The notes under the pieces are model-generated. The model did not search any database and was not told the origin of the DNA. It saw only the letters and a program-made list of their open reading frames with translations. Position numbers and translations under genes: made by a program. From an uncultured bacterium (GTDB lineage Bacteria > Patescibacteriota > Minisyncoccia > UBA6257 > GWB1-50-10): a stretch of DNA of 54,009 nucleotides. Of this stretch, positions 1-54,009 are shown one piece after another; within the stretch, counting starts at the first letter, position 1; each line of letters opens with the position of its first letter. Location: positions 1 to 54,009 of the forward strand of contig CAINEW010000028.1 in the NCBI GenBank assembly GCA_903847915.1. The letters are read 5' to 3'.

Positions 1-21
1 ACTATTACAGGACTTACTTTA

Positions 22-1881
22 ATGAATGCAATGCATTTTGAGGATGCACGAACACTTTTTCAAAAAAATGAGACAATCCTTTCTACGTTTCGTGCTACTC
101 TTGAGCGTAATCAATCGTTTACACTTTTTCATCTATTAGGATTTGTCATTCCTCCTCTCCACAAGGGGGAGCGCGTGTTAGAAGATTTACAATTATTTAA
201 TAATGACTTACTTACTCTTTCTGCTTATTTTGCGCGTATCAAAACATCATCTCTTTCATCCCTTTTTTCGAATGGCACTGAATTGGAAAACAATATTTCG
301 GATATAGAAACAACTGCTTCTTCTTTGACCTCTCATATCGCGCGTATCAAAAATAATATCACCTCATTTGCAACTTTTTTCCCATCGTTTCACACTCTCC
401 GAGATGTTATTAATACTTTTTACTTTTCTTACGCACGAGATATTTATACCTTAAGTGATGTCGTTCATGCACTTCCTCTTTTATTAGGAACTGATGAAGA
501 AAAACATTATCTCGTGATGTTTGAAAATAATGCGGAGATGCGTCCGGGAGGGGGATTTTGGGGGAGTTTTGCGGACGTGAGAATAAAAGACGGGCGAATG
601 GTGAACGTGGTTGTGCGTGACATTGCCGATCTTGATACTTCGTCCACCTTAATTATTCCTCCGCGTGCCCTACAACACCTCAAAGAAGATTGGCATATTC
701 AAGACGCAAATTGGTTTTTTGATTTTCCTACTTCGGCACGTACCGCACTTTCTTTTGTGCAAAAGAGTTCCTCTTCACTTTCCTCTGTTGCTTTTGATGG
801 AATGATTGGGCTAAGCGCGCGCGTGTTGCCCGATGTACTTCATCTCACAGGACCGATTGAGCTTCCGGAATATCAGAAAATAGTTGACAAACACAATGTA
901 CTTGAAACATTGCAAACCATTATTGAAACAAAGTCGGTTGCACAAAAAGCAGTTATTAAAAAAACGAAAAAAGATGAAGTTGTGTCAGACACTCAACCAA
1001 AAATAGTATTACCTCGCAAGGCAGTGTTAGGAACGCTTGCGTCACTTATTATGGAGCGTGTGCGTGCGTTCAGTACAGAACAGAATAGCGCGTTGTTTGA
1101 ATATCTTTACACCCATATTCTTTATAACGACATTCGTATTGTCGCGAACGATGTTACGCTCGCGCGTCTTTTTGAGTCACTTCATATAGATGGAAAAGTG
1201 GCACAGCTCCCTCAAACGTTTTGGGGAAGTTATCTTGCGGTTTTGAATGCGAATTTAGGAGGAGAAAAAACGGATGCATTTATGACACAGTCCATTGACG
1301 CACGGGTGGATGTGGATACAGAAAGCGGGATTTTGACCGATCTCACCATTACTCGTACGCATAAGGGTAATACAAAAAAAGAATCGTGGTGGAATGCGCC
1401 GAATAAAAATTATTTGCAAGTACTTACGACGTCAGAAAATAAACTTATCGGTTTTTCAGGAAATGATAAAAAAATACCAAAGCCCTTAATGCACTATGAG
1501 GGATCATCATCTACTGTGCAGGAAGATTTGAAAAAGATAGATGACTCAATGACCTATTTGGAGCAATATCATGCGTGGGTGGGCAAGGCATTTCAAAAAG
1601 CAGTGTTTGGTGGATGGGTGACGACGCAACCGGGGAAAACGAGTACGACGACTCTGCGGTATCAAAATAGCGATGCGGGTGCGGTGGAGCTTACGGAGGG
1701 AAAAGAATTTACCTTTGTGTTTCAAGCGCAATCAGGCGTTTCAAGTGCGTTGCATCTTACGATTAGCGCGCCGATTGGTTATTTGTGGAAAGAAACGAAA
1801 GATAATGTCTATCACTATGATAGCGATCATCAGGAAGGGGATTTACAAATTAATCTGACGCTCAAAAAACGAGCAAAATAA
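22..1881 (+). CDS. DUF4012 domain-containing protein (probably 5'-truncated by window edge)
   Basis: 619-aa ORF with ENNAEMRPGGGFWGSFADVRI motif typical of DUF4012; frame is open to base 1. Confidence 0.8.
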   Translation: MNAMHFEDARTLFQKNETILSTFRATLERNQSFTLFHLLGFVIPPLHKGERVLEDLQLFNNDLLTLSAYFARIKTSSLSSLFSNGTELENNISDIETTASSLTSHIARIKNNITSFATFFPSFHTLRDVINTFYFSYARDIYTLSDVVHALPLLLGTDEEKHYLVMFENNAEMRPGGGFWGSFADVRIKDGRMVNVVVRDIADLDTSSTLIIPPRALQHLKEDWHIQDANWFFDFPTSARTALSFVQKSSSSLSSVAFDGMIGLSARVLPDVLHLTGPIELPEYQKIVDKHNVLETLQTIIETKSVAQKAVIKKTKKDEVVSDTQPKIVLPRKAVLGTLASLIMERVRAFSTEQNSALFEYLYTHILYNDIRIVANDVTLARLFESLHIDGKVAQLPQTFWGSYLAVLNANLGGEKTDAFMTQSIDARVDVDTESGILTDLTITRTHKGNTKKESWWNAPNKNYLQVLTTSENKLIGFSGNDKKIPKPLMHYEGSSSTVQEDLKKIDDSMTYLEQYHAWVGKAFQKAVFGGWVTTQPGKTSTTTLRYQNSDAGAVELTEGKEFTFVFQAQSGVSSALHLTISAPIGYLWKETKDNVYHYDSDHQEGDLQINLTLKKRAK

Positions 1882-1910
1882 ATCCCCACTTTTTTGTAAA
1901 AAGCGGGGAT
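1882..1910. repeat. Hairpin ATCCCCACTTTTTTGTAAAAAGCGGGGAT
   Basis: Imperfect palindrome; similar hairpin at 2468-2494. Confidence 0.7.
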
Positions 1911-1926
1911 CGGCAAAACAAAGAGA

Positions 1927-2388
1927 TTATTTTTTGTTTTGCCTTCGTATTCTACTCCATTCAACGAATCCAAGTACATACCCAGGTCCGATATTACTAT
2001 CGAATTTCTGTATTACACGATCGAATTTTTCACTTTCATTATTCCACACATCAACAATAATTACTGTATCAGTGGCAATACTTGTTGCGTGATTGTTTAC
2101 TTGCCACTCGTGTGGTTCGTACGCAATCAATTCTGTTGTAATTCTTTTTGCAGGACCGGGTATACCTAAGGTAAACACGGTTTTCGTAGAATCAGCGGAT
2201 ATCGCAGAATTCAGTAAATATCTTCCCTCGGGGAGAGAAAGATACGCTTCGTGTTTCAGAGAATCAGATAATTCATTTTTTTGTTCTTCGTATTCCTGTT
2301 TTTTGAGAGGATCGATAAAAAAAATTTCAATAAAAATGAAAAATAAAATTGCTATGACTGCCAAGCTAAAACGTTTCATAAATTCCAT
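1927..2388 (-). CDS. Hypothetical protein with N-terminal membrane segment
   Basis: 153-aa ORF; N-terminal hydrophobic helix; promoter TTGACA-N18-TATACT upstream on minus strand. Confidence 0.65.
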   Translation of the reverse strand: MEFMKRFSLAVIAILFFIFIEIFFIDPLKKQEYEEQKNELSDSLKHEAYLSLPEGRYLLNSAISADSTKTVFTLGIPGPAKRITTELIAYEPHEWQVNNHATSIATDTVIIVDVWNNESEKFDRVIQKFDSNIGPGYVLGFVEWSRIRRQNKK

Positions 2389-2427
2389 TGTTTTTTTCCT
2401 ATATTAAGTTATTAAAAATACTCTTAC

Positions 2428-2457
2428 AGTATAGCATAGTATATAGTTATTTGTCAA
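2428..2457 (-). promoter_or_regulatory. Sigma70-type promoter for ORF 1927-2388
   Basis: Minus strand TTGACA-N18-TATACT. Confidence 0.6.
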
Positions 2458-2467
2458 TATCTTGTGT

Positions 2468-2494
2468 CCCCACCTTTTAACAAAAAGATGGGGG
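2468..2494. repeat. Hairpin CCCCACCTTTTAACAAAAAGATGGGG
   Basis: Imperfect palindrome of the same type as 1882-1910. Confidence 0.65.
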
Positions 2495-2543
2495 GTGAAT
2501 TGAAAAATATAGGAAAAATGTGTATTTTGAGAGGTACAGACCC

Positions 2544-2702
2544 ATGAATAGCCATATCAGAAATTTTGTAATTATCGCGCATATTGATCGTCGTCCCTCA
2601 ACGAATTCGGGACTCCCTCACAACCTCTCGGTTTTGAGTAATTTCCTACACGGGAAAACTTTCCTTTTCCCGATCCCTTTGCTTAATCAATATGCACGAT
2701 AA
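2544..2702 (+). CDS. 52-codon leader ORF: truncated copy of the LepA N-terminus fused to a repeat core
   Basis: MNSHIRNFVIIAHIDR versus LepA MHDNIRNFVIIAHIDH; GAGAGG upstream of ATG; stop overlaps the lepA start by 11 nt. Confidence 0.5.
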   Translation: MNSHIRNFVIIAHIDRRPSTNSGLPHNLSVLSNFLHGKTFLFPIPLLNQYAR

Positions 2703-2703
2703 T
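2571..2703. repeat. Terminal fold-back element A (lepA 5' end)
   Basis: Inverted arms ATTATCGCGCATATTGATCG (2571-2590) and AATCAATATGCACGATAAT (2685-2703) around a ~94-nt core whose reverse complement matches elements at 5071-5196 and 18456-18594. Confidence 0.75.
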
Positions 2704-4536
2704 ATAAGGAATTTTGTAATTATTGCACACATTGATCATGGCAAGAGCACTTTAGCCGATCGGTTTTTGGAAACGACGGGAACGATTGAGACGCGTAAAA
2801 TGCACGCGCAATATTTGGATCAGCTTGATTTAGAACAAGAGCGAGGGATTACTATCAAAATGGCCCCTGTCAGAATGACTTGGAAGTCATCGCGGATAAG
2901 AGCGGATCAAAACGCGCAAGTTGAATATGTATTCAACTTGATAGATACGCCGGGACATAGTGATTTTTCATATGAGGTTTCACGTTCGCTTGCCGCGGTT
3001 GAAGGAGCAATTTTATTGGTGGATGCGACCCAAGGGATTCAAGCGCAGACATTAGCGAATTTTCGTGCGGCACAAGCGATGGGATTAACGATCATCGGCG
3101 CGATTAACAAAATTGATTTGTTTCCGGAACGAGAGAATGATCCGCGTGTCCAGACGGCACAACAAGAGCTTGCAGAATTGTTGCATTGCGACATAAAAGA
3201 TATTTCATTTGTATCGGGAAAGTCGGGAGAAGGGGTAGAAGCGTTGCTTGATGTGGTAATTGAACGGATTCCTCCTCCGCGTTCTTTTGCGACACGTAGT
3301 GCCTGTGAAGGACGCGCGCTTATTTTTGATTCTTTTTATGACGATCATAAAGGCGTGATTGCGTCGGTGCGTGTGGTTGAGGGGTCAATTCTCACATCTC
3401 CTCATGCGCATCTCATTGCGACCGATACTAATTTAGGCATAAAAGAAATTGGTTATTTTATGCCGAAATTAAAACCAAAAGATGGCGCGCTTTTGGAAGG
3501 TGAAATCGGGTATGTTGCGACGGGCGTGCGCGACACCTCAAAAATAAAAATTGGTGATACAGTGTTAATTTTACCGAATGGACATTCATCTCTTAACCTT
3601 AATTCATTGATACTTCCGGGGTATAAAGAACCGCGCCCTGTTGTCTTTGTTTCTTTTTATCCCGAAGAAAATGATGAATTTGAATTATTAGAAAAAGGAT
3701 TGCAAAAATTGCGCTTGAATGATTCGGCACTTTCTATTGAACCAGATCAAAATGAGGTGTTGGGGCGGGGATTTAAGGTGGGATTTTTAGGGCGACTCCA
3801 TTTTGAAATTACAAGCGAACGGTTGAAACGAGAATTTGCGATTCGTACCGTGAACACCTTTCCTTCGGTGTGTTATAAACTTCACACCAAAGACGGATGG
3901 AGTGAAATTGTGCGTCCTGAAGAAATGCCCCAGGATTATATTGAATTGTTAGAACCGATGATTGCGATCGAAATTTTAGTGCCGTCCACATCTCTTTCGC
4001 CGGTGCTCGCGTTACAAAAAATATTTAGAATGGAGAACGTAGAGACACATTCGGTCGGTGATCGTGTGCGGGTCACGGCGATTATGCCTCTTGTGGAACT
4101 TGTGAGCGACTTTGACGATAATTTGAAATCGGCAACCAAAGGATTTGCGTCATTTAGTTATGAATTGCATGATTATGTACATACAGATGCCGTGCGCGTG
4201 GATATTCTTGTTGCAGGAGATATTATTCCTGGGTTAAGTCGATTTATCCCAAAAGCATCATTGGAACGCGAGGCGCGTACGATGGTGGAACGGCTCAAGA
4301 TACTTCTTCCCCGTCAACAATTTGCGCAATCTATTCAAGCGAGTGCGGGAGGAAGCATTATTGCACGTGATGATGTATCAGCTTTAAAAAAGGACGTGAC
4401 AGGGTATCTCTATGGAGGTGATCGGACACGTAAAATGAAACTTTGGAAAAAACAACAGCGAGGCAAAAAGCGCTTGAAGAGTCGTGCCGAGGGTAAAATT
4501 TCTCCGGAGGTGTTTAAAGAACTTCTCAAAAAGTAG
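2692..4536 (+). CDS. lepA: Elongation factor 4 (LepA)
   Basis: GTPase motifs AHIDHGKST, DTPGH, NKID; full-length LepA ending in the typical basic C-terminus. Confidence 0.96.
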   Translation: MHDNIRNFVIIAHIDHGKSTLADRFLETTGTIETRKMHAQYLDQLDLEQERGITIKMAPVRMTWKSSRIRADQNAQVEYVFNLIDTPGHSDFSYEVSRSLAAVEGAILLVDATQGIQAQTLANFRAAQAMGLTIIGAINKIDLFPERENDPRVQTAQQELAELLHCDIKDISFVSGKSGEGVEALLDVVIERIPPPRSFATRSACEGRALIFDSFYDDHKGVIASVRVVEGSILTSPHAHLIATDTNLGIKEIGYFMPKLKPKDGALLEGEIGYVATGVRDTSKIKIGDTVLILPNGHSSLNLNSLILPGYKEPRPVVFVSFYPEENDEFELLEKGLQKLRLNDSALSIEPDQNEVLGRGFKVGFLGRLHFEITSERLKREFAIRTVNTFPSVCYKLHTKDGWSEIVRPEEMPQDYIELLEPMIAIEILVPSTSLSPVLALQKIFRMENVETHSVGDRVRVTAIMPLVELVSDFDDNLKSATKGFASFSYELHDYVHTDAVRVDILVAGDIIPGLSRFIPKASLEREARTMVERLKILLPRQQFAQSIQASAGGSIIARDDVSALKKDVTGYLYGGDRTRKMKLWKKQQRGKKRLKSRAEGKISPEVFKELLKK

Positions 4537-4548
4537 AGAAATGGTAAA

Positions 4549-4866
4549 ATGGATAGTGTAATGCGCATCTCTCCATTTTCCTTTGTTGTTATTCCACTTG
4601 TCCTTTTTTTTGGTTGGGGTTTTTATGCGCTTCACACTGAACGAATAAATTTACATAATCAAAGGGATCAATTAAACGCGACTCTCTTAGAGCTAAAAGA
4701 AGAAAATGAAGAAGCGCAAGAAAATATTGCTTATTTTACCAAGCCAGAGAATTTGATTAAAGAATTTAAGGCGCAGTTTAATTATAAAGAGGTGGGGGAG
4801 AAGTTAATTATTGTGGTGCCGTCGCCATCTATGGTCACTACCACACCGACAAATAGTAAGCGTTGA
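4549..4866 (+). CDS. Septum formation initiator family (FtsB/DivIC-like) protein
   Basis: N-terminal TM followed by a coiled coil and a short tail. Confidence 0.65.
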   Translation: MDSVMRISPFSFVVIPLVLFFGWGFYALHTERINLHNQRDQLNATLLELKEENEEAQENIAYFTKPENLIKEFKAQFNYKEVGEKLIIVVPSPSMVTTTPTNSKR

Positions 4867-4873
4867 TTTTAAT

Positions 4874-4945
4874 ATATAATTTGCGGGTATAATACAGTGT
4901 CCCGCCTTCTCCATCAGTAGACGGATTCGGCGAGGCAAGGTACTA
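4874..4945. repeat. Terminal element F: truncated copy of tRNA-Gly 5' end plus CCGCC-type hairpin core
   Basis: ATATAATTTGCGGGTATAATACAGTG (4874-4899) matches 23/26 nt of the tRNA-Gly 5' region (4987-5012), then CCGCCTTCTCCATCAGTAGACGGATTCGGCG. Confidence 0.6.
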
Positions 4946-4995
4946 TTTTGATAGTTTAATGAAATGTGTTTGGTTTGTGAACTAAAATATAATTT

Positions 4996-5069
4996 GCGAG
5001 TGTAGTACAGTGGTAGTACGCTAGCTTCCCAAGCTAGATACAAGGGTTCAATTCCCTTCACTCGCACCA
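4996..5069 (+). tRNA. tRNA-Gly (anticodon CCC), CCA encoded
   Basis: Acceptor GCGAGTG/CACTCGC, anticodon stem CTAGC-TTCCCAA-GCTAG, T-loop TTCAATT, terminal ACCA. Confidence 0.95.
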
Positions 5070-5070
5070 A

Positions 5071-5196
5071 AAAAGGGAATCGAACAAGCAAAGGGGTCGG
5101 GAAAAGGAGAGTTTTCCCGTGGCGGAAATACTAAAACCGATGGGTTTTAGGGAGTGAGCTGATGCGAACGACGTTCACTTCCCTTCACTCGCACCA
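5071..5196. repeat. Terminal fold-back element B (tRNA-Gly 3' end)
   Basis: Inverted arm AAGGGAATCGAAC, core with hairpins GGGAAAA..TTTTCCC and AAAACC..GGTTTT, then a 24-nt direct copy of the tRNA 3' end (23/24 identical). Confidence 0.8.
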
Positions 5197-5237
5197 AATT
5201 AACTAATAACAAAGAGATTATGGTATACTTAAGTCCA

Positions 5238-5444
5238 ATGGCAATAAAGTCCAAAGTTAAGAAGGAAAGCATAAAAAAGAATTCTTTTGTTCCACAAAAC
5301 AAAGTATCGTTGAAAGCACTGGATCTGTTTTTGAAAAAAGTGAGTGTGCTTGAGCGATCGCATGAAGAAACCATTAAATCGATTTTAAAAGAAATTGAAC
5401 ACGATAAACTCCAAAAGGTTAGAAGAAAGATAGCAACTATATAG
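5238..5444 (+). CDS. Small hypothetical protein
   Basis: ORF; start at 5238 preferred because TATACT lies at 5224-5229. Confidence 0.5.
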   Translation: MAIKSKVKKESIKKNSFVPQNKVSLKALDLFLKKVSVLERSHEETIKSILKEIEHDKLQKVRRKIATI

Positions 5445-5446
5445 TT

Positions 5447-8400
5447 ATGGACGTTATTCCTGATAACACGAAAGAAAAAGAAGGTGGTAAAACTTCGGAG
5501 GCAATTATAAGAGAGAAATTACACGCTTCTTTGGATGTTGCTGAAATAGAATCAGCAACTGTTGTATTAGAAGAGTTAGGGCAAACTCTTGCTTTGTTTC
5601 TTACCGAAAAAGAAGAGAACGTCTCTCATAATGACATTGAACATATGAAGGGTGTGGTTCAAAAGATGGATGAAGCACTTACTATTCTTAATCAAATTCC
5701 CGCTTTCCAATTTCAAAAACTTGAGCCCGTACTTCAAGAAAAAATCCATCCATTTTTTTCATTTGATACAACTCTTCTTTCTCAAGCAGAAGTAAAAATT
5801 ACTGAAAATATTTCTCGTGAGGGTGTTCAAAAAGTAGAAAATGCAGGAGGGAGCGTTGATCAAATTCAACAAGCAAAAGATGCGGGGGAAGTGCTTACTC
5901 AAGGTGTTCAAGAGGCAAAAAAAGAATTTGAAAGTGAAAATAATCTATTTCAAGAATCAATAGAGGAGACAAAAGTTAAAATAGAGGAAAGAAGTAAAGA
6001 AATTGCAACGAAGAAAGAAGAAATAGAAAGATTAGAAAAAGAAGTTGCCTCTACAACTGGTTTGGATAAAACACAAAAAGAGACAACTCTTGAACTTGTT
6101 AAGAGTAGTTTATTCGCGTTGGAATCTTCTCTTCTCGTTTCTGAAGGTAAACTTAGAGCATTTGGAGAAATTACACAGGGATTAGGAGAGAAATCAGATC
6201 AATCTCAAGAAGTTAAAAAAGAATCGATAGAGATTCCTGAGTCAAAGGTTTTCCCGTCTGAATTTATAGAAAGTAAAGTTAGATCTTTGCTTGTATCTAA
6301 TGAAAACATTAAAGAGGTTAATAATCTTGAGGTAAAAGGCTCTGCAAATGAAATCACATTAAATGTAAGAGTGGTGGGGCCTTTAAGATCGAATATTGGT
6401 ATACAGGCGATTCTTGAAAGTAAAGAGGGGAGTATAGGGGTAAAAAACTATAATATTGATGCTAGTCGAATGATAAAAGGGAAAGTGGAGAGTTTGATGG
6501 CGTCAAAATTAAATGAAATTTCAGTATTATTAAAATCTTATATTGAGGAAGAAGAAAATAAGAAGATTGATAAGATAGAAATTATAAATGGTGAACTTGT
6601 TGTCACATTTAAACCACAGCCCTTAAAGGAAAGTGGCGAGAAAATACAACCCACGGGAGCTGTACCTACCTTACAGGAGCAAATTACTGAAAATCTTGAT
6701 GCGCAACTAAGCCCTGAACAATTCCGTAATCAAAGACGAGAGGAATATGTCAAAAAGTATAAAGATTGGAAAGGCGTTTCAAAAGGGATGTTGGGAAGAG
6801 AGATTTTTGCAGAAGAGGCAGCGAAACGATCGTATGATGCTTACAATCAAGCGAATAAAGAATATATGATGAAGACGTATGGAGATGCAAAAGCAGAGAT
6901 TGAAACAAGATTAGTAGGTAATCAGGAAGCAATTGACGCAGAGCTCGCTGTGTTGAATGGACGACTCCATGCACAATTTATTGCTGATGAAGAATTAAAA
7001 CTTAATCAAATGAAAGTGGATGAGTGGCCACCGAAGGAAAAGGGACGACTTATGAAGTGTCTTGAAGTGGTGGGGAAAATTCCAAAACCTGTGCGGTGGG
7101 TATTGGGTGCTGGTATTGTTACTGCCACCGCGGTTACTTTTGGCAGTGTGGGAGTTGCTGGTGCAGGGATGTTCGCTCTTTCAAAAGTTATTCGCTCAGC
7201 GACGGGTGCGGGTCTTGCTGCTTTTACTGATAAACTCTTTGCTTTTGGAATTAAAAAATGGAAAAAAGATAAAGAGGAAAAATTAAATAAAATACAAGGA
7301 GGATTTTCATTAGATAATTATGATACTGAACGTGAGCAGTGGCATGATTTTCAAGAAGAAATAAGAAAACAAGAAAAATGGTTTGGTATTGAACGACTTT
7401 TGACGAATATTGTTGTTGCGGGCGCTGGCTCGTTTATGGTAGGACCTCATATTGATTCGTGGATTAACGGCGCTGATGCAACAGACATTACACAAGCAGG
7501 GGGTGGTGATCGTACAGAAACAATTAATAAAACAAAAGAGGCACTAAAAATTGCGAAAGGACACGCCAACGATCCTAATTTAATGAAACACATACAAGGT
7601 ACTGCGCAATTAGGAGAACAAGAAATAGAGCCTAATACATCCGGTCAATTTCCTGACGATACCCTTGGTGTGAATCTTAATAAAACCATTGAGCAATTTG
7701 GAGGAACAAAAGCACTTGAAGAATTTGACCGTATGAAAGGAGAAATTGATGGATTAGACAAAAATCTTGATGATTATATTAAAGGGGTTCCTGGATCAAA
7801 GGAAGTGTTAGAGAAGGCAGTGATTGCTCATCCAGATATTGTGAATCGTTATCCTGAAACTATTGGAAAAATATTTGGTAATTATATGAATACGGGTGAA
7901 GCGTTTCAGATTCATGGCATAGATCATATTAATAACCTTGATTTATTTAATGCAAAAATTACGGGAGTGCCAGATACTAAACTTCTTTCTCCGAGTGAAA
8001 TAATAGAAATCACTCAAAGCTCTCGCCCTTCTTCCGCAGACATCTTGAAAATGGTTGCGGAGCATCCTGGTTATCTTGAACAGTCAGCGCCATTAAGAGA
8101 GGCATTAAGGACAATTTCTAAAGATGCATTAGAAAATACTTTAAAAAATACTACTGTTTTCGGTGATATTTTTGGACATGGGAGTGAGTTTTCTGAACAA
8201 CTCACACAACACACTGGTCATCTTGCGGAATCGTTTGGTCTTCCTCCTCACCAAGCGCATGTGTTTGTTGAATTAATGGCAGATGGAAAAGAGATGACTA
8301 AAAAGGCATTTGAAAACAATCCCTATCTTTTTGATAGAGATACAGGATTTTTAAATCTTGAAGGTATTGAAGAAAAAGTAAAAGGATTCAAAAATGTTCT

Positions 8401-8617
8401 TAAACCATTTTCTGTGGCAAAAATGATTGAGGATAGTAATGACAATGTGTGGTCTCCGAGAATTTTTGGAGGAAAATTTGATGGCGCGATCGCATTGGTA
8501 CGTAAAGTGGGAGACCATCTTGAATATAAGTTTCCTGGCCATGCTCCAGTAAGTGCATCTACAGAGGAAATGATGAAATTTAGTACCGAGATGGTTGAAC
8601 GAGCAATGAGTAAGTAA
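5447..8617 (+). CDS. Large hypothetical protein (1056 aa), coiled-coil N-terminus and two hydrophobic segments
   Basis: Long intact ORF; Glu/Lys-rich helices; hydrophobic VLGAGIVTATAVTFGSVGVAGAGMFAL and LLTNIVVAGAGSFMVG. Confidence 0.8.
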   Translation: MDVIPDNTKEKEGGKTSEAIIREKLHASLDVAEIESATVVLEELGQTLALFLTEKEENVSHNDIEHMKGVVQKMDEALTILNQIPAFQFQKLEPVLQEKIHPFFSFDTTLLSQAEVKITENISREGVQKVENAGGSVDQIQQAKDAGEVLTQGVQEAKKEFESENNLFQESIEETKVKIEERSKEIATKKEEIERLEKEVASTTGLDKTQKETTLELVKSSLFALESSLLVSEGKLRAFGEITQGLGEKSDQSQEVKKESIEIPESKVFPSEFIESKVRSLLVSNENIKEVNNLEVKGSANEITLNVRVVGPLRSNIGIQAILESKEGSIGVKNYNIDASRMIKGKVESLMASKLNEISVLLKSYIEEEENKKIDKIEIINGELVVTFKPQPLKESGEKIQPTGAVPTLQEQITENLDAQLSPEQFRNQRREEYVKKYKDWKGVSKGMLGREIFAEEAAKRSYDAYNQANKEYMMKTYGDAKAEIETRLVGNQEAIDAELAVLNGRLHAQFIADEELKLNQMKVDEWPPKEKGRLMKCLEVVGKIPKPVRWVLGAGIVTATAVTFGSVGVAGAGMFALSKVIRSATGAGLAAFTDKLFAFGIKKWKKDKEEKLNKIQGGFSLDNYDTEREQWHDFQEEIRKQEKWFGIERLLTNIVVAGAGSFMVGPHIDSWINGADATDITQAGGGDRTETINKTKEALKIAKGHANDPNLMKHIQGTAQLGEQEIEPNTSGQFPDDTLGVNLNKTIEQFGGTKALEEFDRMKGEIDGLDKNLDDYIKGVPGSKEVLEKAVIAHPDIVNRYPETIGKIFGNYMNTGEAFQIHGIDHINNLDLFNAKITGVPDTKLLSPSEIIEITQSSRPSSADILKMVAEHPGYLEQSAPLREALRTISKDALENTLKNTTVFGDIFGHGSEFSEQLTQHTGHLAESFGLPPHQAHVFVELMADGKEMTKKAFENNPYLFDRDTGFLNLEGIEEKVKGFKNVLKPFSVAKMIEDSNDNVWSPRIFGGKFDGAIALVRKVGDHLEYKFPGHAPVSASTEEMMKFSTEMVERAMSK

Positions 8618-8666
8618 GAAAGGTCGTGCGGTTTTGTAGAAAATAAAAATATTATATACTATTACT

Positions 8667-8975
8667 ATGGCAAATATATTAGGAGAAAATGTGGTCAAGA
8701 TGTTGGGGCTTGATGCGCTTCCCGAGAGCGAGCAACAAGAAGCGTTAATAAAGATTGGAGAAATTATTTTTCAGCGCGTGGTGATGCGGGGGATTGAGAT
8801 GCTTTCCGAAGATGAGAAAATGGAGTTAGATGAAAAAGCGGATGACATGAAAAAAGATCCTGCGGCACTTTTTGAGTTTTTTGAATCAAAAATCGCGAAT
8901 TTTAAAGATGTGGTGAAAGAAGAAATTGAGGCGTTTAAGAATAAGAGTGTGGATATGACAAAAAATATTGGATAG
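8667..8975 (+). CDS. DUF5663-like small helical protein
   Basis: 102-aa ORF; GLDALPESEQQEALIKIGEIIFQRV pattern; TATACT 6 nt before ATG. Confidence 0.55.
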   Translation: MANILGENVVKMLGLDALPESEQQEALIKIGEIIFQRVVMRGIEMLSEDEKMELDEKADDMKKDPAALFEFFESKIANFKDVVKEEIEAFKNKSVDMTKNIG

Positions 8976-8996
8976 ATTTTAAATCGCGATCATCTA

Positions 8997-9020
8997 AAAA
9001 CCTCATTACGAGGTTTTTTT
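8997..9020 (+). terminator. Rho-independent terminator
   Basis: AAAACCTC-attac-GAGGTTTTTTT. Confidence 0.8.
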
Positions 9021-9021
9021 G

Positions 9022-9055
9022 TCCGCCCAAGGCGGATGAGTTGTTTACAACTCAT
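9022..9055. repeat. Short terminal element G at the 3' end of xseB
   Basis: TCCGCCcaaGGCGGA core adjoining the palindrome ATGAGTTGTttACAACTCAT, one arm of which contains the xseB stop. Confidence 0.65.
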
Positions 9056-9264
9056 TCTTCGTCAAATTCTTTTTTGATTTCTTCAAACTCGTTTTCTACT
9101 TCCTTGAGGCGGGTTTTGAGTTGTTTAATAAGCCCCGCACCTTCTTTTACCTTTACTAACCCTTGTTCTACATCCACCTCTTTTTGGGTTTCAAACCACT
9201 GTGCAATCGCTTCTAATTTGCCTAAGGATTCCTGAATATTGATTTTCTTCGTTGGTTGGTTCAT
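9052..9264 (-). CDS. xseB: Exodeoxyribonuclease VII small subunit
   Basis: 70-aa ORF with XseB-like pattern; adjoins xseA. Confidence 0.85.
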   Translation of the reverse strand: MNQPTKKINIQESLGKLEAIAQWFETQKEVDVEQGLVKVKEGAGLIKQLKTRLKEVENEFEEIKKEFDEE

Positions 9265-10646
9265 TCGTTTATTATACTTTTTTCTACTTTTGAGGCAACC
9301 GTGCCGTCTGTGAGTTGAGTGATGATATGCATATCCTTTTTAATATCGCGTGCGCTTTTAAGAATCTTACCTTCTTCGTTGCGGACGATGCTATAACCCA
9401 ATGCGAGTTGTGTGAGAGGATTATTGGCAGAGCAAATGGCTTCTGCGTGAGCAATGCGCGTGGTTATTTTATTTATCATTTCATAGGCAAGGCGCATCAA
9501 GGTAATTTGAGAAAGGCGTGTACGTTCTTTGAATTGATTGAATGTGGAGGAAAGTGTTTCTCGCGCACGCGTCAACATTCTTTTCTGATGTTCTACGGCA
9601 AGGAAGACGCGAGAAAAGGCAGAAAGAAGGACGCGTGTATTATGCGTAATTGAAGCGATAATAATATTCAGTTCGCGTTCATACGTATTAAATAATTTTT
9701 CTTCAAAGAGGGGGATAGCACTATGAAGTGATTCCCACGAATTATTGATGGTGTAGGCGGCTGCTGTGGGAGTGGAGACGGATTGATCGGCGACAAGACA
9801 GGCAATGGGGACATTCACATCATGACCGATGCCGCAGAGAGTAGGGATTTTTGAGGCAAAAATGGCGCGTGCGACTCGTTCGTTATTAAACGCTTGTAAA
9901 CTTTCTAAACTTCCTCCTCCGCGGATAATCACGAGCACATCAAGATCGGGCATATGATTATTAAATCGCTCAATCGCGTCCACGAGATTTGCAACCGCTT
10001 CTTCTCCTTCTACGCGCGCATTGCGGAAGAAAAGTTTGTAATTTAATTTATCCAAATTATTACGAAAATCGTGAATGACCACACCGTCGCGTGAAGTGAT
10101 AATACCGATGCGTTCAATAAATTGTGGAAGAGGACGTTTGCGTGTAAAAAGCCCCTCCAATTCAAGTTGTTTTTTGAGAAGTTCGTAGGCGCGTTTTAAT
10201 GATCCCTCGCCGATGGGTTCAATGCGTTCCACTGCAAAACTTAATTGTCCTCGCGGTTTATAGATGCGCGGATACCCTCCCATTTTTATTTCCATGCCGT
10301 CTTCTAACGGCACGCCGATGCGATTGTATTGTGCGCGTGAAAGAAAGGCGTTGATTTTACTTTCATCTTCCTTATCTTTCAGTGAAAATCCTACCCATTG
10401 AATGCCGATTTTACATTCGCTTACTTCGCCCACGATTGAGACCCGTTCGGAAGTCAGAATAATATTAAGAGCATCCAAGAAGACGCTCACGGTAAATATT
10501 TTTTCCTCTGGAGTTATGAGAGGGGATTTTTCTTTTATTATTTCTTTTCTGTCCTCTTTTTTGTGAGTAGACGTTTTTATTGGTTCGTCAAAAAAAGACG
10601 CTTGCGAGATAGTTGTTTTTTCACTCTTTTTTGATTTTCTTTTCAT
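9261..10646 (-). CDS. xseA: Exodeoxyribonuclease VII large subunit
   Basis: XseA motifs (GVPLEDGMEIKMGGYPRIYKPRGQLSF, ERIGIITSRDGVVIHDF, IIRGGGSLESL); start trimmed because the longer ORF runs through tRNA-Gln. Confidence 0.93.
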   Translation of the reverse strand: MKRKSKKSEKTTISQASFFDEPIKTSTHKKEDRKEIIKEKSPLITPEEKIFTVSVFLDALNIILTSERVSIVGEVSECKIGIQWVGFSLKDKEDESKINAFLSRAQYNRIGVPLEDGMEIKMGGYPRIYKPRGQLSFAVERIEPIGEGSLKRAYELLKKQLELEGLFTRKRPLPQFIERIGIITSRDGVVIHDFRNNLDKLNYKLFFRNARVEGEEAVANLVDAIERFNNHMPDLDVLVIIRGGGSLESLQAFNNERVARAIFASKIPTLCGIGHDVNVPIACLVADQSVSTPTAAAYTINNSWESLHSAIPLFEEKLFNTYERELNIIIASITHNTRVLLSAFSRVFLAVEHQKRMLTRARETLSSTFNQFKERTRLSQITLMRLAYEMINKITTRIAHAEAICSANNPLTQLALGYSIVRNEEGKILKSARDIKKDMHIITQLTDGTVASKVEKSIINE

Positions 10647-10658
10647 AATATAAATTTG

Positions 10659-10729
10659 CTGTCGGACTTGGATTCGAACCAAGATTGGTGGATTCAGAGT
10701 CCACAGGCCTACCATTAGCCGATCCGACA
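10659..10729 (-). tRNA. tRNA-Gln (anticodon CTG)
   Basis: Minus strand: acceptor TGTCGGA/TCCGACA, anticodon loop CTCTGAA, T-arm GGTTCGAATCC. Confidence 0.93.
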
Positions 10730-10829
10730 AATTAGAAACCATTAGACCTGCCCGGCTCTATTCGGAGAGACGGGCGATCCCGCAATGCTTTTAATAATGC
10801 AAGAAAAATGAGAGAAAATCAATTTGTTG

Positions 10830-10835
10830 TATAAT
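10830..10835 (+). promoter_or_regulatory. -10 box (TATAAT) 6 nt upstream of the sod ATG
   Basis: TATAAT-agattt-ATG. Confidence 0.5.
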
Positions 10836-10841
10836 AGATTT

Positions 10842-11501
10842 ATGCAATATGAACTTCCGCCATTGCCGTATGCGTATGATGCGCTTGAGCCATTCATTGA
10901 TGCGAAGACGATGGAGATTCATCACAGCAAGCATCATGCGACGTATGTGACGAAACTTAATGAGGCACTTGCACAAGCGCCCAAAGAGATTGCGGATAAG
11001 CCATTGGAGTGGCTTTTAGGTCATTTAAATGAGGTTCCGGAAGGCATTCGCACGGCAGTCCGTAACCATGGGGGAGGACATTGGAATCACTCGTTTTTCT
11101 GGCAAATAATGTGCCCTCATCACCAATCTGGAGTGCCTCAAAATGACCTTAAAATAGCGTTAGAGAGCACGTTTCAGAGCGTGCAGTCATTTATGGAAGA
11201 ATTTAATAAGAAGGCGTTGGGGCTGTTTGGGAGCGGGTGGGTATGGCTTACTGTAACTAATAACTCAAAACTAATAACTGAAAACGGAGGACAAGGGGAT
11301 AGGAAACTGGAGATTATAACGACTGCGAATCAGGACAGTCCTATTTCTCAAGGATTGCGTCCAATTTTGGGATTGGATGTGTGGGAACATGCCTATTATT
11401 TGAAGCACCAGAATCGTCGCGCGGACTATATTGAAGCGTGGTGGAATGTGGTAAATTGGGAAGAAGTGGAGAAGAGATATAGGGATGCATTAGTAATTTA
11501 G
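10842..11501 (+). CDS. sod: Superoxide dismutase (Fe/Mn)
   Basis: [67 protein letters not shown]. Confidence 0.95.
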
Positions 11502-11650
11502 TTCCGATATGAAAATCGGAGTTGTAATTCGGTGGTAATTAATAGTAATTTGGTTGTGGCGGAATGTAATATGGGAAAGTTTGATTAATAAGATAATATG
11601 TTGTTATATTAGGGTGTGGTGGTTTTAATTTTTAATAATGTAAAAAGGAG

Positions 11651-11899
11651 ATGAATATGGGTTCGAGAATTCCAGAGGGGCAAGAGTATATATATTTAAG
11701 AGGAAGAGGGAAAACGTGTCGTTGTTGTCATGGTACTAGTAATCATAACAAAGAGGTAGATAATCCCCCAGATGAAGAAGGACGTTATAGTATTACTCGA
11801 GAGTGTGAGTGTTGTTATTATGGTGTAGTATACGTTCCGTATCAGACAGAAGAAGAGGAAAACGCACGAGCAGACAATATAAAGTGTCGATGGTCCTAA
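11651..11899 (+). CDS. Small Cys-rich hypothetical protein
   Basis: 82-aa ORF with CRCC and CECC motifs; AAAGGAG upstream; followed by a terminator. Confidence 0.5.
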   Translation: MNMGSRIPEGQEYIYLRGRGKTCRCCHGTSNHNKEVDNPPDEEGRYSITRECECCYYGVVYVPYQTEEEENARADNIKCRWS

Positions 11900-11917
11900 A
11901 GAGAATAAAATAAATAT

Positions 11918-11949
11918 AAAAGCGAAGATATATATCTTCGCTTTTTTTG
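11918..11949. terminator. Bidirectional terminator
   Basis: AAAGCGAAGATATATATCTTCGCTTTTTTT. Confidence 0.85.
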
Positions 11950-11951
11950 TT

Positions 11952-12194
11952 TTATCGAAATTTATTTTCATTTCCACCAAAAATGTCCGTATCAATTTCT
12001 CCACGTTTATTAATTGTGGTGACAATATGGAGATCAATCGGGTCTGGTCCCTTGTCAAAGTGATCCACAATTTCTACTTGATTGAATTTGTGTTGCACTT
12101 GTGTCAAGTGATTAGGTGATCCAATATTAAATGTGCTACCGGGATTTAATGGTTCGAATGAATTTGAATTTTGATTGAACATGGTTGCGCTCAT
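11952..12194 (-). CDS. Small hypothetical protein
   Basis: 80-aa ORF with GAAAGGAAAC upstream of ATG on the minus strand. Confidence 0.5.
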   Translation of the reverse strand: MSATMFNQNSNSFEPLNPGSTFNIGSPNHLTQVQHKFNQVEIVDHFDKGPDPIDLHIVTTINKRGEIDTDIFGGNENKFR

Positions 12195-12338
12195 ATAATG
12201 TTTCCTTTCTTTATTTTAATGTGCTTTTTTATTATATCATATTGCTAAAATAATACAAATAATTTGTAAAAATTACAGTATTCTGATATGTTTTAATAAT
12301 AGTTTTTTAATAATAAAATCAGAAAGGGTTATAATAGT

Positions 12339-12587
12339 ATGGCTATTGAATGGAGAAATTTACCAGCCCCGTCTACATGGGATTGTCGTGGTGTTATGGA
12401 GCCGCATCCGCCCGTAGGTGTTGTAATATGGGTTTGTAGTATCTGTAATTGGGAGAGTACAACACAAGGAAGCGGTTTTTGTAATAGAAGTTATTGTGAG
12501 TCTTGTCGACGACAACGTTTCCCGTTAAATATGTGTTCTTGTGATGAGTCTGGTTGGTATGACGTAGATACAGAACAAAAAGTATAA
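12339..12587 (+). CDS. Small Cys-rich (zinc-binding-like) hypothetical protein
   Basis: CSIC, CNRSYCESC, CSC motifs; ends just before a terminator. Confidence 0.5.
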   Translation: MAIEWRNLPAPSTWDCRGVMEPHPPVGVVIWVCSICNWESTTQGSGFCNRSYCESCRRQRFPLNMCSCDESGWYDVDTEQKV

Positions 12588-12589
12588 AA

Positions 12590-12625
12590 TAAAAAGCCGT
12601 TCCCATAAGTGGGCGCGGCTTTTTT
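12590..12625 (+). terminator. Rho-independent terminator
   Basis: AAAAGCCG...CGGCTTTTTT. Confidence 0.7.
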
Positions 12626-12628
12626 GGT

Positions 12629-13744
12629 TCATGCTATTTTTTCTACTGGTTCCGTTTGTTGCTTTGCGAGCTCGGTGAGTCCTTTGATGAAATTTCTCAA
12701 TCGTTCTGCCGCCTCTCGCCAAGAAATGTATTTTCCCCAAACATCATTAAGATATCTTTTACAAGGCTCAGAGTCATAACATTTTTCGTCGCAACGTTCA
12801 TTTCCGGCTTCATCGTGACAGAAACATGCCGTCCCATTTCCAAAGAAAAGAACCCATGGCAAAGTTCCTTCCGATTTATCGCCAAGTATTTTTCCTATTG
12901 TTAATGGGAAACCGATATCAAGTAATAGATTTTCATTATCTCCACTACCAACAGAAATGCATGGAATATGCGCAAAGGAAGTTTCGATGCTTTCTTTGAA
13001 TGTGCTCATCCTTTGCTTTAATTCTTCGGTCGTTATAGGAGGAACAATAGTTTCAATGGTTTCCTGTATGCTCATATCGTGAATGGTAGGAATCATATTA
13101 TTGAACCCTTTAATATGATTACTAACCAACTTGACTGCGCTTTTCCAACTTTCACTGAATTCTGCAAATGGTCCATTTTTGTAAATTTCTTGTGAATGAC
13201 CCCAAGAAACCGTTCCGTCCTCTAAAAGAAATCCTTTGAGCTCTTTTTGATTATTGAAGATAGAACTTATCGAAAGTGGGAACGAAAATGCGATAAGGGG
13301 ATTTGGTAAATCTTTATCCTCATTTTCGTATCCCTCCACTTTTTTGCCACACAACTCTGCGTGAACAAATGGCATTGCGTTCAATAGTAAAACCCATCCA
13401 TTGAGACGATCAGTGACTCCTTCGCTTGGTGCAACAGTAGTTATGTCCAATGGTTTTGGAATTACTCCTCTTCTTAGTGAAGTTCTTGCTATTTTATCGT
13501 ACGCAGAAAGCCACGTACATTCAATTATTGCGCCATCTCTGATAATTTTTGCTTCGTTGTTATCAAAGAAATATGCATATGCAATCGCTGCTTCCTTGCC
13601 CTTTTCAAAATCCTCTTTTAAGAGAGAGGTTTTTGGAAACATAAATCCAAAAAGTGCGCTTCCTATTATTTTTTCTTTTGAAATCGCCTTTACAGTGAGC
13701 TTGCTGATGGTTTCAATCCATCTCTGATATGGTGAGATTCCCAT
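12629..13744 (-). CDS. Hypothetical protein, 371 aa, with C-terminal Cys cluster
   Basis: Intact ORF; CFCHDEAGNERCDEKCYDSEPC; no family recognised. Confidence 0.65.
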   Translation of the reverse strand: MGISPYQRWIETISKLTVKAISKEKIIGSALFGFMFPKTSLLKEDFEKGKEAAIAYAYFFDNNEAKIIRDGAIIECTWLSAYDKIARTSLRRGVIPKPLDITTVAPSEGVTDRLNGWVLLLNAMPFVHAELCGKKVEGYENEDKDLPNPLIAFSFPLSISSIFNNQKELKGFLLEDGTVSWGHSQEIYKNGPFAEFSESWKSAVKLVSNHIKGFNNMIPTIHDMSIQETIETIVPPITTEELKQRMSTFKESIETSFAHIPCISVGSGDNENLLLDIGFPLTIGKILGDKSEGTLPWVLFFGNGTACFCHDEAGNERCDEKCYDSEPCKRYLNDVWGKYISWREAAERLRNFIKGLTELAKQQTEPVEKIA

Positions 13745-13865
13745 ATAATATTTTTCCTTATGATTTGAACATTTATCTAGTATGTGTTCGTTGTTAAATA
13801 AAATAGTAACTAGAATCTGTTTTACGCTGCTTTTATTCTAACATCTTGTTTGCCCTTATGTCAAA

Positions 13866-14678
13866 TTAAAGCGTTTGTGGTGTTTTGCTTTCCCATTGGA
13901 TTTTTTTGAGAATAAATTTATCTTCTTTCATTTCTCCCTCTAATATTTTCATTCGTTTGCCATTTTGAATGGTATAGACACCGGGTTCGGGGTTTAGGGC
14001 GCGAACTTTATTCAAAATAACAATTGGATTGTCTTTTTCTAAATCTACAAGTCCATCTTCGTTTGTGAATTTTTTGGTGAATGTTGCTTCTGAATGATTT
14101 TGTTCTTTCGGAGTTATTTTGTCTTGTTCAAAAAGTGGGATTGTTTCTGCTAATAATTTTCCTGCGGTTGTTCCTAATTTTTGTGAAAGTGTTTCGGTGG
14201 TATCATTTTGTGCTATCTGCACTTTACTCTGTGTAAGTATCGCGCCGTGATCTACTTTTTCGTCCATCATATACAACGTAACCCCTGTTTCTATTTCACT
14301 GTTCAAAATAACACTTTGAATAGGGGACGCGCCACGATATTTAGGGAGAAGCGAAGGATGAACACCGATCACGCCTTTAGGAAATAAAGAAAGAACCGAA
14401 AGGGGAATGATTTTTGAATACGCACAGACAATGGCATAATCCGCATTTATGTTTTTAATATATTTTTGAACCGTCTCATCTTTTAATGATTCGGGTTGGA
14501 ATACGGGAATGCGGTCATGCTCGGCAATTAGTTTGGTTGGAGGAGGGGTTATTATTTTCTTTCTCCCTTGCGGTCTATCGGGATTAGAGATAAGAAGCAC
14601 TGGCGCATGATTTGCGTTTATGAGGGCTTCTAATACCTGCCCCGCTATGTGTGGCGTACCGAAAAAGATGAAGCGCAT
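13866..14678 (-). CDS. fmt: Methionyl-tRNA formyltransferase
   Basis: MRFIFFGTPHIAGQVLEAL, GVHPSLLPKYRGASPIQ. Confidence 0.94.
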   Translation of the reverse strand: MRFIFFGTPHIAGQVLEALINANHAPVLLISNPDRPQGRKKIITPPPTKLIAEHDRIPVFQPESLKDETVQKYIKNINADYAIVCAYSKIIPLSVLSLFPKGVIGVHPSLLPKYRGASPIQSVILNSEIETGVTLYMMDEKVDHGAILTQSKVQIAQNDTTETLSQKLGTTAGKLLAETIPLFEQDKITPKEQNHSEATFTKKFTNEDGLVDLEKDNPIVILNKVRALNPEPGVYTIQNGKRMKILEGEMKEDKFILKKIQWESKTPQTL

Positions 14679-14716
14679 ACGTTGATTTATTGGTGATTAT
14701 ACTCTATTCTAGGCCT

Positions 14717-15022
14717 ATGGAGAAGGCATCCCGCGCATATCAAGAGGTGCTCAAGGAAAGAAAGAAAACCTCGCGGGTGTATTCGATTCATCAGTCAGTA
14801 GGGCTTGAGATTGCCGAACTCTTAGAAGATCGTGCACATAAAGCAATTTATATCCGTTTTGCAAAGAATTATGATCGACACATGTTGCTTTCTCTCGCGC
14901 GGGATATTTCAGAACGGAAAAATGTAAATAATAAAGGCGCCTACTTTATGAGAATGTTGCAGAAAGAGCGTGCGGATAACGCAGAACGAACGAAAAAATA
15001 TAACAAAGAGAAAAAAATATGA
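14717..15022 (+). CDS. Hypothetical protein upstream of def
   Basis: ORF; start MEKASRAYQ preferred over upstream ATG. Confidence 0.55.
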   Translation: MEKASRAYQEVLKERKKTSRVYSIHQSVGLEIAELLEDRAHKAIYIRFAKNYDRHMLLSLARDISERKNVNNKGAYFMRMLQKERADNAERTKKYNKEKKI

Positions 15023-15525
15023 CTCATATTTGGCAGGTGAGCGATAAAAAAGAAGAACAATTTTTACGCACAAAAGTGTCTCATTTTGCATTTACTAAAA
15101 ATGAGGAGAAAGAACTACGTGCGCTCCAACAGACAATGCGTGTGGTAATGAAAGAAGCGCAAGGGATTGGTCTTTCGGCAAATCAAATCGGAATTGCAAA
15201 ACGAATATTTGTGGCACAAGTGCCCGACAAGAATGGACGGATGAAATGGTATACGGTTTTAAATCCAGAAATTATTAAACAATCAAAACAGATGGTGGAT
15301 ATGGAAGAGGGATGTTTGAGTGTGCCGGAGGTGTTTGGAAGTGTGACCCGCCCTTTTGCAATCACAATCGAGGGGCATAATTTACAAGGTAAAAAAATAA
15401 AAATAGAGGCGCAAGGACTTTTGGCGCGGGTCTTTCAACATGAAATCGATCATTTGAATGGAGGGTTATTTATTGATAAATGCAAAGATTTAAAACCTCA
15501 TCCCCGTGTTCATGCCAAGCAGTAA
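15019..15525 (+). CDS. def: Peptide deformylase
   Basis: GIGLSANQIG, EEGCLSVPE, FQHEIDHLNG motifs. Confidence 0.95.
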   Translation: MTHIWQVSDKKEEQFLRTKVSHFAFTKNEEKELRALQQTMRVVMKEAQGIGLSANQIGIAKRIFVAQVPDKNGRMKWYTVLNPEIIKQSKQMVDMEEGCLSVPEVFGSVTRPFAITIEGHNLQGKKIKIEAQGLLARVFQHEIDHLNGGLFIDKCKDLKPHPRVHAKQ

Positions 15526-15580
15526 TAGTTTGTTTATTATTTCTTTTGGTGTACTATAAAATCCAATATCTCAACCTATT

Positions 15581-16822
15581 ATGAAATTTACTCTTTTTGC
15601 TCGTGTTGTTCGTCATCGTCATGTCATTATAAAAACGTTAAGCACTGTGCTTGTTATTTTGGTGGTGTTTGCGTTAGGGGTTCAGATAGGAATGCGTCGA
15701 GGAACGGTGGTGGTAAATGATGCTCGCTCTGTATTAAATTCCGATTTTTCTCCTTTTTGGAACGCGATTCAGCTTATTAAAGACAAGTATGTGGACATTA
15801 AAGAAGTAAAAGATGATGATGTGTTGCGAGGTGCAATAAGTGGTGCAATTAACTCATTAAAAGATCCTTACACGGCTTATTTTCCACCTACCGATGCAAA
15901 AAAATTTTCGGAAGATTTGAATGGAAGTTTTGGAGGAATTGGCGCAGAAATTGGTGTGCGTAATCAGCAATTGGTGGTTATTGCGCCGCTCAAAAATAAT
16001 CCTGCAGAAAAAGCAGGTGTTTTGGCAGGTGATGTGATTTTAAAAATTAATGACACGGTGGTCACACCCGATCTTTCTGTAGAAGAAGCAGTGAAACTTA
16101 TTCGTGGAGAAGCAAAAACGTTTGTCACTCTTTCTCTTTTTCGTGACGTGTGGAAAGAAGCAAAAGAAATTAAAATAATGCGAGATATTGTGAACGTGCC
16201 AACTCTTGATACCACAATAAAAACTATAAAAACAAAAGATGGTAAAGAAATTAATGTAGCTCATATTGCGCTTTATAATTTTAACGCGAATGCCTCGTCT
16301 CTTTTTTATCAATCAGCACTTTCTTCTTTATTGAAAGGTGCAAAGGGTATTGTACTCGATTTGCGGAATAATCCGGGAGGTTATTTGGATGTATCAGTAG
16401 ATATTGCAGGGTGGTTTGTGAAGCGGGGAGAGACGGTTGTGCGTGAACGATTTCGCTCTGGCGATGAACATGTGTTTCGTGCAACAGGAAACGCTTCGCT
16501 TGTAGAATTACCTGTTGTGGTGCTTGTAAATAGCGGGTCGGCTTCTGCGTCTGAAATTCTTGCAGGTGCGCTTCGTGATCTTCGTAATATCAAATTAGTA
16601 GGTGAAAAAACATTTGGAAAAGGAAGTGTGCAAGAAGTAGAAAATCTTAAAGATGGTTCTACAGTTAAAGTGACGGTGGCAAAATGGTTTACGCCGAATG
16701 GTTTTGGTATTGATAAAACAGGGTTGGTGCCTGACATAGAAGTGAAAAATGATGGAGAGAAAAATCCTTCGAATGATGCGCAGCTCGAGAAGGCGCTAGG
16801 AGTACTCGCATCTTTATTTTAA
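15581..16822 (+). CDS. S41 family C-terminal processing peptidase (PDZ domain)
   Basis: N-terminal [57 protein letters not shown]. Confidence 0.93.
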
Positions 16823-16829
16823 TCTATTT

Positions 16830-17273
16830 GTGAAAGTTATTTTTTTAAAAGACGTAAAAGGGATTGCAAAGAGAGGGGATATGAAGGAAGTGAAAGATGG
16901 GTATGCCCGGAATAGTTTAATTCCTCAAAAACTTGCTGTGATTGCCGATGAGCGCGCCATGGCAGTTTTTCGTACACAGAAAGCACAAGAAGAAGAAATG
17001 CATCGGGCGCATATCACTCATTTGAAAGAATGTGCGGAAAAAATTAAAACCCTTACTCTTTCTTTTTCGCTTCGCGTAGGAGAGAAGGGAGAGGTGTTTG
17101 GTTCTATCACAGAAAAAAATATTAAAGAAGCACTTATAAAAAATAATATTATCGATATTCCTTTTCATCTTCCTCATGCAATTAAAACGATTGGAACACA
17201 AAAAATCCCGCTTGATCTCGGCGGGGGAATTGCGACCACCCTCACGATTCAGATTACTTCGTTTTCGGAATAA
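16830..17273 (+). CDS. rplI: 50S ribosomal protein L9 (bL9)
   Basis: [38 protein letters not shown] start. Confidence 0.93.
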
Positions 17274-17538
17274 TATTCACGACATTCACACGTTTCTTTG
17301 AACCGTCGTAATGCACTTTTCTTTTTGTACCGAATTTAACCGTTCCTTCTTTCATTGCATAGAGCGTGTCATCACCTCCTTTTTTGACGTGTGTTCCCGG
17401 ATAAAACTTTGTGCCACGTTGACGCACAATAACCTCACCGGGGCTTACTACTTCTCCGTCAAACAACTTTACACCGAGTCGTTTTGATTCCGATTCTCGG
17501 CCTAATTTGGTAGATCCCTTAGCTTTGGTATGTGCCAT
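17254..17538 (-). CDS. rpmA: 50S ribosomal protein L27 (bL27)
   Basis: [41 protein letters not shown]; overlaps the rplI 3' end convergently. Confidence 0.95.
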
Positions 17539-17633
17539 AAATGTATAAATTTTGGAGCGAATGCGATAAAAATTTATCTACATTTATGAGCATCCCGCCG
17601 TATCCGTCAGTTGACGGAGGAGGCGGATGCCAT
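17534..17633. repeat. Terminal fold-back element D (rpmA 5' leader)
   Basis: X GCCATAAATGTATAAATTTT (17534-17553), inverted X' (17568-17591), core CCGCCgtaTCCGTCAgtTGACGGAggaGGCGG. Confidence 0.75.
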
Positions 17634-17658
17634 TCCTCGCACCAAAAATGATATAATC

Positions 17659-17687
17659 ATTATATTCAAAACACCTTTTTATGTCAA
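17659..17687 (-). promoter_or_regulatory. rpmA promoter
   Basis: Minus strand TTGACA-N17-TATAAT; implies a ~114-nt 5' UTR containing element D. Confidence 0.75.
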
Positions 17688-17836
17688 CATTTTCCTTGTG
17701 GATTCGAGAACATAAAGAATGGATACTTATTATCGCTATTATTACTTTGCTTATGAGCGTCAGTTTTGCCTGTGGGTATGTGTATGCTCACCGTGCCACC
17801 CCTGCCCCAATTATTATTGAAAAATGTTCTAAATAA
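17681..17836 (+). CDS. Small membrane protein (51 aa, below the ORF-track cutoff)
   Basis: MSTFSLWIREHKEWILIIAIITLLMSVSFACGYVYAHRATPAPIIIEKCSK; single TM. Confidence 0.55.
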   Translation: MSTFSLWIREHKEWILIIAIITLLMSVSFACGYVYAHRATPAPIIIEKCSK

Positions 17837-17916
17837 GCGGATTGCTTGATTTCTTTAGATGGGAGTATTATGCTGATTTTGCTCTATTAACAACTTAATT
17901 TATAGAAAGGTAATTT

Positions 17917-18240
17917 ATGACAACGACAATTGTAGTGATATTATCGCTTATTGTGCTCCTCCTTATTATAGGAATAGTGAGAAGTAGCAAGCGAAAAGAA
18001 AACAATCGAAGAGAATTTATGAGTATTTTCAAATTTGATCCAATTACAGCACCAAAAACAAGCCGCGTAAAAAACCAAAATATTGTGTTTCAAACACTAA
18101 AAGGAAAGGCGGAACTTGTTGGAATAGCAAAAAATGCGGATGAATTTGATAAAACTTCTCATGATTTTTCTCTTGCTCGTGAACTTGCTGAAAAATTTGA
18201 TTTCCTTGTTAAGGATTCATACAAGGACTATCTGAAATGA
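17917..18240 (+). CDS. Hypothetical membrane-anchored protein
   Basis: ORF with N-terminal TM; AGAAAGG upstream of ATG; terminator downstream. Confidence 0.6.
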   Translation: MTTTIVVILSLIVLLLIIGIVRSSKRKENNRREFMSIFKFDPITAPKTSRVKNQNIVFQTLKGKAELVGIAKNADEFDKTSHDFSLARELAEKFDFLVKDSYKDYLK

Positions 18241-18246
18241 TTTTTA

Positions 18247-18282
18247 AAAGGAGCTGTATTATATCAGTTCCTTTGTTGTTTT
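18247..18282 (+). terminator. Rho-independent terminator
   Basis: AAAGGAGCTG...CAGTTCCTTTgttgtttt. Confidence 0.65.
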
Positions 18283-18329
18283 AGACGTGATATTGAAAAT
18301 AGTAATACTTTTAGATATAGTAGGGCTAT

Positions 18330-18413
18330 GCGCGGGTGGCGAAACTGGCAGACGCACTACCTTGAGGTGGTAGCGCCCGCAAGGGCTTGCAGGTTCAAAT
18401 CCTGTCCCGCGCA
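18330..18413 (+). tRNA. tRNA-Leu (anticodon GAG), CCA not fully encoded
   Basis: Acceptor GCGCGGG/CCCGCGC, anticodon loop TTGAGGT, long variable arm, T-arm AGGTTCAAATCCT; 3' flank reads A-CAA. Confidence 0.95.
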
Positions 18414-18419
18414 CAATAT

Positions 18420-18452
18420 GAAAAATGATACTTTTATGGTATCATTTTTTTA
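18420..18452 (+). terminator. Terminator downstream of tRNA-Leu
   Basis: AAAAATGATACttttatgGTATCATTTTTTT. Confidence 0.85.
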
Positions 18453-18455
18453 TCT

Positions 18456-18594
18456 CGCGTGGAGAGGATTTGAACGGAGGGGTGGGTCGGAGGGGAAACG
18501 GACGTGTCCCATCCGTGTAGGAAATAACTCAAAACCGAGGGTTGTGAGGGAGCGAGTGAATACAAGCGACGTTCAATTCCTCTCCCGCGCACCA
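18456..18594. repeat. Terminal fold-back element C (tRNA-Leu 3' end)
   Basis: Inverted arm CGCGTGGAGAGGATTTGAAC, core sharing GTGTAGGAAATAACTCAAAACCGAGGGTTGTGAGGGAG with element A, direct tRNA-Leu 3'-end copy at 18571-18594 (21/24). Confidence 0.8.
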
Positions 18595-18642
18595 AATTAA
18601 CTTATAACGAATAACTGATAACTATTAACAAGAAAAAAATAA

Positions 18643-18978
18643 ATGTTATTTTTTAAACAAAAACCGGTTTATATTCTTTGTGGAGTTGCACTCATTTTTA
18701 TTATCGCAAGTGCGGTGGGATTAATTCATTATGGAGGCACAGGCGCACAAACTATTGTACTTCATTTTGATGCAGTGCGCGGAGCGGATCAGTTTGGTGC
18801 TGTAAGCAATCTTTGGGAATTGTTGGGCATAATGGTGTTGATGATGGGTATTAATATTTTTCTTGCACAACAGTTTTTTTACAAGGAACGCCTTATAAGT
18901 TACGGACTTCTCGGCGCGAGTGCCTTTTTCTCTTTTTTGTTTTTTATTGCCTTGATGGTTATCCTTTCGGTGAATTAG
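18643..18978 (+). CDS. Hypothetical membrane protein
   Basis: 111-aa ORF with about three hydrophobic helices. Confidence 0.65.
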   Translation: MLFFKQKPVYILCGVALIFIIASAVGLIHYGGTGAQTIVLHFDAVRGADQFGAVSNLWELLGIMVLMMGINIFLAQQFFYKERLISYGLLGASAFFSFLFFIALMVILSVN

Positions 18979-19020
18979 CGAAATAGCGAGTTTGTAGGAG
19001 AATAGGGTATACTTAAAGCA

Positions 19021-20058
19021 ATGGATACGGCATTTATCACACTTTTAGGGGTTATTTTTCTCTTTGTCGCTGTTCTATGGCTCCTCTTTAAAAAGTCGCC
19101 TCATGAGGCAAATAACACACAAAGTGCGCTTCTTTTGCAACAGCAATTACAAGAACTTTCACGCACGATTGATACAAAATTAAGCGAGGTGAATGTGAAT
19201 GCACAAGTGCAATTTGGCGAGAGCGCGAGAATCATTAAGTCCATCACCGAAGAATTAGTGAAAGTAGGGGAGAGTCAAAAGCAGGTTTCGAGTGTTGCTG
19301 ATCAATTGAAGGGCTTGCAGGATATTTTAAAAAATCCGAAACAGCGAGGGATTTTGGGCGAATATTATCTTGAAACCATTTTGAAAAACGTGTTGCCTCC
19401 GGGCGTCTTTAAATTACAGTATCCGTTTAGCGACGGCACAATTGTGGACGCGGTCGTGATTACGAAAGATGGCATTATTCCCATTGATTCAAAATTCAGT
19501 TTAGAAAATTATAATCGTATTTTGAGTGCGCAAAGTGATACAGAGCGAGAGCGCTACGAGACAGCGTTTACGAATGATCTTAAAACACGCATTGATGAAA
19601 CGGCGAAATACGTAAAACCCGAAGAAGGAACGCTCGCGTTTGCATTTATGTTTATTCCTTCGGAGGCGGTTTACTATGATCTCCTTATCAATCAGGTGGG
19701 TACCTTAAAATCAAATACCGAGAACCTCCTTGAATATGCCCACAATAAAAAGAAGGTGATTATCGTTTCGCCAACCACCTTTCTTGCCTATCTTCAAACC
19801 GTGCTCTATGGACTCAAAGCGTTTCAGATTGAAGAGTCGGCGAAAGAAATTCGTAAGCGCGTGGAAGAATTAGGAAAACATTTGGGAAGTTATGAGGCAT
19901 ATATGAAAAAACTGGGTGGACATTTGGGCACGTCGGTCAGTATGTACAATCAGGCATACAGGGAGTTGGGGAAAATTGATAAAGACGTCTTTCGGATTAC
20001 TGGTGAAGCGATAGATACCGAACCAATACTTTTAGAGATACCACAGGAGGAGGAATAA
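19021..20058 (+). CDS. rmuC: DNA recombination protein RmuC
   Basis: N-terminal TM, coiled coil, RGILGEYYLETILKNVLPPG, DAVVITKDGIIPIDSKF, FMFIPSEAVYYDLL. Confidence 0.92.
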   Translation: MDTAFITLLGVIFLFVAVLWLLFKKSPHEANNTQSALLLQQQLQELSRTIDTKLSEVNVNAQVQFGESARIIKSITEELVKVGESQKQVSSVADQLKGLQDILKNPKQRGILGEYYLETILKNVLPPGVFKLQYPFSDGTIVDAVVITKDGIIPIDSKFSLENYNRILSAQSDTERERYETAFTNDLKTRIDETAKYVKPEEGTLAFAFMFIPSEAVYYDLLINQVGTLKSNTENLLEYAHNKKKVIIVSPTTFLAYLQTVLYGLKAFQIEESAKEIRKRVEELGKHLGSYEAYMKKLGGHLGTSVSMYNQAYRELGKIDKDVFRITGEAIDTEPILLEIPQEEE

Positions 20059-20061
20059 GAT

Positions 20062-21090
20062 ATGAGACAATCTATTTCTATTATCCGTTCCGGTTTTTTT
20101 AGAAAGCTTGTTTTAATTAAAGACGCAATACCGAAACCTCAGAAAAATGAGGTACTTATTAATGTTTCTTTTGTGGGAATAAATTTTGCAGATGTTGTTA
20201 TGTGGCGAGGATTTTATGGCCCTGCCCCAAAACCTCCTTTTGTTCCCGGCTTTGAAGTTTCTGGTATTGTTGGTGCGATTGGTGAAAATGTAAAAAATAT
20301 TAAAGTTGGAGAAAGAGTTTTTGCCTTTACTCGTTTTGGTGGATATACAAGTCATCTTATTGTGCCAGAAAATCAAGTTAGAGTGCTATCAAAAATAGTA
20401 GAACTTCCTGAAGCAGCTGGATTTCCTGCAACGTACGGAACTGCATGGATTGCTCTTAAAAATGTTGCGAGAGTTAAAAATGGAGAAACAATCCTCATAC
20501 ATGCTGTGGCAGGTGGCCTTGGGATTGCATTAGTTCAAATTTCAAAATATTTAGGGCTTAATGTTATTGGTGCTGCGTCTACAGATGAAAAAATTGAATT
20601 CGCAAAAAAACAAGGATTAGATTTTGGAATTAATTATATAAAAAATGACTTTTTGAATATTGTTCTTCAACAAACCAATAATAGAGGTGTGGATATTTGT
20701 ATTGATTCTGTTGGCGGAGCATTACTTGAAAAAAGTTTTAATTCGCTCGCTGTAAGTGGCAGATTAATTGTAGTAGGAGTTGCAGATTTATGGTCAAATA
20801 ATATATGGGGATGGATTAAGGCTGTTTGGAGAATATTAACAATGCATCGTTTTAATATTTTTGAACTTATTGAAAATAATAGATCGGTTATGGGATTACA
20901 ACTTTTAAATTTATGGGACGCTGATGAGAAATTATTAAATATATTTGAAGATGCTATTACACTATTTAATTCAGGAGTTTTAAGACCACAAATTGATCGT
21001 ATTTTTCCATTTGATAAAGTTGAAGATGCATTGCATTATATTGAAGACAGAAAAACAAAAGGGAAGGTATTATTGAGAATTGGAGATTGA
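20062..21090 (+). CDS. Zinc-type alcohol dehydrogenase / quinone oxidoreductase (MDR family)
   Basis: GFEVSGIVGAIGENVK, AVAGGLGIALVQISKYLG, VDICIDSVGG. Confidence 0.88.
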   Translation: MRQSISIIRSGFFRKLVLIKDAIPKPQKNEVLINVSFVGINFADVVMWRGFYGPAPKPPFVPGFEVSGIVGAIGENVKNIKVGERVFAFTRFGGYTSHLIVPENQVRVLSKIVELPEAAGFPATYGTAWIALKNVARVKNGETILIHAVAGGLGIALVQISKYLGLNVIGAASTDEKIEFAKKQGLDFGINYIKNDFLNIVLQQTNNRGVDICIDSVGGALLEKSFNSLAVSGRLIVVGVADLWSNNIWGWIKAVWRILTMHRFNIFELIENNRSVMGLQLLNLWDADEKLLNIFEDAITLFNSGVLRPQIDRIFPFDKVEDALHYIEDRKTKGKVLLRIGD

Positions 21091-21093
21091 TAC

Positions 21094-21122
21094 TTGCATT
21101 TTAAAAGTGAGTATGCTATACT
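21094..21122 (+). promoter_or_regulatory. Promoter for the structured RNA upstream of secA
   Basis: TTGCAT-N17-TATACT. Confidence 0.6.
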
Positions 21123-21128
21123 TATAGG

Positions 21129-21233
21129 GTTGATGAGTATTTTCGTTATCTGTAACACGTAAGTGGCGCAGAAATATAACGAAAACACTTGGTTTCACCT
21201 CTATTTCGCAAGGAATGGAGGTGTTTTCATTTT
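21129..21233 (+). ncRNA. Candidate structured RNA with intrinsic terminator
   Basis: 10-bp stem TTTTCGTTAT/ATAACGAAAA capped by CTG-taa-CAC-GTAA-GTG-gcg-CAG, then terminator CACCTCTATT...AATGGAGGTGTTTTCATTTT. Confidence 0.55.
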
Positions 21234-21262
21234 ATGGAATAATGAGGTATAATAGGAATAAG

Positions 21263-21345
21263 GGCCTTAGGAGCGGTTATGGAATGCGCACTCTTTCAAC
21301 AAAAACAAAAAACCGGAGGTCACCACCATAGCCGCTCTTAGGGCC
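21263..21345 (+). promoter_or_regulatory. Structured secA leader with 20-bp closing stem
   Basis: GGCCTTAGGAGCGGTTATGG pairs with CCATAGCCGCTCTTAGGGCC (17 Watson-Crick, 3 G-U). Confidence 0.7.
21279..21341 (+). CDS. Putative 20-aa leader peptide MECALFQQKQKTGGHHHSRS
   Basis: AGGAG 5 nt before ATG; ORF sits inside the secA leader hairpin. Confidence 0.35.
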   Translation: MECALFQQKQKTGGHHHSRS

Positions 21346-21372
21346 TTTCACTCTTTTTGAGGTTTTTTATTT

Positions 21373-23913
21373 ATGGCATCATTTTTATCTGGATTTTTTG
21401 GAGGAAAAAATGACGAAGCGCGTTTGCGCGGAATCGTTGCGCGTATTAATGCTGAAGAGCCATCATTACAAAACCTTTCGTTGGATGATCTCAAAAAAGA
21501 ATCACTTACACTTTCAGACACTATTAAAAATAAAGGAGACACACGTGAAGCATTAGATAGTGCCCTTCCACGTGCTTTTGCGCTTGCGCGTGAGTCCGCA
21601 CGCCGTACGCTCAATCAACGTCCGTATGACGTGCAATGTATGGGCGGTATTGTGCTCCATGAAGGCGCGATTGCCGAGATGGCAACAGGAGAGGGAAAGA
21701 CGCTCGCGGCGACCCTTCCGGCGTATTTAAATGCGCTTACGGGGAAAGGAGTGCATGTGGTGACGGTGAATGACTACCTTGCGCGGCGTGATGCGGTGTG
21801 GATGGGGCAGATTTATGAGGCACTCGGCATGAGTGTGGCGTGTATCGTGCACGGCACCGCCTTTCGTTATGATCCGCAGTATGCGAACACGACGCTTGAT
21901 GCAGAACGGGATACAACTGGCGTGTTTCACATCGTTCAAGATTTTTTGCGTCCGATAAGTCGTAAAGAAGCGTATGCGTGCGATATCACCTATGGCACTA
22001 ATCATGAATTTGGATTTGATTATTTACGGGATAATTTAGTGACACGGATTCACGATCGCGTGCAACGTCCGCATGCGTATGCGATTGTGGACGAAATTGA
22101 CAGTATTTTAATTGATGAGGCGCGTACGCCGCTCATTATTGCCGCACCCGATGAAGAATCTAGTGAACTTTACAAAACATTTACTCGTATCGCGGAACGA
22201 CTAAAAAAAGAGGAGGATTATTTAGTGGATGAAAAATTGAGAACAGTGACGATTACTGAACAGGGAATTACGCAAGTAGAAAAAATGATGGGGATAGATA
22301 ATTTATTTGCGCCCGGGTATTCTCGCCTCGTTCATTTTTTAAATGAAAGTTTGAAAGCGCATGCGCTTTTTAAACGTGATATACAATACGTGGTTAAAAA
22401 TGGAGAAGTAATTATCGTGGATGAATTCACGGGACGTATGTTGCAGGGACGACGTTATTCGGGAGGATTACATCAGGCGATTGAAGCGAAAGAAGGAGTG
22501 ACGGTTCAAAAAGAAAATCGTACGTACGCGCAAATCACGATTCAAAATTATTTCAGGTTATATGAAAAAATTGCAGGTATGACCGGTACGGCGCAAACGT
22601 CTGCAGAAGAGTTTCATAAAGTATATAACCTTAATGTGGTTTCTATTCCGACTCATCGTCCGAATGCACGTAAAGATTTATCTGATTTAATTTATAAAAA
22701 TAAAGATCAAAAATATAAGGCGATTGTAAAAGATGTGGAAGAGCGACGCGCACAAGGTCAGCCGATTTTGCTTGGTACTACATCTATTAGCAATAATGAG
22801 ACATTATCTGAATATCTTACCCGCGCAAATATTCCTCATGAGGTGCTCAATGCGAAAAATAATGAACGTGAAGGTGCCATTATTGCTCAAGCGGGAAAAC
22901 CGGGGGCGGTCACGGTTGCAACCAATATGGCAGGGCGTGGTGTTGATATTATCCTTGGGGGCAACCCTCCGGTGCCAGAAGACACAGAAAAAGTGAAACG
23001 CGCCGGAGGGCTTCATGTGATGGGCACAGAGCGGCATGAGGCACGCCGTATTGATAATCAGTTGCGCGGACGTGCAGGGCGACAAGGCGATCCGGGTTCC
23101 TCTCAATTTTTCCTTTCGCTGGAAGATGAATTAGTGCGCGTGTTTGGAGGGGATAGGATTAAGAAATTGATGGAGACGATGCATTTTCCCGACGATACGC
23201 CGATTGAGTCGGGATTTGTATCAAAAGCAATTAACCAAGCACAAGGACGCGTGGAGGGAAATAATTTTGATGCGCGTAAACATTTGCTTGATTTTGACGA
23301 CGTGTTAAACAAACAACGCACCGCAATTTATCGCAAACGCAATGAATTTCTTGAATGTGCGGAACGTAATGAAATTCTTCCTACGGTACGAGAAATTCTT
23401 TCTCATTATTTGGGAATTATTGAAGCGCAACCAAAAGAGAGTGAAGGCCTGCCCCAAGAACAAAAAGAGCAGGCGGAAAAAGTGATTGAGACATTGCGCA
23501 CAAAAATTGAAACGCTTCCCGAAACGATTGAACCGGAACGTGCGAGTATGATAGGGGAGCATTTGGTGCGTTTATTAGACACGGTGTGGGTGGAGCATTT
23601 AGAGCATCTTGAGGGATTGAGAGATTCGGTCAATATCCGTGCCTATGCACAACATGAGCCGATTGTGGAATATCGGCGCGAGGCTTATGCACTTTTTAAT
23701 CGTCTTAATTCTACCTTTGAAGCGTTTGTGGTTTCTACTATTTTTCCGATTTTTGAAGCGAATTTGAATGGTGTTCAAAATCAACAAAACAATTCAAATC
23801 CTGTCGCCGTAGTTGATAATACAAAAAATATCGGACGTAATGATCCTTGCTGGTGCGGAGCGAAGAAATCAGATGGAACACCAGTAAAATTTAAGCATTG
23901 TCATGGAAAATAG
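21373..23913 (+). CDS. secA: Preprotein translocase subunit SecA
   Basis: MATGEGKTLAATLP, VDEIDSILIDEARTPLII, GRAGRQGDPGSS, C-terminal SEC-C motif CWCGAKKSDGTPVKFKHCHG. Confidence 0.97.
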   Translation: MASFLSGFFGGKNDEARLRGIVARINAEEPSLQNLSLDDLKKESLTLSDTIKNKGDTREALDSALPRAFALARESARRTLNQRPYDVQCMGGIVLHEGAIAEMATGEGKTLAATLPAYLNALTGKGVHVVTVNDYLARRDAVWMGQIYEALGMSVACIVHGTAFRYDPQYANTTLDAERDTTGVFHIVQDFLRPISRKEAYACDITYGTNHEFGFDYLRDNLVTRIHDRVQRPHAYAIVDEIDSILIDEARTPLIIAAPDEESSELYKTFTRIAERLKKEEDYLVDEKLRTVTITEQGITQVEKMMGIDNLFAPGYSRLVHFLNESLKAHALFKRDIQYVVKNGEVIIVDEFTGRMLQGRRYSGGLHQAIEAKEGVTVQKENRTYAQITIQNYFRLYEKIAGMTGTAQTSAEEFHKVYNLNVVSIPTHRPNARKDLSDLIYKNKDQKYKAIVKDVEERRAQGQPILLGTTSISNNETLSEYLTRANIPHEVLNAKNNEREGAIIAQAGKPGAVTVATNMAGRGVDIILGGNPPVPEDTEKVKRAGGLHVMGTERHEARRIDNQLRGRAGRQGDPGSSQFFLSLEDELVRVFGGDRIKKLMETMHFPDDTPIESGFVSKAINQAQGRVEGNNFDARKHLLDFDDVLNKQRTAIYRKRNEFLECAERNEILPTVREILSHYLGIIEAQPKESEGLPQEQKEQAEKVIETLRTKIETLPETIEPERASMIGEHLVRLLDTVWVEHLEHLEGLRDSVNIRAYAQHEPIVEYRREAYALFNRLNSTFEAFVVSTIFPIFEANLNGVQNQQNNSNPVAVVDNTKNIGRNDPCWCGAKKSDGTPVKFKHCHGK

Positions 23914-24265
23914 AGCTAACAATACAAGCACTAAACTTTCATTCAAGAGCGATAAATTTAAGAAAAATCGAGGTGGTTATTCTCGATGGTTATTGCTAAG
24001 TTGTGAAAGGTGTAAAAACAAACTTATGATTTATCAAAAAGACGGACCAGGGATTCTTAAACGACTTTATCTTGATCGAATTGTTTCTTTAAACAATCCA
24101 AAAGACGACAAAAAACTTGAATGTAAGAAATGTAAAACAGTACTTGGTATTCAGATGGTTTATAAAAAGGAAAGTCGAGCAGCTTATAGATTATTTGCTG
24201 GCGCGATTGAAAAGAAAGTTATTAAAGGTGATAAATTACTAAATGTAAATGGTATTAAAATTTAG
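23903..24265 (+). CDS. Hypothetical zinc-ribbon-like protein
   Basis: CERCKNK and CKKCKTV pairs; overlaps the secA end by 11 nt. Confidence 0.6.
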   Translation: MENRANNTSTKLSFKSDKFKKNRGGYSRWLLLSCERCKNKLMIYQKDGPGILKRLYLDRIVSLNNPKDDKKLECKKCKTVLGIQMVYKKESRAAYRLFAGAIEKKVIKGDKLLNVNGIKI

Positions 24266-24581
24266 GAAAGAAAATAAAGATATTTTTGATGCGATTCTGA
24301 ATGGAGTAAAAAAGATTGAAACACGTGCGGGAACAGCGAAATATGAAAAAGTAAAAGTGAGGGAGAGTATTGTGTTTTCTTGTGGAAAAGAGAGATTTAA
24401 GAAAAAGGTGTTGTCTGTGGAGAAATTTAAAACCATTGAAGCGCTTGTGAAAAAATATAAACCTCTTACTATCAATCCAAATTGTAAAACTCTCAAAGAA
24501 TTGACGGCGATGTATATGAGTTTTCCAAATTATAAAGAAAAGATTAAAAAATATGGATTACTTGCGTTTGAATTGGAATAA
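24249..24581 (+). CDS. ASCH-domain-like protein
   Basis: KENKDIFDAILNGVKKIETRAGTAKYEKVKVRESIVFSCG pattern. Confidence 0.6.
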   Translation: MVLKFRKENKDIFDAILNGVKKIETRAGTAKYEKVKVRESIVFSCGKERFKKKVLSVEKFKTIEALVKKYKPLTINPNCKTLKELTAMYMSFPNYKEKIKKYGLLAFELE

Positions 24582-24596
24582 ATATTAAACGATAAA

Positions 24597-25064
24597 ATGG
24601 ATAAAAGAAATTTACTTACATTTGCTATAGAAAAAATAAAAGAGGAACAACTGAAACTTGAGAGAACTATAGAGGAATTACAAAAACATAAAAAAGATGC
24701 TCCGACCGCAATGGAATCAAATAGCGATCGCACGCGTTATGAATTAGAAGCACAACAAAATAGTTTTCGAGTAATGATTGAAGACTATACTCACGCGATA
24801 ACACAACTTAAATCTCTGGAGATTAACGAACATGATCAGAATGTCATACAACTTGGGTCTTTGATCACTCTTCAAAATAAAGAGCAAATTCTTAAAACAT
24901 ATTTTCTTGTGCCTCAAAGTAAAGGTATTCGTTTTGAATATGAGGGCCGACTTATTATACTTTGCTCTCCTGATACGCCTCTTGGAGGAATGCTTACAGG
25001 AAAAAAGAAGGGAGATGTTATTGAGATTAATAACAATTCTTTTACGGTTGTTGCTTTTGAATAA
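24597..25064 (+). CDS. GreA/GreB-like C-terminal domain protein
   Basis: VIQLGSLITLQ...SPDTPLGGMLTGKKKGDVIEI, preceded by a helical N-terminus. Confidence 0.6.
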   Translation: MDKRNLLTFAIEKIKEEQLKLERTIEELQKHKKDAPTAMESNSDRTRYELEAQQNSFRVMIEDYTHAITQLKSLEINEHDQNVIQLGSLITLQNKEQILKTYFLVPQSKGIRFEYEGRLIILCSPDTPLGGMLTGKKKGDVIEINNNSFTVVAFE

Positions 25065-25115
25065 GAGAAGAGTTAAATTGATTGGAGAAAATTAATCAAC
25101 TTATAAAAGACATTT

Positions 25116-25592
25116 ATGAAAAAATTATTAACACTTTGTGTTATTCATCAATCCCCGAGGGTTTTACTTGCGATGAAAAAGAGGGGATTTGGAACAGGAA
25201 AATGGAATGGGTATGGCGGAAAAGTAAAGGAAGATGAATCTATTCTCGATGCCACAAAAAGAGAGCTTCAGGAAGAATCAGGTATTATTGGGAATGATTT
25301 TGAATTGCTCGGTATTCTTACTTTTCAATTTAAAGACAATCTTGATGAATTACTTGAGATGCATATTTTTCGTCTCAATTCTTTTCAAGGCGAACCACAA
25401 GAAACAGAGGAAATGCGCCCACAATGGTTTTCTCAAGGCGACATTCCTTATAATGAAATGTGGTGTGCTGATCAGTTATGGTTGCCATCTTTTTTGGAAG
25501 GCAAGAAATTCACAGGACATTTTCTTTATGAATCTCACGGCTCTGATATTATCTTAGAACATAAAATTAATTTTACTGATAATCTTATATAA
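25116..25592 (+). CDS. NUDIX hydrolase, MTH1 (8-oxo-dGTP diphosphatase)-like
   Basis: NUDIX box [24 protein letters not shown], plus [23 protein letters not shown] and EEMRPQWF. Confidence 0.88.
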   Translation: [158 protein letters not shown]

Positions 25593-25593
25593 T

Positions 25594-25624
25594 AAAAATC
25601 CCGAAATGATGTCGGGATTTTTTA
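25594..25624. terminator. Bidirectional terminator
   Basis: AAAATCCCGAaatgatgTCGGGATTTTTT. Confidence 0.85.
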
Positions 25625-25625
25625 T

Positions 25626-25943
25626 TTACACTTTTTCTTTTTCGTGAGGAGCATCTTCAAAAATAAAACCAGATCGGTATTGTTTTTGATCATAGCGATA
25701 ATCAATTTGTTTACCTTCAACATAAAACAATGACGGTCGATCAATGCAGAACTTTATTGATTCATGTTCCCATACGATATCATGTTCTTCTTTATTTTCC
25801 ACAAAGGTCAGTCCATAGATTACAGTATCAGATGTGTTTCTATGTGCTCCTATTCTTAAAAAATGATCATCGGGAATGCTATGCTCTTGTTTTGCCTTGC
25901 TTAGTTCTTCTAGTGCTTTTTTGGTAAACGTAATTGTTTCCAT
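25626..25943 (-). CDS. IscA/HesB-fold-like protein lacking the conserved Cys ligands
   Basis: ITFTKKALEELSKAK...LRIGA...YGLTFVENKEEHDIVWEHESIKFCID..SLFYVEGKQIDY..SGFIFEDAP. Confidence 0.55.
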   Translation of the reverse strand: METITFTKKALEELSKAKQEHSIPDDHFLRIGAHRNTSDTVIYGLTFVENKEEHDIVWEHESIKFCIDRPSLFYVEGKQIDYRYDQKQYRSGFIFEDAPHEKEKV

Positions 25944-26018
25944 AAAGTATCCTTTCTTGTTAAATAAAACCTCTTGGAGTATAGATTATTTAATAAAATT
26001 TGTACACTCTATTAACTT

Positions 26019-26786
26019 TTATATTAAATAGCCGGCTTTTTTGAGCCAGTCCTCATTTTCCCATTCCCAGAGTTTTTTGGCGCCTAAAAATGCCTGATAA
26101 TCATTTTCCCAATAGGGGAATTCTTTGAGCTCAATACGCCCCTCAAGCGGAGCCCATTCATGTTGACAGGAGCGCATGAGAGAGTTGCCCCAGACCACTT
26201 TTACCTGATCTTTGCCCCCCTTACTACGCAGGAATGCCCCGCATTTGATACAGGGGCGTACTTGATCAATGCGCAGAATCCAACGCGTCTCAAGCGTTTT
26301 TACGATGTCTTTCATAGCCGCCATATAGGCAGAGGTTTGGAGGTTATAATCCCGATAAATCTCTTGAGAGGTTTTGATATCTAAAATACCCACTTTTCCA
26401 TCAATTAAGGCAATTGCATCAAGTGTGCCTGCATATTTATGTTCATAATTTACCAATCGCTTTTCTACAAATTCCGGATCTACATGAATATTTTTTGTGA
26501 GAATGAATTCTAAAAATGCTTTGACGGACGGCTCAATAGAAGAGGGGATTTCTGGATTTTTTCCTGTGAGCAACCCCTCTACTGTTTCATGAATAAGGGT
26601 GCCTTCTGTGGCGGATTGATTTTTCATCTTTTCTGCTTCCGCAAAACTGTCCATTTTTGCATAAAAACGATAAAGTGCGGGCTTTGCTTTTATTTCTACA
26701 ATTTTTGTGACGCGTGGATACCAGAATCCGTCAATCTCATAACCGCAGAGTTCCTTAAACTGATCAATACTTGAATAGGTGAGCAT
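26019..26786 (-). CDS. PD-(D/E)XK superfamily nuclease-like protein
   Basis: YAGTLDAIALIDGKVGILDIKTS followed by YNLQTSAYMAAM (RecB-like nuclease motifs). Confidence 0.75.
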   Translation of the reverse strand: MLTYSSIDQFKELCGYEIDGFWYPRVTKIVEIKAKPALYRFYAKMDSFAEAEKMKNQSATEGTLIHETVEGLLTGKNPEIPSSIEPSVKAFLEFILTKNIHVDPEFVEKRLVNYEHKYAGTLDAIALIDGKVGILDIKTSQEIYRDYNLQTSAYMAAMKDIVKTLETRWILRIDQVRPCIKCGAFLRSKGGKDQVKVVWGNSLMRSCQHEWAPLEGRIELKEFPYWENDYQAFLGAKKLWEWENEDWLKKAGYLI

Positions 26787-26924
26787 ATTTATTTGAGAAG
26801 TTCTTTTATTGTAGCAGTGAAAGCACTTATCTCCAATAACCTTGACGCATTTTTCCAATATGGTATAATCATATTAGCTTTTTTAATTAACCATATATTT
26901 CTTAACTTTATTTTGACTATATTT

Positions 26925-27122
26925 ATGCCTACAAACACATTGATAGATCCAAATGAATTAGTTATTGCAAATGCAATAAAATCACCAATTGGTAAATTTG
27001 AACGTTTTGGAAACAAAAAACAATCATCTTTCCTTTTGCGTAAAGGAAAGGTATCGCAGAATAAGCACCTGCGGATGATTGGACAAGGAAAGATTGGATG
27101 TAAACCGATGGGAAGAAAGTAG
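26925..27122 (+). CDS. Small basic hypothetical protein
   Basis: ORF; start MPTNTLIDPN chosen. Confidence 0.4.
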   Translation: MPTNTLIDPNELVIANAIKSPIGKFERFGNKKQSSFLLRKGKVSQNKHLRMIGQGKIGCKPMGRK

Positions 27123-27131
27123 GAGAGTGCT

Positions 27132-27488
27132 ATGTTTCAATTTAATCTAGCACATATTGGTGTTGGCACCAATATCATTTCTCCTCTTATTGTTTACAAT
27201 CCTTCAGCCATTCATAATGACGGAAAAAGTAATCTTGCTGTTGTTACGAAACAGCCAATTGAAAAGTTAACATTCAAAATCACAAAAATTGAAGATAACT
27301 CATTTTTCTTTAAAGATAATAAATGTTCATTTTTAATAGGAAAAAGAAGACATTCTTTATATCAGAAGCCAACCAGATTTTATTCGTTATGGGAGGTGGG
27401 TAGAATAAAGAGAAAGCCTGTTTGTATGAATGCCCGGAAAAAATTCTTGATGATTGGGAAACGATTTAAAATTAAGAGAAGAATATAA
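27132..27488 (+). CDS. Hypothetical basic protein
   Basis: 118-aa ORF followed by a terminator hairpin. Confidence 0.5.
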   Translation: MFQFNLAHIGVGTNIISPLIVYNPSAIHNDGKSNLAVVTKQPIEKLTFKITKIEDNSFFFKDNKCSFLIGKRRHSLYQKPTRFYSLWEVGRIKRKPVCMNARKKFLMIGKRFKIKRRI

Positions 27489-27511
27489 AAATAATTGAAT
27501 CGTACAAAAAT

Positions 27512-27549
27512 TTAAAATCCCGTACTAATTTATAGACGGGATTTTTATT
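27512..27549. terminator. Terminator
   Basis: AAATCCCGT...ACGGGATTTTTA. Confidence 0.75.
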
Positions 27550-27627
27550 TAAAAAGAAGAGGGAAGTGGGGTTTTTAACACCTCTTTCTTATCTATTATG
27601 TGTCGCACAATATACCTTTTACGACAC

Positions 27628-27993
27628 TTACCTTGTTTTGTGAGAAATCATCTCAATAACATTCCTTATTATAATCATCAAATAATCAATACCTTTTCTC
27701 ATATATTGTTTAATATCATTTATATTTATGAAATCTTTTATGGTTGTTGAAATGTTTTGTAAATTCACTGTATTCAATGCTCCCCTTGTGGTTGCTCTTA
27801 TATCTTCAACATAACTTCCGAAAGGGAACTCGCTTGGCAAAAACCTTTCAAATATATTTAATGTCGGCTTAAAAGAGTCGGGAATGAGTTGTTTAAACGG
27901 TTCAGGAATCTGTATGTTTAATTGCGCATATGAACGATGTGGGACCGTTGTGCCTAGTAGTATGACCATTAATGTTATCGCAATGAAGCGCAT
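27628..27993 (-). CDS. Hypothetical secreted protein
   Basis: Signal-peptide-like MRFIAITLMVILLGTTVPHRSYAQ. Confidence 0.5.
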   Translation of the reverse strand: MRFIAITLMVILLGTTVPHRSYAQLNIQIPEPFKQLIPDSFKPTLNIFERFLPSEFPFGSYVEDIRATTRGALNTVNLQNISTTIKDFININDIKQYMRKGIDYLMIIIRNVIEMISHKTR

Positions 27994-28000
27994 ATGATTA

Positions 28001-28960
28001 TTATAGTACTTTTTTTGCAATTTGATATGCGTAATACCATAGCGATTGCTCAACATACTCCCATGTACCCATTCGTTTTATCACTTCCCCACCAAAACTT
28101 TTTTTAAAAGAGGTGATACCCTTCCATTTTGGATTTGTAGTACTTATCCCCCACAAATCCATCAATTTAAATCCATCTTTTTTTGCAGTGTGTAATGCGC
28201 TCCATAACAATGCACTCGGTGCATTATATTTTCCATATCCTTTACGTGATCCTGCATATAAATAAATGGCTTGTGCGCCATAAAAAAGAATAATCGCTGT
28301 CGCAATAACTTCTCCGTTTAATTCTGCGCAAAAAAGATGAGTATGACACTCCCCTTCTAACCCGAAGAGATATTCATAATAAGGACGCGCGTACGCATCT
28401 AATTGATGACGCTCATTTGTTTCTTTAAATAATTTCCAAAATAATTCGAATCGTTCTTTTTTTTCTTCTGCGGTTTTATAGTGATTTATTATTACCCCAT
28501 GACGTGTTGCTGCACGAATGGCATAACGAGTGTCGTGTTCCATTTCACTCAATAGTTTTTCTTCTGATTTAATCAAATCTATAATAATTGTTTCTTCTGG
28601 TTGTACTGATTTTGTTTTTTTAAATTGCGCATCAGTTAATATTTTTCTCAATTCATCATTTTCTTTTTGTGGTGGCTCGATACGGAGAAACATGCTTTTT
28701 TCTAGTTTTAGATCATGTTTAATTACTTCAAGTATTTTCTTATTTACCTCGCCTGACGGGCCATGTGAAACTGACCAATATGTACGCCCTAATGGCAATT
28801 GAAATTGAACTGCTAATGCATACCATTTATCGTCTGTGATGCGCAACACCTTTCTTCCTAATGATTTATGTAATTCCCCCCATTCCCATGATTGCAAAAA
28901 CGATCCTTGTTGAGAGATTATCTTTTCATTCCATACTTTTTCATCGTTTACAATCTCCAT
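28001..28960 (-). CDS. FemAB/FemX-like peptidoglycan bridge aminoacyltransferase
   Basis: SFLQSWEWGELHKSLG, YAGSRKGYGKYNAPSALLWSALHTAKKDGFKLMDLWGI. Confidence 0.8.
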   Translation of the reverse strand: MEIVNDEKVWNEKIISQQGSFLQSWEWGELHKSLGRKVLRITDDKWYALAVQFQLPLGRTYWSVSHGPSGEVNKKILEVIKHDLKLEKSMFLRIEPPQKENDELRKILTDAQFKKTKSVQPEETIIIDLIKSEEKLLSEMEHDTRYAIRAATRHGVIINHYKTAEEKKERFELFWKLFKETNERHQLDAYARPYYEYLFGLEGECHTHLFCAELNGEVIATAIILFYGAQAIYLYAGSRKGYGKYNAPSALLWSALHTAKKDGFKLMDLWGISTTNPKWKGITSFKKSFGGEVIKRMGTWEYVEQSLWYYAYQIAKKVL

Positions 28961-28970
28961 AGAATGAGAT

Positions 28971-30254
28971 TTATAAATATTGTTGAGGATTTAAGTCTCC
29001 ACCTACAGGCATGGGACCACATACACGTGAAGATTGTGTGCCCTCGGGGAATCCTGGACGTGCAGGCGTAAGTGTTTGAGAAGCAAACACCGTGAAATGG
29101 AGATGGGGTCCTGTTGCCCATCCTGTTTTTCCCATATATCCGATTACTTGCCCTTTTAATACTTTTTGTCCGATGGTTACTATTTGCCCCGCCATATGAC
29201 CATAGAGTGTGGTGAGGCCGTTATCGTGTTTAATAACAACCAATTTCCCATAGGCAGCTCTTTTACAATAAAGATCTTGGTTAGCAACATTAATTACCGT
29301 GCCGTCGTGTGCGGCAAAAATTTCTGTTCCGACTGGCGCAGCGATGTCTACACCATTATGAAATTTTCCTTTATAAGTTTTTAATGCAAATTTAGTAGCT
29401 CCATATCCTTGAGAAAGGCGTCCCCCATTTACTGGCCAAAGTAATAAACCATTTCGTGGCATTGGTAACATATTAGGATTAATATTTTTACGAAGTTCAG
29501 ATTCTACCTTTTCTATTTCTGCAGAAATTTCTGTTTGTAATTGTTCTAACGCTGATAGTTGCTCTTGAAACACTTTTTCTTTGTTTTTTGTGGATTCAAG
29601 AAGCTGATTTTTTTCTTGTTTTTGCTCCTGAATTATTTTTTGACGCACAGTAAGTGTGAGGCGCTCTTGTTCGCGAGAATTTTTCTTTGTTTTTGTTTCG
29701 TTTAGTTTGTCTTCTAATTCATCATGAAGTGATTGGAGATCGTTCACGGTATTTTTTAGCGTATTATTGAGTGTTGCAATTGTTTGTAATTCACCCACAC
29801 TTTCACTTAAACTTTCGTTGCGAAGTAGTGAGGTGAATGCGTTTTCATGTTCCTTTTGCTGAAGCGCAAAAAGAAGCTTTTTAATTCCTTCTTGTTTTGT
29901 TTCGATGCGATCTTCTAGATCTGCTATTTGATCTTTTGTATCTTCAATTTCAAGTCCTAATTTTTCAATGGTAATTGTATTTGCTTTTACAGAAAGATTT
30001 AATTGACCTACAGTAGCATCAATTGATTTTAACTGTGTTTTAATACTATTTTTTGATGCGGCAATTTCATCAAGATTTTTTTGCACAAGTTCTTTTTGTG
30101 ATTGAATTTTTTGTAATTCAACACTTTTTTGATCGATCAAATCTTTAAGCGTTCCTCCTTGTGTGTCTTTTGTTTGCGCAAAGAGCACAGGAAAATGTAA
30201 ATTGGCAAAAATAAAGAACAGAACAAACCCTATTTTTATCTGAAAATAATTCAT
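28971..30254 (-). CDS. M23 family peptidase / EnvC-like murein hydrolase activator
   Basis: Signal peptide, long coiled coil, HNGVDIAAPVGTEIFAAHDG, GHMAG, GPHLHFTVF. Confidence 0.9.
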   Translation of the reverse strand: MNYFQIKIGFVLFFIFANLHFPVLFAQTKDTQGGTLKDLIDQKSVELQKIQSQKELVQKNLDEIAASKNSIKTQLKSIDATVGQLNLSVKANTITIEKLGLEIEDTKDQIADLEDRIETKQEGIKKLLFALQQKEHENAFTSLLRNESLSESVGELQTIATLNNTLKNTVNDLQSLHDELEDKLNETKTKKNSREQERLTLTVRQKIIQEQKQEKNQLLESTKNKEKVFQEQLSALEQLQTEISAEIEKVESELRKNINPNMLPMPRNGLLLWPVNGGRLSQGYGATKFALKTYKGKFHNGVDIAAPVGTEIFAAHDGTVINVANQDLYCKRAAYGKLVVIKHDNGLTTLYGHMAGQIVTIGQKVLKGQVIGYMGKTGWATGPHLHFTVFASQTLTPARPGFPEGTQSSRVCGPMPVGGDLNPQQYL

Positions 30255-30261
30255 GATATTT

Positions 30262-31692
30262 TTAAGAACGATCTCGTAGTGCTCCTTCTATTTTTTGAAT
30301 AGCGTGTGCGATACGGACGAGCGATTCTTTTTTTCCTAGCGCAGTGAGCAATTCAATTGGTCCTGGAGACATTTCTTTTCCTGAAAGAGCAACACGAAGG
30401 GGCCACAACACCATTCCCCTTCCCCGTTCGTTTGCAATTCCCATTATTTTTTCATTGAGTGCTGATTCGTTAAATTCATTCTCTGAAATATTTTTAATAA
30501 ATTGTTCTGTTTCTTTTAACGAAGATTCTGTGTCGTGTGTTGTTGTTCCTTTAAAAAGCAAAAGAGAGGCGGGATATTCTGGAAGCTCAAAAAATAATTT
30601 GGCATTTGTTATGAATTCGTTTATTTTTCTCATTCTATTTTTTTCAAGATGAATCACGCGCATCAAACGGTCTTTATCATTTTTCCATTCGGGAGGAATA
30701 TGAGGCACAAGCAATTCTTTTAATGTTTCATCGCTCATGAGCTTGATGTGTGCCATATTTAACCAATCTAATTTTTCTGGATTGAATACTGCGCCTGCTT
30801 TTTGTACGCGTTTCATATCAAACTCGTTTATAATTTCTTCCGTGGTCAGCACTTCCCTATCTTTTTCAGGGTGCCACCCTAAGAGTGCCAACATATTAAT
30901 CATCGCCGAGGCGAGATAGCCCTGCTCTTTGTAATCTAACATAGAGCTTGTTAATGTGCGCTTTGAAAGTTTTTTTCGATCGGCGCCTAAAATAAACGGG
31001 AGATGTCCGTAATGCACTTGAGGAAATCCGAGTGCTTCTTGAAGAGCGATTTGTTTTGGCGTGTTCGGTGTGTGATCTTCTCCGCGAATGACGTGGGTAA
31101 TCTGCGTTTCATAATCGTCTACTACCACGGCAAAATTATAAAGTGGCTCGGTAAGTGATTTTGCAATGATAATGTCACCGAATAATGCAGTATCAAATTC
31201 TACCTTCCCGCGCACCATATCCGTGAACGCGATTCTTTTCTCCGGCATACGAAAACGAATAGTCGCTTGTTCGCCTTTTTCTAACCGTGTTTCTGCATCT
31301 TCTTTTTTTATGTGCCGACATTTTCCTCCATATTTTGGCGCAATCCCTTGACTCATCTGTGCTTGATATTCCGCTTCTAATTCTTCGGATGTACAAAAAC
31401 AATAATATGCCTGATTCGTATCAAATAATTTTTTGACGTAATGCGCATAGCGATCTCCTCGTTCACTTTGATGAATAATCGGTTCATCGGATTCTATCCC
31501 GAGCCATTTGAGTGCCGAAAGTGCCATTTCTTCATATTCTTTTTTTGAACGCTCTTTATCGGTATCTTCAATACGTATCAAAAAAGTGCCCTTGTGATGA
31601 CGGGCAAAAAGCCAGTTAAAAAGCGCGGTACGAGCATTTCCTAAGCTAAAAGGGCCTGTGGGAGAGGGTGCAAAACGAACGCGGATAGACAT
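30262..31692 (-). CDS. gltX: Glutamyl-tRNA synthetase
   Basis: VRFAPSPTGPFSLGNARTALFNWLFAR; KKLSKR. Confidence 0.96.
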   Translation of the reverse strand: MSIRVRFAPSPTGPFSLGNARTALFNWLFARHHKGTFLIRIEDTDKERSKKEYEEMALSALKWLGIESDEPIIHQSERGDRYAHYVKKLFDTNQAYYCFCTSEELEAEYQAQMSQGIAPKYGGKCRHIKKEDAETRLEKGEQATIRFRMPEKRIAFTDMVRGKVEFDTALFGDIIIAKSLTEPLYNFAVVVDDYETQITHVIRGEDHTPNTPKQIALQEALGFPQVHYGHLPFILGADRKKLSKRTLTSSMLDYKEQGYLASAMINMLALLGWHPEKDREVLTTEEIINEFDMKRVQKAGAVFNPEKLDWLNMAHIKLMSDETLKELLVPHIPPEWKNDKDRLMRVIHLEKNRMRKINEFITNAKLFFELPEYPASLLLFKGTTTHDTESSLKETEQFIKNISENEFNESALNEKIMGIANERGRGMVLWPLRVALSGKEMSPGPIELLTALGKKESLVRIAHAIQKIEGALRDRS

Positions 31693-31766
31693 AGACGCAT
31701 TATACCCTATTTTCCTCTATTTTACGAGTGTTTTTAGTCCGCCTTCGCCAGTTAGCGAATGGCTGA

Positions 31767-31796
31767 TTGACAGATTTATATTGTATATGTTATGAT
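31767..31796 (+). promoter_or_regulatory. Promoter for ORF 31848
   Basis: TTGACA-N18-TATGAT. Confidence 0.5.
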
Positions 31797-31847
31797 GAAA
31801 ACTGAATAATTAACAATTATATATCAATAAATTGAAAGAGATTTAAA

Positions 31848-32156
31848 ATGATCCGTTTTATGTTTTTCTTAGCTTCAGTGCTTTTATGGAGTGATGTGTT
31901 TTTTAATTTTCTGCCTGAAGGCGGACGTAACTCAATAATGCCAGCGTGCTTTTTTTCAATTGTTTTTATTTTATTATGGTTTTATGTATTACGCGTATGG
32001 CCTGGAAAATGTCGAATAGGAGGAACACATAAACCAAAACGTTACACTGGAGAATTTGAAGGTGTAGAAATATGGCACGAAGATTGTAAAAAATGTGGCA
32101 AGACCATTGCCCATGGAAATTATTATGGACTAGGAGAAACTTACCGCTATCCGTAG
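31848..32156 (+). CDS. Small membrane protein with CxxC motif
   Basis: Two hydrophobic segments, DCKKCGK; terminator downstream. Confidence 0.55.
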   Translation: MIRFMFFLASVLLWSDVFFNFLPEGGRNSIMPACFFSIVFILLWFYVLRVWPGKCRIGGTHKPKRYTGEFEGVEIWHEDCKKCGKTIAHGNYYGLGETYRYP

Positions 32157-32164
32157 TTAAAAAT

Positions 32165-32201
32165 AAAAGACCGTTTAATCAAGAATGGTCTTTTTTATTT
32201 T
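32165..32201. terminator. Terminator
   Basis: AAAGACC...GGTCTTTTTT. Confidence 0.75.
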
Positions 32202-33322
32202 CCTCCCAAAATTATTATTTCTTGGGCGAGGGTTTTGGCGGAATCGGGTTTGAAGAAATGAAGAGCTGATTCGCTCATTTTCTTTATTTTTTCTTTATTT
32301 CCTAATAGATTTTTTAATTGTGAAAGGAAAATGTTTATTTTTAAATTATCTTCTTCCATCACGACCGCCGCACCTTCTTTTTCGTACGTGTAGGCATTAA
32401 TGCGTTGATGATCATTTGCCGCACTCCTTAATGGCACGAGAATTGAAGGTTTACCCGCAGAGGCGATTTCAAAAATAGCTCCCGAACCTGCGCGAGAAAA
32501 CACAATGTCTGATGCGGTGAGTGCATCGCTCATTTCTTCTGCGGATAAGTGCGCACTCATTTTATATTCTTTCTTTTTTTCTTCTGATACTTCATGAAGC
32601 GCTATTTGCGCATTAAGATTCGCTTGAGCGCCATTTATTTCTCCCGTTTGATGTTCAATTTGTACGAGCTCAAGAAGCTCTTTAAGATTTTCTGTAATAA
32701 ATTCGTTCAGCGAAAGTGCACCCTGTGATCCTCCCAACACAAGCATCAATGGTTTTTGTGTATTGAATCCTAATTTTTCTTTTTCTACCACACCCTCCCC
32801 TTCTTTTCTTTCTCTTTGCGCGATTTCTTTTCTTATCGGGTTGCCCACCAGTGCCGTTTTATTTTTCGGAAAAAATGAGGCAGCATTTTGAAATGCAATA
32901 CCAATTTTTTTTGCAAAAGAAGAACAGAGACGATTAGTAAATCCCGGCACACTGTCGGACTCATGAATAATCACCGGAATTCTATACCACCATGCCATAA
33001 TTACCACGGGAAATGCCCCCGGTCCTCCTTTTGAAAATACCACGTCTGGCATAAGGAAATAGAGCCGTAGAAAGGCCTGAAATAGGCCTAAAATGAGCTT
33101 AAACGGCTCCAAAAGTGTCATCGGTGTAAGATAGCGCCTTAGCTTGCTTCCACTGATTTTATAGATTTTGACTCCATATTTTTGAAACTCATTATTCCAT
33201 GGACTTTGAGGGCCCATAAAAGATATTTCCGCCGTGGGCGCTTGTGATTTTAATTCTTGGAGTACTGCAATTAACGGATAGATATGTCCGCCTGTGCCTC
33301 CGCCAGTTAAGAGAATGCGCAT
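32195..33322 (-). CDS. murG: UDP-N-acetylglucosamine--lipid II GlcNAc transferase MurG
   Basis: MRILLTGGGTGGHIYPLIAV, VLGGSQGALSLNEF, SRAGSGAIFEIASAGKPSILVPL. Confidence 0.94.
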   Translation of the reverse strand: MRILLTGGGTGGHIYPLIAVLQELKSQAPTAEISFMGPQSPWNNEFQKYGVKIYKISGSKLRRYLTPMTLLEPFKLILGLFQAFLRLYFLMPDVVFSKGGPGAFPVVIMAWWYRIPVIIHESDSVPGFTNRLCSSFAKKIGIAFQNAASFFPKNKTALVGNPIRKEIAQRERKEGEGVVEKEKLGFNTQKPLMLVLGGSQGALSLNEFITENLKELLELVQIEHQTGEINGAQANLNAQIALHEVSEEKKKEYKMSAHLSAEEMSDALTASDIVFSRAGSGAIFEIASAGKPSILVPLRSAANDHQRINAYTYEKEGAAVVMEEDNLKINIFLSQLKNLLGNKEKIKKMSESALHFFKPDSAKTLAQEIIILGGK

Positions 33323-33340
33323 ATAGTAAAAAAATGAATT

Positions 33341-33409
33341 AATTTTGAATTTTGATTAAATTTTTAATTATATAATTAATTATTGATTCAAAATTCATAA
33401 TTCAAAATT
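33341..33409. repeat. Long AT-only inverted repeat between murG and ftsW
   Basis: Outer arms AATTTTGAATT/AATTCAAAATT with further nested pairing. Confidence 0.7.
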
Positions 33410-33411
33410 AG

Positions 33412-34518
33412 TTATCGACTGTATCTAGATATGTTAACGACTATTCCACTCATGGTCAAAAAGACCGCGAGCGCCGTGCCTCCGTAACTTACAAATGGGA
33501 GTGGTACGCCCGTGAGCGGCATAATACCAGAAATGGCGGCGATATTTACAAACGCTTGAAGTCCCATGACTGATATAAATCCTGTGACGAGCAGTCGACT
33601 AAAACCATCAGGAGCTTTTCGCGCAATCATCATTCCCCGCCAGATCAACGAAAAGAAAAGGAATATAAATGTGATAGCACCAATGAATCCTAATTCTTCA
33701 CCGATTACAGCAAAAATAGAATCACCAATTGGTTCTGGAAGGTAGTGGAGTTTTGTAGTCGATTTTCCAAACCCTACACCCGTAATGCCTCCCGAACCAA
33801 TGGCGAGGAGTGCCTGATTGATGTGATACGATGCGCCGGCGACATCACGATCGGGATTTAAAAACGTCATGACGCGCGAAAGACGATAGGGCGAAAAATA
33901 AATCACGACTGACAATCCCACCGCGACCACTAATACCGATGCCACAAGAAAACGAATACGCGCGCCTGCAGTAAAGTAGGTTAAGACCGAGGCGCCGAAA
34001 ATGAGTGCAGCGGTGGTCGTTGCAGGTTGCAATAACAGCAAGAGCATCACTCCTCCTACTAAAATAAGAAATGGGAAAAATCCGTCCTTAAAACTTTTTC
34101 CGCGAATCTGACTTTTACTAATCCACGCCGCGAGATACATAAAGAAAAATAGTTTCAATAATTCTGCGGGTTGAAAACTGAACGCACCCACACTCACCCA
34201 TCGATCCCCCCCTTTTGCATGAAATCCAAGAGGAGTGAATACCACCACAAGAAAAAATAATCCTACACACAATAACGGCATCGCATATTTTTCCCACTGC
34301 CGATAATACAGCAATGCTCCTATCATAAATCCTACCAATCCCGGCAAAAGACCGTAGAGCGCTTGATGCGCAAGATAGTAATAACTATCACCAAATTTTT
34401 CGCGTGCGAGATCGGACGATGCACTCGTGAGCATCACAAGGCCAAAAGTTACAATAAGTGCCAAAAGTCCTATAAATACATAATCTGGTTGACCACCTTT
34501 TAAAAATTTTAATTTCAT
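33412..34518 (-). CDS. ftsW: SEDS family peptidoglycan polymerase FtsW
   Basis: Multi-TM; VSVGAFSFQPAELLKL, LPEPIGDSIFAVIGEELGFIG, PLPFVSYGGT. Confidence 0.9.
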   Translation of the reverse strand: MKLKFLKGGQPDYVFIGLLALIVTFGLVMLTSASSDLAREKFGDSYYYLAHQALYGLLPGLVGFMIGALLYYRQWEKYAMPLLCVGLFFLVVVFTPLGFHAKGGDRWVSVGAFSFQPAELLKLFFFMYLAAWISKSQIRGKSFKDGFFPFLILVGGVMLLLLLQPATTTAALIFGASVLTYFTAGARIRFLVASVLVVAVGLSVVIYFSPYRLSRVMTFLNPDRDVAGASYHINQALLAIGSGGITGVGFGKSTTKLHYLPEPIGDSIFAVIGEELGFIGAITFIFLFFSLIWRGMMIARKAPDGFSRLLVTGFISVMGLQAFVNIAAISGIMPLTGVPLPFVSYGGTALAVFLTMSGIVVNISRYSR

Positions 34519-34531
34519 TTTAAAGGTATTA

Positions 34532-36019
34532 TTAATCTTTTGCTCGTACTCGTAATGTTTTTCCTCCTCTTTTTTTTGTTATTTTTCCCTGATCTAGTGT
34601 TTTAATGCCGTTTACAAACACATAATGAGGAATGCTTTCTTTCAATACTACGATATCTGCAAAATACCCCTCTTTAAGCATTCCTCGTTTTTTGATGCGA
34701 TATTTTTTAGCGGGCGATGCCGTGAGTTTTTGAATGGCACGCTCTCGTGAAAGTATACCGTCTTCGTTCGCTTTTTTAAGAAATTGGAGAAACGATGAGG
34801 CATCATTTCCTGTTCTTTTTGGTATTCCTGCACTATATGAGGAAATAAATCCGTAAGGACTATACAGCAAAGAATTAGGAATGGTATGTTTTAATGTATA
34901 TCCCCAATTTCCTCTCATTTGAGTAATACGCAATATATCAATTATTGCCTCTCCGTAACTCATGTTTCTTATGGTCGCATATGTTTCTACTTTTTTCCCT
35001 TCAAGAAAATGAAATGAAGGATCGTTTATGTGTGCAATGTACAAATGACGCGGCGCATGCAATTCCATATAATCAATCAATTCCTGTATATGATGAAATT
35101 GGTGCATGTGATGAAAAAGCATTTCTTTTTCTTGTGCCCATTGAGGGAGTATATTTACAAACGGAATGGTATGTTCATGTGCACATGTACAATCATAATG
35201 AATATGTGCGCGTGATGATTTTTTTTCAATTGTTTCTAATATAAGACCTCCCCCTGTTTCATCAAGTGGCACTGAAGAGAGGTGAGTATATTCTATGTTT
35301 GCTCCTGTACGCATTGAAAGTTCGAGCGTTGCTTTAAATGCATTTACTGTATGTTCTGGATTGTCTGTTTCTTTTGTGATTGCATATACCGCACTCGCTT
35401 CTGCAAGAACATGTGCAACATACTCTTCTTCGTGAGATGGGATACGGCGCATGTGGATGGATGAGGAATTGAGTGATACACCAAGTGCGCCTTCTTGTAT
35501 TCCTTCTTGTATTGATCGTCCTAATGCATGAAGCTCTCTTTCAGTGAGATCTTGGCTTAAATGACTTGTATACGCATGACGAAGCGTTGTATATCCAAGG
35601 AGTGTTCCATAATTTACACTTATGTTTTGCTGATCGACTATATTCAAAAAATCATGAAGTGATTTCCATCCTATATTGTGACCATAAAGGGATGTCCATT
35701 TTTGAAGCAGTAAATGCGCATCACACATCAATGGAGCAAGTGATACACTTTCATTTCCTCCGATGATAGTAGTAACGCCATGGCGTATGTAATCATCTAA
35801 TGAATTTTTAAAAAGAGACCAATAATGATCTGCCGTACTTCCTATTTCTATAAATCCCGGAATTACCTCGCTTCCTTTTGCATCAATCACTTCTGTGTGT
35901 TTTTCTAATTTTATTTGTCCAATACGAATAATACGATCGTGATCAATTAACACATCTGCCTCACGTGATATATCTCCTGAACCATCATAAATAATTCCGT
36001 TCTTGATTAACGTCCGCAT
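34532..36019 (-). CDS. Amidohydrolase superfamily (D-aminoacylase-like)
   Basis: IKNGIIYDGSGDISREADVLIDHDRIIRIG, VIPGFIE, C-terminal GYFADIVV. Confidence 0.8.
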   Translation of the reverse strand: MRTLIKNGIIYDGSGDISREADVLIDHDRIIRIGQIKLEKHTEVIDAKGSEVIPGFIEIGSTADHYWSLFKNSLDDYIRHGVTTIIGGNESVSLAPLMCDAHLLLQKWTSLYGHNIGWKSLHDFLNIVDQQNISVNYGTLLGYTTLRHAYTSHLSQDLTERELHALGRSIQEGIQEGALGVSLNSSSIHMRRIPSHEEEYVAHVLAEASAVYAITKETDNPEHTVNAFKATLELSMRTGANIEYTHLSSVPLDETGGGLILETIEKKSSRAHIHYDCTCAHEHTIPFVNILPQWAQEKEMLFHHMHQFHHIQELIDYMELHAPRHLYIAHINDPSFHFLEGKKVETYATIRNMSYGEAIIDILRITQMRGNWGYTLKHTIPNSLLYSPYGFISSYSAGIPKRTGNDASSFLQFLKKANEDGILSRERAIQKLTASPAKKYRIKKRGMLKEGYFADIVVLKESIPHYVFVNGIKTLDQGKITKKRGGKTLRVRAKD

Positions 36020-36062
36020 TGTTTTATTCTCTTATTATATACTTATTTGTTTTCTTCTCACA

Positions 36063-37109
36063 CTAAATAAATCGCGCGAGGAAAAAAATTACCAACCCTA
36101 CAATTGCGCTTACCATATTAATAATCCAAAAACGCATTGTAACCTGACTTTCTGGCCACCCTAATGCTTCAAAATGATGATGAAACGGTGCAGAAAGAAA
36201 TATTTTCTTTTTTCTTATTTTTTTACTTGTTACCTGGATAATAACCGAAAGTGATTCTAATACCATAATCATTGCAAAAAATGGAAGGAAAAACATAGTA
36301 TTAGTAAGCATCGCAACTACCCCAAGCGTAATTCCTAACGACATAGATCCTGTATCTCCCATAAAAAATCGGGCAGGATAAATATTAAACCATAAAAATG
36401 CGAGGAGCCCTCCTAAAATAACCGCGTTCATTGCAGCAAGATCATAACGCCCCAATGCAAATGACACGATAGTGTAAGCACCAAACGCGAAAAAGAAAAT
36501 ACCCCCCGCAAGCCCATCAAGTCCGTCAGTTTCATTAGAAGAAAATGCAGTTGCGGTTAACACAAAAATAAATATAGGAATATACCACCATCCTACAATA
36601 ATATTTCCTAAAAATGGCACGGTGAGCACGTCAAATCCTAATTTTGCATAAAACCACCACGCACCGATAGCCGCAACGCCTACATATAATAATAACCTGT
36701 TTTTCATAGAAAGCCCTCCTCCTTTTGGTCCTTTTTTTAAAATGCCGAACATATCGTCTACAAATCCGAAAAGTGCTGCAAGAAGAAGCGCTGCAAGAGG
36801 CAAGTAGGTTTCTCTTCGTTCTACAAAATTAAGATATGATGAAAATCCATCAAACCAACTTCCTAGTCCCCAAAATAATAATGCAAGAATAATTACTGTC
36901 CCCCACACAATAATTCCTCCCATCGTGGGTGTTCCTACCTTATTTTTATGAAGCGCATTAAAGATAGGCGCTTCTTGTGCATCGCGAATATTATTTTTTC
37001 TTAAATTTAATTTAATTAATATGCGCATTACAAAAGGCGTAAAAAACAATGCAAAAGTAAATGCGATAGCAAAAAGAATAAGAATACGAATAGCTTCAAA
37101 TACAATCAT
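36063..37109 (-). CDS. mraY: Phospho-N-acetylmuramoyl-pentapeptide-transferase
   Basis: KNKVGTPTMGGI, NETDGLDGLAGG, FMGDTGSMSLG, PFHHHFEALGWPESQVTMRFWI. Confidence 0.95.
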   Translation of the reverse strand: MIVFEAIRILILFAIAFTFALFFTPFVMRILIKLNLRKNNIRDAQEAPIFNALHKNKVGTPTMGGIIVWGTVIILALLFWGLGSWFDGFSSYLNFVERRETYLPLAALLLAALFGFVDDMFGILKKGPKGGGLSMKNRLLLYVGVAAIGAWWFYAKLGFDVLTVPFLGNIIVGWWYIPIFIFVLTATAFSSNETDGLDGLAGGIFFFAFGAYTIVSFALGRYDLAAMNAVILGGLLAFLWFNIYPARFFMGDTGSMSLGITLGVVAMLTNTMFFLPFFAMIMVLESLSVIIQVTSKKIRKKKIFLSAPFHHHFEALGWPESQVTMRFWIINMVSAIVGLVIFFLARFI

Positions 37110-37115
37110 AGATAT

Positions 37116-38075
37116 TTAGAAAATATATGCTCTTTTTATCCATTCAAATAATGTGGTTGTTTCTATTTTTCTGTTCTGACTTCCTAATAATACCATCATA
37201 ATTCGCTGATCTCCTAAAGAAAAAATTGCTACAAGATTTTCTTGTGCCTCCGGAGAAGTTCCTGTTTTTCCTCCCAAAAATGTTGGATCGTTTATAAAAG
37301 GGTTTATATTTTTTACCACATGACTTACCCCATCATTTAATGGTTGTGCAATAAACGAGGGAATACGTGTCCATGAAAGTATTGTAGGATGTTCTCGTGC
37401 AATAAATTCGATGAGCAATGCCATGTCGTGAGCAGTAGTAGCATTGAGATTATTAAGTCCTGCAGCATCATAAAAAAGGGAGTTTTTCATTCCTATTTCT
37501 TCTGCCTTTTTATTGAGCCGTCGCGCCATTTCTGTTTTTCCTCCTATAGATTCTTCAAATGCTGATGCCGCATCATTTGATGATGCGATTAGCATTATTT
37601 TCATGAGATCTTGAGCGGTATATACTTCTCCGCTTTGCAGTCCTCCTTGATCGCCTAATGTATGAACCGCAAGTTCGCTTATAGGGATTTTTTTATTTTC
37701 CCCTATATTCTCAAGCACAATTACACTTGTAAGTAATTTTGTAAGTGATGCTGCAGGCCACGGGACATTCGCGCGCAAACTAAAAAGAGGTGTATAAGAA
37801 TCTAATGATTTTACCAAAACTCCCTCCGCATTGATTGTTGGGTCAAGTATGTCCCATTTTCTTGTTTGCTCTTCTTTTTTTTCTTTGGTTGTATCTGAAA
37901 ATGATGCCGATTTCTGAAACGAGAGAGACGATCCCTGATTAGATTGAATGTTATTTTTAGAAAACAAATTAATATTTTTTTGTGAAAATGCTTTAGGAGA
38001 AATTAATTGATTGCTTATAATCAACGAGAAGAATACTACTAAGCATAAAATAAGTGTTTGAGTTTTTGAAAGCAT
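37116..38075 (-). CDS. D-alanyl-D-alanine carboxypeptidase (S11)
   Basis: SLTKLLT (SxxK), SSNDAA (SxN), GGKTGTSP (KTG). Confidence 0.92.
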   Translation of the reverse strand: MLSKTQTLILCLVVFFSLIISNQLISPKAFSQKNINLFSKNNIQSNQGSSLSFQKSASFSDTTKEKKEEQTRKWDILDPTINAEGVLVKSLDSYTPLFSLRANVPWPAASLTKLLTSVIVLENIGENKKIPISELAVHTLGDQGGLQSGEVYTAQDLMKIMLIASSNDAASAFEESIGGKTEMARRLNKKAEEIGMKNSLFYDAAGLNNLNATTAHDMALLIEFIAREHPTILSWTRIPSFIAQPLNDGVSHVVKNINPFINDPTFLGGKTGTSPEAQENLVAIFSLGDQRIMMVLLGSQNRKIETTTLFEWIKRAYIF

Positions 38076-38086
38076 AAATAATATTG

Positions 38087-38662
38087 TTATTTTTTTTGTT
38101 CTTGATTATTTTGGACGCTTTCTTTTGTTTCAAATTTTTCGATCATATTTTTGTAAACTTCATATTCAGGAAGATCTTCTTTCCGAACCAATCCTAGATG
38201 ATGAAGTGTTTTTTCGCTGATTGTGTACACATACCCTCCCTTTCCTCGTTCAGTACGAATAATTAATCCTCTCACTAAAAGATTACGAATAATAAAACTT
38301 GAATTCACTCCCCGTACATAATCTATTGTGGCGCGCGCAAGAGGACCTGTGTAAGCAATAAGCGCGAGTGTTTCTAGTGCCGCAGGAGTCAATTCTTCTC
38401 GTAATTCTTCTTTTATTAATTTTTCTCCTATTGTCTTATATTCTGGCTTTGTGACTAATTGGAATCCTTCCACTGTTTCAATAAGCGTCAATCCTCGTTT
38501 AATATTTTCTTTGTATTCATAAGAAAGCGCTTCAAGTGTTTTATTTAATTGTTCCCCACTCCATAAAAGTATTTTTTCTATTTTTTTCTTTGCAAGTGGC
38601 TCTCCATAATAAAAGAGGAGTGCCTCAAGTGTTGCGAGGCGTATTATTTCTTCTTGTTGCAT
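38087..38662 (-). CDS. scpB: Segregation and condensation protein B
   Basis: ALLFYYGEPLAKKKIEKIL, LTPAALETLALIAYTGPLARATIDYVRGVNSS. Confidence 0.92.
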   Translation of the reverse strand: MQQEEIIRLATLEALLFYYGEPLAKKKIEKILLWSGEQLNKTLEALSYEYKENIKRGLTLIETVEGFQLVTKPEYKTIGEKLIKEELREELTPAALETLALIAYTGPLARATIDYVRGVNSSFIIRNLLVRGLIIRTERGKGGYVYTISEKTLHHLGLVRKEDLPEYEVYKNMIEKFETKESVQNNQEQKK

Positions 38663-38709
38663 ATTGTTTTATTGTACGTCTGATACCCCAAAAAAGGAAG
38701 TGAATTGTG

Positions 38710-39432
38710 TTATTTTGCTTGTTTTATTAGTGTCATTTCTCCGAAATGACTGTCTTGCGAAACCTCTACTATTTCTAATTTTATAAGATGAAGCACCGCA
38801 AGAAACAAAAGTACTACTTCGCCTTTTTCTTCTTTATTACTTAATTGTTTGAATGATATTGGTGTTGTAGTGAGACGCGCAATAAGATGTTCAATACGTT
38901 CCTTAAGAGTGATTATTTCTCTTTTAACTAACGAAACCGGTTTTAAAATTTTTTCAAGTTCTCCTATAAGTTTTGAAAGAGCATTACAGAGATGTTCGCT
39001 TTTGAGTGTTTTGGGAGGATAAAAAAATGGTTCTGTATTCATCATAAACTCTCGTGCATATAATTGTGGTGTTATGTTCCATTGATTTTTAAAAAGTGTA
39101 TGAGTATTTTTTAATGTTTGATACAACCGTACGCGCGCTTCAAGATCACGCACATCTTCTTGTTCTTCTTCAGTTAATTCTAATTGAGGTAAAAGTGTTT
39201 TTGATTTAATAAGAATTAATCGTGAAGCAATCACTAAAAAATCTGCAATTAAAAGAGAAAGAAATCCTGAATTTTTCTCTTCTTCCCTTTTTAATGTTTC
39301 GATGTGCGCTAAAAAATCCCCCGTTACTTGTGCCAAATTTACCCCTGTAATTTCAAGCTTTTTTTGTTCAATCAGCGAGAGAAGTGTTTCAAGAGGACCT
39401 TGATAATTTTCGAGCGAGAGCGCGTAATTCAT
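38710..39432 (-). CDS. scpA: Segregation and condensation protein A
   Basis: YQGPLETLLSLIEQKKLEITGVNLAQVTGDFLAHI. Confidence 0.92.
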   Translation of the reverse strand: MNYALSLENYQGPLETLLSLIEQKKLEITGVNLAQVTGDFLAHIETLKREEEKNSGFLSLLIADFLVIASRLILIKSKTLLPQLELTEEEQEDVRDLEARVRLYQTLKNTHTLFKNQWNITPQLYAREFMMNTEPFFYPPKTLKSEHLCNALSKLIGELEKILKPVSLVKREIITLKERIEHLIARLTTTPISFKQLSNKEEKGEVVLLFLAVLHLIKLEIVEVSQDSHFGEMTLIKQAK

Positions 39433-39454
39433 ACTTATCTATATTATCATTGTT

Positions 39455-39544
39455 TTAAAATAAAAAAACCTCCGGGATGAGCGGAGGTCGGGACGGAAGA
39501 TCTGTCCCTTTCAGCTTGTCTCTGTAAAGGTGTTTTTTCAGCAC
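39455..39544 (-). CDS. Putative 29-codon leader ORF (GTG start) in the scpA upstream RNA
   Basis: AGGAGGTGGT-GTG; V(M)LKKHLYRDKLKGTDLPSRPPLIPEVFLF. Confidence 0.25.
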   Translation of the reverse strand: MLKKHLYRDKLKGTDLPSRPPLIPEVFLF

Positions 39545-39647
39545 ACCACCTCCTAAGGAATAAAAAAGTGATATGTTCGTCCCGGAGTAAATAAGAAGGA
39601 CGATTATACCCTCAGAGACCAGAGACTGCGTATTCGTCTAAAGAACC
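39463..39647 (-). ncRNA. Candidate ~185-nt structured RNA / leader upstream of scpA
   Basis: Own promoter, internal hairpin GGGAC..GTCCC, 3' terminator ACCTCCG-ctcatcc-CGGAGGT-TTTTTT. Confidence 0.6.
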
Positions 39648-39653
39648 TATTTG

Positions 39654-39682
39654 AGTATATACAATATGCTATAAATGTCAAA
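39654..39682 (-). promoter_or_regulatory. Promoter for the scpA upstream RNA
   Basis: Minus strand TTGACA-N17-TATACT. Confidence 0.75.
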
Positions 39683-40456
39683 TTAATCCAAATCAGGTAA
39701 TTTGGTCAATAATTCTGGGATAGTATTTGTAATAAGAATTGTTTGTTCAAAGTGAGCAGCGAGCAAACCATCTTTTGTTTTAAATTCTCCCTCCTTTCCT
39801 TCTACTACTTCTCCACTTCCTAAAGTGAACATTGGCTCAATCGCAAGCACTAACCCTTCTTTCAATTTCATTCCTGTATTTTTTGTGCCAAAGTTATAGA
39901 CGCTCGGATCTTCATGAAGTTCAAATCCCACTCCATGTCCTGTGAGTCCCTCTGCAATACCATATCCTCTTTTATTTGCAATAACTTCTATTATTGCACC
40001 AATATCTCCTAAGGTATGATTGATATCTGTTATCGTAATTGCATCTTGAAGCGCGCGACGCGTTTCTTTTATAAATTGTTCGATCTTGTTTGTTGTTTTT
40101 CCTATGCTTTTTGTAAATGCACCATCAGTGATATACCCTTTGTAATTTATTCCCACATCAATACTTATGACGTCACCCTTTCTAAGACAATAGCCATTAG
40201 GAATTCCATGTACTATCACGTCGTTTAATGATGTGCAAATTGAAGCAGGATACGGCTTCCCCCCTTGTTCTCCACGATATCCTAAAAATGCTGATGTTGC
40301 GTTGTGTTCTTTTATAATTTTTTGTGCTTCTTTATCAAGTTCACTAAGAGACAATCCTTCTTGCGCTAACACATCGAGTGTACACAGCACGAGAGACAAG
40401 ATTTTTCCTGACTCTCGTAAATAAGGAATATCTTTTTCTGTTTTAAGTCGTATCAT
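39683..40456 (-). CDS. map: Methionine aminopeptidase type I
   Basis: NDVIVHGIPNGYCLRKGDVISIDVGINYKGYITDGAFTKSIG, GHGVGFELHEDPSV. Confidence 0.95.
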   Translation of the reverse strand: MIRLKTEKDIPYLRESGKILSLVLCTLDVLAQEGLSLSELDKEAQKIIKEHNATSAFLGYRGEQGGKPYPASICTSLNDVIVHGIPNGYCLRKGDVISIDVGINYKGYITDGAFTKSIGKTTNKIEQFIKETRRALQDAITITDINHTLGDIGAIIEVIANKRGYGIAEGLTGHGVGFELHEDPSVYNFGTKNTGMKLKEGLVLAIEPMFTLGSGEVVEGKEGEFKTKDGLLAAHFEQTILITNTIPELLTKLPDLD

Positions 40457-40466
40457 AACTATAATG

Positions 40467-41144
40467 CTATTCCTTGAGCGCTTTTTCTATTTTTTCCATT
40501 ACTTTATAAGGCGCTGTGTTGCCGTCTACATTATGAATGCTATATCCCTCTTTTTTTAATTGATTAAAAATAGGAGCGGTGCGTGTTTCATATTCTTTCA
40601 TACGTGTCACAATTACCTTTGGATCATCAAGTGTGCGTTTCATTAATTTACCTCCACAAAATACGCAATGTGAGGCAGGAGTTCCTCCTGCAAGACGAGG
40701 TAGGCCACATACACTACAAATAAAACGAGCAGCATTACGTGTGGCACATGTTGCCGTCGCAATTTTAAGATGAATAATAACCACATTCTTTTTTCCATAT
40801 AGTGCATTCAACTCATAAATAAGTCCTCTATTTTTTTTATCACCAAACGCCTCAAAGAGTGTGCGTGGAGATCCGCTATAGACCACGTTGTATCCTGCTT
40901 TTGCTATTTTTTTTGTAGCGTTTTTTATTGTGGAAAGCACCCACGAAGGGGTACACAATATTCCCGCATCAAACAATTTTTTTTCTCGTGTTAAAATCGG
41001 ATTGTGTAATGCTTCTGGTGAATGCACAAGACGTTCTATAAATTGCCCTGTATCAAAATGAATAGATCCTCCTTTGCGCGCAAGGAGTTCTGCTTGTGTA
41101 CCTTTTCCCGAACCCGGAGGACCATAAAGAATAATTGCTTTCAT
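40467..41144 (-). CDS. adk: Adenylate kinase (divergent, zinc-finger LID)
   Basis: YGPPGSGKGTQAELLA; CSVC..CVFC in LID; position between secY and map. Confidence 0.88.
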   Translation of the reverse strand: MKAIILYGPPGSGKGTQAELLARKGGSIHFDTGQFIERLVHSPEALHNPILTREKKLFDAGILCTPSWVLSTIKNATKKIAKAGYNVVYSGSPRTLFEAFGDKKNRGLIYELNALYGKKNVVIIHLKIATATCATRNAARFICSVCGLPRLAGGTPASHCVFCGGKLMKRTLDDPKVIVTRMKEYETRTAPIFNQLKKEGYSIHNVDGNTAPYKVMEKIEKALKE

Positions 41145-41230
41145 ATTGGTTTATTATAGTATAACGCATGGAATAATAACACAAAACGCCCATATTTCGG
41201 GTATTTTGTATTATTTATAATCTTATTTCT

Positions 41231-42502
41231 TTAGAAGATCCCTTCGTATTCTCGCACGCTCAATTGTGATTCTAACTGCTTCATTATTTCAAGCGCGACA
41301 GAGACCACAATGAGTAATGCGGTACCTCCAATCTGAAGCGTTTGAATACCTGTGACTAATTGAGTGATATTTGGCAAAATAGCGAGCACTCCCAAAAAGA
41401 GAGCGCCGAAAAGGGTGGTGCGATGCACTGTTTTTGCAATCACTTCTGTTGTCGCTTGCCCCGGACGAATTCCTGGAATGAATCCCCCGCTTTTTTGAAG
41501 ATTTTTTGAAATCTCGTTAGGATCAAATGTAATAGCAGTATAAAAATAAGTAAAAATAACAACAAGCACAAAATAAAGCGCGCTATAAATAATGGTATTA
41601 TTTAAGAATCCTGCTACAAACTCATTTACTTTGATTGATAAATCACTAGAAAATACAGAAAGTGCTTGTGCGATAAATTGAGGAAAAAGAAGAAGAGAGA
41701 TAGCAAAAATAATAGGAATAACTCCTGCTTGGTTTACTTTAAGAGGTAAATAGGTGGATGCTCCTCCATACATTTTATTGCCGCGTACTTGTTTTGCATA
41801 CGAAACTGGAATTTTGCGCTCTCCTTCACTTACAAATACTACACCCGCAATTACAATAATACTCAACACAATAAATGCGAAATAGGTAGGAAGTACTGAT
41901 GGCGTGTAATTCAAAAAACTTTGTATTACAGTATGCGGAAGTCCCGCTACAATACCCGCAAAAATAATCATTGAAGTTCCGTTACCAATTTTATATTCAG
42001 AAATTAATTCTCCTATCCACATCAACAACATGCTTCCTGCGGTAATCACAATTACATTTGCGAGAAATCCAAGGGATCCTAATGGTTCTAGTACGCCGCG
42101 TGAAGCAAGAAGATTGAGGAATCCATACCCTTGTAAAAGTGCAAGGGGAACAGTAATAAGACGCGCAATACGATTAAACTTAGCACGTCCTTCCGCGCCT
42201 TCTTCATAATATGCTTTTTTAAGGTTGGGAAACACGATAGTAAGCAATTGCATGATAATTGTTGCAGTAATGTAAGGACCAATACCTAACATCACAATAG
42301 AAAGATTACTCAATCCTCCTCCTGAAAAGATATTTAATAATCCAAAAAGCTGATTAGAATTAAAAAATTCTTGAAGTTTTATTGGGTTGATCCCTGGAAT
42401 AGGAATTGCTGCAAGAACGCGAAACACTACCAATAACCCTAAAATGATTAAAACTTTTTTCCTTAAATCAGGAACTTTAAATATATTCAAAAATTTATTC
42501 AT
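41231..42502 (-). CDS. secY: Preprotein translocase subunit SecY
   Basis: Multi-TM; IPIPGINP, GIGPYITATIIMQLL, GVIPIIFA, GGFIPGIRPGQAT. Confidence 0.96.
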   Translation of the reverse strand: MNKFLNIFKVPDLRKKVLIILGLLVVFRVLAAIPIPGINPIKLQEFFNSNQLFGLLNIFSGGGLSNLSIVMLGIGPYITATIIMQLLTIVFPNLKKAYYEEGAEGRAKFNRIARLITVPLALLQGYGFLNLLASRGVLEPLGSLGFLANVIVITAGSMLLMWIGELISEYKIGNGTSMIIFAGIVAGLPHTVIQSFLNYTPSVLPTYFAFIVLSIIVIAGVVFVSEGERKIPVSYAKQVRGNKMYGGASTYLPLKVNQAGVIPIIFAISLLLFPQFIAQALSVFSSDLSIKVNEFVAGFLNNTIIYSALYFVLVVIFTYFYTAITFDPNEISKNLQKSGGFIPGIRPGQATTEVIAKTVHRTTLFGALFLGVLAILPNITQLVTGIQTLQIGGTALLIVVSVALEIMKQLESQLSVREYEGIF

Positions 42503-42515
42503 ACCGTACGTATTG

Positions 42516-42938
42516 TTATATTACCTTTCCTCCCGCAGCTTCAATTTTTGTTTTCGCGCTTTTAGAACACTCAATCCCCTTAATGACGAATGCGCGTTGT
42601 AATGTTCCATCTCCCAAAATTTTTACGCGTGTATTTTTCTTATTACTATATCCTCGTTCTATAAAAAGTTTTTTGGTAAGTTCAGATACTGAAGGGAACA
42701 TACGCTCTAAATCGCCCACGTCACATAAAAATGGTTTTGGTTGTAATGGTTTGTGCTTCACCCCTTTTAATTTTGGAAAACGTAATAACATATCTCGTTC
42801 TGCAGGACGAATACGATGTCCGCTTCGAGCATGTTGTCCTTTAGTTCCTTTTCCTGCAGTCGTACCACGCTTTCCTCCACGTCCTACAACTTTTTTATAA
42901 TTTCTCTTTACTGTACTTCGAAGTTCGTGTAATTGCAT
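42516..42938 (-). CDS. rplO: 50S ribosomal protein L15 (uL15)
   Basis: VGRGGKRGTTAGKGTKGQHARSG; start MQLHELRS chosen. Confidence 0.94.
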   Translation of the reverse strand: MQLHELRSTVKRNYKKVVGRGGKRGTTAGKGTKGQHARSGHRIRPAERDMLLRFPKLKGVKHKPLQPKPFLCDVGDLERMFPSVSELTKKLFIERGYSNKKNTRVKILGDGTLQRAFVIKGIECSKSAKTKIEAAGGKVI

Positions 42939-42942
42939 AATA

Positions 42943-43446
42943 TTAAGAAGTTTTTGCTCTTTGTTGTGCATTACGATGCATTGCATTTATTTCATGAAGT
43001 GCGCGTATTGCTGCCTGCGCGTTTGCTATTTTATTCTTTGTACGTCCCACAATTTTTGCTGAAACATCTTTGATGCCTGCAAGATCGAGTACTGTACGTA
43101 CCGATCCTCCTGCAATAAGTCCGTGTGCTCCGCGTGCAGGCTTAATACGTACACACGCTGCCCCATATTTTGCCTCAACATCATAAGGAACTGTACGTTT
43201 TTCATGAAGAGCTACACTAAATACATTTTTTTCTGCCTGACGACGGGCCTTTTGAACTGCGGCTGCCACATCAAGTCCCTTGGCAATCCCAAGACCCACT
43301 CTTCCATGTTTGTCGCCTACTACCATTGCCACACGGAAGCTCATACGTTTTCCTCCTGCCATCACACGTGTCACACGGCGCACCTCAAGCATCTTATCTT
43401 GAAATTCTGATTTCTTTTGATTACGATTGTCGTTAAAATTTTTCAT
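42943..43446 (-). CDS. rpsE: 30S ribosomal protein S5 (uS5)
   Basis: VTRVMAGGKRMSFRVAMVVGDKHGRVGLGIAKG, GGSVRTVLDLAGI. Confidence 0.96.
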   Translation of the reverse strand: MKNFNDNRNQKKSEFQDKMLEVRRVTRVMAGGKRMSFRVAMVVGDKHGRVGLGIAKGLDVAAAVQKARRQAEKNVFSVALHEKRTVPYDVEAKYGAACVRIKPARGAHGLIAGGSVRTVLDLAGIKDVSAKIVGRTKNKIANAQAAIRALHEINAMHRNAQQRAKTS

Positions 43447-43452
43447 ACTTTT

Positions 43453-43806
43453 TTAAAATAATATTCCTGCTTTTCGCACGGCTTCCGCAAAAATTTTTAT
43501 AATACCATGATAACGATAGGCACCACGATCAAATACTACTTTCTCTATGTGAAGTTTGTGCATTTTTTCCGCGAGTAATATACCTACTTTTTCAGCAAGA
43601 ATACTTTTTGATGCTTTTTCTTTTATGTCTTTTGAAGAGATGGCGCAAAGTGTTTTTTGTGCACTATTGTCAATAACTTGCGCAGAAATAAAACGATTAC
43701 TTCTAAATACTGAAAGACGTGGACGCATATTGTCGCCTTTAATACGTGCGCGAATACGTTTTTTTCTTTGTGTAGTTGTCCGATTTATTTTTTTTCTTGC
43801 GTACAT
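43453..43806 (-). CDS. rplR: 50S ribosomal protein L18 (uL18)
   Basis: MRPRLSVFRSNRFISAQVIDNSAQKTL, DRGAYRYHGIIKIFAEAVRKAGI; start MYARKK chosen. Confidence 0.93.
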   Translation of the reverse strand: MYARKKINRTTTQRKKRIRARIKGDNMRPRLSVFRSNRFISAQVIDNSAQKTLCAISSKDIKEKASKSILAEKVGILLAEKMHKLHIEKVVFDRGAYRYHGIIKIFAEAVRKAGILF

Positions 43807-43822
43807 ATTGATATATTCTTGA

Positions 43823-44368
43823 TTATGCAGTTGTCGCACCTGCCTTTTTGCCCGCTTTTTTCTTAATAATCTCATCACGATAGCGGAATCCGGTTCCTTT
43901 GTAGGGTTCTGGTTTTTTTAATGCTCTCAATTCCGCCGCTACTTGACCCACTTGCGCTTTATCATTTCCTTTTATCGTAAGGGTATTTTTTTCAATTTCA
44001 CAACTTACTCCTGCAGGCGGAGTATAACGTACTGGATGAGAAAAGCCAATATTAAGCACTAAATCAGACCCTTCTTTTGTAATGCGGAATCCAATACCAT
44101 CGAGAATGAGTGTTTTTTGGAATCCATGAGTAAATCCTTCAATGGCATTTGCAACTAATGCGCGAAGTGTGCCCCAATTCGTACGAGCTTGCTTTGTATT
44201 TTTTTTGATAGTAAATGCAATCGTATTATTTTCTAATATTGCATCAACTCCTTTTAAAAGAAGGATAATGACCTTCATTGATTTGTGTGCAATGACCACT
44301 TCTCCTTGATCGAGAGTGACTTGAATTCCTTCTGGAATATTAATTGGTTTTTTTCCTATTTTAGACAT
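43823..44368 (-). CDS. rplF: 50S ribosomal protein L6 (uL6)
   Basis: MSKIGKKPINIPEGIQV, GFSHPVRY, EPYKGTGFRYRDEIIKKKAGKK. Confidence 0.95.
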   Translation of the reverse strand: MSKIGKKPINIPEGIQVTLDQGEVVIAHKSMKVIILLLKGVDAILENNTIAFTIKKNTKQARTNWGTLRALVANAIEGFTHGFQKTLILDGIGFRITKEGSDLVLNIGFSHPVRYTPPAGVSCEIEKNTLTIKGNDKAQVGQVAAELRALKKPEPYKGTGFRYRDEIIKKKAGKKAGATTA

Positions 44369-44383
44369 AATGTTATTATTTTT

Positions 44384-44755
44384 TTACCATACTTCAAAAA
44401 GAAGTTGTCCTCCTACTTTTTCCTTTCGTGCGTTTTCACCATTCATAATACCCTTTGAGGTTGAGATAACTAGTGTTCCATAGCCGTTTTTTACTTTTCT
44501 TAATTCTTGATATCCCGCATATTGACGACGTGATGGCGTACTTAATAGTGATACTCCTTTTATAGGACGCTCTGGATTAAGTTCTATATCAATAATCTTT
44601 TTATATGATCTTCCCTTTACTTCTACTGTGTTAATAAATCCTGCTTTTTTAAGAAGCTCAAGAATCGCTTGATCTATTTTTGTATAACGCGTTTTAAGGA
44701 AATGTTTCCGTGCTGCACCTGCATTTTTAATTTTTATAAGAGTGTTGATATACAT
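44384..44755 (-). CDS. rpsH: 30S ribosomal protein S8 (uS8)
   Basis: STPSRRQYAGYQELRKVKNGYGTLVISTSKGIMNGENARKEKVGGQLLFEVW. Confidence 0.95.
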   Translation of the reverse strand: MYINTLIKIKNAGAARKHFLKTRYTKIDQAILELLKKAGFINTVEVKGRSYKKIIDIELNPERPIKGVSLLSTPSRRQYAGYQELRKVKNGYGTLVISTSKGIMNGENARKEKVGGQLLFEVW

Positions 44756-44756
44756 A

Positions 44757-44942
44757 TTACCATGATGACTTTGTTATTCCTGGAATTTTTCCTGTACTTG
44801 CCAGCTCTCGGAAACAAATACGACATAATTTAAAATCTCTTAAATAACCACGCTTTCTCCCACAACGAAAACAACGTCTAACAATTCGTGTAGTAAATTT
44901 TGGTTTTTTGTTTGCGCGCGCAATTACTGATCTTTTTGCCAT
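44757..44942 (-). CDS. rpsN: 30S ribosomal protein S14 (uS14, zinc type)
   Basis: [39 protein letters not shown]. Confidence 0.95.
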
Positions 44943-44947
44943 ATATA

Positions 44948-45442
44948 TTATTTCTTTTTGAGTGGTACGCCAAGCGACTGATAAAGCGCACGTGCTTTTT
45001 CTTTTCCACGAACTCGTGGCACGATAGTTACTTGCATTCCAAAATTAATCTTTGATTTTTCTGGAATGATTTCCGGGAATACTACATGTTCACGAAACCC
45101 AATATTAAGATTACCTTTTTCATCCATTGTGCCTTGTTCAATACCACGAAAATCTTTTACACGTGGAAGTGCTGTTGCAATTACTTTTGTAAAAAAATCT
45201 GCCATACGTGCACGACGTAATGTTACCTGAAGTCCGATAGTATCTCCTTCGCGTGTTTTGAATCCTGCAATAGATTTTTTTGCTTTGCGCACCGCTGGTG
45301 CTTGGCCCGTGATACTTGTTAATTCTTTTATAACTTCAGGAAGCACTTTTTCATCAAATTGTGATTGTGCACGCAACTTTCCTACACCGACATTCACGAC
45401 AATTTTTTCTAAATTATTAAGAATAGGATTTTGATGTTTCAT
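44948..45442 (-). CDS. rplE: 50S ribosomal protein L5 (uL5), short N-terminus
   Basis: [42 protein letters not shown]. Confidence 0.94.
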
Positions 45443-45443
45443 A

Positions 45444-45752
45444 TTATGAGAATAATTGATCACACTTCTTACATACGCGCATTATTATATTTTTCTCTCT
45501 TCGAATACCTACTCGTACCCCTTTTTTACAATGAGTACATTCTAACGCCACATTAGCAACTGATATCGGACGCGCCACATTAACCGTTTCTCCCTTTTCT
45601 CCTTGTCGTTTTGGACGCACATGTTTTTTAAACAAATTAAGTCCTTCCACAATTACTTTCATTTCATTATTGAGAACACGAATAACCTTCCCTGATTTTC
45701 CTCGGTCTTTTCCTTTTTGGATTATTACATTGTCCCCTTTTTTGATACGCAT
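45444..45752 (-). CDS. rplX: 50S ribosomal protein L24 (uL24)
   Basis: MRIKKGDNVIIQKGKDRGKSGKVIRV. Confidence 0.94.
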   Translation of the reverse strand: MRIKKGDNVIIQKGKDRGKSGKVIRVLNNEMKVIVEGLNLFKKHVRPKRQGEKGETVNVARPISVANVALECTHCKKGVRVGIRREKNIIMRVCKKCDQLFS

Positions 45753-45765
45753 GATATTTAAATAA

Positions 45766-46131
45766 TTATACTAATTCTTCTGCAAGCGAAGCGATGCTTT
45801 CATATCCTTTTTCTTTTATTTCGCGTGGAATAGGTCCGAAAATGCGGGTGCCGCGAGGTTCCTTTTTGTCTAGTAATACCACCGCATTATCATCAAAACG
45901 TACTACTGATCCGTCTTTTCTTCGTAATGGCGAATGTTGGCGCACCACAAGCGCTTGTACCTTATCTTTTTTCTTTACTTGTTTGCGTGGCTCCGCTACT
46001 TGTACTGATGCAATTACAATATCTCCAATACATGCATAGCGTTTTCTACTTCCTCCTAATACACGAAAACAACGAACGATTTTCGCGCCAGAATTATCCG
46101 CAACCTTAAGAATAGAACGTTCTTGGATCAT
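45766..46131 (-). CDS. rplN: 50S ribosomal protein L14 (uL14)
   Basis: MIQERSILKVADNSGAKIVRCFRVLGGSRKRYACIGDIV. Confidence 0.96.
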   Translation of the reverse strand: MIQERSILKVADNSGAKIVRCFRVLGGSRKRYACIGDIVIASVQVAEPRKQVKKKDKVQALVVRQHSPLRRKDGSVVRFDDNAVVLLDKKEPRGTRIFGPIPREIKEKGYESIASLAEELV

Positions 46132-46132
46132 A

Positions 46133-46366
46133 TTATGCGTTTATCTTTTTTATAATTTCCCATCGTTTTTCTTTTGAACGTGGACGTACTTCTCCTATTA
46201 CCACTAAATCGCCTTTATGATATTCTTCTTTTTCATCGTGTGCCTTAAAACGTGTGGTTATTTTATAGTATTTTAAATAGCGAGGATGTTTTTGTTCTCG
46301 TTCTACGCTCACTACTCTTGTTTTCTGCATGCGGTCTGAAACCACCATACCTTGTAATGTTCTCAT
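46133..46366 (-). CDS. rpsQ: 30S ribosomal protein S17 (uS17)
   Basis: GMVVSDRMQKTRVVSVEREQKHPRYLKYYK; start MRTLQG chosen. Confidence 0.93.
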   Translation of the reverse strand: MRTLQGMVVSDRMQKTRVVSVEREQKHPRYLKYYKITTRFKAHDEKEEYHKGDLVVIGEVRPRSKEKRWEIIKKINA

Positions 46367-46367
46367 A

Positions 46368-46577
46368 TTATTTTGTCGTTGTAATTGCTCTCTCACGACG
46401 AAGAGTAAGAATGCGTGCAATCATTTTTTTTGTCATGCGCACTTCATTTATATTTTTCACTTTCCCTTTTACTAAATCCTCGCGTAATGATTCTACGCGC
46501 GCATAATGCGTGTTAAGATCTTGTGTAAGTTCTTCATCTTTTTTTCCTTTATATGATTGCCATTCTTTGTTTTTCAT
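46368..46577 (-). CDS. rpmC: 50S ribosomal protein L29 (uL29)
   Basis: Position and helical L29-like pattern. Confidence 0.85.
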   Translation of the reverse strand: MKNKEWQSYKGKKDEELTQDLNTHYARVESLREDLVKGKVKNINEVRMTKKMIARILTLRRERAITTTK

Positions 46578-46582
46578 ATGTA

Positions 46583-47002
46583 TTATTCTTTTTCTTTAAT
46601 AATGATTTTTGTACGCATCGGTAATTTGTGCCCTCCTAAACGAAGTGCCGCACGTGCTACTGCTTCTGAAACACCATCAACCTCAAAAAGCACTCGCCCT
46701 GGTTTTACAGGAAATACATAACGATCTACTTCTCCCTTTCCTCCTCCTAAGGTCACTTCTGGAGGAAGTTTAGTGACAGGTTTATCGGGAAAGATACGAA
46801 TCCACACCTTTCCTTCGCGTTTTAAGGAGTTTGTAATTGCCTTACGTGCTGCTTCAATTTGTTGCGCGGTTACCCATACCGCATCGAGAGCCTGCAACCC
46901 GAAGTGTCCATAGCTTAACACAATACCACGTGTTTCGACAAGACGACGACGAGAACGTCCTTTTTGCCACTTTCTATGTAATTGTTTTTTTGGTTGTAAC
47001 AT
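46583..47002 (-). CDS. rplP: 50S ribosomal protein L16 (uL16)
   Basis: MLQPKKQLHRKWQKGRSRR, GGGKGEVDRYVFPVKPGRVLFE. Confidence 0.95.
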   Translation of the reverse strand: MLQPKKQLHRKWQKGRSRRRLVETRGIVLSYGHFGLQALDAVWVTAQQIEAARKAITNSLKREGKVWIRIFPDKPVTKLPPEVTLGGGKGEVDRYVFPVKPGRVLFEVDGVSEAVARAALRLGGHKLPMRTKIIIKEKE

Positions 47003-47005
47003 ATA

Positions 47006-47698
47006 TTAGTGATCCTGATGTTCTTTTTGTGTGGTGGCAGCAAAGATGTCTCCTTTATAAAGCCACACTTTAATACCCACTGTCCCATAAGTATTGAACG
47101 CGGTCGCTTCTCCATAATCGATATATGCACGCAAACGCTGTAAGGGCATTTTTCCTTGTGCGAGCCAATCACTGCGTGAAATTTCTGCACCGTTTAAACG
47201 TCCAGACACTTTTATTTTCACTCCTTTGATTTCTTTATTTTGCATTAACGTCTCAATTTGACGCTTCAATAACATACGATACGGCTTTCTCTTTTCAATT
47301 TCTGTTGCGATTTGTTGCGCTACTACTCCCGAGGAAACTTCTGTGCGACGCAATTCTTCAATATCAAATGCGAATGCGATCTTTTGTGTTACCTTGTTTT
47401 CTTTTCGTGCAAGAAGAATCTTTTTCATTAGTCCAACACGAAGATCATCAATTCCTTTTCCTCCTCGTCCAATAATTAATCCGGGACGCGCCGCACGCAC
47501 AATTACTCGCACACTGTCGCTTGTGCGCTCTATATCAATTGACGCAACACCTGCCTCTTTTATCTTTTTCATCACATAATCTCGAATCACACAATCTTCC
47601 TCAAGAAAATAACTGTTTTTCTTGGTATAAAACCAACGGCTTGACCACGGAAGAGTGATGCCGAGACGAAATGTGGTGGGATTAATTTTGTGTGCCAT
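47006..47698 (-). CDS. rpsC: 30S ribosomal protein S3 (uS3)
   Basis: MAHKINPTTFRLGI, RPGLIIGRGGKGID, KVSGRLNGAEISRSDW. Confidence 0.95.
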   Translation of the reverse strand: MAHKINPTTFRLGITLPWSSRWFYTKKNSYFLEEDCVIRDYVMKKIKEAGVASIDIERTSDSVRVIVRAARPGLIIGRGGKGIDDLRVGLMKKILLARKENKVTQKIAFAFDIEELRRTEVSSGVVAQQIATEIEKRKPYRMLLKRQIETLMQNKEIKGVKIKVSGRLNGAEISRSDWLAQGKMPLQRLRAYIDYGEATAFNTYGTVGIKVWLYKGDIFAATTQKEHQDH

Positions 47699-47702
47699 AT
47701 AT

Positions 47703-48248
47703 TTATATTGCTTTTCTCCTAAATGTTCGTTTTATAAATCCCTTTTCTGGTGTTGTGGTATCTGTTAATTTTTTCTGTTCTTTTATTTCGTGATCATGTG
47801 CGTGTGTTTCTGACGCTTTTTCTTCTTTTTGTTTTTGCACTTTTTCTTTCTTCTCTTTTTTCTTTTTCTTTTCAGGCAAGGTGAATGTGAAACGAGATTC
47901 TTTCGGTTTTTCCATTACTCCAATAGTAAGAGTAATGTGGCTTGATTTTTTTTGAATCATACTCATACTCCCTCGCGCACGAGGTGTCCACCGCTTCATA
48001 AAAGGACCGTTGTCTACACGAATCTCTTTTATATAACATTGTGATGGCTCTACATGTAGTAATTCTTTTATTTGTGCGCGTCCACTTTTTAAGAGTTTAA
48101 GAATGTTTCCACTTGAACGACGAGAAGAAAACATTAATTGTGCTTGCGCTTCATCAAGAGGTAATCCACGAATGAGATCTGCTACTGATCGTGTTTTTCT
48201 TGGTGCAATACGCAAATGATTCAATTGTATAGTGATAGTGGATTTCAT
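47703..48248 (-). CDS. rplV: 50S ribosomal protein L22 (uL22) with charged C-terminal extension
   Basis: HLRIAPRKTRSVADLIRG, RWTPRARGSMSMIQKKSSHITL; Lys/Glu-rich tail. Confidence 0.93.
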   Translation of the reverse strand: MKSTITIQLNHLRIAPRKTRSVADLIRGLPLDEAQAQLMFSSRRSSGNILKLLKSGRAQIKELLHVEPSQCYIKEIRVDNGPFMKRWTPRARGSMSMIQKKSSHITLTIGVMEKPKESRFTFTLPEKKKKKEKKEKVQKQKEEKASETHAHDHEIKEQKKLTDTTTPEKGFIKRTFRRKAI

Positions 48249-48251
48249 AGA

Positions 48252-48566
48252 TTATTTTTTAGCAGAAGCTGCGGCTGCAGGCGCATCTTTTTTCTCGATT
48301 TCTTTTTGCATTTTTCCTCCATGACGAGTAAATTTCCTTGTTGGAGAAAATTCTCCTAATCGATGTCCTACCATATCTTCCGCAATTCTCACTTCAATAA
48401 AATCTTTACCGTTGTGCACTCCAAATGCGAATCCCACCATTTCTGGAGAAATTTCTGAGCTACGCGCCCATGTTTTAATAACCGGCGCTTGATCTGGTTT
48501 TAATCCTTGAATCTTTTTAATTAATTTTGGATCTATAAATGGACCCTTTTTAGATGATCGGCTCAT
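48252..48566 (-). CDS. rpsS: 30S ribosomal protein S19 (uS19)
   Basis: MSRSSKKGPFIDPKL, WARSSEISPEMVGFAFGVHNGKDF, GHRLGEFSPTRKF. Confidence 0.96.
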   Translation of the reverse strand: MSRSSKKGPFIDPKLIKKIQGLKPDQAPVIKTWARSSEISPEMVGFAFGVHNGKDFIEVRIAEDMVGHRLGEFSPTRKFTRHGGKMQKEIEKKDAPAAAASAKK

Positions 48567-48571
48567 AATAA

Positions 48572-49402
48572 TTATTTTGATCTGCGTCTCACAATAAACG
48601 TATTTGACTCCTTTTTCTTTCTTCGTGTTTTTCTTCCGCCTGTAATCTTACCCCATTTGGTCTTTGGACGTCGAGTACCACGTGGTTGTCGTCCTTCGCC
48701 ACCTCCATAAGGATGGTCGCGCGGATTCATCGCTGAACCACGTACAGTAGGACGTACTCCTCTCCAACGCGAACGACCCGCTTTTCCTCCTATTTCAAGA
48801 TTATGTTCTACGTTAGAGACTTGACCGATCGTTGCAAAACAATCCCATGAAACTTTACGTACTTCTCCCGAAGACATTTTGAGATGGGTGTAACCATCTT
48901 CATGCGCTAATACTTGCACCGATGATCCTGCAGAACGCGCAAACTGCCCTCCTTTTTGTGGCGCGAGCTCTACATTATGTACAAATGATCCAATAGGAAT
49001 CCGCTTAAGGAATGTGCGATTCCCTGTCGTTAATGCAACTTCATTCCCTGTACATACCTTATCTCCCACTTTTAGACCATTTGGAGATAATACATATGCA
49101 TAAGCACCGTTTCGGTAACGCACAAGTGCGATAAATGCCGTGCGATAAGGATCATATTCAATGGTTTGTACCACACCCTCAATACCCATAAACGCACGCC
49201 CGTTAAAATCGATAGTACGATAGAGAATTTTATTTCCGCCTCCTTGATGACGCATAGTGACTCTTCCCTGACTATTTCTCCCCGCATGACGTTGTAATCT
49301 TTTTACTAATGGCTTAAATGCCTTCTTTGTGGTAAGAGATTTTTTATATGGCACTACGGTCATACTTCTCCGTGATGGACTTGTAGGATTATACTGTTTC
49401 AT
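48572..49402 (-). CDS. rplB: 50S ribosomal protein L2 (uL2)
   Basis: GRNSQGRVTMRHQGGGNKILYRTIDF, RGVRPTVRGSAMNPRDHPYGGGEGRQPRG. Confidence 0.97.
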   Translation of the reverse strand: MKQYNPTSPSRRSMTVVPYKKSLTTKKAFKPLVKRLQRHAGRNSQGRVTMRHQGGGNKILYRTIDFNGRAFMGIEGVVQTIEYDPYRTAFIALVRYRNGAYAYVLSPNGLKVGDKVCTGNEVALTTGNRTFLKRIPIGSFVHNVELAPQKGGQFARSAGSSVQVLAHEDGYTHLKMSSGEVRKVSWDCFATIGQVSNVEHNLEIGGKAGRSRWRGVRPTVRGSAMNPRDHPYGGGEGRQPRGTRRPKTKWGKITGGRKTRRKKKESNTFIVRRRSK

Positions 49403-49407
49403 AACTC

Positions 49408-49791
49408 TTATGCGTGTTCAATATGAAAACCTTCTTTGAGCGTGACGATGGCTCTTTTCGTTCGTGATTGTTTTCCGGTTATACCCCTAAAACGGGTTTG
49501 TTTATCTTTTTTTGAAATTGTATTTATTTGCGCTACTTTCACATTGTATTTTTTTTCTATCGTTTCTTTAATTCGTGTTTTATTTGCAGAAGACGCAACC
49601 ACAAATGTGTAGCAATGCTTGTGGAGCATACGATTTGCTTTTTCACTTTCATACATATGCACAATAACTCCATGAGGAACATGTTGGTGATGAGTTGATC
49701 CATGCGATTCCTGCGTAACCGCCACATCTTTTTTTTCACGAGATTTTTTCGGCGCTTCTTTTTTTGATTGTTTTTTTGAAAAGATTGCCAT
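49408..49791 (-). CDS. rplW: 50S ribosomal protein L23 (uL23) with N-terminal extension
   Basis: YTFVVASSANKTRIKETIEKKYNVKVAQINTI. Confidence 0.92.
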   Translation of the reverse strand: MAIFSKKQSKKEAPKKSREKKDVAVTQESHGSTHHQHVPHGVIVHMYESEKANRMLHKHCYTFVVASSANKTRIKETIEKKYNVKVAQINTISKKDKQTRFRGITGKQSRTKRAIVTLKEGFHIEHA

Positions 49792-49796
49792 AATAG

Positions 49797-50441
49797 TTAT
49801 ATGTTATTTTCTTTGTTGTTTGTTTTAATAAATTCTTGAAGTGCTTCTTTTTCAAAAAGAATATGTTTTGGAGTTACGATATTATAGGCATGGAGTGATG
49901 CAGGATTAAGCACGTTTACTTGCGGCATATTTTTTCCTATACGTACCATCGTTTTATAGTGTTCTCGTGAAGGGATAAGTCCCATCTTTTTACGTGACCC
50001 AAAAAATACCTTAATAACCCCTGCAAGTTGTTTTGTTTTTTCTTCTTTAAACTCAAGGGTGTCTACTACCATTAATTCTTGATCTTTATATTTTTTTGAA
50101 AGTGCTGAAAGAAGTGCTACGCGTTTCATTTTTTTATTTGCTTTTCGTGAAAAATCTTTTTCATTACGTGGACCGAAAGTGACACCCCCTCCTACCCAAA
50201 TAGGCGAGCGACGTGATCCATGACGCGCCTGACCTGTATGTTTTTGTTTCCATGGCTTTTTTCCTCCTCCACGCACCTCTCCTCTATCTTTAGTATGCGC
50301 AATCGCGCGACGCTTATTTGCAAGATATATCGAAATAATCTGTGTTACTGTGTTGGGATTCCATCGAATACCAAATAACGATGCGGGGAGTTCCATCGTA
50401 TCTATTTTTTTATTCTCTTTGTTATGTATATCAATTGTCAT
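49797..50441 (-). CDS. rplD: 50S ribosomal protein L4 (uL4)
   Basis: GGKKPWKQKHTGQARHGSRRSPIWVGGGVTFGP; start MTIDIHNK chosen. Confidence 0.94.
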   Translation of the reverse strand: MTIDIHNKENKKIDTMELPASLFGIRWNPNTVTQIISIYLANKRRAIAHTKDRGEVRGGGKKPWKQKHTGQARHGSRRSPIWVGGGVTFGPRNEKDFSRKANKKMKRVALLSALSKKYKDQELMVVDTLEFKEEKTKQLAGVIKVFFGSRKKMGLIPSREHYKTMVRIGKNMPQVNVLNPASLHAYNIVTPKHILFEKEALQEFIKTNNKENNI

Positions 50442-50446
50442 ATGGT

Positions 50447-50881
50447 TTATACACGAAGCTCTACTTTTGTGCCGCGCATTCCTGGTACGCTTCCCCACAC
50501 TGCGACAGTTTCTTTCTCTGCATCAAGATGTGCAATTTTAATATTTTTAATTGTTACCCGTTCATTACCCATATGGCCTGCCATTTTTCTTCCCTTTAAT
50601 ACACGTTGAGGTGCGGTGGGACCTAAAGAACCAGGAGCACGTAAACGATCTTTTTGACCGTGTGTTTTTGGACCTCCATGGAACCCGTGACGCTTTACTA
50701 CTCCCTGAAACCCTTTTCCTTTACTCATCGCACTTACCACTACCTTGTCCCCCTCTTTTAGAGAAGAAAAAAACGGCTCATGGTCGCTTTTATTGATTAA
50801 CTTTAACACGGTTACGCCCATCACTGCGTCATTTTTCCATAATTGAGTCATATTTACTTTTTTTGCCGCGAATTTTTTCAT
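50447..50881 (-). CDS. rplC: 50S ribosomal protein L3 (uL3), shortened
   Basis: KVNMTQLW, SKGKGFQGVVKRHGFHGGPKTHGQKDRLRAPGSLG, GRKMAGHMGNERVT. Confidence 0.94.
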   Translation of the reverse strand: MKKFAAKKVNMTQLWKNDAVMGVTVLKLINKSDHEPFFSSLKEGDKVVVSAMSKGKGFQGVVKRHGFHGGPKTHGQKDRLRAPGSLGPTAPQRVLKGRKMAGHMGNERVTIKNIKIAHLDAEKETVAVWGSVPGMRGTKVELRV

Positions 50882-50916
50882 AAACACATTACGTTACATT
50901 CCGTGGGTAGAAAGAA

Positions 50917-50944
50917 CACAATCCCGCCGTGTGGCGGGATTGTG
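50917..50944. promoter_or_regulatory. Perfect 12-bp hairpin in the rpsJ-rplC intergenic leader
   Basis: CACAATCCCGCC-GTGT-GGCGGGATTGTG. Confidence 0.7.
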
Positions 50945-50982
50945 ACATCCTTCAAAGACCACTTCCTCCGGCTTATCTTACC

Positions 50983-51011
50983 ATAGTAACTTACTTCGTT
51001 ATTTTGGTCAA
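50983..51011 (-). promoter_or_regulatory. Internal promoter between rpsJ and rplC
   Basis: Minus strand TTGACC-N17-TACTAT. Confidence 0.5.
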
Positions 51012-51019
51012 CTTCTCCC

Positions 51020-51352
51020 CTAACTTGTTTTAATTTCTACATCAATACCTGCAGGGAGATTTAAATCGGTAAGAGAAGCAATCATCTTTTGGTCTGGGTT
51101 CATAATATCTAACAATCGTTTATGTACCCTCATTTCAAACTGTTCTCGTGATTTTGCATGAACAAAAGTTGAGCGGTTTACGGTATATTTTCTGAACTCT
51201 GTAGGAAGCGGAATTGGCCCTATAATATCTCCTCCTTGTTTTTTTACCGCTTCAATAATTTGACGCACTGATGAATCGATGAGTTTTGCGTCATACGATT
51301 TTACTCGAATACGAAATTTATCTTTATGTAATTGCTCTTCCTTTTTAGCCAT
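51020..51352 (-). CDS. rpsJ: 30S ribosomal protein S10 (uS10)
   Basis: KFRIRVKSYDAKLIDSSVRQIIEAVKKQGGDIIGPIPLPT. Confidence 0.95.
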   Translation of the reverse strand: MAKKEEQLHKDKFRIRVKSYDAKLIDSSVRQIIEAVKKQGGDIIGPIPLPTEFRKYTVNRSTFVHAKSREQFEMRVHKRLLDIMNPDQKMIASLTDLNLPAGIDVEIKTS

Positions 51353-51365
51353 TGCAATAAATATT

Positions 51366-52565
51366 TTATTTAATGATCTTTGTGACAGCTCCTGCGCCTA
51401 CCGTCTTTCCTCCTTCACGAATTGCGAAGCGTTGTTTCTCTTCAAGAGCAACTGGCGCAATAAGTTTTACACTAATACTCACTGTATCTCCTGGCATAAC
51501 CATTTCCACGCCTTGTGGCAAGATTACTTCGCCAGTAACATCGGTTGTACGAATATAGAACTGTGGCTTATACCCTTTGAAAAATGGCGTGTGACGTCCT
51601 CCTTCCTCCTTGGAGAGCACGTACACTTCTGCTTCAAATTCTGCATGAGGAGTAACACTACCTGGTTTTGCAATCACTTGTCCGCGCTCAATATCTTCCT
51701 TTTTTAAGCCACGGAGTAAGATTCCTACGTTATCTCCTGCTTGACCTTCATCAAGAAGCTTCTGGAACATTTCAATTCCCGTAATTACTGTTTTTTGCGT
51801 TGGACGCAATCCGATGATTTCCATTTCATCATTCACTTTGACAACTCCGCGCTCTACCTTACCTGTTGCCACTGTACCACGACCTTCAATAGAGAAGATG
51901 TCTTCGATAGGCATCAAGAATGGCTTATCTGTTTCGCGGACTGGGTCTGGGATATGCGCATCAAGCGCGTCTACTAAATCCAAAATCGGTTTTGCATCTA
52001 CATCATCAATTGACTTTGAATTTAAGGCTTTTACCGCTGAACCACGAATCACTGGAGTGGTATCTCCTGGGAAATTATACTTTTTCAATAATTCACGTAC
52101 TTCTGATTCTACGAGATCAATAAGCTCTGGATCATCTACCATATCGCACTTATTCAAAAAGACGATAAGCGCAGGGACACCGACTTGGCGCGCCAAAAGG
52201 ATGTGTTCACGTGTTTGAGGCATCGGTCCATCTGCTGCGGAGACCACCAATACTGCGCCATCAAGCTGTGCGGCACCGGTAATCATGTTTTTGATATAGT
52301 CGGCGTGTCCGGGACAGTCAATGTGTGCGTAGTGACGCTTTGCCGATTCATATTCTGAGTGGTGCAATGCAATCGTGATACCGCGCGCTTTTTCTTCTGG
52401 AGCATTATCAATTTGATCTACTCCTTCTTCTTTCTTTGCAAACCCTTTCATAAACAACACGTGTGTAATCGCCGCGGTAAGAGTGGTCTTTCCGTGGTCA
52501 ACGTGTCCGATAGTCCCCACGTTTACGTGTGGCTTCGTTCGTTCAAATTTCTGTTTTTCCGCCAT
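51366..52565 (-). CDS. tuf: Elongation factor Tu
   Basis: [47 protein letters not shown]. Confidence 0.98.
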
Positions 52566-52641
52566 AGTTATCTAAATTTTTGAAAAAATTTAGCTATAAC
52601 TATGAGCGTCCCGCCGAAGCTTTAGCGAAGGCGGATGCCAT
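52561..52641. repeat. Terminal fold-back element E (tuf 5' leader)
   Basis: X GCCATAGTTATCTAAATTTTT, inverted X' AAAAAATTTAGCTATAACTATGAGC (18 bp, 2-nt bulge), core CCGCCGAAGCTTTAGCGAAGGCGG, degraded X'' GCCATACTTATAGCC. Confidence 0.8.
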
Positions 52642-52689
52642 ACTTATAGCCATTTCAAAAATAATTAATTTTTCGACTTTATTTAAAGT

Positions 52690-52695
52690 ATTATA
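52690..52695 (-). promoter_or_regulatory. tuf promoter -10 box
   Basis: Minus strand TATAAT; implies a ~118-nt 5' UTR containing element E. Confidence 0.55.
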
Positions 52696-52796
52696 CGACC
52701 CTCTCATTCTCGCTGAAGAAGGAAAAAATGTCAATACTAGCCATTTATGTGGATAAGTTAGACAAAAGGATGATAGAATGAGCATAAAACGAGAGC

Positions 52797-52826
52797 TTGA
52801 CAGATTTATAGTACATATTCTATACT
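52797..52826 (+). promoter_or_regulatory. Promoter for ORF 52866
   Basis: TTGACA-N18-TATACT. Confidence 0.7.
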
Positions 52827-52865
52827 ATATTGGTATTTTTAATAACTTAATAAATAAGAAAAACA

Positions 52866-53348
52866 ATGAATATAAAACTTTCTCCTCCTCTATGGAGTAT
52901 CGCACTCGTCCTTTTCGGAGGATCAATTTTTTGTTGTGGTATTTTTACCATTCTTGATATATTTCCAATTGTACCAGTGCTTGGAATAGTAATCTTGATT
53001 TTTGGGTTCTTTGTGTGCCTAATTACAATAACAAAAATATTCAGAAAAAATATTGGAACCCTTGGAATCAATTCGATACATCTACCAACATGTTTGTTGG
53101 TTAATGAAATTTATGAATTAATTGATTCCGTTGATCTCCCGGAAGAGGGCACTGCGGCGTTTATCCGCCGTAGGGATGGGACTATCCTTGCTTACTTTTT
53201 TGAAAAAGATGAGAATGTTCCTCCCTCTGGAGCATTCAAAGTTAAAATTGATGAAGATGGCAAGGAGTGTTTTGAGGGATACCATCCCCTTACTTTCGGA
53301 CAGAAAAAGCAGAAAGCACCTCAAGCAGCAGAGCTTGTGAGTGCATAG
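52866..53348 (+). CDS. Hypothetical protein with two N-terminal TM helices
   Basis: 160-aa ORF with promoter and terminator. Confidence 0.65.
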   Translation: MNIKLSPPLWSIALVLFGGSIFCCGIFTILDIFPIVPVLGIVILIFGFFVCLITITKIFRKNIGTLGINSIHLPTCLLVNEIYELIDSVDLPEEGTAAFIRRRDGTILAYFFEKDENVPPSGAFKVKIDEDGKECFEGYHPLTFGQKKQKAPQAAELVSA

Positions 53349-53362
53349 GATTCGCAAAATAA

Positions 53363-53392
53363 AAACGAATGGAAATCTCCATTCGTTTTTTT
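53363..53392 (+). terminator. Rho-independent terminator
   Basis: AAAACGAATGGAaatcTCCATTCGTTTTTTT. Confidence 0.85.
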
Positions 53393-53437
53393 AATTACCA
53401 GCTACGAAAACCCTTACGGGGATTCGTATTTTGAATA

Positions 53438-53926
53438 TTATTCATCCGCAAATAATGATTTTATATTCAAAAATTTCTTGATCTCATCGTCGATGGGAAT
53501 ATATGCTGTTTCCTGATATTTTCCCACAGTTATTTCCATCGCAATTCCTTCGTATGAATCTATTGGATCTACACTAAAAATTAGTGTGGCATTTTCATTC
53601 AAAAATGTTTCTATGGCTTTTTTAAAACCCTCTCTTGCACTTTTTAATGAATTATTGAAAAAATCAGTTGAAATCGCGTAGTTACTCATTCCAATTTCTT
53701 CAAGATCAATACAGCGACCGAGCTCATATCTGTATCCGTCTGTTCCATCTTTCTTATGAAAAGAGAGATAGATCCCTGTCGCTTCATCACTGACCTTAAA
53801 TACCTCAAACGCAATCACTATATTTTTGCGTTTTTTTACTCCTAGCCAATTTAGGTGACTACTTTTTATCCTTCCGATTTCGTCGGTTGGGTATTCAATT
53901 ATTTTCTTTCTCATTTTTTCCTCCAA
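53438..53926 (-). CDS. Hypothetical protein
   Basis: 162-aa ORF; GGAGG upstream of ATG on the minus strand. Confidence 0.6.
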   Translation of the reverse strand: MEEKMRKKIIEYPTDEIGRIKSSHLNWLGVKKRKNIVIAFEVFKVSDEATGIYLSFHKKDGTDGYRYELGRCIDLEEIGMSNYAISTDFFNNSLKSAREGFKKAIETFLNENATLIFSVDPIDSYEGIAMEITVGKYQETAYIPIDDEIKKFLNIKSLFADE

Positions 53927-54009
53927 TGAGTTAAATTATTAAAAAACTATGCTTTTATATTAATATAACATCTTTTATCTGTCAATCTTTTACCATACTA
54001 AAAACAGCC

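Follow-up and report, generated by a model that had tools for sequence, protein, structure and literature searches.

An extra lepA start beside a gene-less insertion, one of a family found at gene ends in Patescibacteria

The window analysed here, a 54,009-nucleotide stretch of DNA from an uncultured patescibacterium, contains two 5' ends of lepA, the upstream of which is probably the footprint of a small gene-less integrative element of Patescibacteria, inserted within the first 16 codons of the gene. This insertion belongs to a family with a common anatomy that recurs at the ends of tRNA and protein-coding genes, and at nearly all of the 5' ends counted a leader reading frame ends close to, or overlaps, the new start codon. 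From the arrangement and divergence of the duplicated ends we infer that the elements move horizontally together with a gene end and integrate by recombination at the duplicated end. They probably represent a new family of gene-less integrative mini-elements that is likely to be mobile; nothing similar, and in particular no comparable repeat of CPR/Patescibacteria, was found in the papers searched.

Intact lepA (positions 2692-4536, plus strand), encoding elongation factor 4, starts with MHDNIRNFVIIAHIDHGK and is translated into 614 amino acids with the Pfam domains GTP_EFTU and LepA_C. A second, truncated and diverged lepA 5' end upstream of it, reported in an earlier sequence-only reading, is real: positions 2554-2589 are a direct repeat of 2702-2737 with 5 mismatches in 36 nt (86% identity), and in the shared peptide IRNFVIIAHID a codon comparison revealed 5 changed codons, each of them synonymous. 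The displaced end as a whole (2544-2589, plus strand; translation MNSHIRNFVIIAHID) begins at ATG 2544, the putative original start codon, which is preceded at a distance of 9 nt by the Shine-Dalgarno-like GAGAGG (2529-2534, plus strand). The same reading had this end running into repeat sequence, which was borne out, since a repeat family member lies between the two ends. Its core occupies positions 2590-2685 in minus orientation (covariance model R1 match at 2607-2693 on the minus strand, 63 bits) and is an 86% inverted match to positions 5079-5129. Between the core and the working copy (2702-2737, plus strand) lies an inverted target arm (2686-2703, minus orientation), previously overlooked, which is the reverse complement of 2571-2588 at 17 of 18 nt and holds the present lepA ATG and codons 1-4; it is closer to the displaced end than to the working one, while the reverse is true of most loci. 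A 52-codon leader reading frame crosses the element (2544-2702, plus strand), its stop codon at 2700-2702 giving an 11-nt overlap with the lepA start. A chance origin of the duplicate is ruled out, and misassembly of the contig is unlikely because the same kind of insertion occurs at lepA in other assemblies (genomes G030 and G035, with remnants in G021 and G024).

Two further copies in the window, at 5071-5198 and 18456-18596, had not been noticed before; both are oriented opposite to the one at lepA and follow tRNA genes identified by ARAGORN and Rfam. Behind tRNA-Gly(CCC) (4996-5069, plus strand) there are an inverted arm (5071-5085), a core (5086-5172; R1 match 5077-5161, 87.9 bits) and a displaced tRNA 3' end of 26 nt (5173-5198) with 96% identity to 5046-5071, all on the plus strand (locus L002). 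The third element (locus L004), likewise on the plus strand, follows tRNA-Leu(GAG) (18330-18414, plus strand) and comprises an inverted arm (18456-18475), a core (18476-18570; R1 match 18467-18559, 48.7 bits) and a displaced repeat of the gene end (18571-18596). Throughout the genome (G000; 624 kb in 29 contigs) the covariance model found 12 matches at E<=1e-5, all located at gene ends, namely those of 10 tRNA genes, the 5' end of lepA and the 3' end of rpsI, and every one of the 12 lies between a working end and its displaced copy. Separately, the tRNA-Gly gene is preceded at 4870-4940 by a diverged repeat of its own 5' end and upstream region (4870-4899, 87% identity to 4983-5012), possibly another displaced end.

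The elements have a uniform order: the working gene end (T), an inverted arm that is the reverse complement of part of the target, the core, and the displaced end (T'). At tRNA genes T extends from the T-loop to the 3' end and often includes the terminator. The insert is about 150 bp long and gene-less, with duplications of 15 to more than 60 bp, and the target gene keeps its function, since a complete end is present in every case. The core, of about 100 bp, consists of GGGAAAGGGGTCGG, stem P2, CCGTGGCGGAA, stem P3 and a terminal ..GCGAC. Both P2 and P3 form nearly perfect stems in a small alignment, and any function of theirs is putative; the low number of G-T pairs in P2 (2 of 445) suggests that the symmetry is kept at the DNA level. 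The arm varies with the local target, with a mean alignment score at tRNA loci of 15.4 against its own target and 8.0 against other targets, and its own target is strictly the best match in 25 of 36 tRNA loci; outside tRNA loci the match of the arm is often close to background. Arm and T form perfect snap-back hairpins of 30 bp in L094, 20 bp in L105 and 22 bp in L095. The first 6-8 nt of T' are often altered, GTTCGATTCC being replaced by GTTCGCTTCC or GTGAGATTCC, and T' therefore pairs imperfectly with the arm.

In a DNA search of the GTDB family, 31 of 43 genomes, representing 17 of 25 genera, contained the core, and in a phylum-wide sample a covariance model search with stricter filters detected it in 22 of 291 genomes, which represent 21 of 250 genera. 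In GTDB contigs 61 matches to the core pattern were found, almost all labelled as Parcubacteria lineages or unnamed bacteria, and 37 of them have a tRNA gene on the same strand ending less than 130 bp upstream, with 17 isotypes represented. The other targets are EF-G, LepA, uL11 and rnhA at 5' ends, and uL11, rpmG, rpsI, pgk and a CtpA/B-like peptidase (S41) at 3' ends. In two genera rplK, encoding uL11, is flanked by elements at both its 5' and 3' ends (L095, 6771-6855 on the minus and 7313-7427 on the plus strand; L071, 3004-3088 on the minus and 3555-3670 on the plus strand). At a tRNA-Lys locus of genome G028 (L138, G028:C3), also identified in G029 (L131, G029:C10), the arm and displaced end are retained and the core is lost. 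No pair of empty and filled sites was found in close strains, congeners being too diverged for an empty-site search, and neither an excised form of the element nor a mobilising enzyme was found.

Comparison of lepA loci from 30 members of the GTDB family gave a divided answer to whether sister genomes share the upstream copy: most have a single lepA start, while the copy is present in two and persists as a remnant in two others. In G030 (L271) an element occupies the same lepA site, a stop codon lies within the displaced copy and the leader overlap is lost; an element is also present at lepA in G035 (L022). In G021 and G024 (L269 and L277) the displaced copy is kept, with another palindrome inside it. 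The element-bearing lepA genes of L271 and L022 belong to other genera; insertion at lepA has recurred and does not go back to the ancestor of the GTDB family. Several other features were observed. The lepA of G035 (L022:2-1474) encodes a PDDEXK_3 (GxxExxY) domain in frame within the LepA GTPase domain, and unusually long lepA reading frames are also present in G010, G023 and G041. Nested palindromes (ACCCCGTTAGAGAA... and another of about 60 bp, in both orientations) occur in displaced ends and cores, upstream of lepA in L269 and L277 and in the cores of L300 and L302.

According to the explanation we favour, the mobile unit would comprise a copy of the target gene end, a short spacer (often a terminator hairpin), the reverse complement of that end and the conserved core of about 100 bp with its two stems. 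On reaching another chromosome it would integrate into the corresponding gene end, at the position that matches its own copy; the gene body would then be joined to one copy of the end and the other copy pushed to the far side of the core. At lepA the displaced segment 2544-2589 would then retain the original ribosome site and start, and the present start, ATG 2692, would lie inside the inverted arm.

The divergence of the two ends bears directly on this explanation. In ten coding loci the changed codons comprise 67 synonymous and 17 non-synonymous ones. At the 3' end of pgk the copies differ at 13 of 60 nt; of the 20 codons compared, 12 carry synonymous changes and none a non-synonymous one, although the displaced copy, being located beyond the stop codon, is under no selection as part of the protein. 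The displaced 3' end of rpmG, also beyond the stop codon, has a ratio of 4:2, and uL11 in L095 shows 14 synonymous and no non-synonymous changes over 19 codons. On the strength of the synonymous bias at pgk and uL11, divergence within intact genes is most likely: the two ends probably diverged in orthologues of different lineages and were joined later by recombination. The identity of the rnhA copies in L077 over 56 bp is what would be expected of a closely related donor and recipient.

Transposition with target-site duplication would account for the same layout if, for example, a staggered cut with long 3' overhangs were followed by snap-back fill-in, creating the inverted arm, by insertion of the core and by later divergence of the copies. 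The inverted arm and the displaced copy both adjoin the core at the same target point, the perfect hairpins of 20-30 bp in L094, L105 and L095 fit a snap-back step, and the identity at rnhA is consistent with such an origin. However, the copies would be identical at birth, and the differences at pgk, with no amino-acid change, and at uL11 are hard to reach by unconstrained drift, which leaves this course of events unlikely.

An old duplication of the lepA 5' end within the genome, with both copies under coding constraint, was proposed in the sequence-only reading and is improbable. The ratio of 5 synonymous to 0 non-synonymous changes and an open upstream reading frame with a ribosome site agree with it, but the same core and displaced gene ends occur at dozens of other genes, the upstream copy is absent from most relatives, and displaced 3' ends past stop codons (pgk 12:0, rpmG 4:2) have an equal synonymous bias, which undercuts the argument for constraint after separation. 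The view that the duplication is not recent also falls, since the ends probably diverged as orthologues before being joined, the second copy being the target that an inserted element displaced.

The possibility that the element is an att end or satellite of integrative elements encoding large serine recombinases (LSRs) was also considered and appears very improbable. LSR genes are common in the GTDB family and end on tRNA genes, and LSR cargo lies between the tRNA and the core in L162 and L207 and adjoins the core in L165. Against this, L162, L207 and L068 each have part of a second tRNA tail ahead of the inverted arm, which contradicts the first suggestion of an LSR element as the autonomous form and points to a later, separate entry of the cargo at the tRNA 3' end. 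Moreover, LSRs are absent from G000 despite its 12 elements, elements are absent from G008 despite its 6 LSRs, and no core lies within 1.5 kb of 30 LSR genes; no LSR gene was found inside the same integration unit. A role as a structured regulatory RNA, or as a ribozyme, at gene ends is about as improbable; the conserved hairpins and conserved single-stranded stretches could speak for it, but the core has no Rfam match at the gathering threshold, G-T pairs are nearly absent from P2, and the core is antisense to lepA and lies behind tRNA terminators.

A scan of the window with Rfam returned only three tRNAs and no group I or II intron or known RNA family. Elsewhere, LSR elements at tRNA 3' ends (L162:5382-17290, L207:7169-10205, L174-L203) have the C-terminus of the recombinase read antisense through the tRNA tail; in L165 (3923-5632) a gene for a serine recombinase continues into the inverted arm and core, which would fit the use of the inverted tRNA tail as a target by an LSR element; and in L068 (about 2400-2540) the tRNA before the cargo array seems to hold a group I intron.

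Other candidate mobilisers were rejected. A RAYT-like Y1 transposase co-occurs weakly with the element (18 of 31 element-bearing versus 3-4 of 12 element-free genomes), and no significant core match was found at 20 Y1 loci; the flanks of the single-copy gene of G000 (G000:C14, L279:1303-2010) are likewise free of the element. Tyrosine recombinases are mostly represented by one XerC/D-like copy per genome and are absent from some element-rich genomes, with no match to PF00589 in the element-bearing G009, G011 and G022. For reverse transcriptases, G000 and many other element-bearing genomes yielded no match, in G000 none above the family cut-off. We tentatively offer the possibility that the units move as folded single-stranded DNA, in which pairing of the arm with the carried gene end could create a double-stranded att site mismatched near the exchange point. 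One recombinase might then serve any carried end, and donated ends and leader-coupled translation might sustain the essential genes.

Judging from the reading frames, the upstream lepA copy could well serve as a translated leader. In eight of nine 5'-end insertions counted the leader frame ends within -20 to +11 nt of the new start (+11, +8, +4, -5, -8, -12, -15 and -20 nt), the exception being one decayed locus at -135 nt. The antisense core frame used at most 5'-end loci is also the one most often open in the element family (36 of 60), so the openness of the leaders is partly a property of the core, to which survival of insertions in an open frame may add. Translational coupling from leader to lepA is the natural reading of this arrangement: initiation probably takes place at 2544, the ribosomes then translating all 52 leader codons across the element, terminating at 2702 and starting again at 2692. 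Leader-coupled translation is predicted for lepA, EF-G and uL11.

The favoured explanation accounts for an apparently constrained duplication of a gene start as the footprint of an insertion, and provides a case in which the exchange of gene ends among diverged species with reduced genomes can be tested. The annotation of tRNA tails and gene starts is affected as well.

The element differs from several known classes of small repeats. MITEs are recognised by fixed terminal inverted repeats and a short target duplication, whereas here the arms vary with the target and the duplications span 15 to more than 60 bp. REP and REPIN elements are short palindromic repeats accompanied by RAYT transposases; the present elements resemble them in being short and palindromic and in the presence of a RAYT-like Y1 gene in G000, but the RAYT genes here lack a flanking element, the insertions are not intergenic and the target ends are duplicated. 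Rickettsia palindromic elements (see PMC5656822, PMC2996958) are small palindromes tolerated in essential genes of reduced genomes, a situation similar to the one described here. Unlike them, the present element is not translated in frame within the protein; its target gene has a duplicated end and starts anew. Integron attC sites recombine as folded single strands (PMC6393395, PMC4792948), and pairing of the arm with the displaced end could likewise make a target-like site double-stranded, imperfect near the exchange point. However, the element as described includes neither an integron integrase nor a cassette array, its arms follow the local gene and it has a three-hairpin core; compared with the attC GTT/AAC core site at the level of sequence, GTT is present at tRNA T-loops and not at lepA, uL11 or rnhA. 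Genomic islands in tRNA genes integrate through tyrosine integrases (Islander, PMC4383910), with phage Ms6 as an example of T-loop integration (PMC1762012). Shared with them are a regenerated target with a displaced fragment, a crossover region in the T-loop and conserved targets, while the element, of about 100-200 bp, has no integrase or cargo, combines one core family with many targets and carries an inverted copy of the target. It is thus like tRNA-targeted islands in regenerating its target and displacing a fragment, without the integrase that defines them (PMC4383910).

Follow-up and report, generated by a model that had tools for sequence, protein, structure and literature searches.

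What is a partial second copy of a tRNA 3' end doing immediately downstream of an intact tRNA-Gly(CCC) gene? The locus that raises this question lies in a stretch of 54,009 nt of DNA, which was analysed as a whole and is called the window below. An earlier note had taken the arrangement for an att-type duplication at a tRNA 3' end. The layout it described is right: an intact gene is followed by an insert and by a partial direct copy. The description is incomplete, however, in that the core of ~100 nt is itself the element and belongs to a multi-copy structured family, the inverted arm next to it is a target-copied part of that element, the targets are not tRNA genes alone, and one core serves at unrelated targets, each time with ends specific to the target.

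The tRNA-Gly(CCC) locus

All parts of this copy lie on the forward strand. The target gene (4996-5069) is intact according to ARAGORN and the Rfam tRNA model (75.6 bits). Its duplicated part, A, extends from G53 in the T-loop to just past the CCA (5046-5071) and recurs as A2, the right end of the element, at 5173-5198, with 25 of 26 positions identical (96%), an A to C change in the T-loop and a start-to-start distance of 127 nt. The direct copy, previously given as 24 nt, is therefore genuine and reaches 26 nt; the end of the described interval has to be moved from 5196 to 5198. Directly 3' of the gene lies A' (AAGGGAATCGAAC, 13 nt, 5073-5085), an inverted copy of the target T-loop and T-stem that forms the left end of the element and had already been noticed as an inverted arm.

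The core (5085-5150) matches covariance model R1, built from 25 cores, with 84.5 bits and an E-value of 8.6e-21. Both hairpins mentioned in the earlier note are present in it: hairpin 1 (5098-5119), with arms CGGGAAAA (5098-5105) and TTTTCCCG (5112-5119), is paired in 100% of the 25 aligned copies, and hairpin 2 (5131-5150), with arms at 5131-5137 and 5144-5150, has 89.7% of its alignment cells paired. The variable 3' part of the core (5151-5172), delimited from sequence and folds, often holds a third hairpin in other copies. In a test made on natural sequences, A', core and A2 of the tRNA-Gly copy form one closed multi-helix fold (z = -3.0), and 1 of 200 shuffles was as good.

The duplication is not due to chance, since a strong A/A2 direct repeat (score of at least 15) occurs in 104 of the 138 distinct core copies used for the layout analysis, compared with a mean score of 9 when the same comparison is made with the flanks of other copies. 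About a quarter of the copies have no clear direct repeat, and some of these are decayed. As for the possibility that the downstream copy belongs to an unrelated degraded tRNA gene, it is rejected because A2 copies the adjoining tRNA-Gly(CCC) itself, the T-loop is where the repeat begins in the majority of copies, and protein genes, too, have homologous cores beside them. Upstream of the partial copy there are no D-arm or anticodon-arm remnants; the core, which copies at protein genes share, occupies that place.

Besides lepA, the neighbours of the element in the window comprise a DivIC-like gene and proteins for which Pfam gives no match. No integrase is found in the 54,009 nt, as had been stated before, and the one tyrosine recombinase detected in the genome sits on another contig (C6). 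Upstream of tRNA-Gly, at positions 4870-4925, the promoter region and 5' half of a tRNA-Gly are present as a further copy (30 nt, 87%), followed by CCGCCTTCTCCATCAGTAGACGGATTCGGCGAGG; tRNA-Pro(GGG) (L006) is likewise preceded by a similar sequence that includes a 5' half copy. This is probably another kind of small element, located at the D-loop.

Copies, distribution and conserved fold

Further copies in the same genome were first found by searching with the tRNA-Gly stretch, and the R1 search reports 15 full-length copies and two partial matches in the 624-kb genome. The window contains three copies, at tRNA-Gly, at tRNA-Leu(GAG) (18330) and at lepA (2692). The tRNA-Leu(GAG) copy (18454-18594, forward strand, R1 match) lies 3' of the gene and its terminator-like hairpin, and consists of A' (18454-18475), core (18475-18548) and A2 (18571-18594). 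Its A2 holds the CCA and the T-stem now missing from the present gene, which suggests that this copy is probably old. Since such old copies indicate that insertions can persist, some copies may have acquired a role. The lepA copy (2544-2696, reverse strand, R1 match) stands at the 5' end of the gene, identified by Pfam, with a partial lepA start as A2 (2544-2592), core at 2618-2685 on the reverse strand and A' at about 2684-2696; intact lepA begins beside it at 2692.

Among the 42 genomes of the same taxonomic family, the core is present in 33 according to R1 and in 30 according to plain DNA search, and with stricter filters it is found in 34 of 380 genomes sampled across the phylum. An exact 56-base consensus, searched against genome contigs, returned two Patescibacteria records only, one of them Candidatus Colwellbacteria. 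Rfam 15, used with strict and permissive settings, reports only tRNA at gathering score and no known RNA family. The element has no match in phage and plasmid records by distant blastn, and two consensus patterns have none in viral contigs.

Both hairpins covary, with 34 two-sided changes in the 25 aligned cores versus 8.5 in shuffles; changes on both sides affect 5 of 8 pairs in hairpin 1 and 3 of 7 pairs in hairpin 2. Because they are conserved by compensatory change, the alignment argues that the hairpins matter in single-stranded form, RNA or DNA. In genome G000, four cores (L044, L047, L021 and L058) carry a GC-rich palindrome, CCCGCCCG...GCCAGCCCGACAAAT...CGGGCGGG, between hairpin 1 and hairpin 2, which looks like a separate REP-like repeat.

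Targets, ends and cores

The existence of the family and of a common layout can be stated with high confidence. Read outward from the intact gene, the order is A, often a terminator-like hairpin, A', core and A2. About 100 copies lie at tRNA genes of nearly all specificities, and the other targets are tmRNA, fusA and rplK (both 5' and 3'), lepA (5'), rplL and rpsI (3') and an RNase-H-like gene (5'), with protein identities assigned from translated sequence and a Pfam match for the lepA of the window alone. The core is oriented with the gene at 3' ends and against it at 5' ends; as a rule, the gene stays intact and its partial copy is found on the far side of the core.

At tRNA targets the repeat most often starts 22 nt before the 3' end of the gene (38 of 81), which corresponds to T-loop position ~53/54, and its end varies from the acceptor stem to 83 nt beyond the gene, so that the duplicated block often takes in the terminator. 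A', 11-20 nt long, starts at or within a few nucleotides of the same target point. As A' and the A/A2 repeat begin at about one point, the unit A'-core-A2 amounts to an inverted target duplication with the core at its centre. Recent duplications measure ~75-105 nt (L127, L149 and L172); in L149, L172 and L187 the direct repeat extends through terminator, A' and the first core bases, and L129 has whole tandem units at one locus. A' is rare without a core (2 of 43 tRNAs passed as core-free by a loose filter score at least 10), and it was rejected as an independent feature for this reason.

A second, unrelated core (GCCGGAGC...GAGGCGGTGGCTAGA) is found at tRNA genes in the same A-A'-core-A2 order (L141, L182, L224, L227 and L244), and the layout is therefore not tied to one core. 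Other arrangements were also seen at tRNA genes. In L020 (tRNA-Ile GAT) and L040 (tRNA-Ala CGC) an intact tRNA gene stands between inverted repeats, apparently nested in the halves of another tRNA gene. L247 and L248, 3' of tRNA-Gly(CCC), contain repeated partial tRNA copies that start from the anticodon loop (GGGACCAAGGT...), and their sequence suggests another element type with crossover in that loop.

Comparison with relatives, the check proposed in the earlier note, reveals both occupied and empty sites, at the fusA start and at tRNA-Lys(TTT). At the former, G014 has the element, whereas in G015, of the same genus, it is absent and rpsG and fusA are a few bases apart (G017 has unread bases at this site). 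At tRNA-Lys(TTT), the site is occupied in G014 and G016 and empty in G015 and G017. At tRNA-Asp, G014, G015 and G016 are occupied, and G017 has the terminator and a solo A' only. The tRNA-Gly(CCC) genes found in relatives are without an R1-type element, and G015 carries the second type of core there.

The ends of the element follow the target. Among 101 tRNA-linked copies, 80 have an A2 for which the adjoining tRNA is the best match of all targets, and in 70 the match of A' to its own tRNA falls within the top 5%; the mean A' match is 11.7 for the own tRNA versus 6.8 for other targets. Protein-gene targets are also telling, since their alleles differ between genomes: the fusA sequence at the element site is clearly different in G015 and G014, and in the G014 copy (L140) A and A2 agree at 66 of 66 nt and A' fits the local allele. 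The core, in contrast, follows the genome. According to a crude pairwise alignment score, which is not a tree, core similarity equals 0.512 for the same genome and different targets, 0.403 for different genera and the same target, and 0.406 for background; the nearest neighbour of a core shares its genome 26 times (2.8 expected) and its target 5 times (2.2 expected). Given that the ends match the target and core similarity tracks the genome, the core appears to reach new targets within a lineage with new ends each time. Genome-wise likeness could come in part from gene conversion among cores after insertion, but conversion would not produce ends of this kind.

The T-loop of A2 is regularly altered (identity to A of 0.35-0.83 per position, partly owing to a one-base shift), whereas the T-loop sequence is kept in A' (0.86-0.99). 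In most copies GTTCRA has become GTTCRC or GTGARA with the rest of the duplication intact, for instance at 5173-5180. Because of this alteration, A'/A2 pairing is weaker than A'/A pairing, and it was rejected as a conserved feature. As for a guide-RNA reading of A', no constant flanking motif was seen by eye.

Candidate explanations

The pattern is probably that of a short (~100 nt), protein-less and non-autonomous mobile element of Patescibacteria with target-copied ends. We infer that mobility is its cause and that insertion is replicative. A bolder version, in which the mobile element has no fixed ends and consists of a structured core only, both termini being built from the target at each insertion by a replicative process independent of resident transposase, integrase or reverse transcriptase, is offered tentatively, with doubt weighing somewhat more than belief.

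No candidate for the mobilising enzyme stands out. No integrase gene is found inside the elements, and no full-length autonomous element or autonomous copy among the loci examined. Y1 genes occur in 21 of the 42 family genomes, including one weak match in the present genome, and are undetected in copy-rich G003-G006, G009, G012, G035 and G029. The reverse transcriptase domain RVT_1 is undetected in many copy-rich genomes, and G000 has a short match below the cut-off. In genome G009, with 8 copies, all three candidates (tyrosine recombinase, Y1 transposase and RVT_1 reverse transcriptase) are undetected, and neither it nor G022, with 13 copies, has PF00589 matches; a possible explanation for G009 is enzyme loss after a past burst. 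None of the three enzymes shows a pattern with copy number, and all were rejected in the mobilising role.

Under the mobile-element reading, insertion would occur at a fixed point in strongly conserved genes (T-loop 53/54 in tRNA genes). The stretch from this point to the gene end or slightly beyond would be duplicated directly, giving A and A2, so that the gene stays whole, and a further ~11-20 nt from the same point would be copied in inverted form as A', adjoining the left side of the core. As the target would be copied in inverted form on the left of the core and directly on its right, the core with its hairpins would form the middle of a target-derived stem. In what seems the simplest scheme, one of several giving such geometry, the target would break at the fixed point and the broken end would be extended along a core template, which may be RNA or single-stranded DNA; a switch back onto the target strand with fold-back copying would then yield A', and another template switch, at a downstream position that varies, would set the length of the direct duplication. 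Confidence in any specific chemistry is low.

Several known systems share parts of this picture. Partial and complete tRNA copies flanking an insert are a recognised signature of tRNA integration (PMC9897764), which fits an integrase-dependent element (ICE, IME or satellite) in minimal form or left as a scar, with attP carrying the gene end, A as attL, A2 as attR and tyrosine recombinase crossover in the tRNA loop. As in such elements, insertion affects gene 3' ends and leaves one complete and one partial gene copy, and a direct repeat of the gene end flanks the insert (104 of 138 copies). The T-loop position of the crossover region, an identity block that often includes the terminator, and targets like rplL, rpsI and tmRNA also resemble those of integrases. 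However, the element is ~100 nt long, is free of cargo genes and has an inverted target copy that integration leaves unexplained. A fixed attP with one target, or one target sequence, per lineage is ruled against by the re-use of one core family at dozens of unrelated targets with target-specific ends, cores grouping by genome and not by target. Along with the missing matches in phage and plasmid collections, the absence of two consensus patterns from viral contigs and the lack of a detected tyrosine recombinase in G009 and G022, this makes an integrase scar unlikely. A hairpin MITE mobilised by REP/RAYT-like or IS200/IS605 Y1 transposases is highly improbable. MITEs and REP sequences are likewise short, multi-copy, non-coding, hairpin-rich and non-autonomous, and the element resembles MITEs in having a target-site duplication; the small size, the two hairpins and the Y1 genes of half the family genomes agree with this reading. 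In contrast to them, the element very strongly prefers conserved gene ends and has no fixed terminal repeats: both ends are target-copied, where a MITE would have conserved terminal inverted repeats in common with an autonomous transposon. REP/RAYT and IS200/IS605 elements are not known to make target duplications or target-copied arms, and Y1 is undetected in several copy-rich genomes.

A functional RNA in the tRNA trailer, such as a regulator, or a signal for processing, able to pair with the tRNA to which it belongs, would agree with the strong RNA-like covariation, the closed multi-helix fold and the complementarity of A' to the T-arm. It is nonetheless very unlikely, given that a terminator-like hairpin often precedes the element, that at the 5' ends of fusA, lepA, rplK and RNase H it has the antisense orientation relative to the gene, and that relatives carry it only sporadically. 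The least probable explanation is tandem duplication and decay of tRNA genes with local template-switch mutations and no mobile element: alternating direct and inverted copies favour slippage, and tandem units (L129) and repeats running into the core (L149, L172 and L187) point the same way, but a homologous core at many unrelated loci, protein genes among them, cannot arise locally. As for further systems, target-primed retroelements (R2/LINE, group II introns) also have one fixed and one variable duplication end, as a varying position of the second cut would produce; unlike them, the element has an inverted target arm and no retroelement body, and reverse transcriptase is undetected in many carriers. 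Integron attC and CTX phage attP likewise form a stem from two distant inverted arms with hairpins between, whereas here the arms vary with each target and attC consensus core sites are not evident.

This family of small target-copying mobile elements is apparently unreported: no description of it was found in the open literature, a search beyond whose reach most subscription journals lay. If the mobile-element reading is true, Patescibacteria, a large group whose genomes are tiny and in which few mobile elements are known, would harbour a fairly common one that has so far gone undescribed. The element would solve the problem of how to insert safely into essential genes: it would copy the end of the gene while carrying no fixed attachment site. 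It would also explain many of the partial tRNA copies in Patescibacteria genomes, which can mislead annotation. If the ends are truly rebuilt for each target, the insertion chemistry would be unlike that of known elements.
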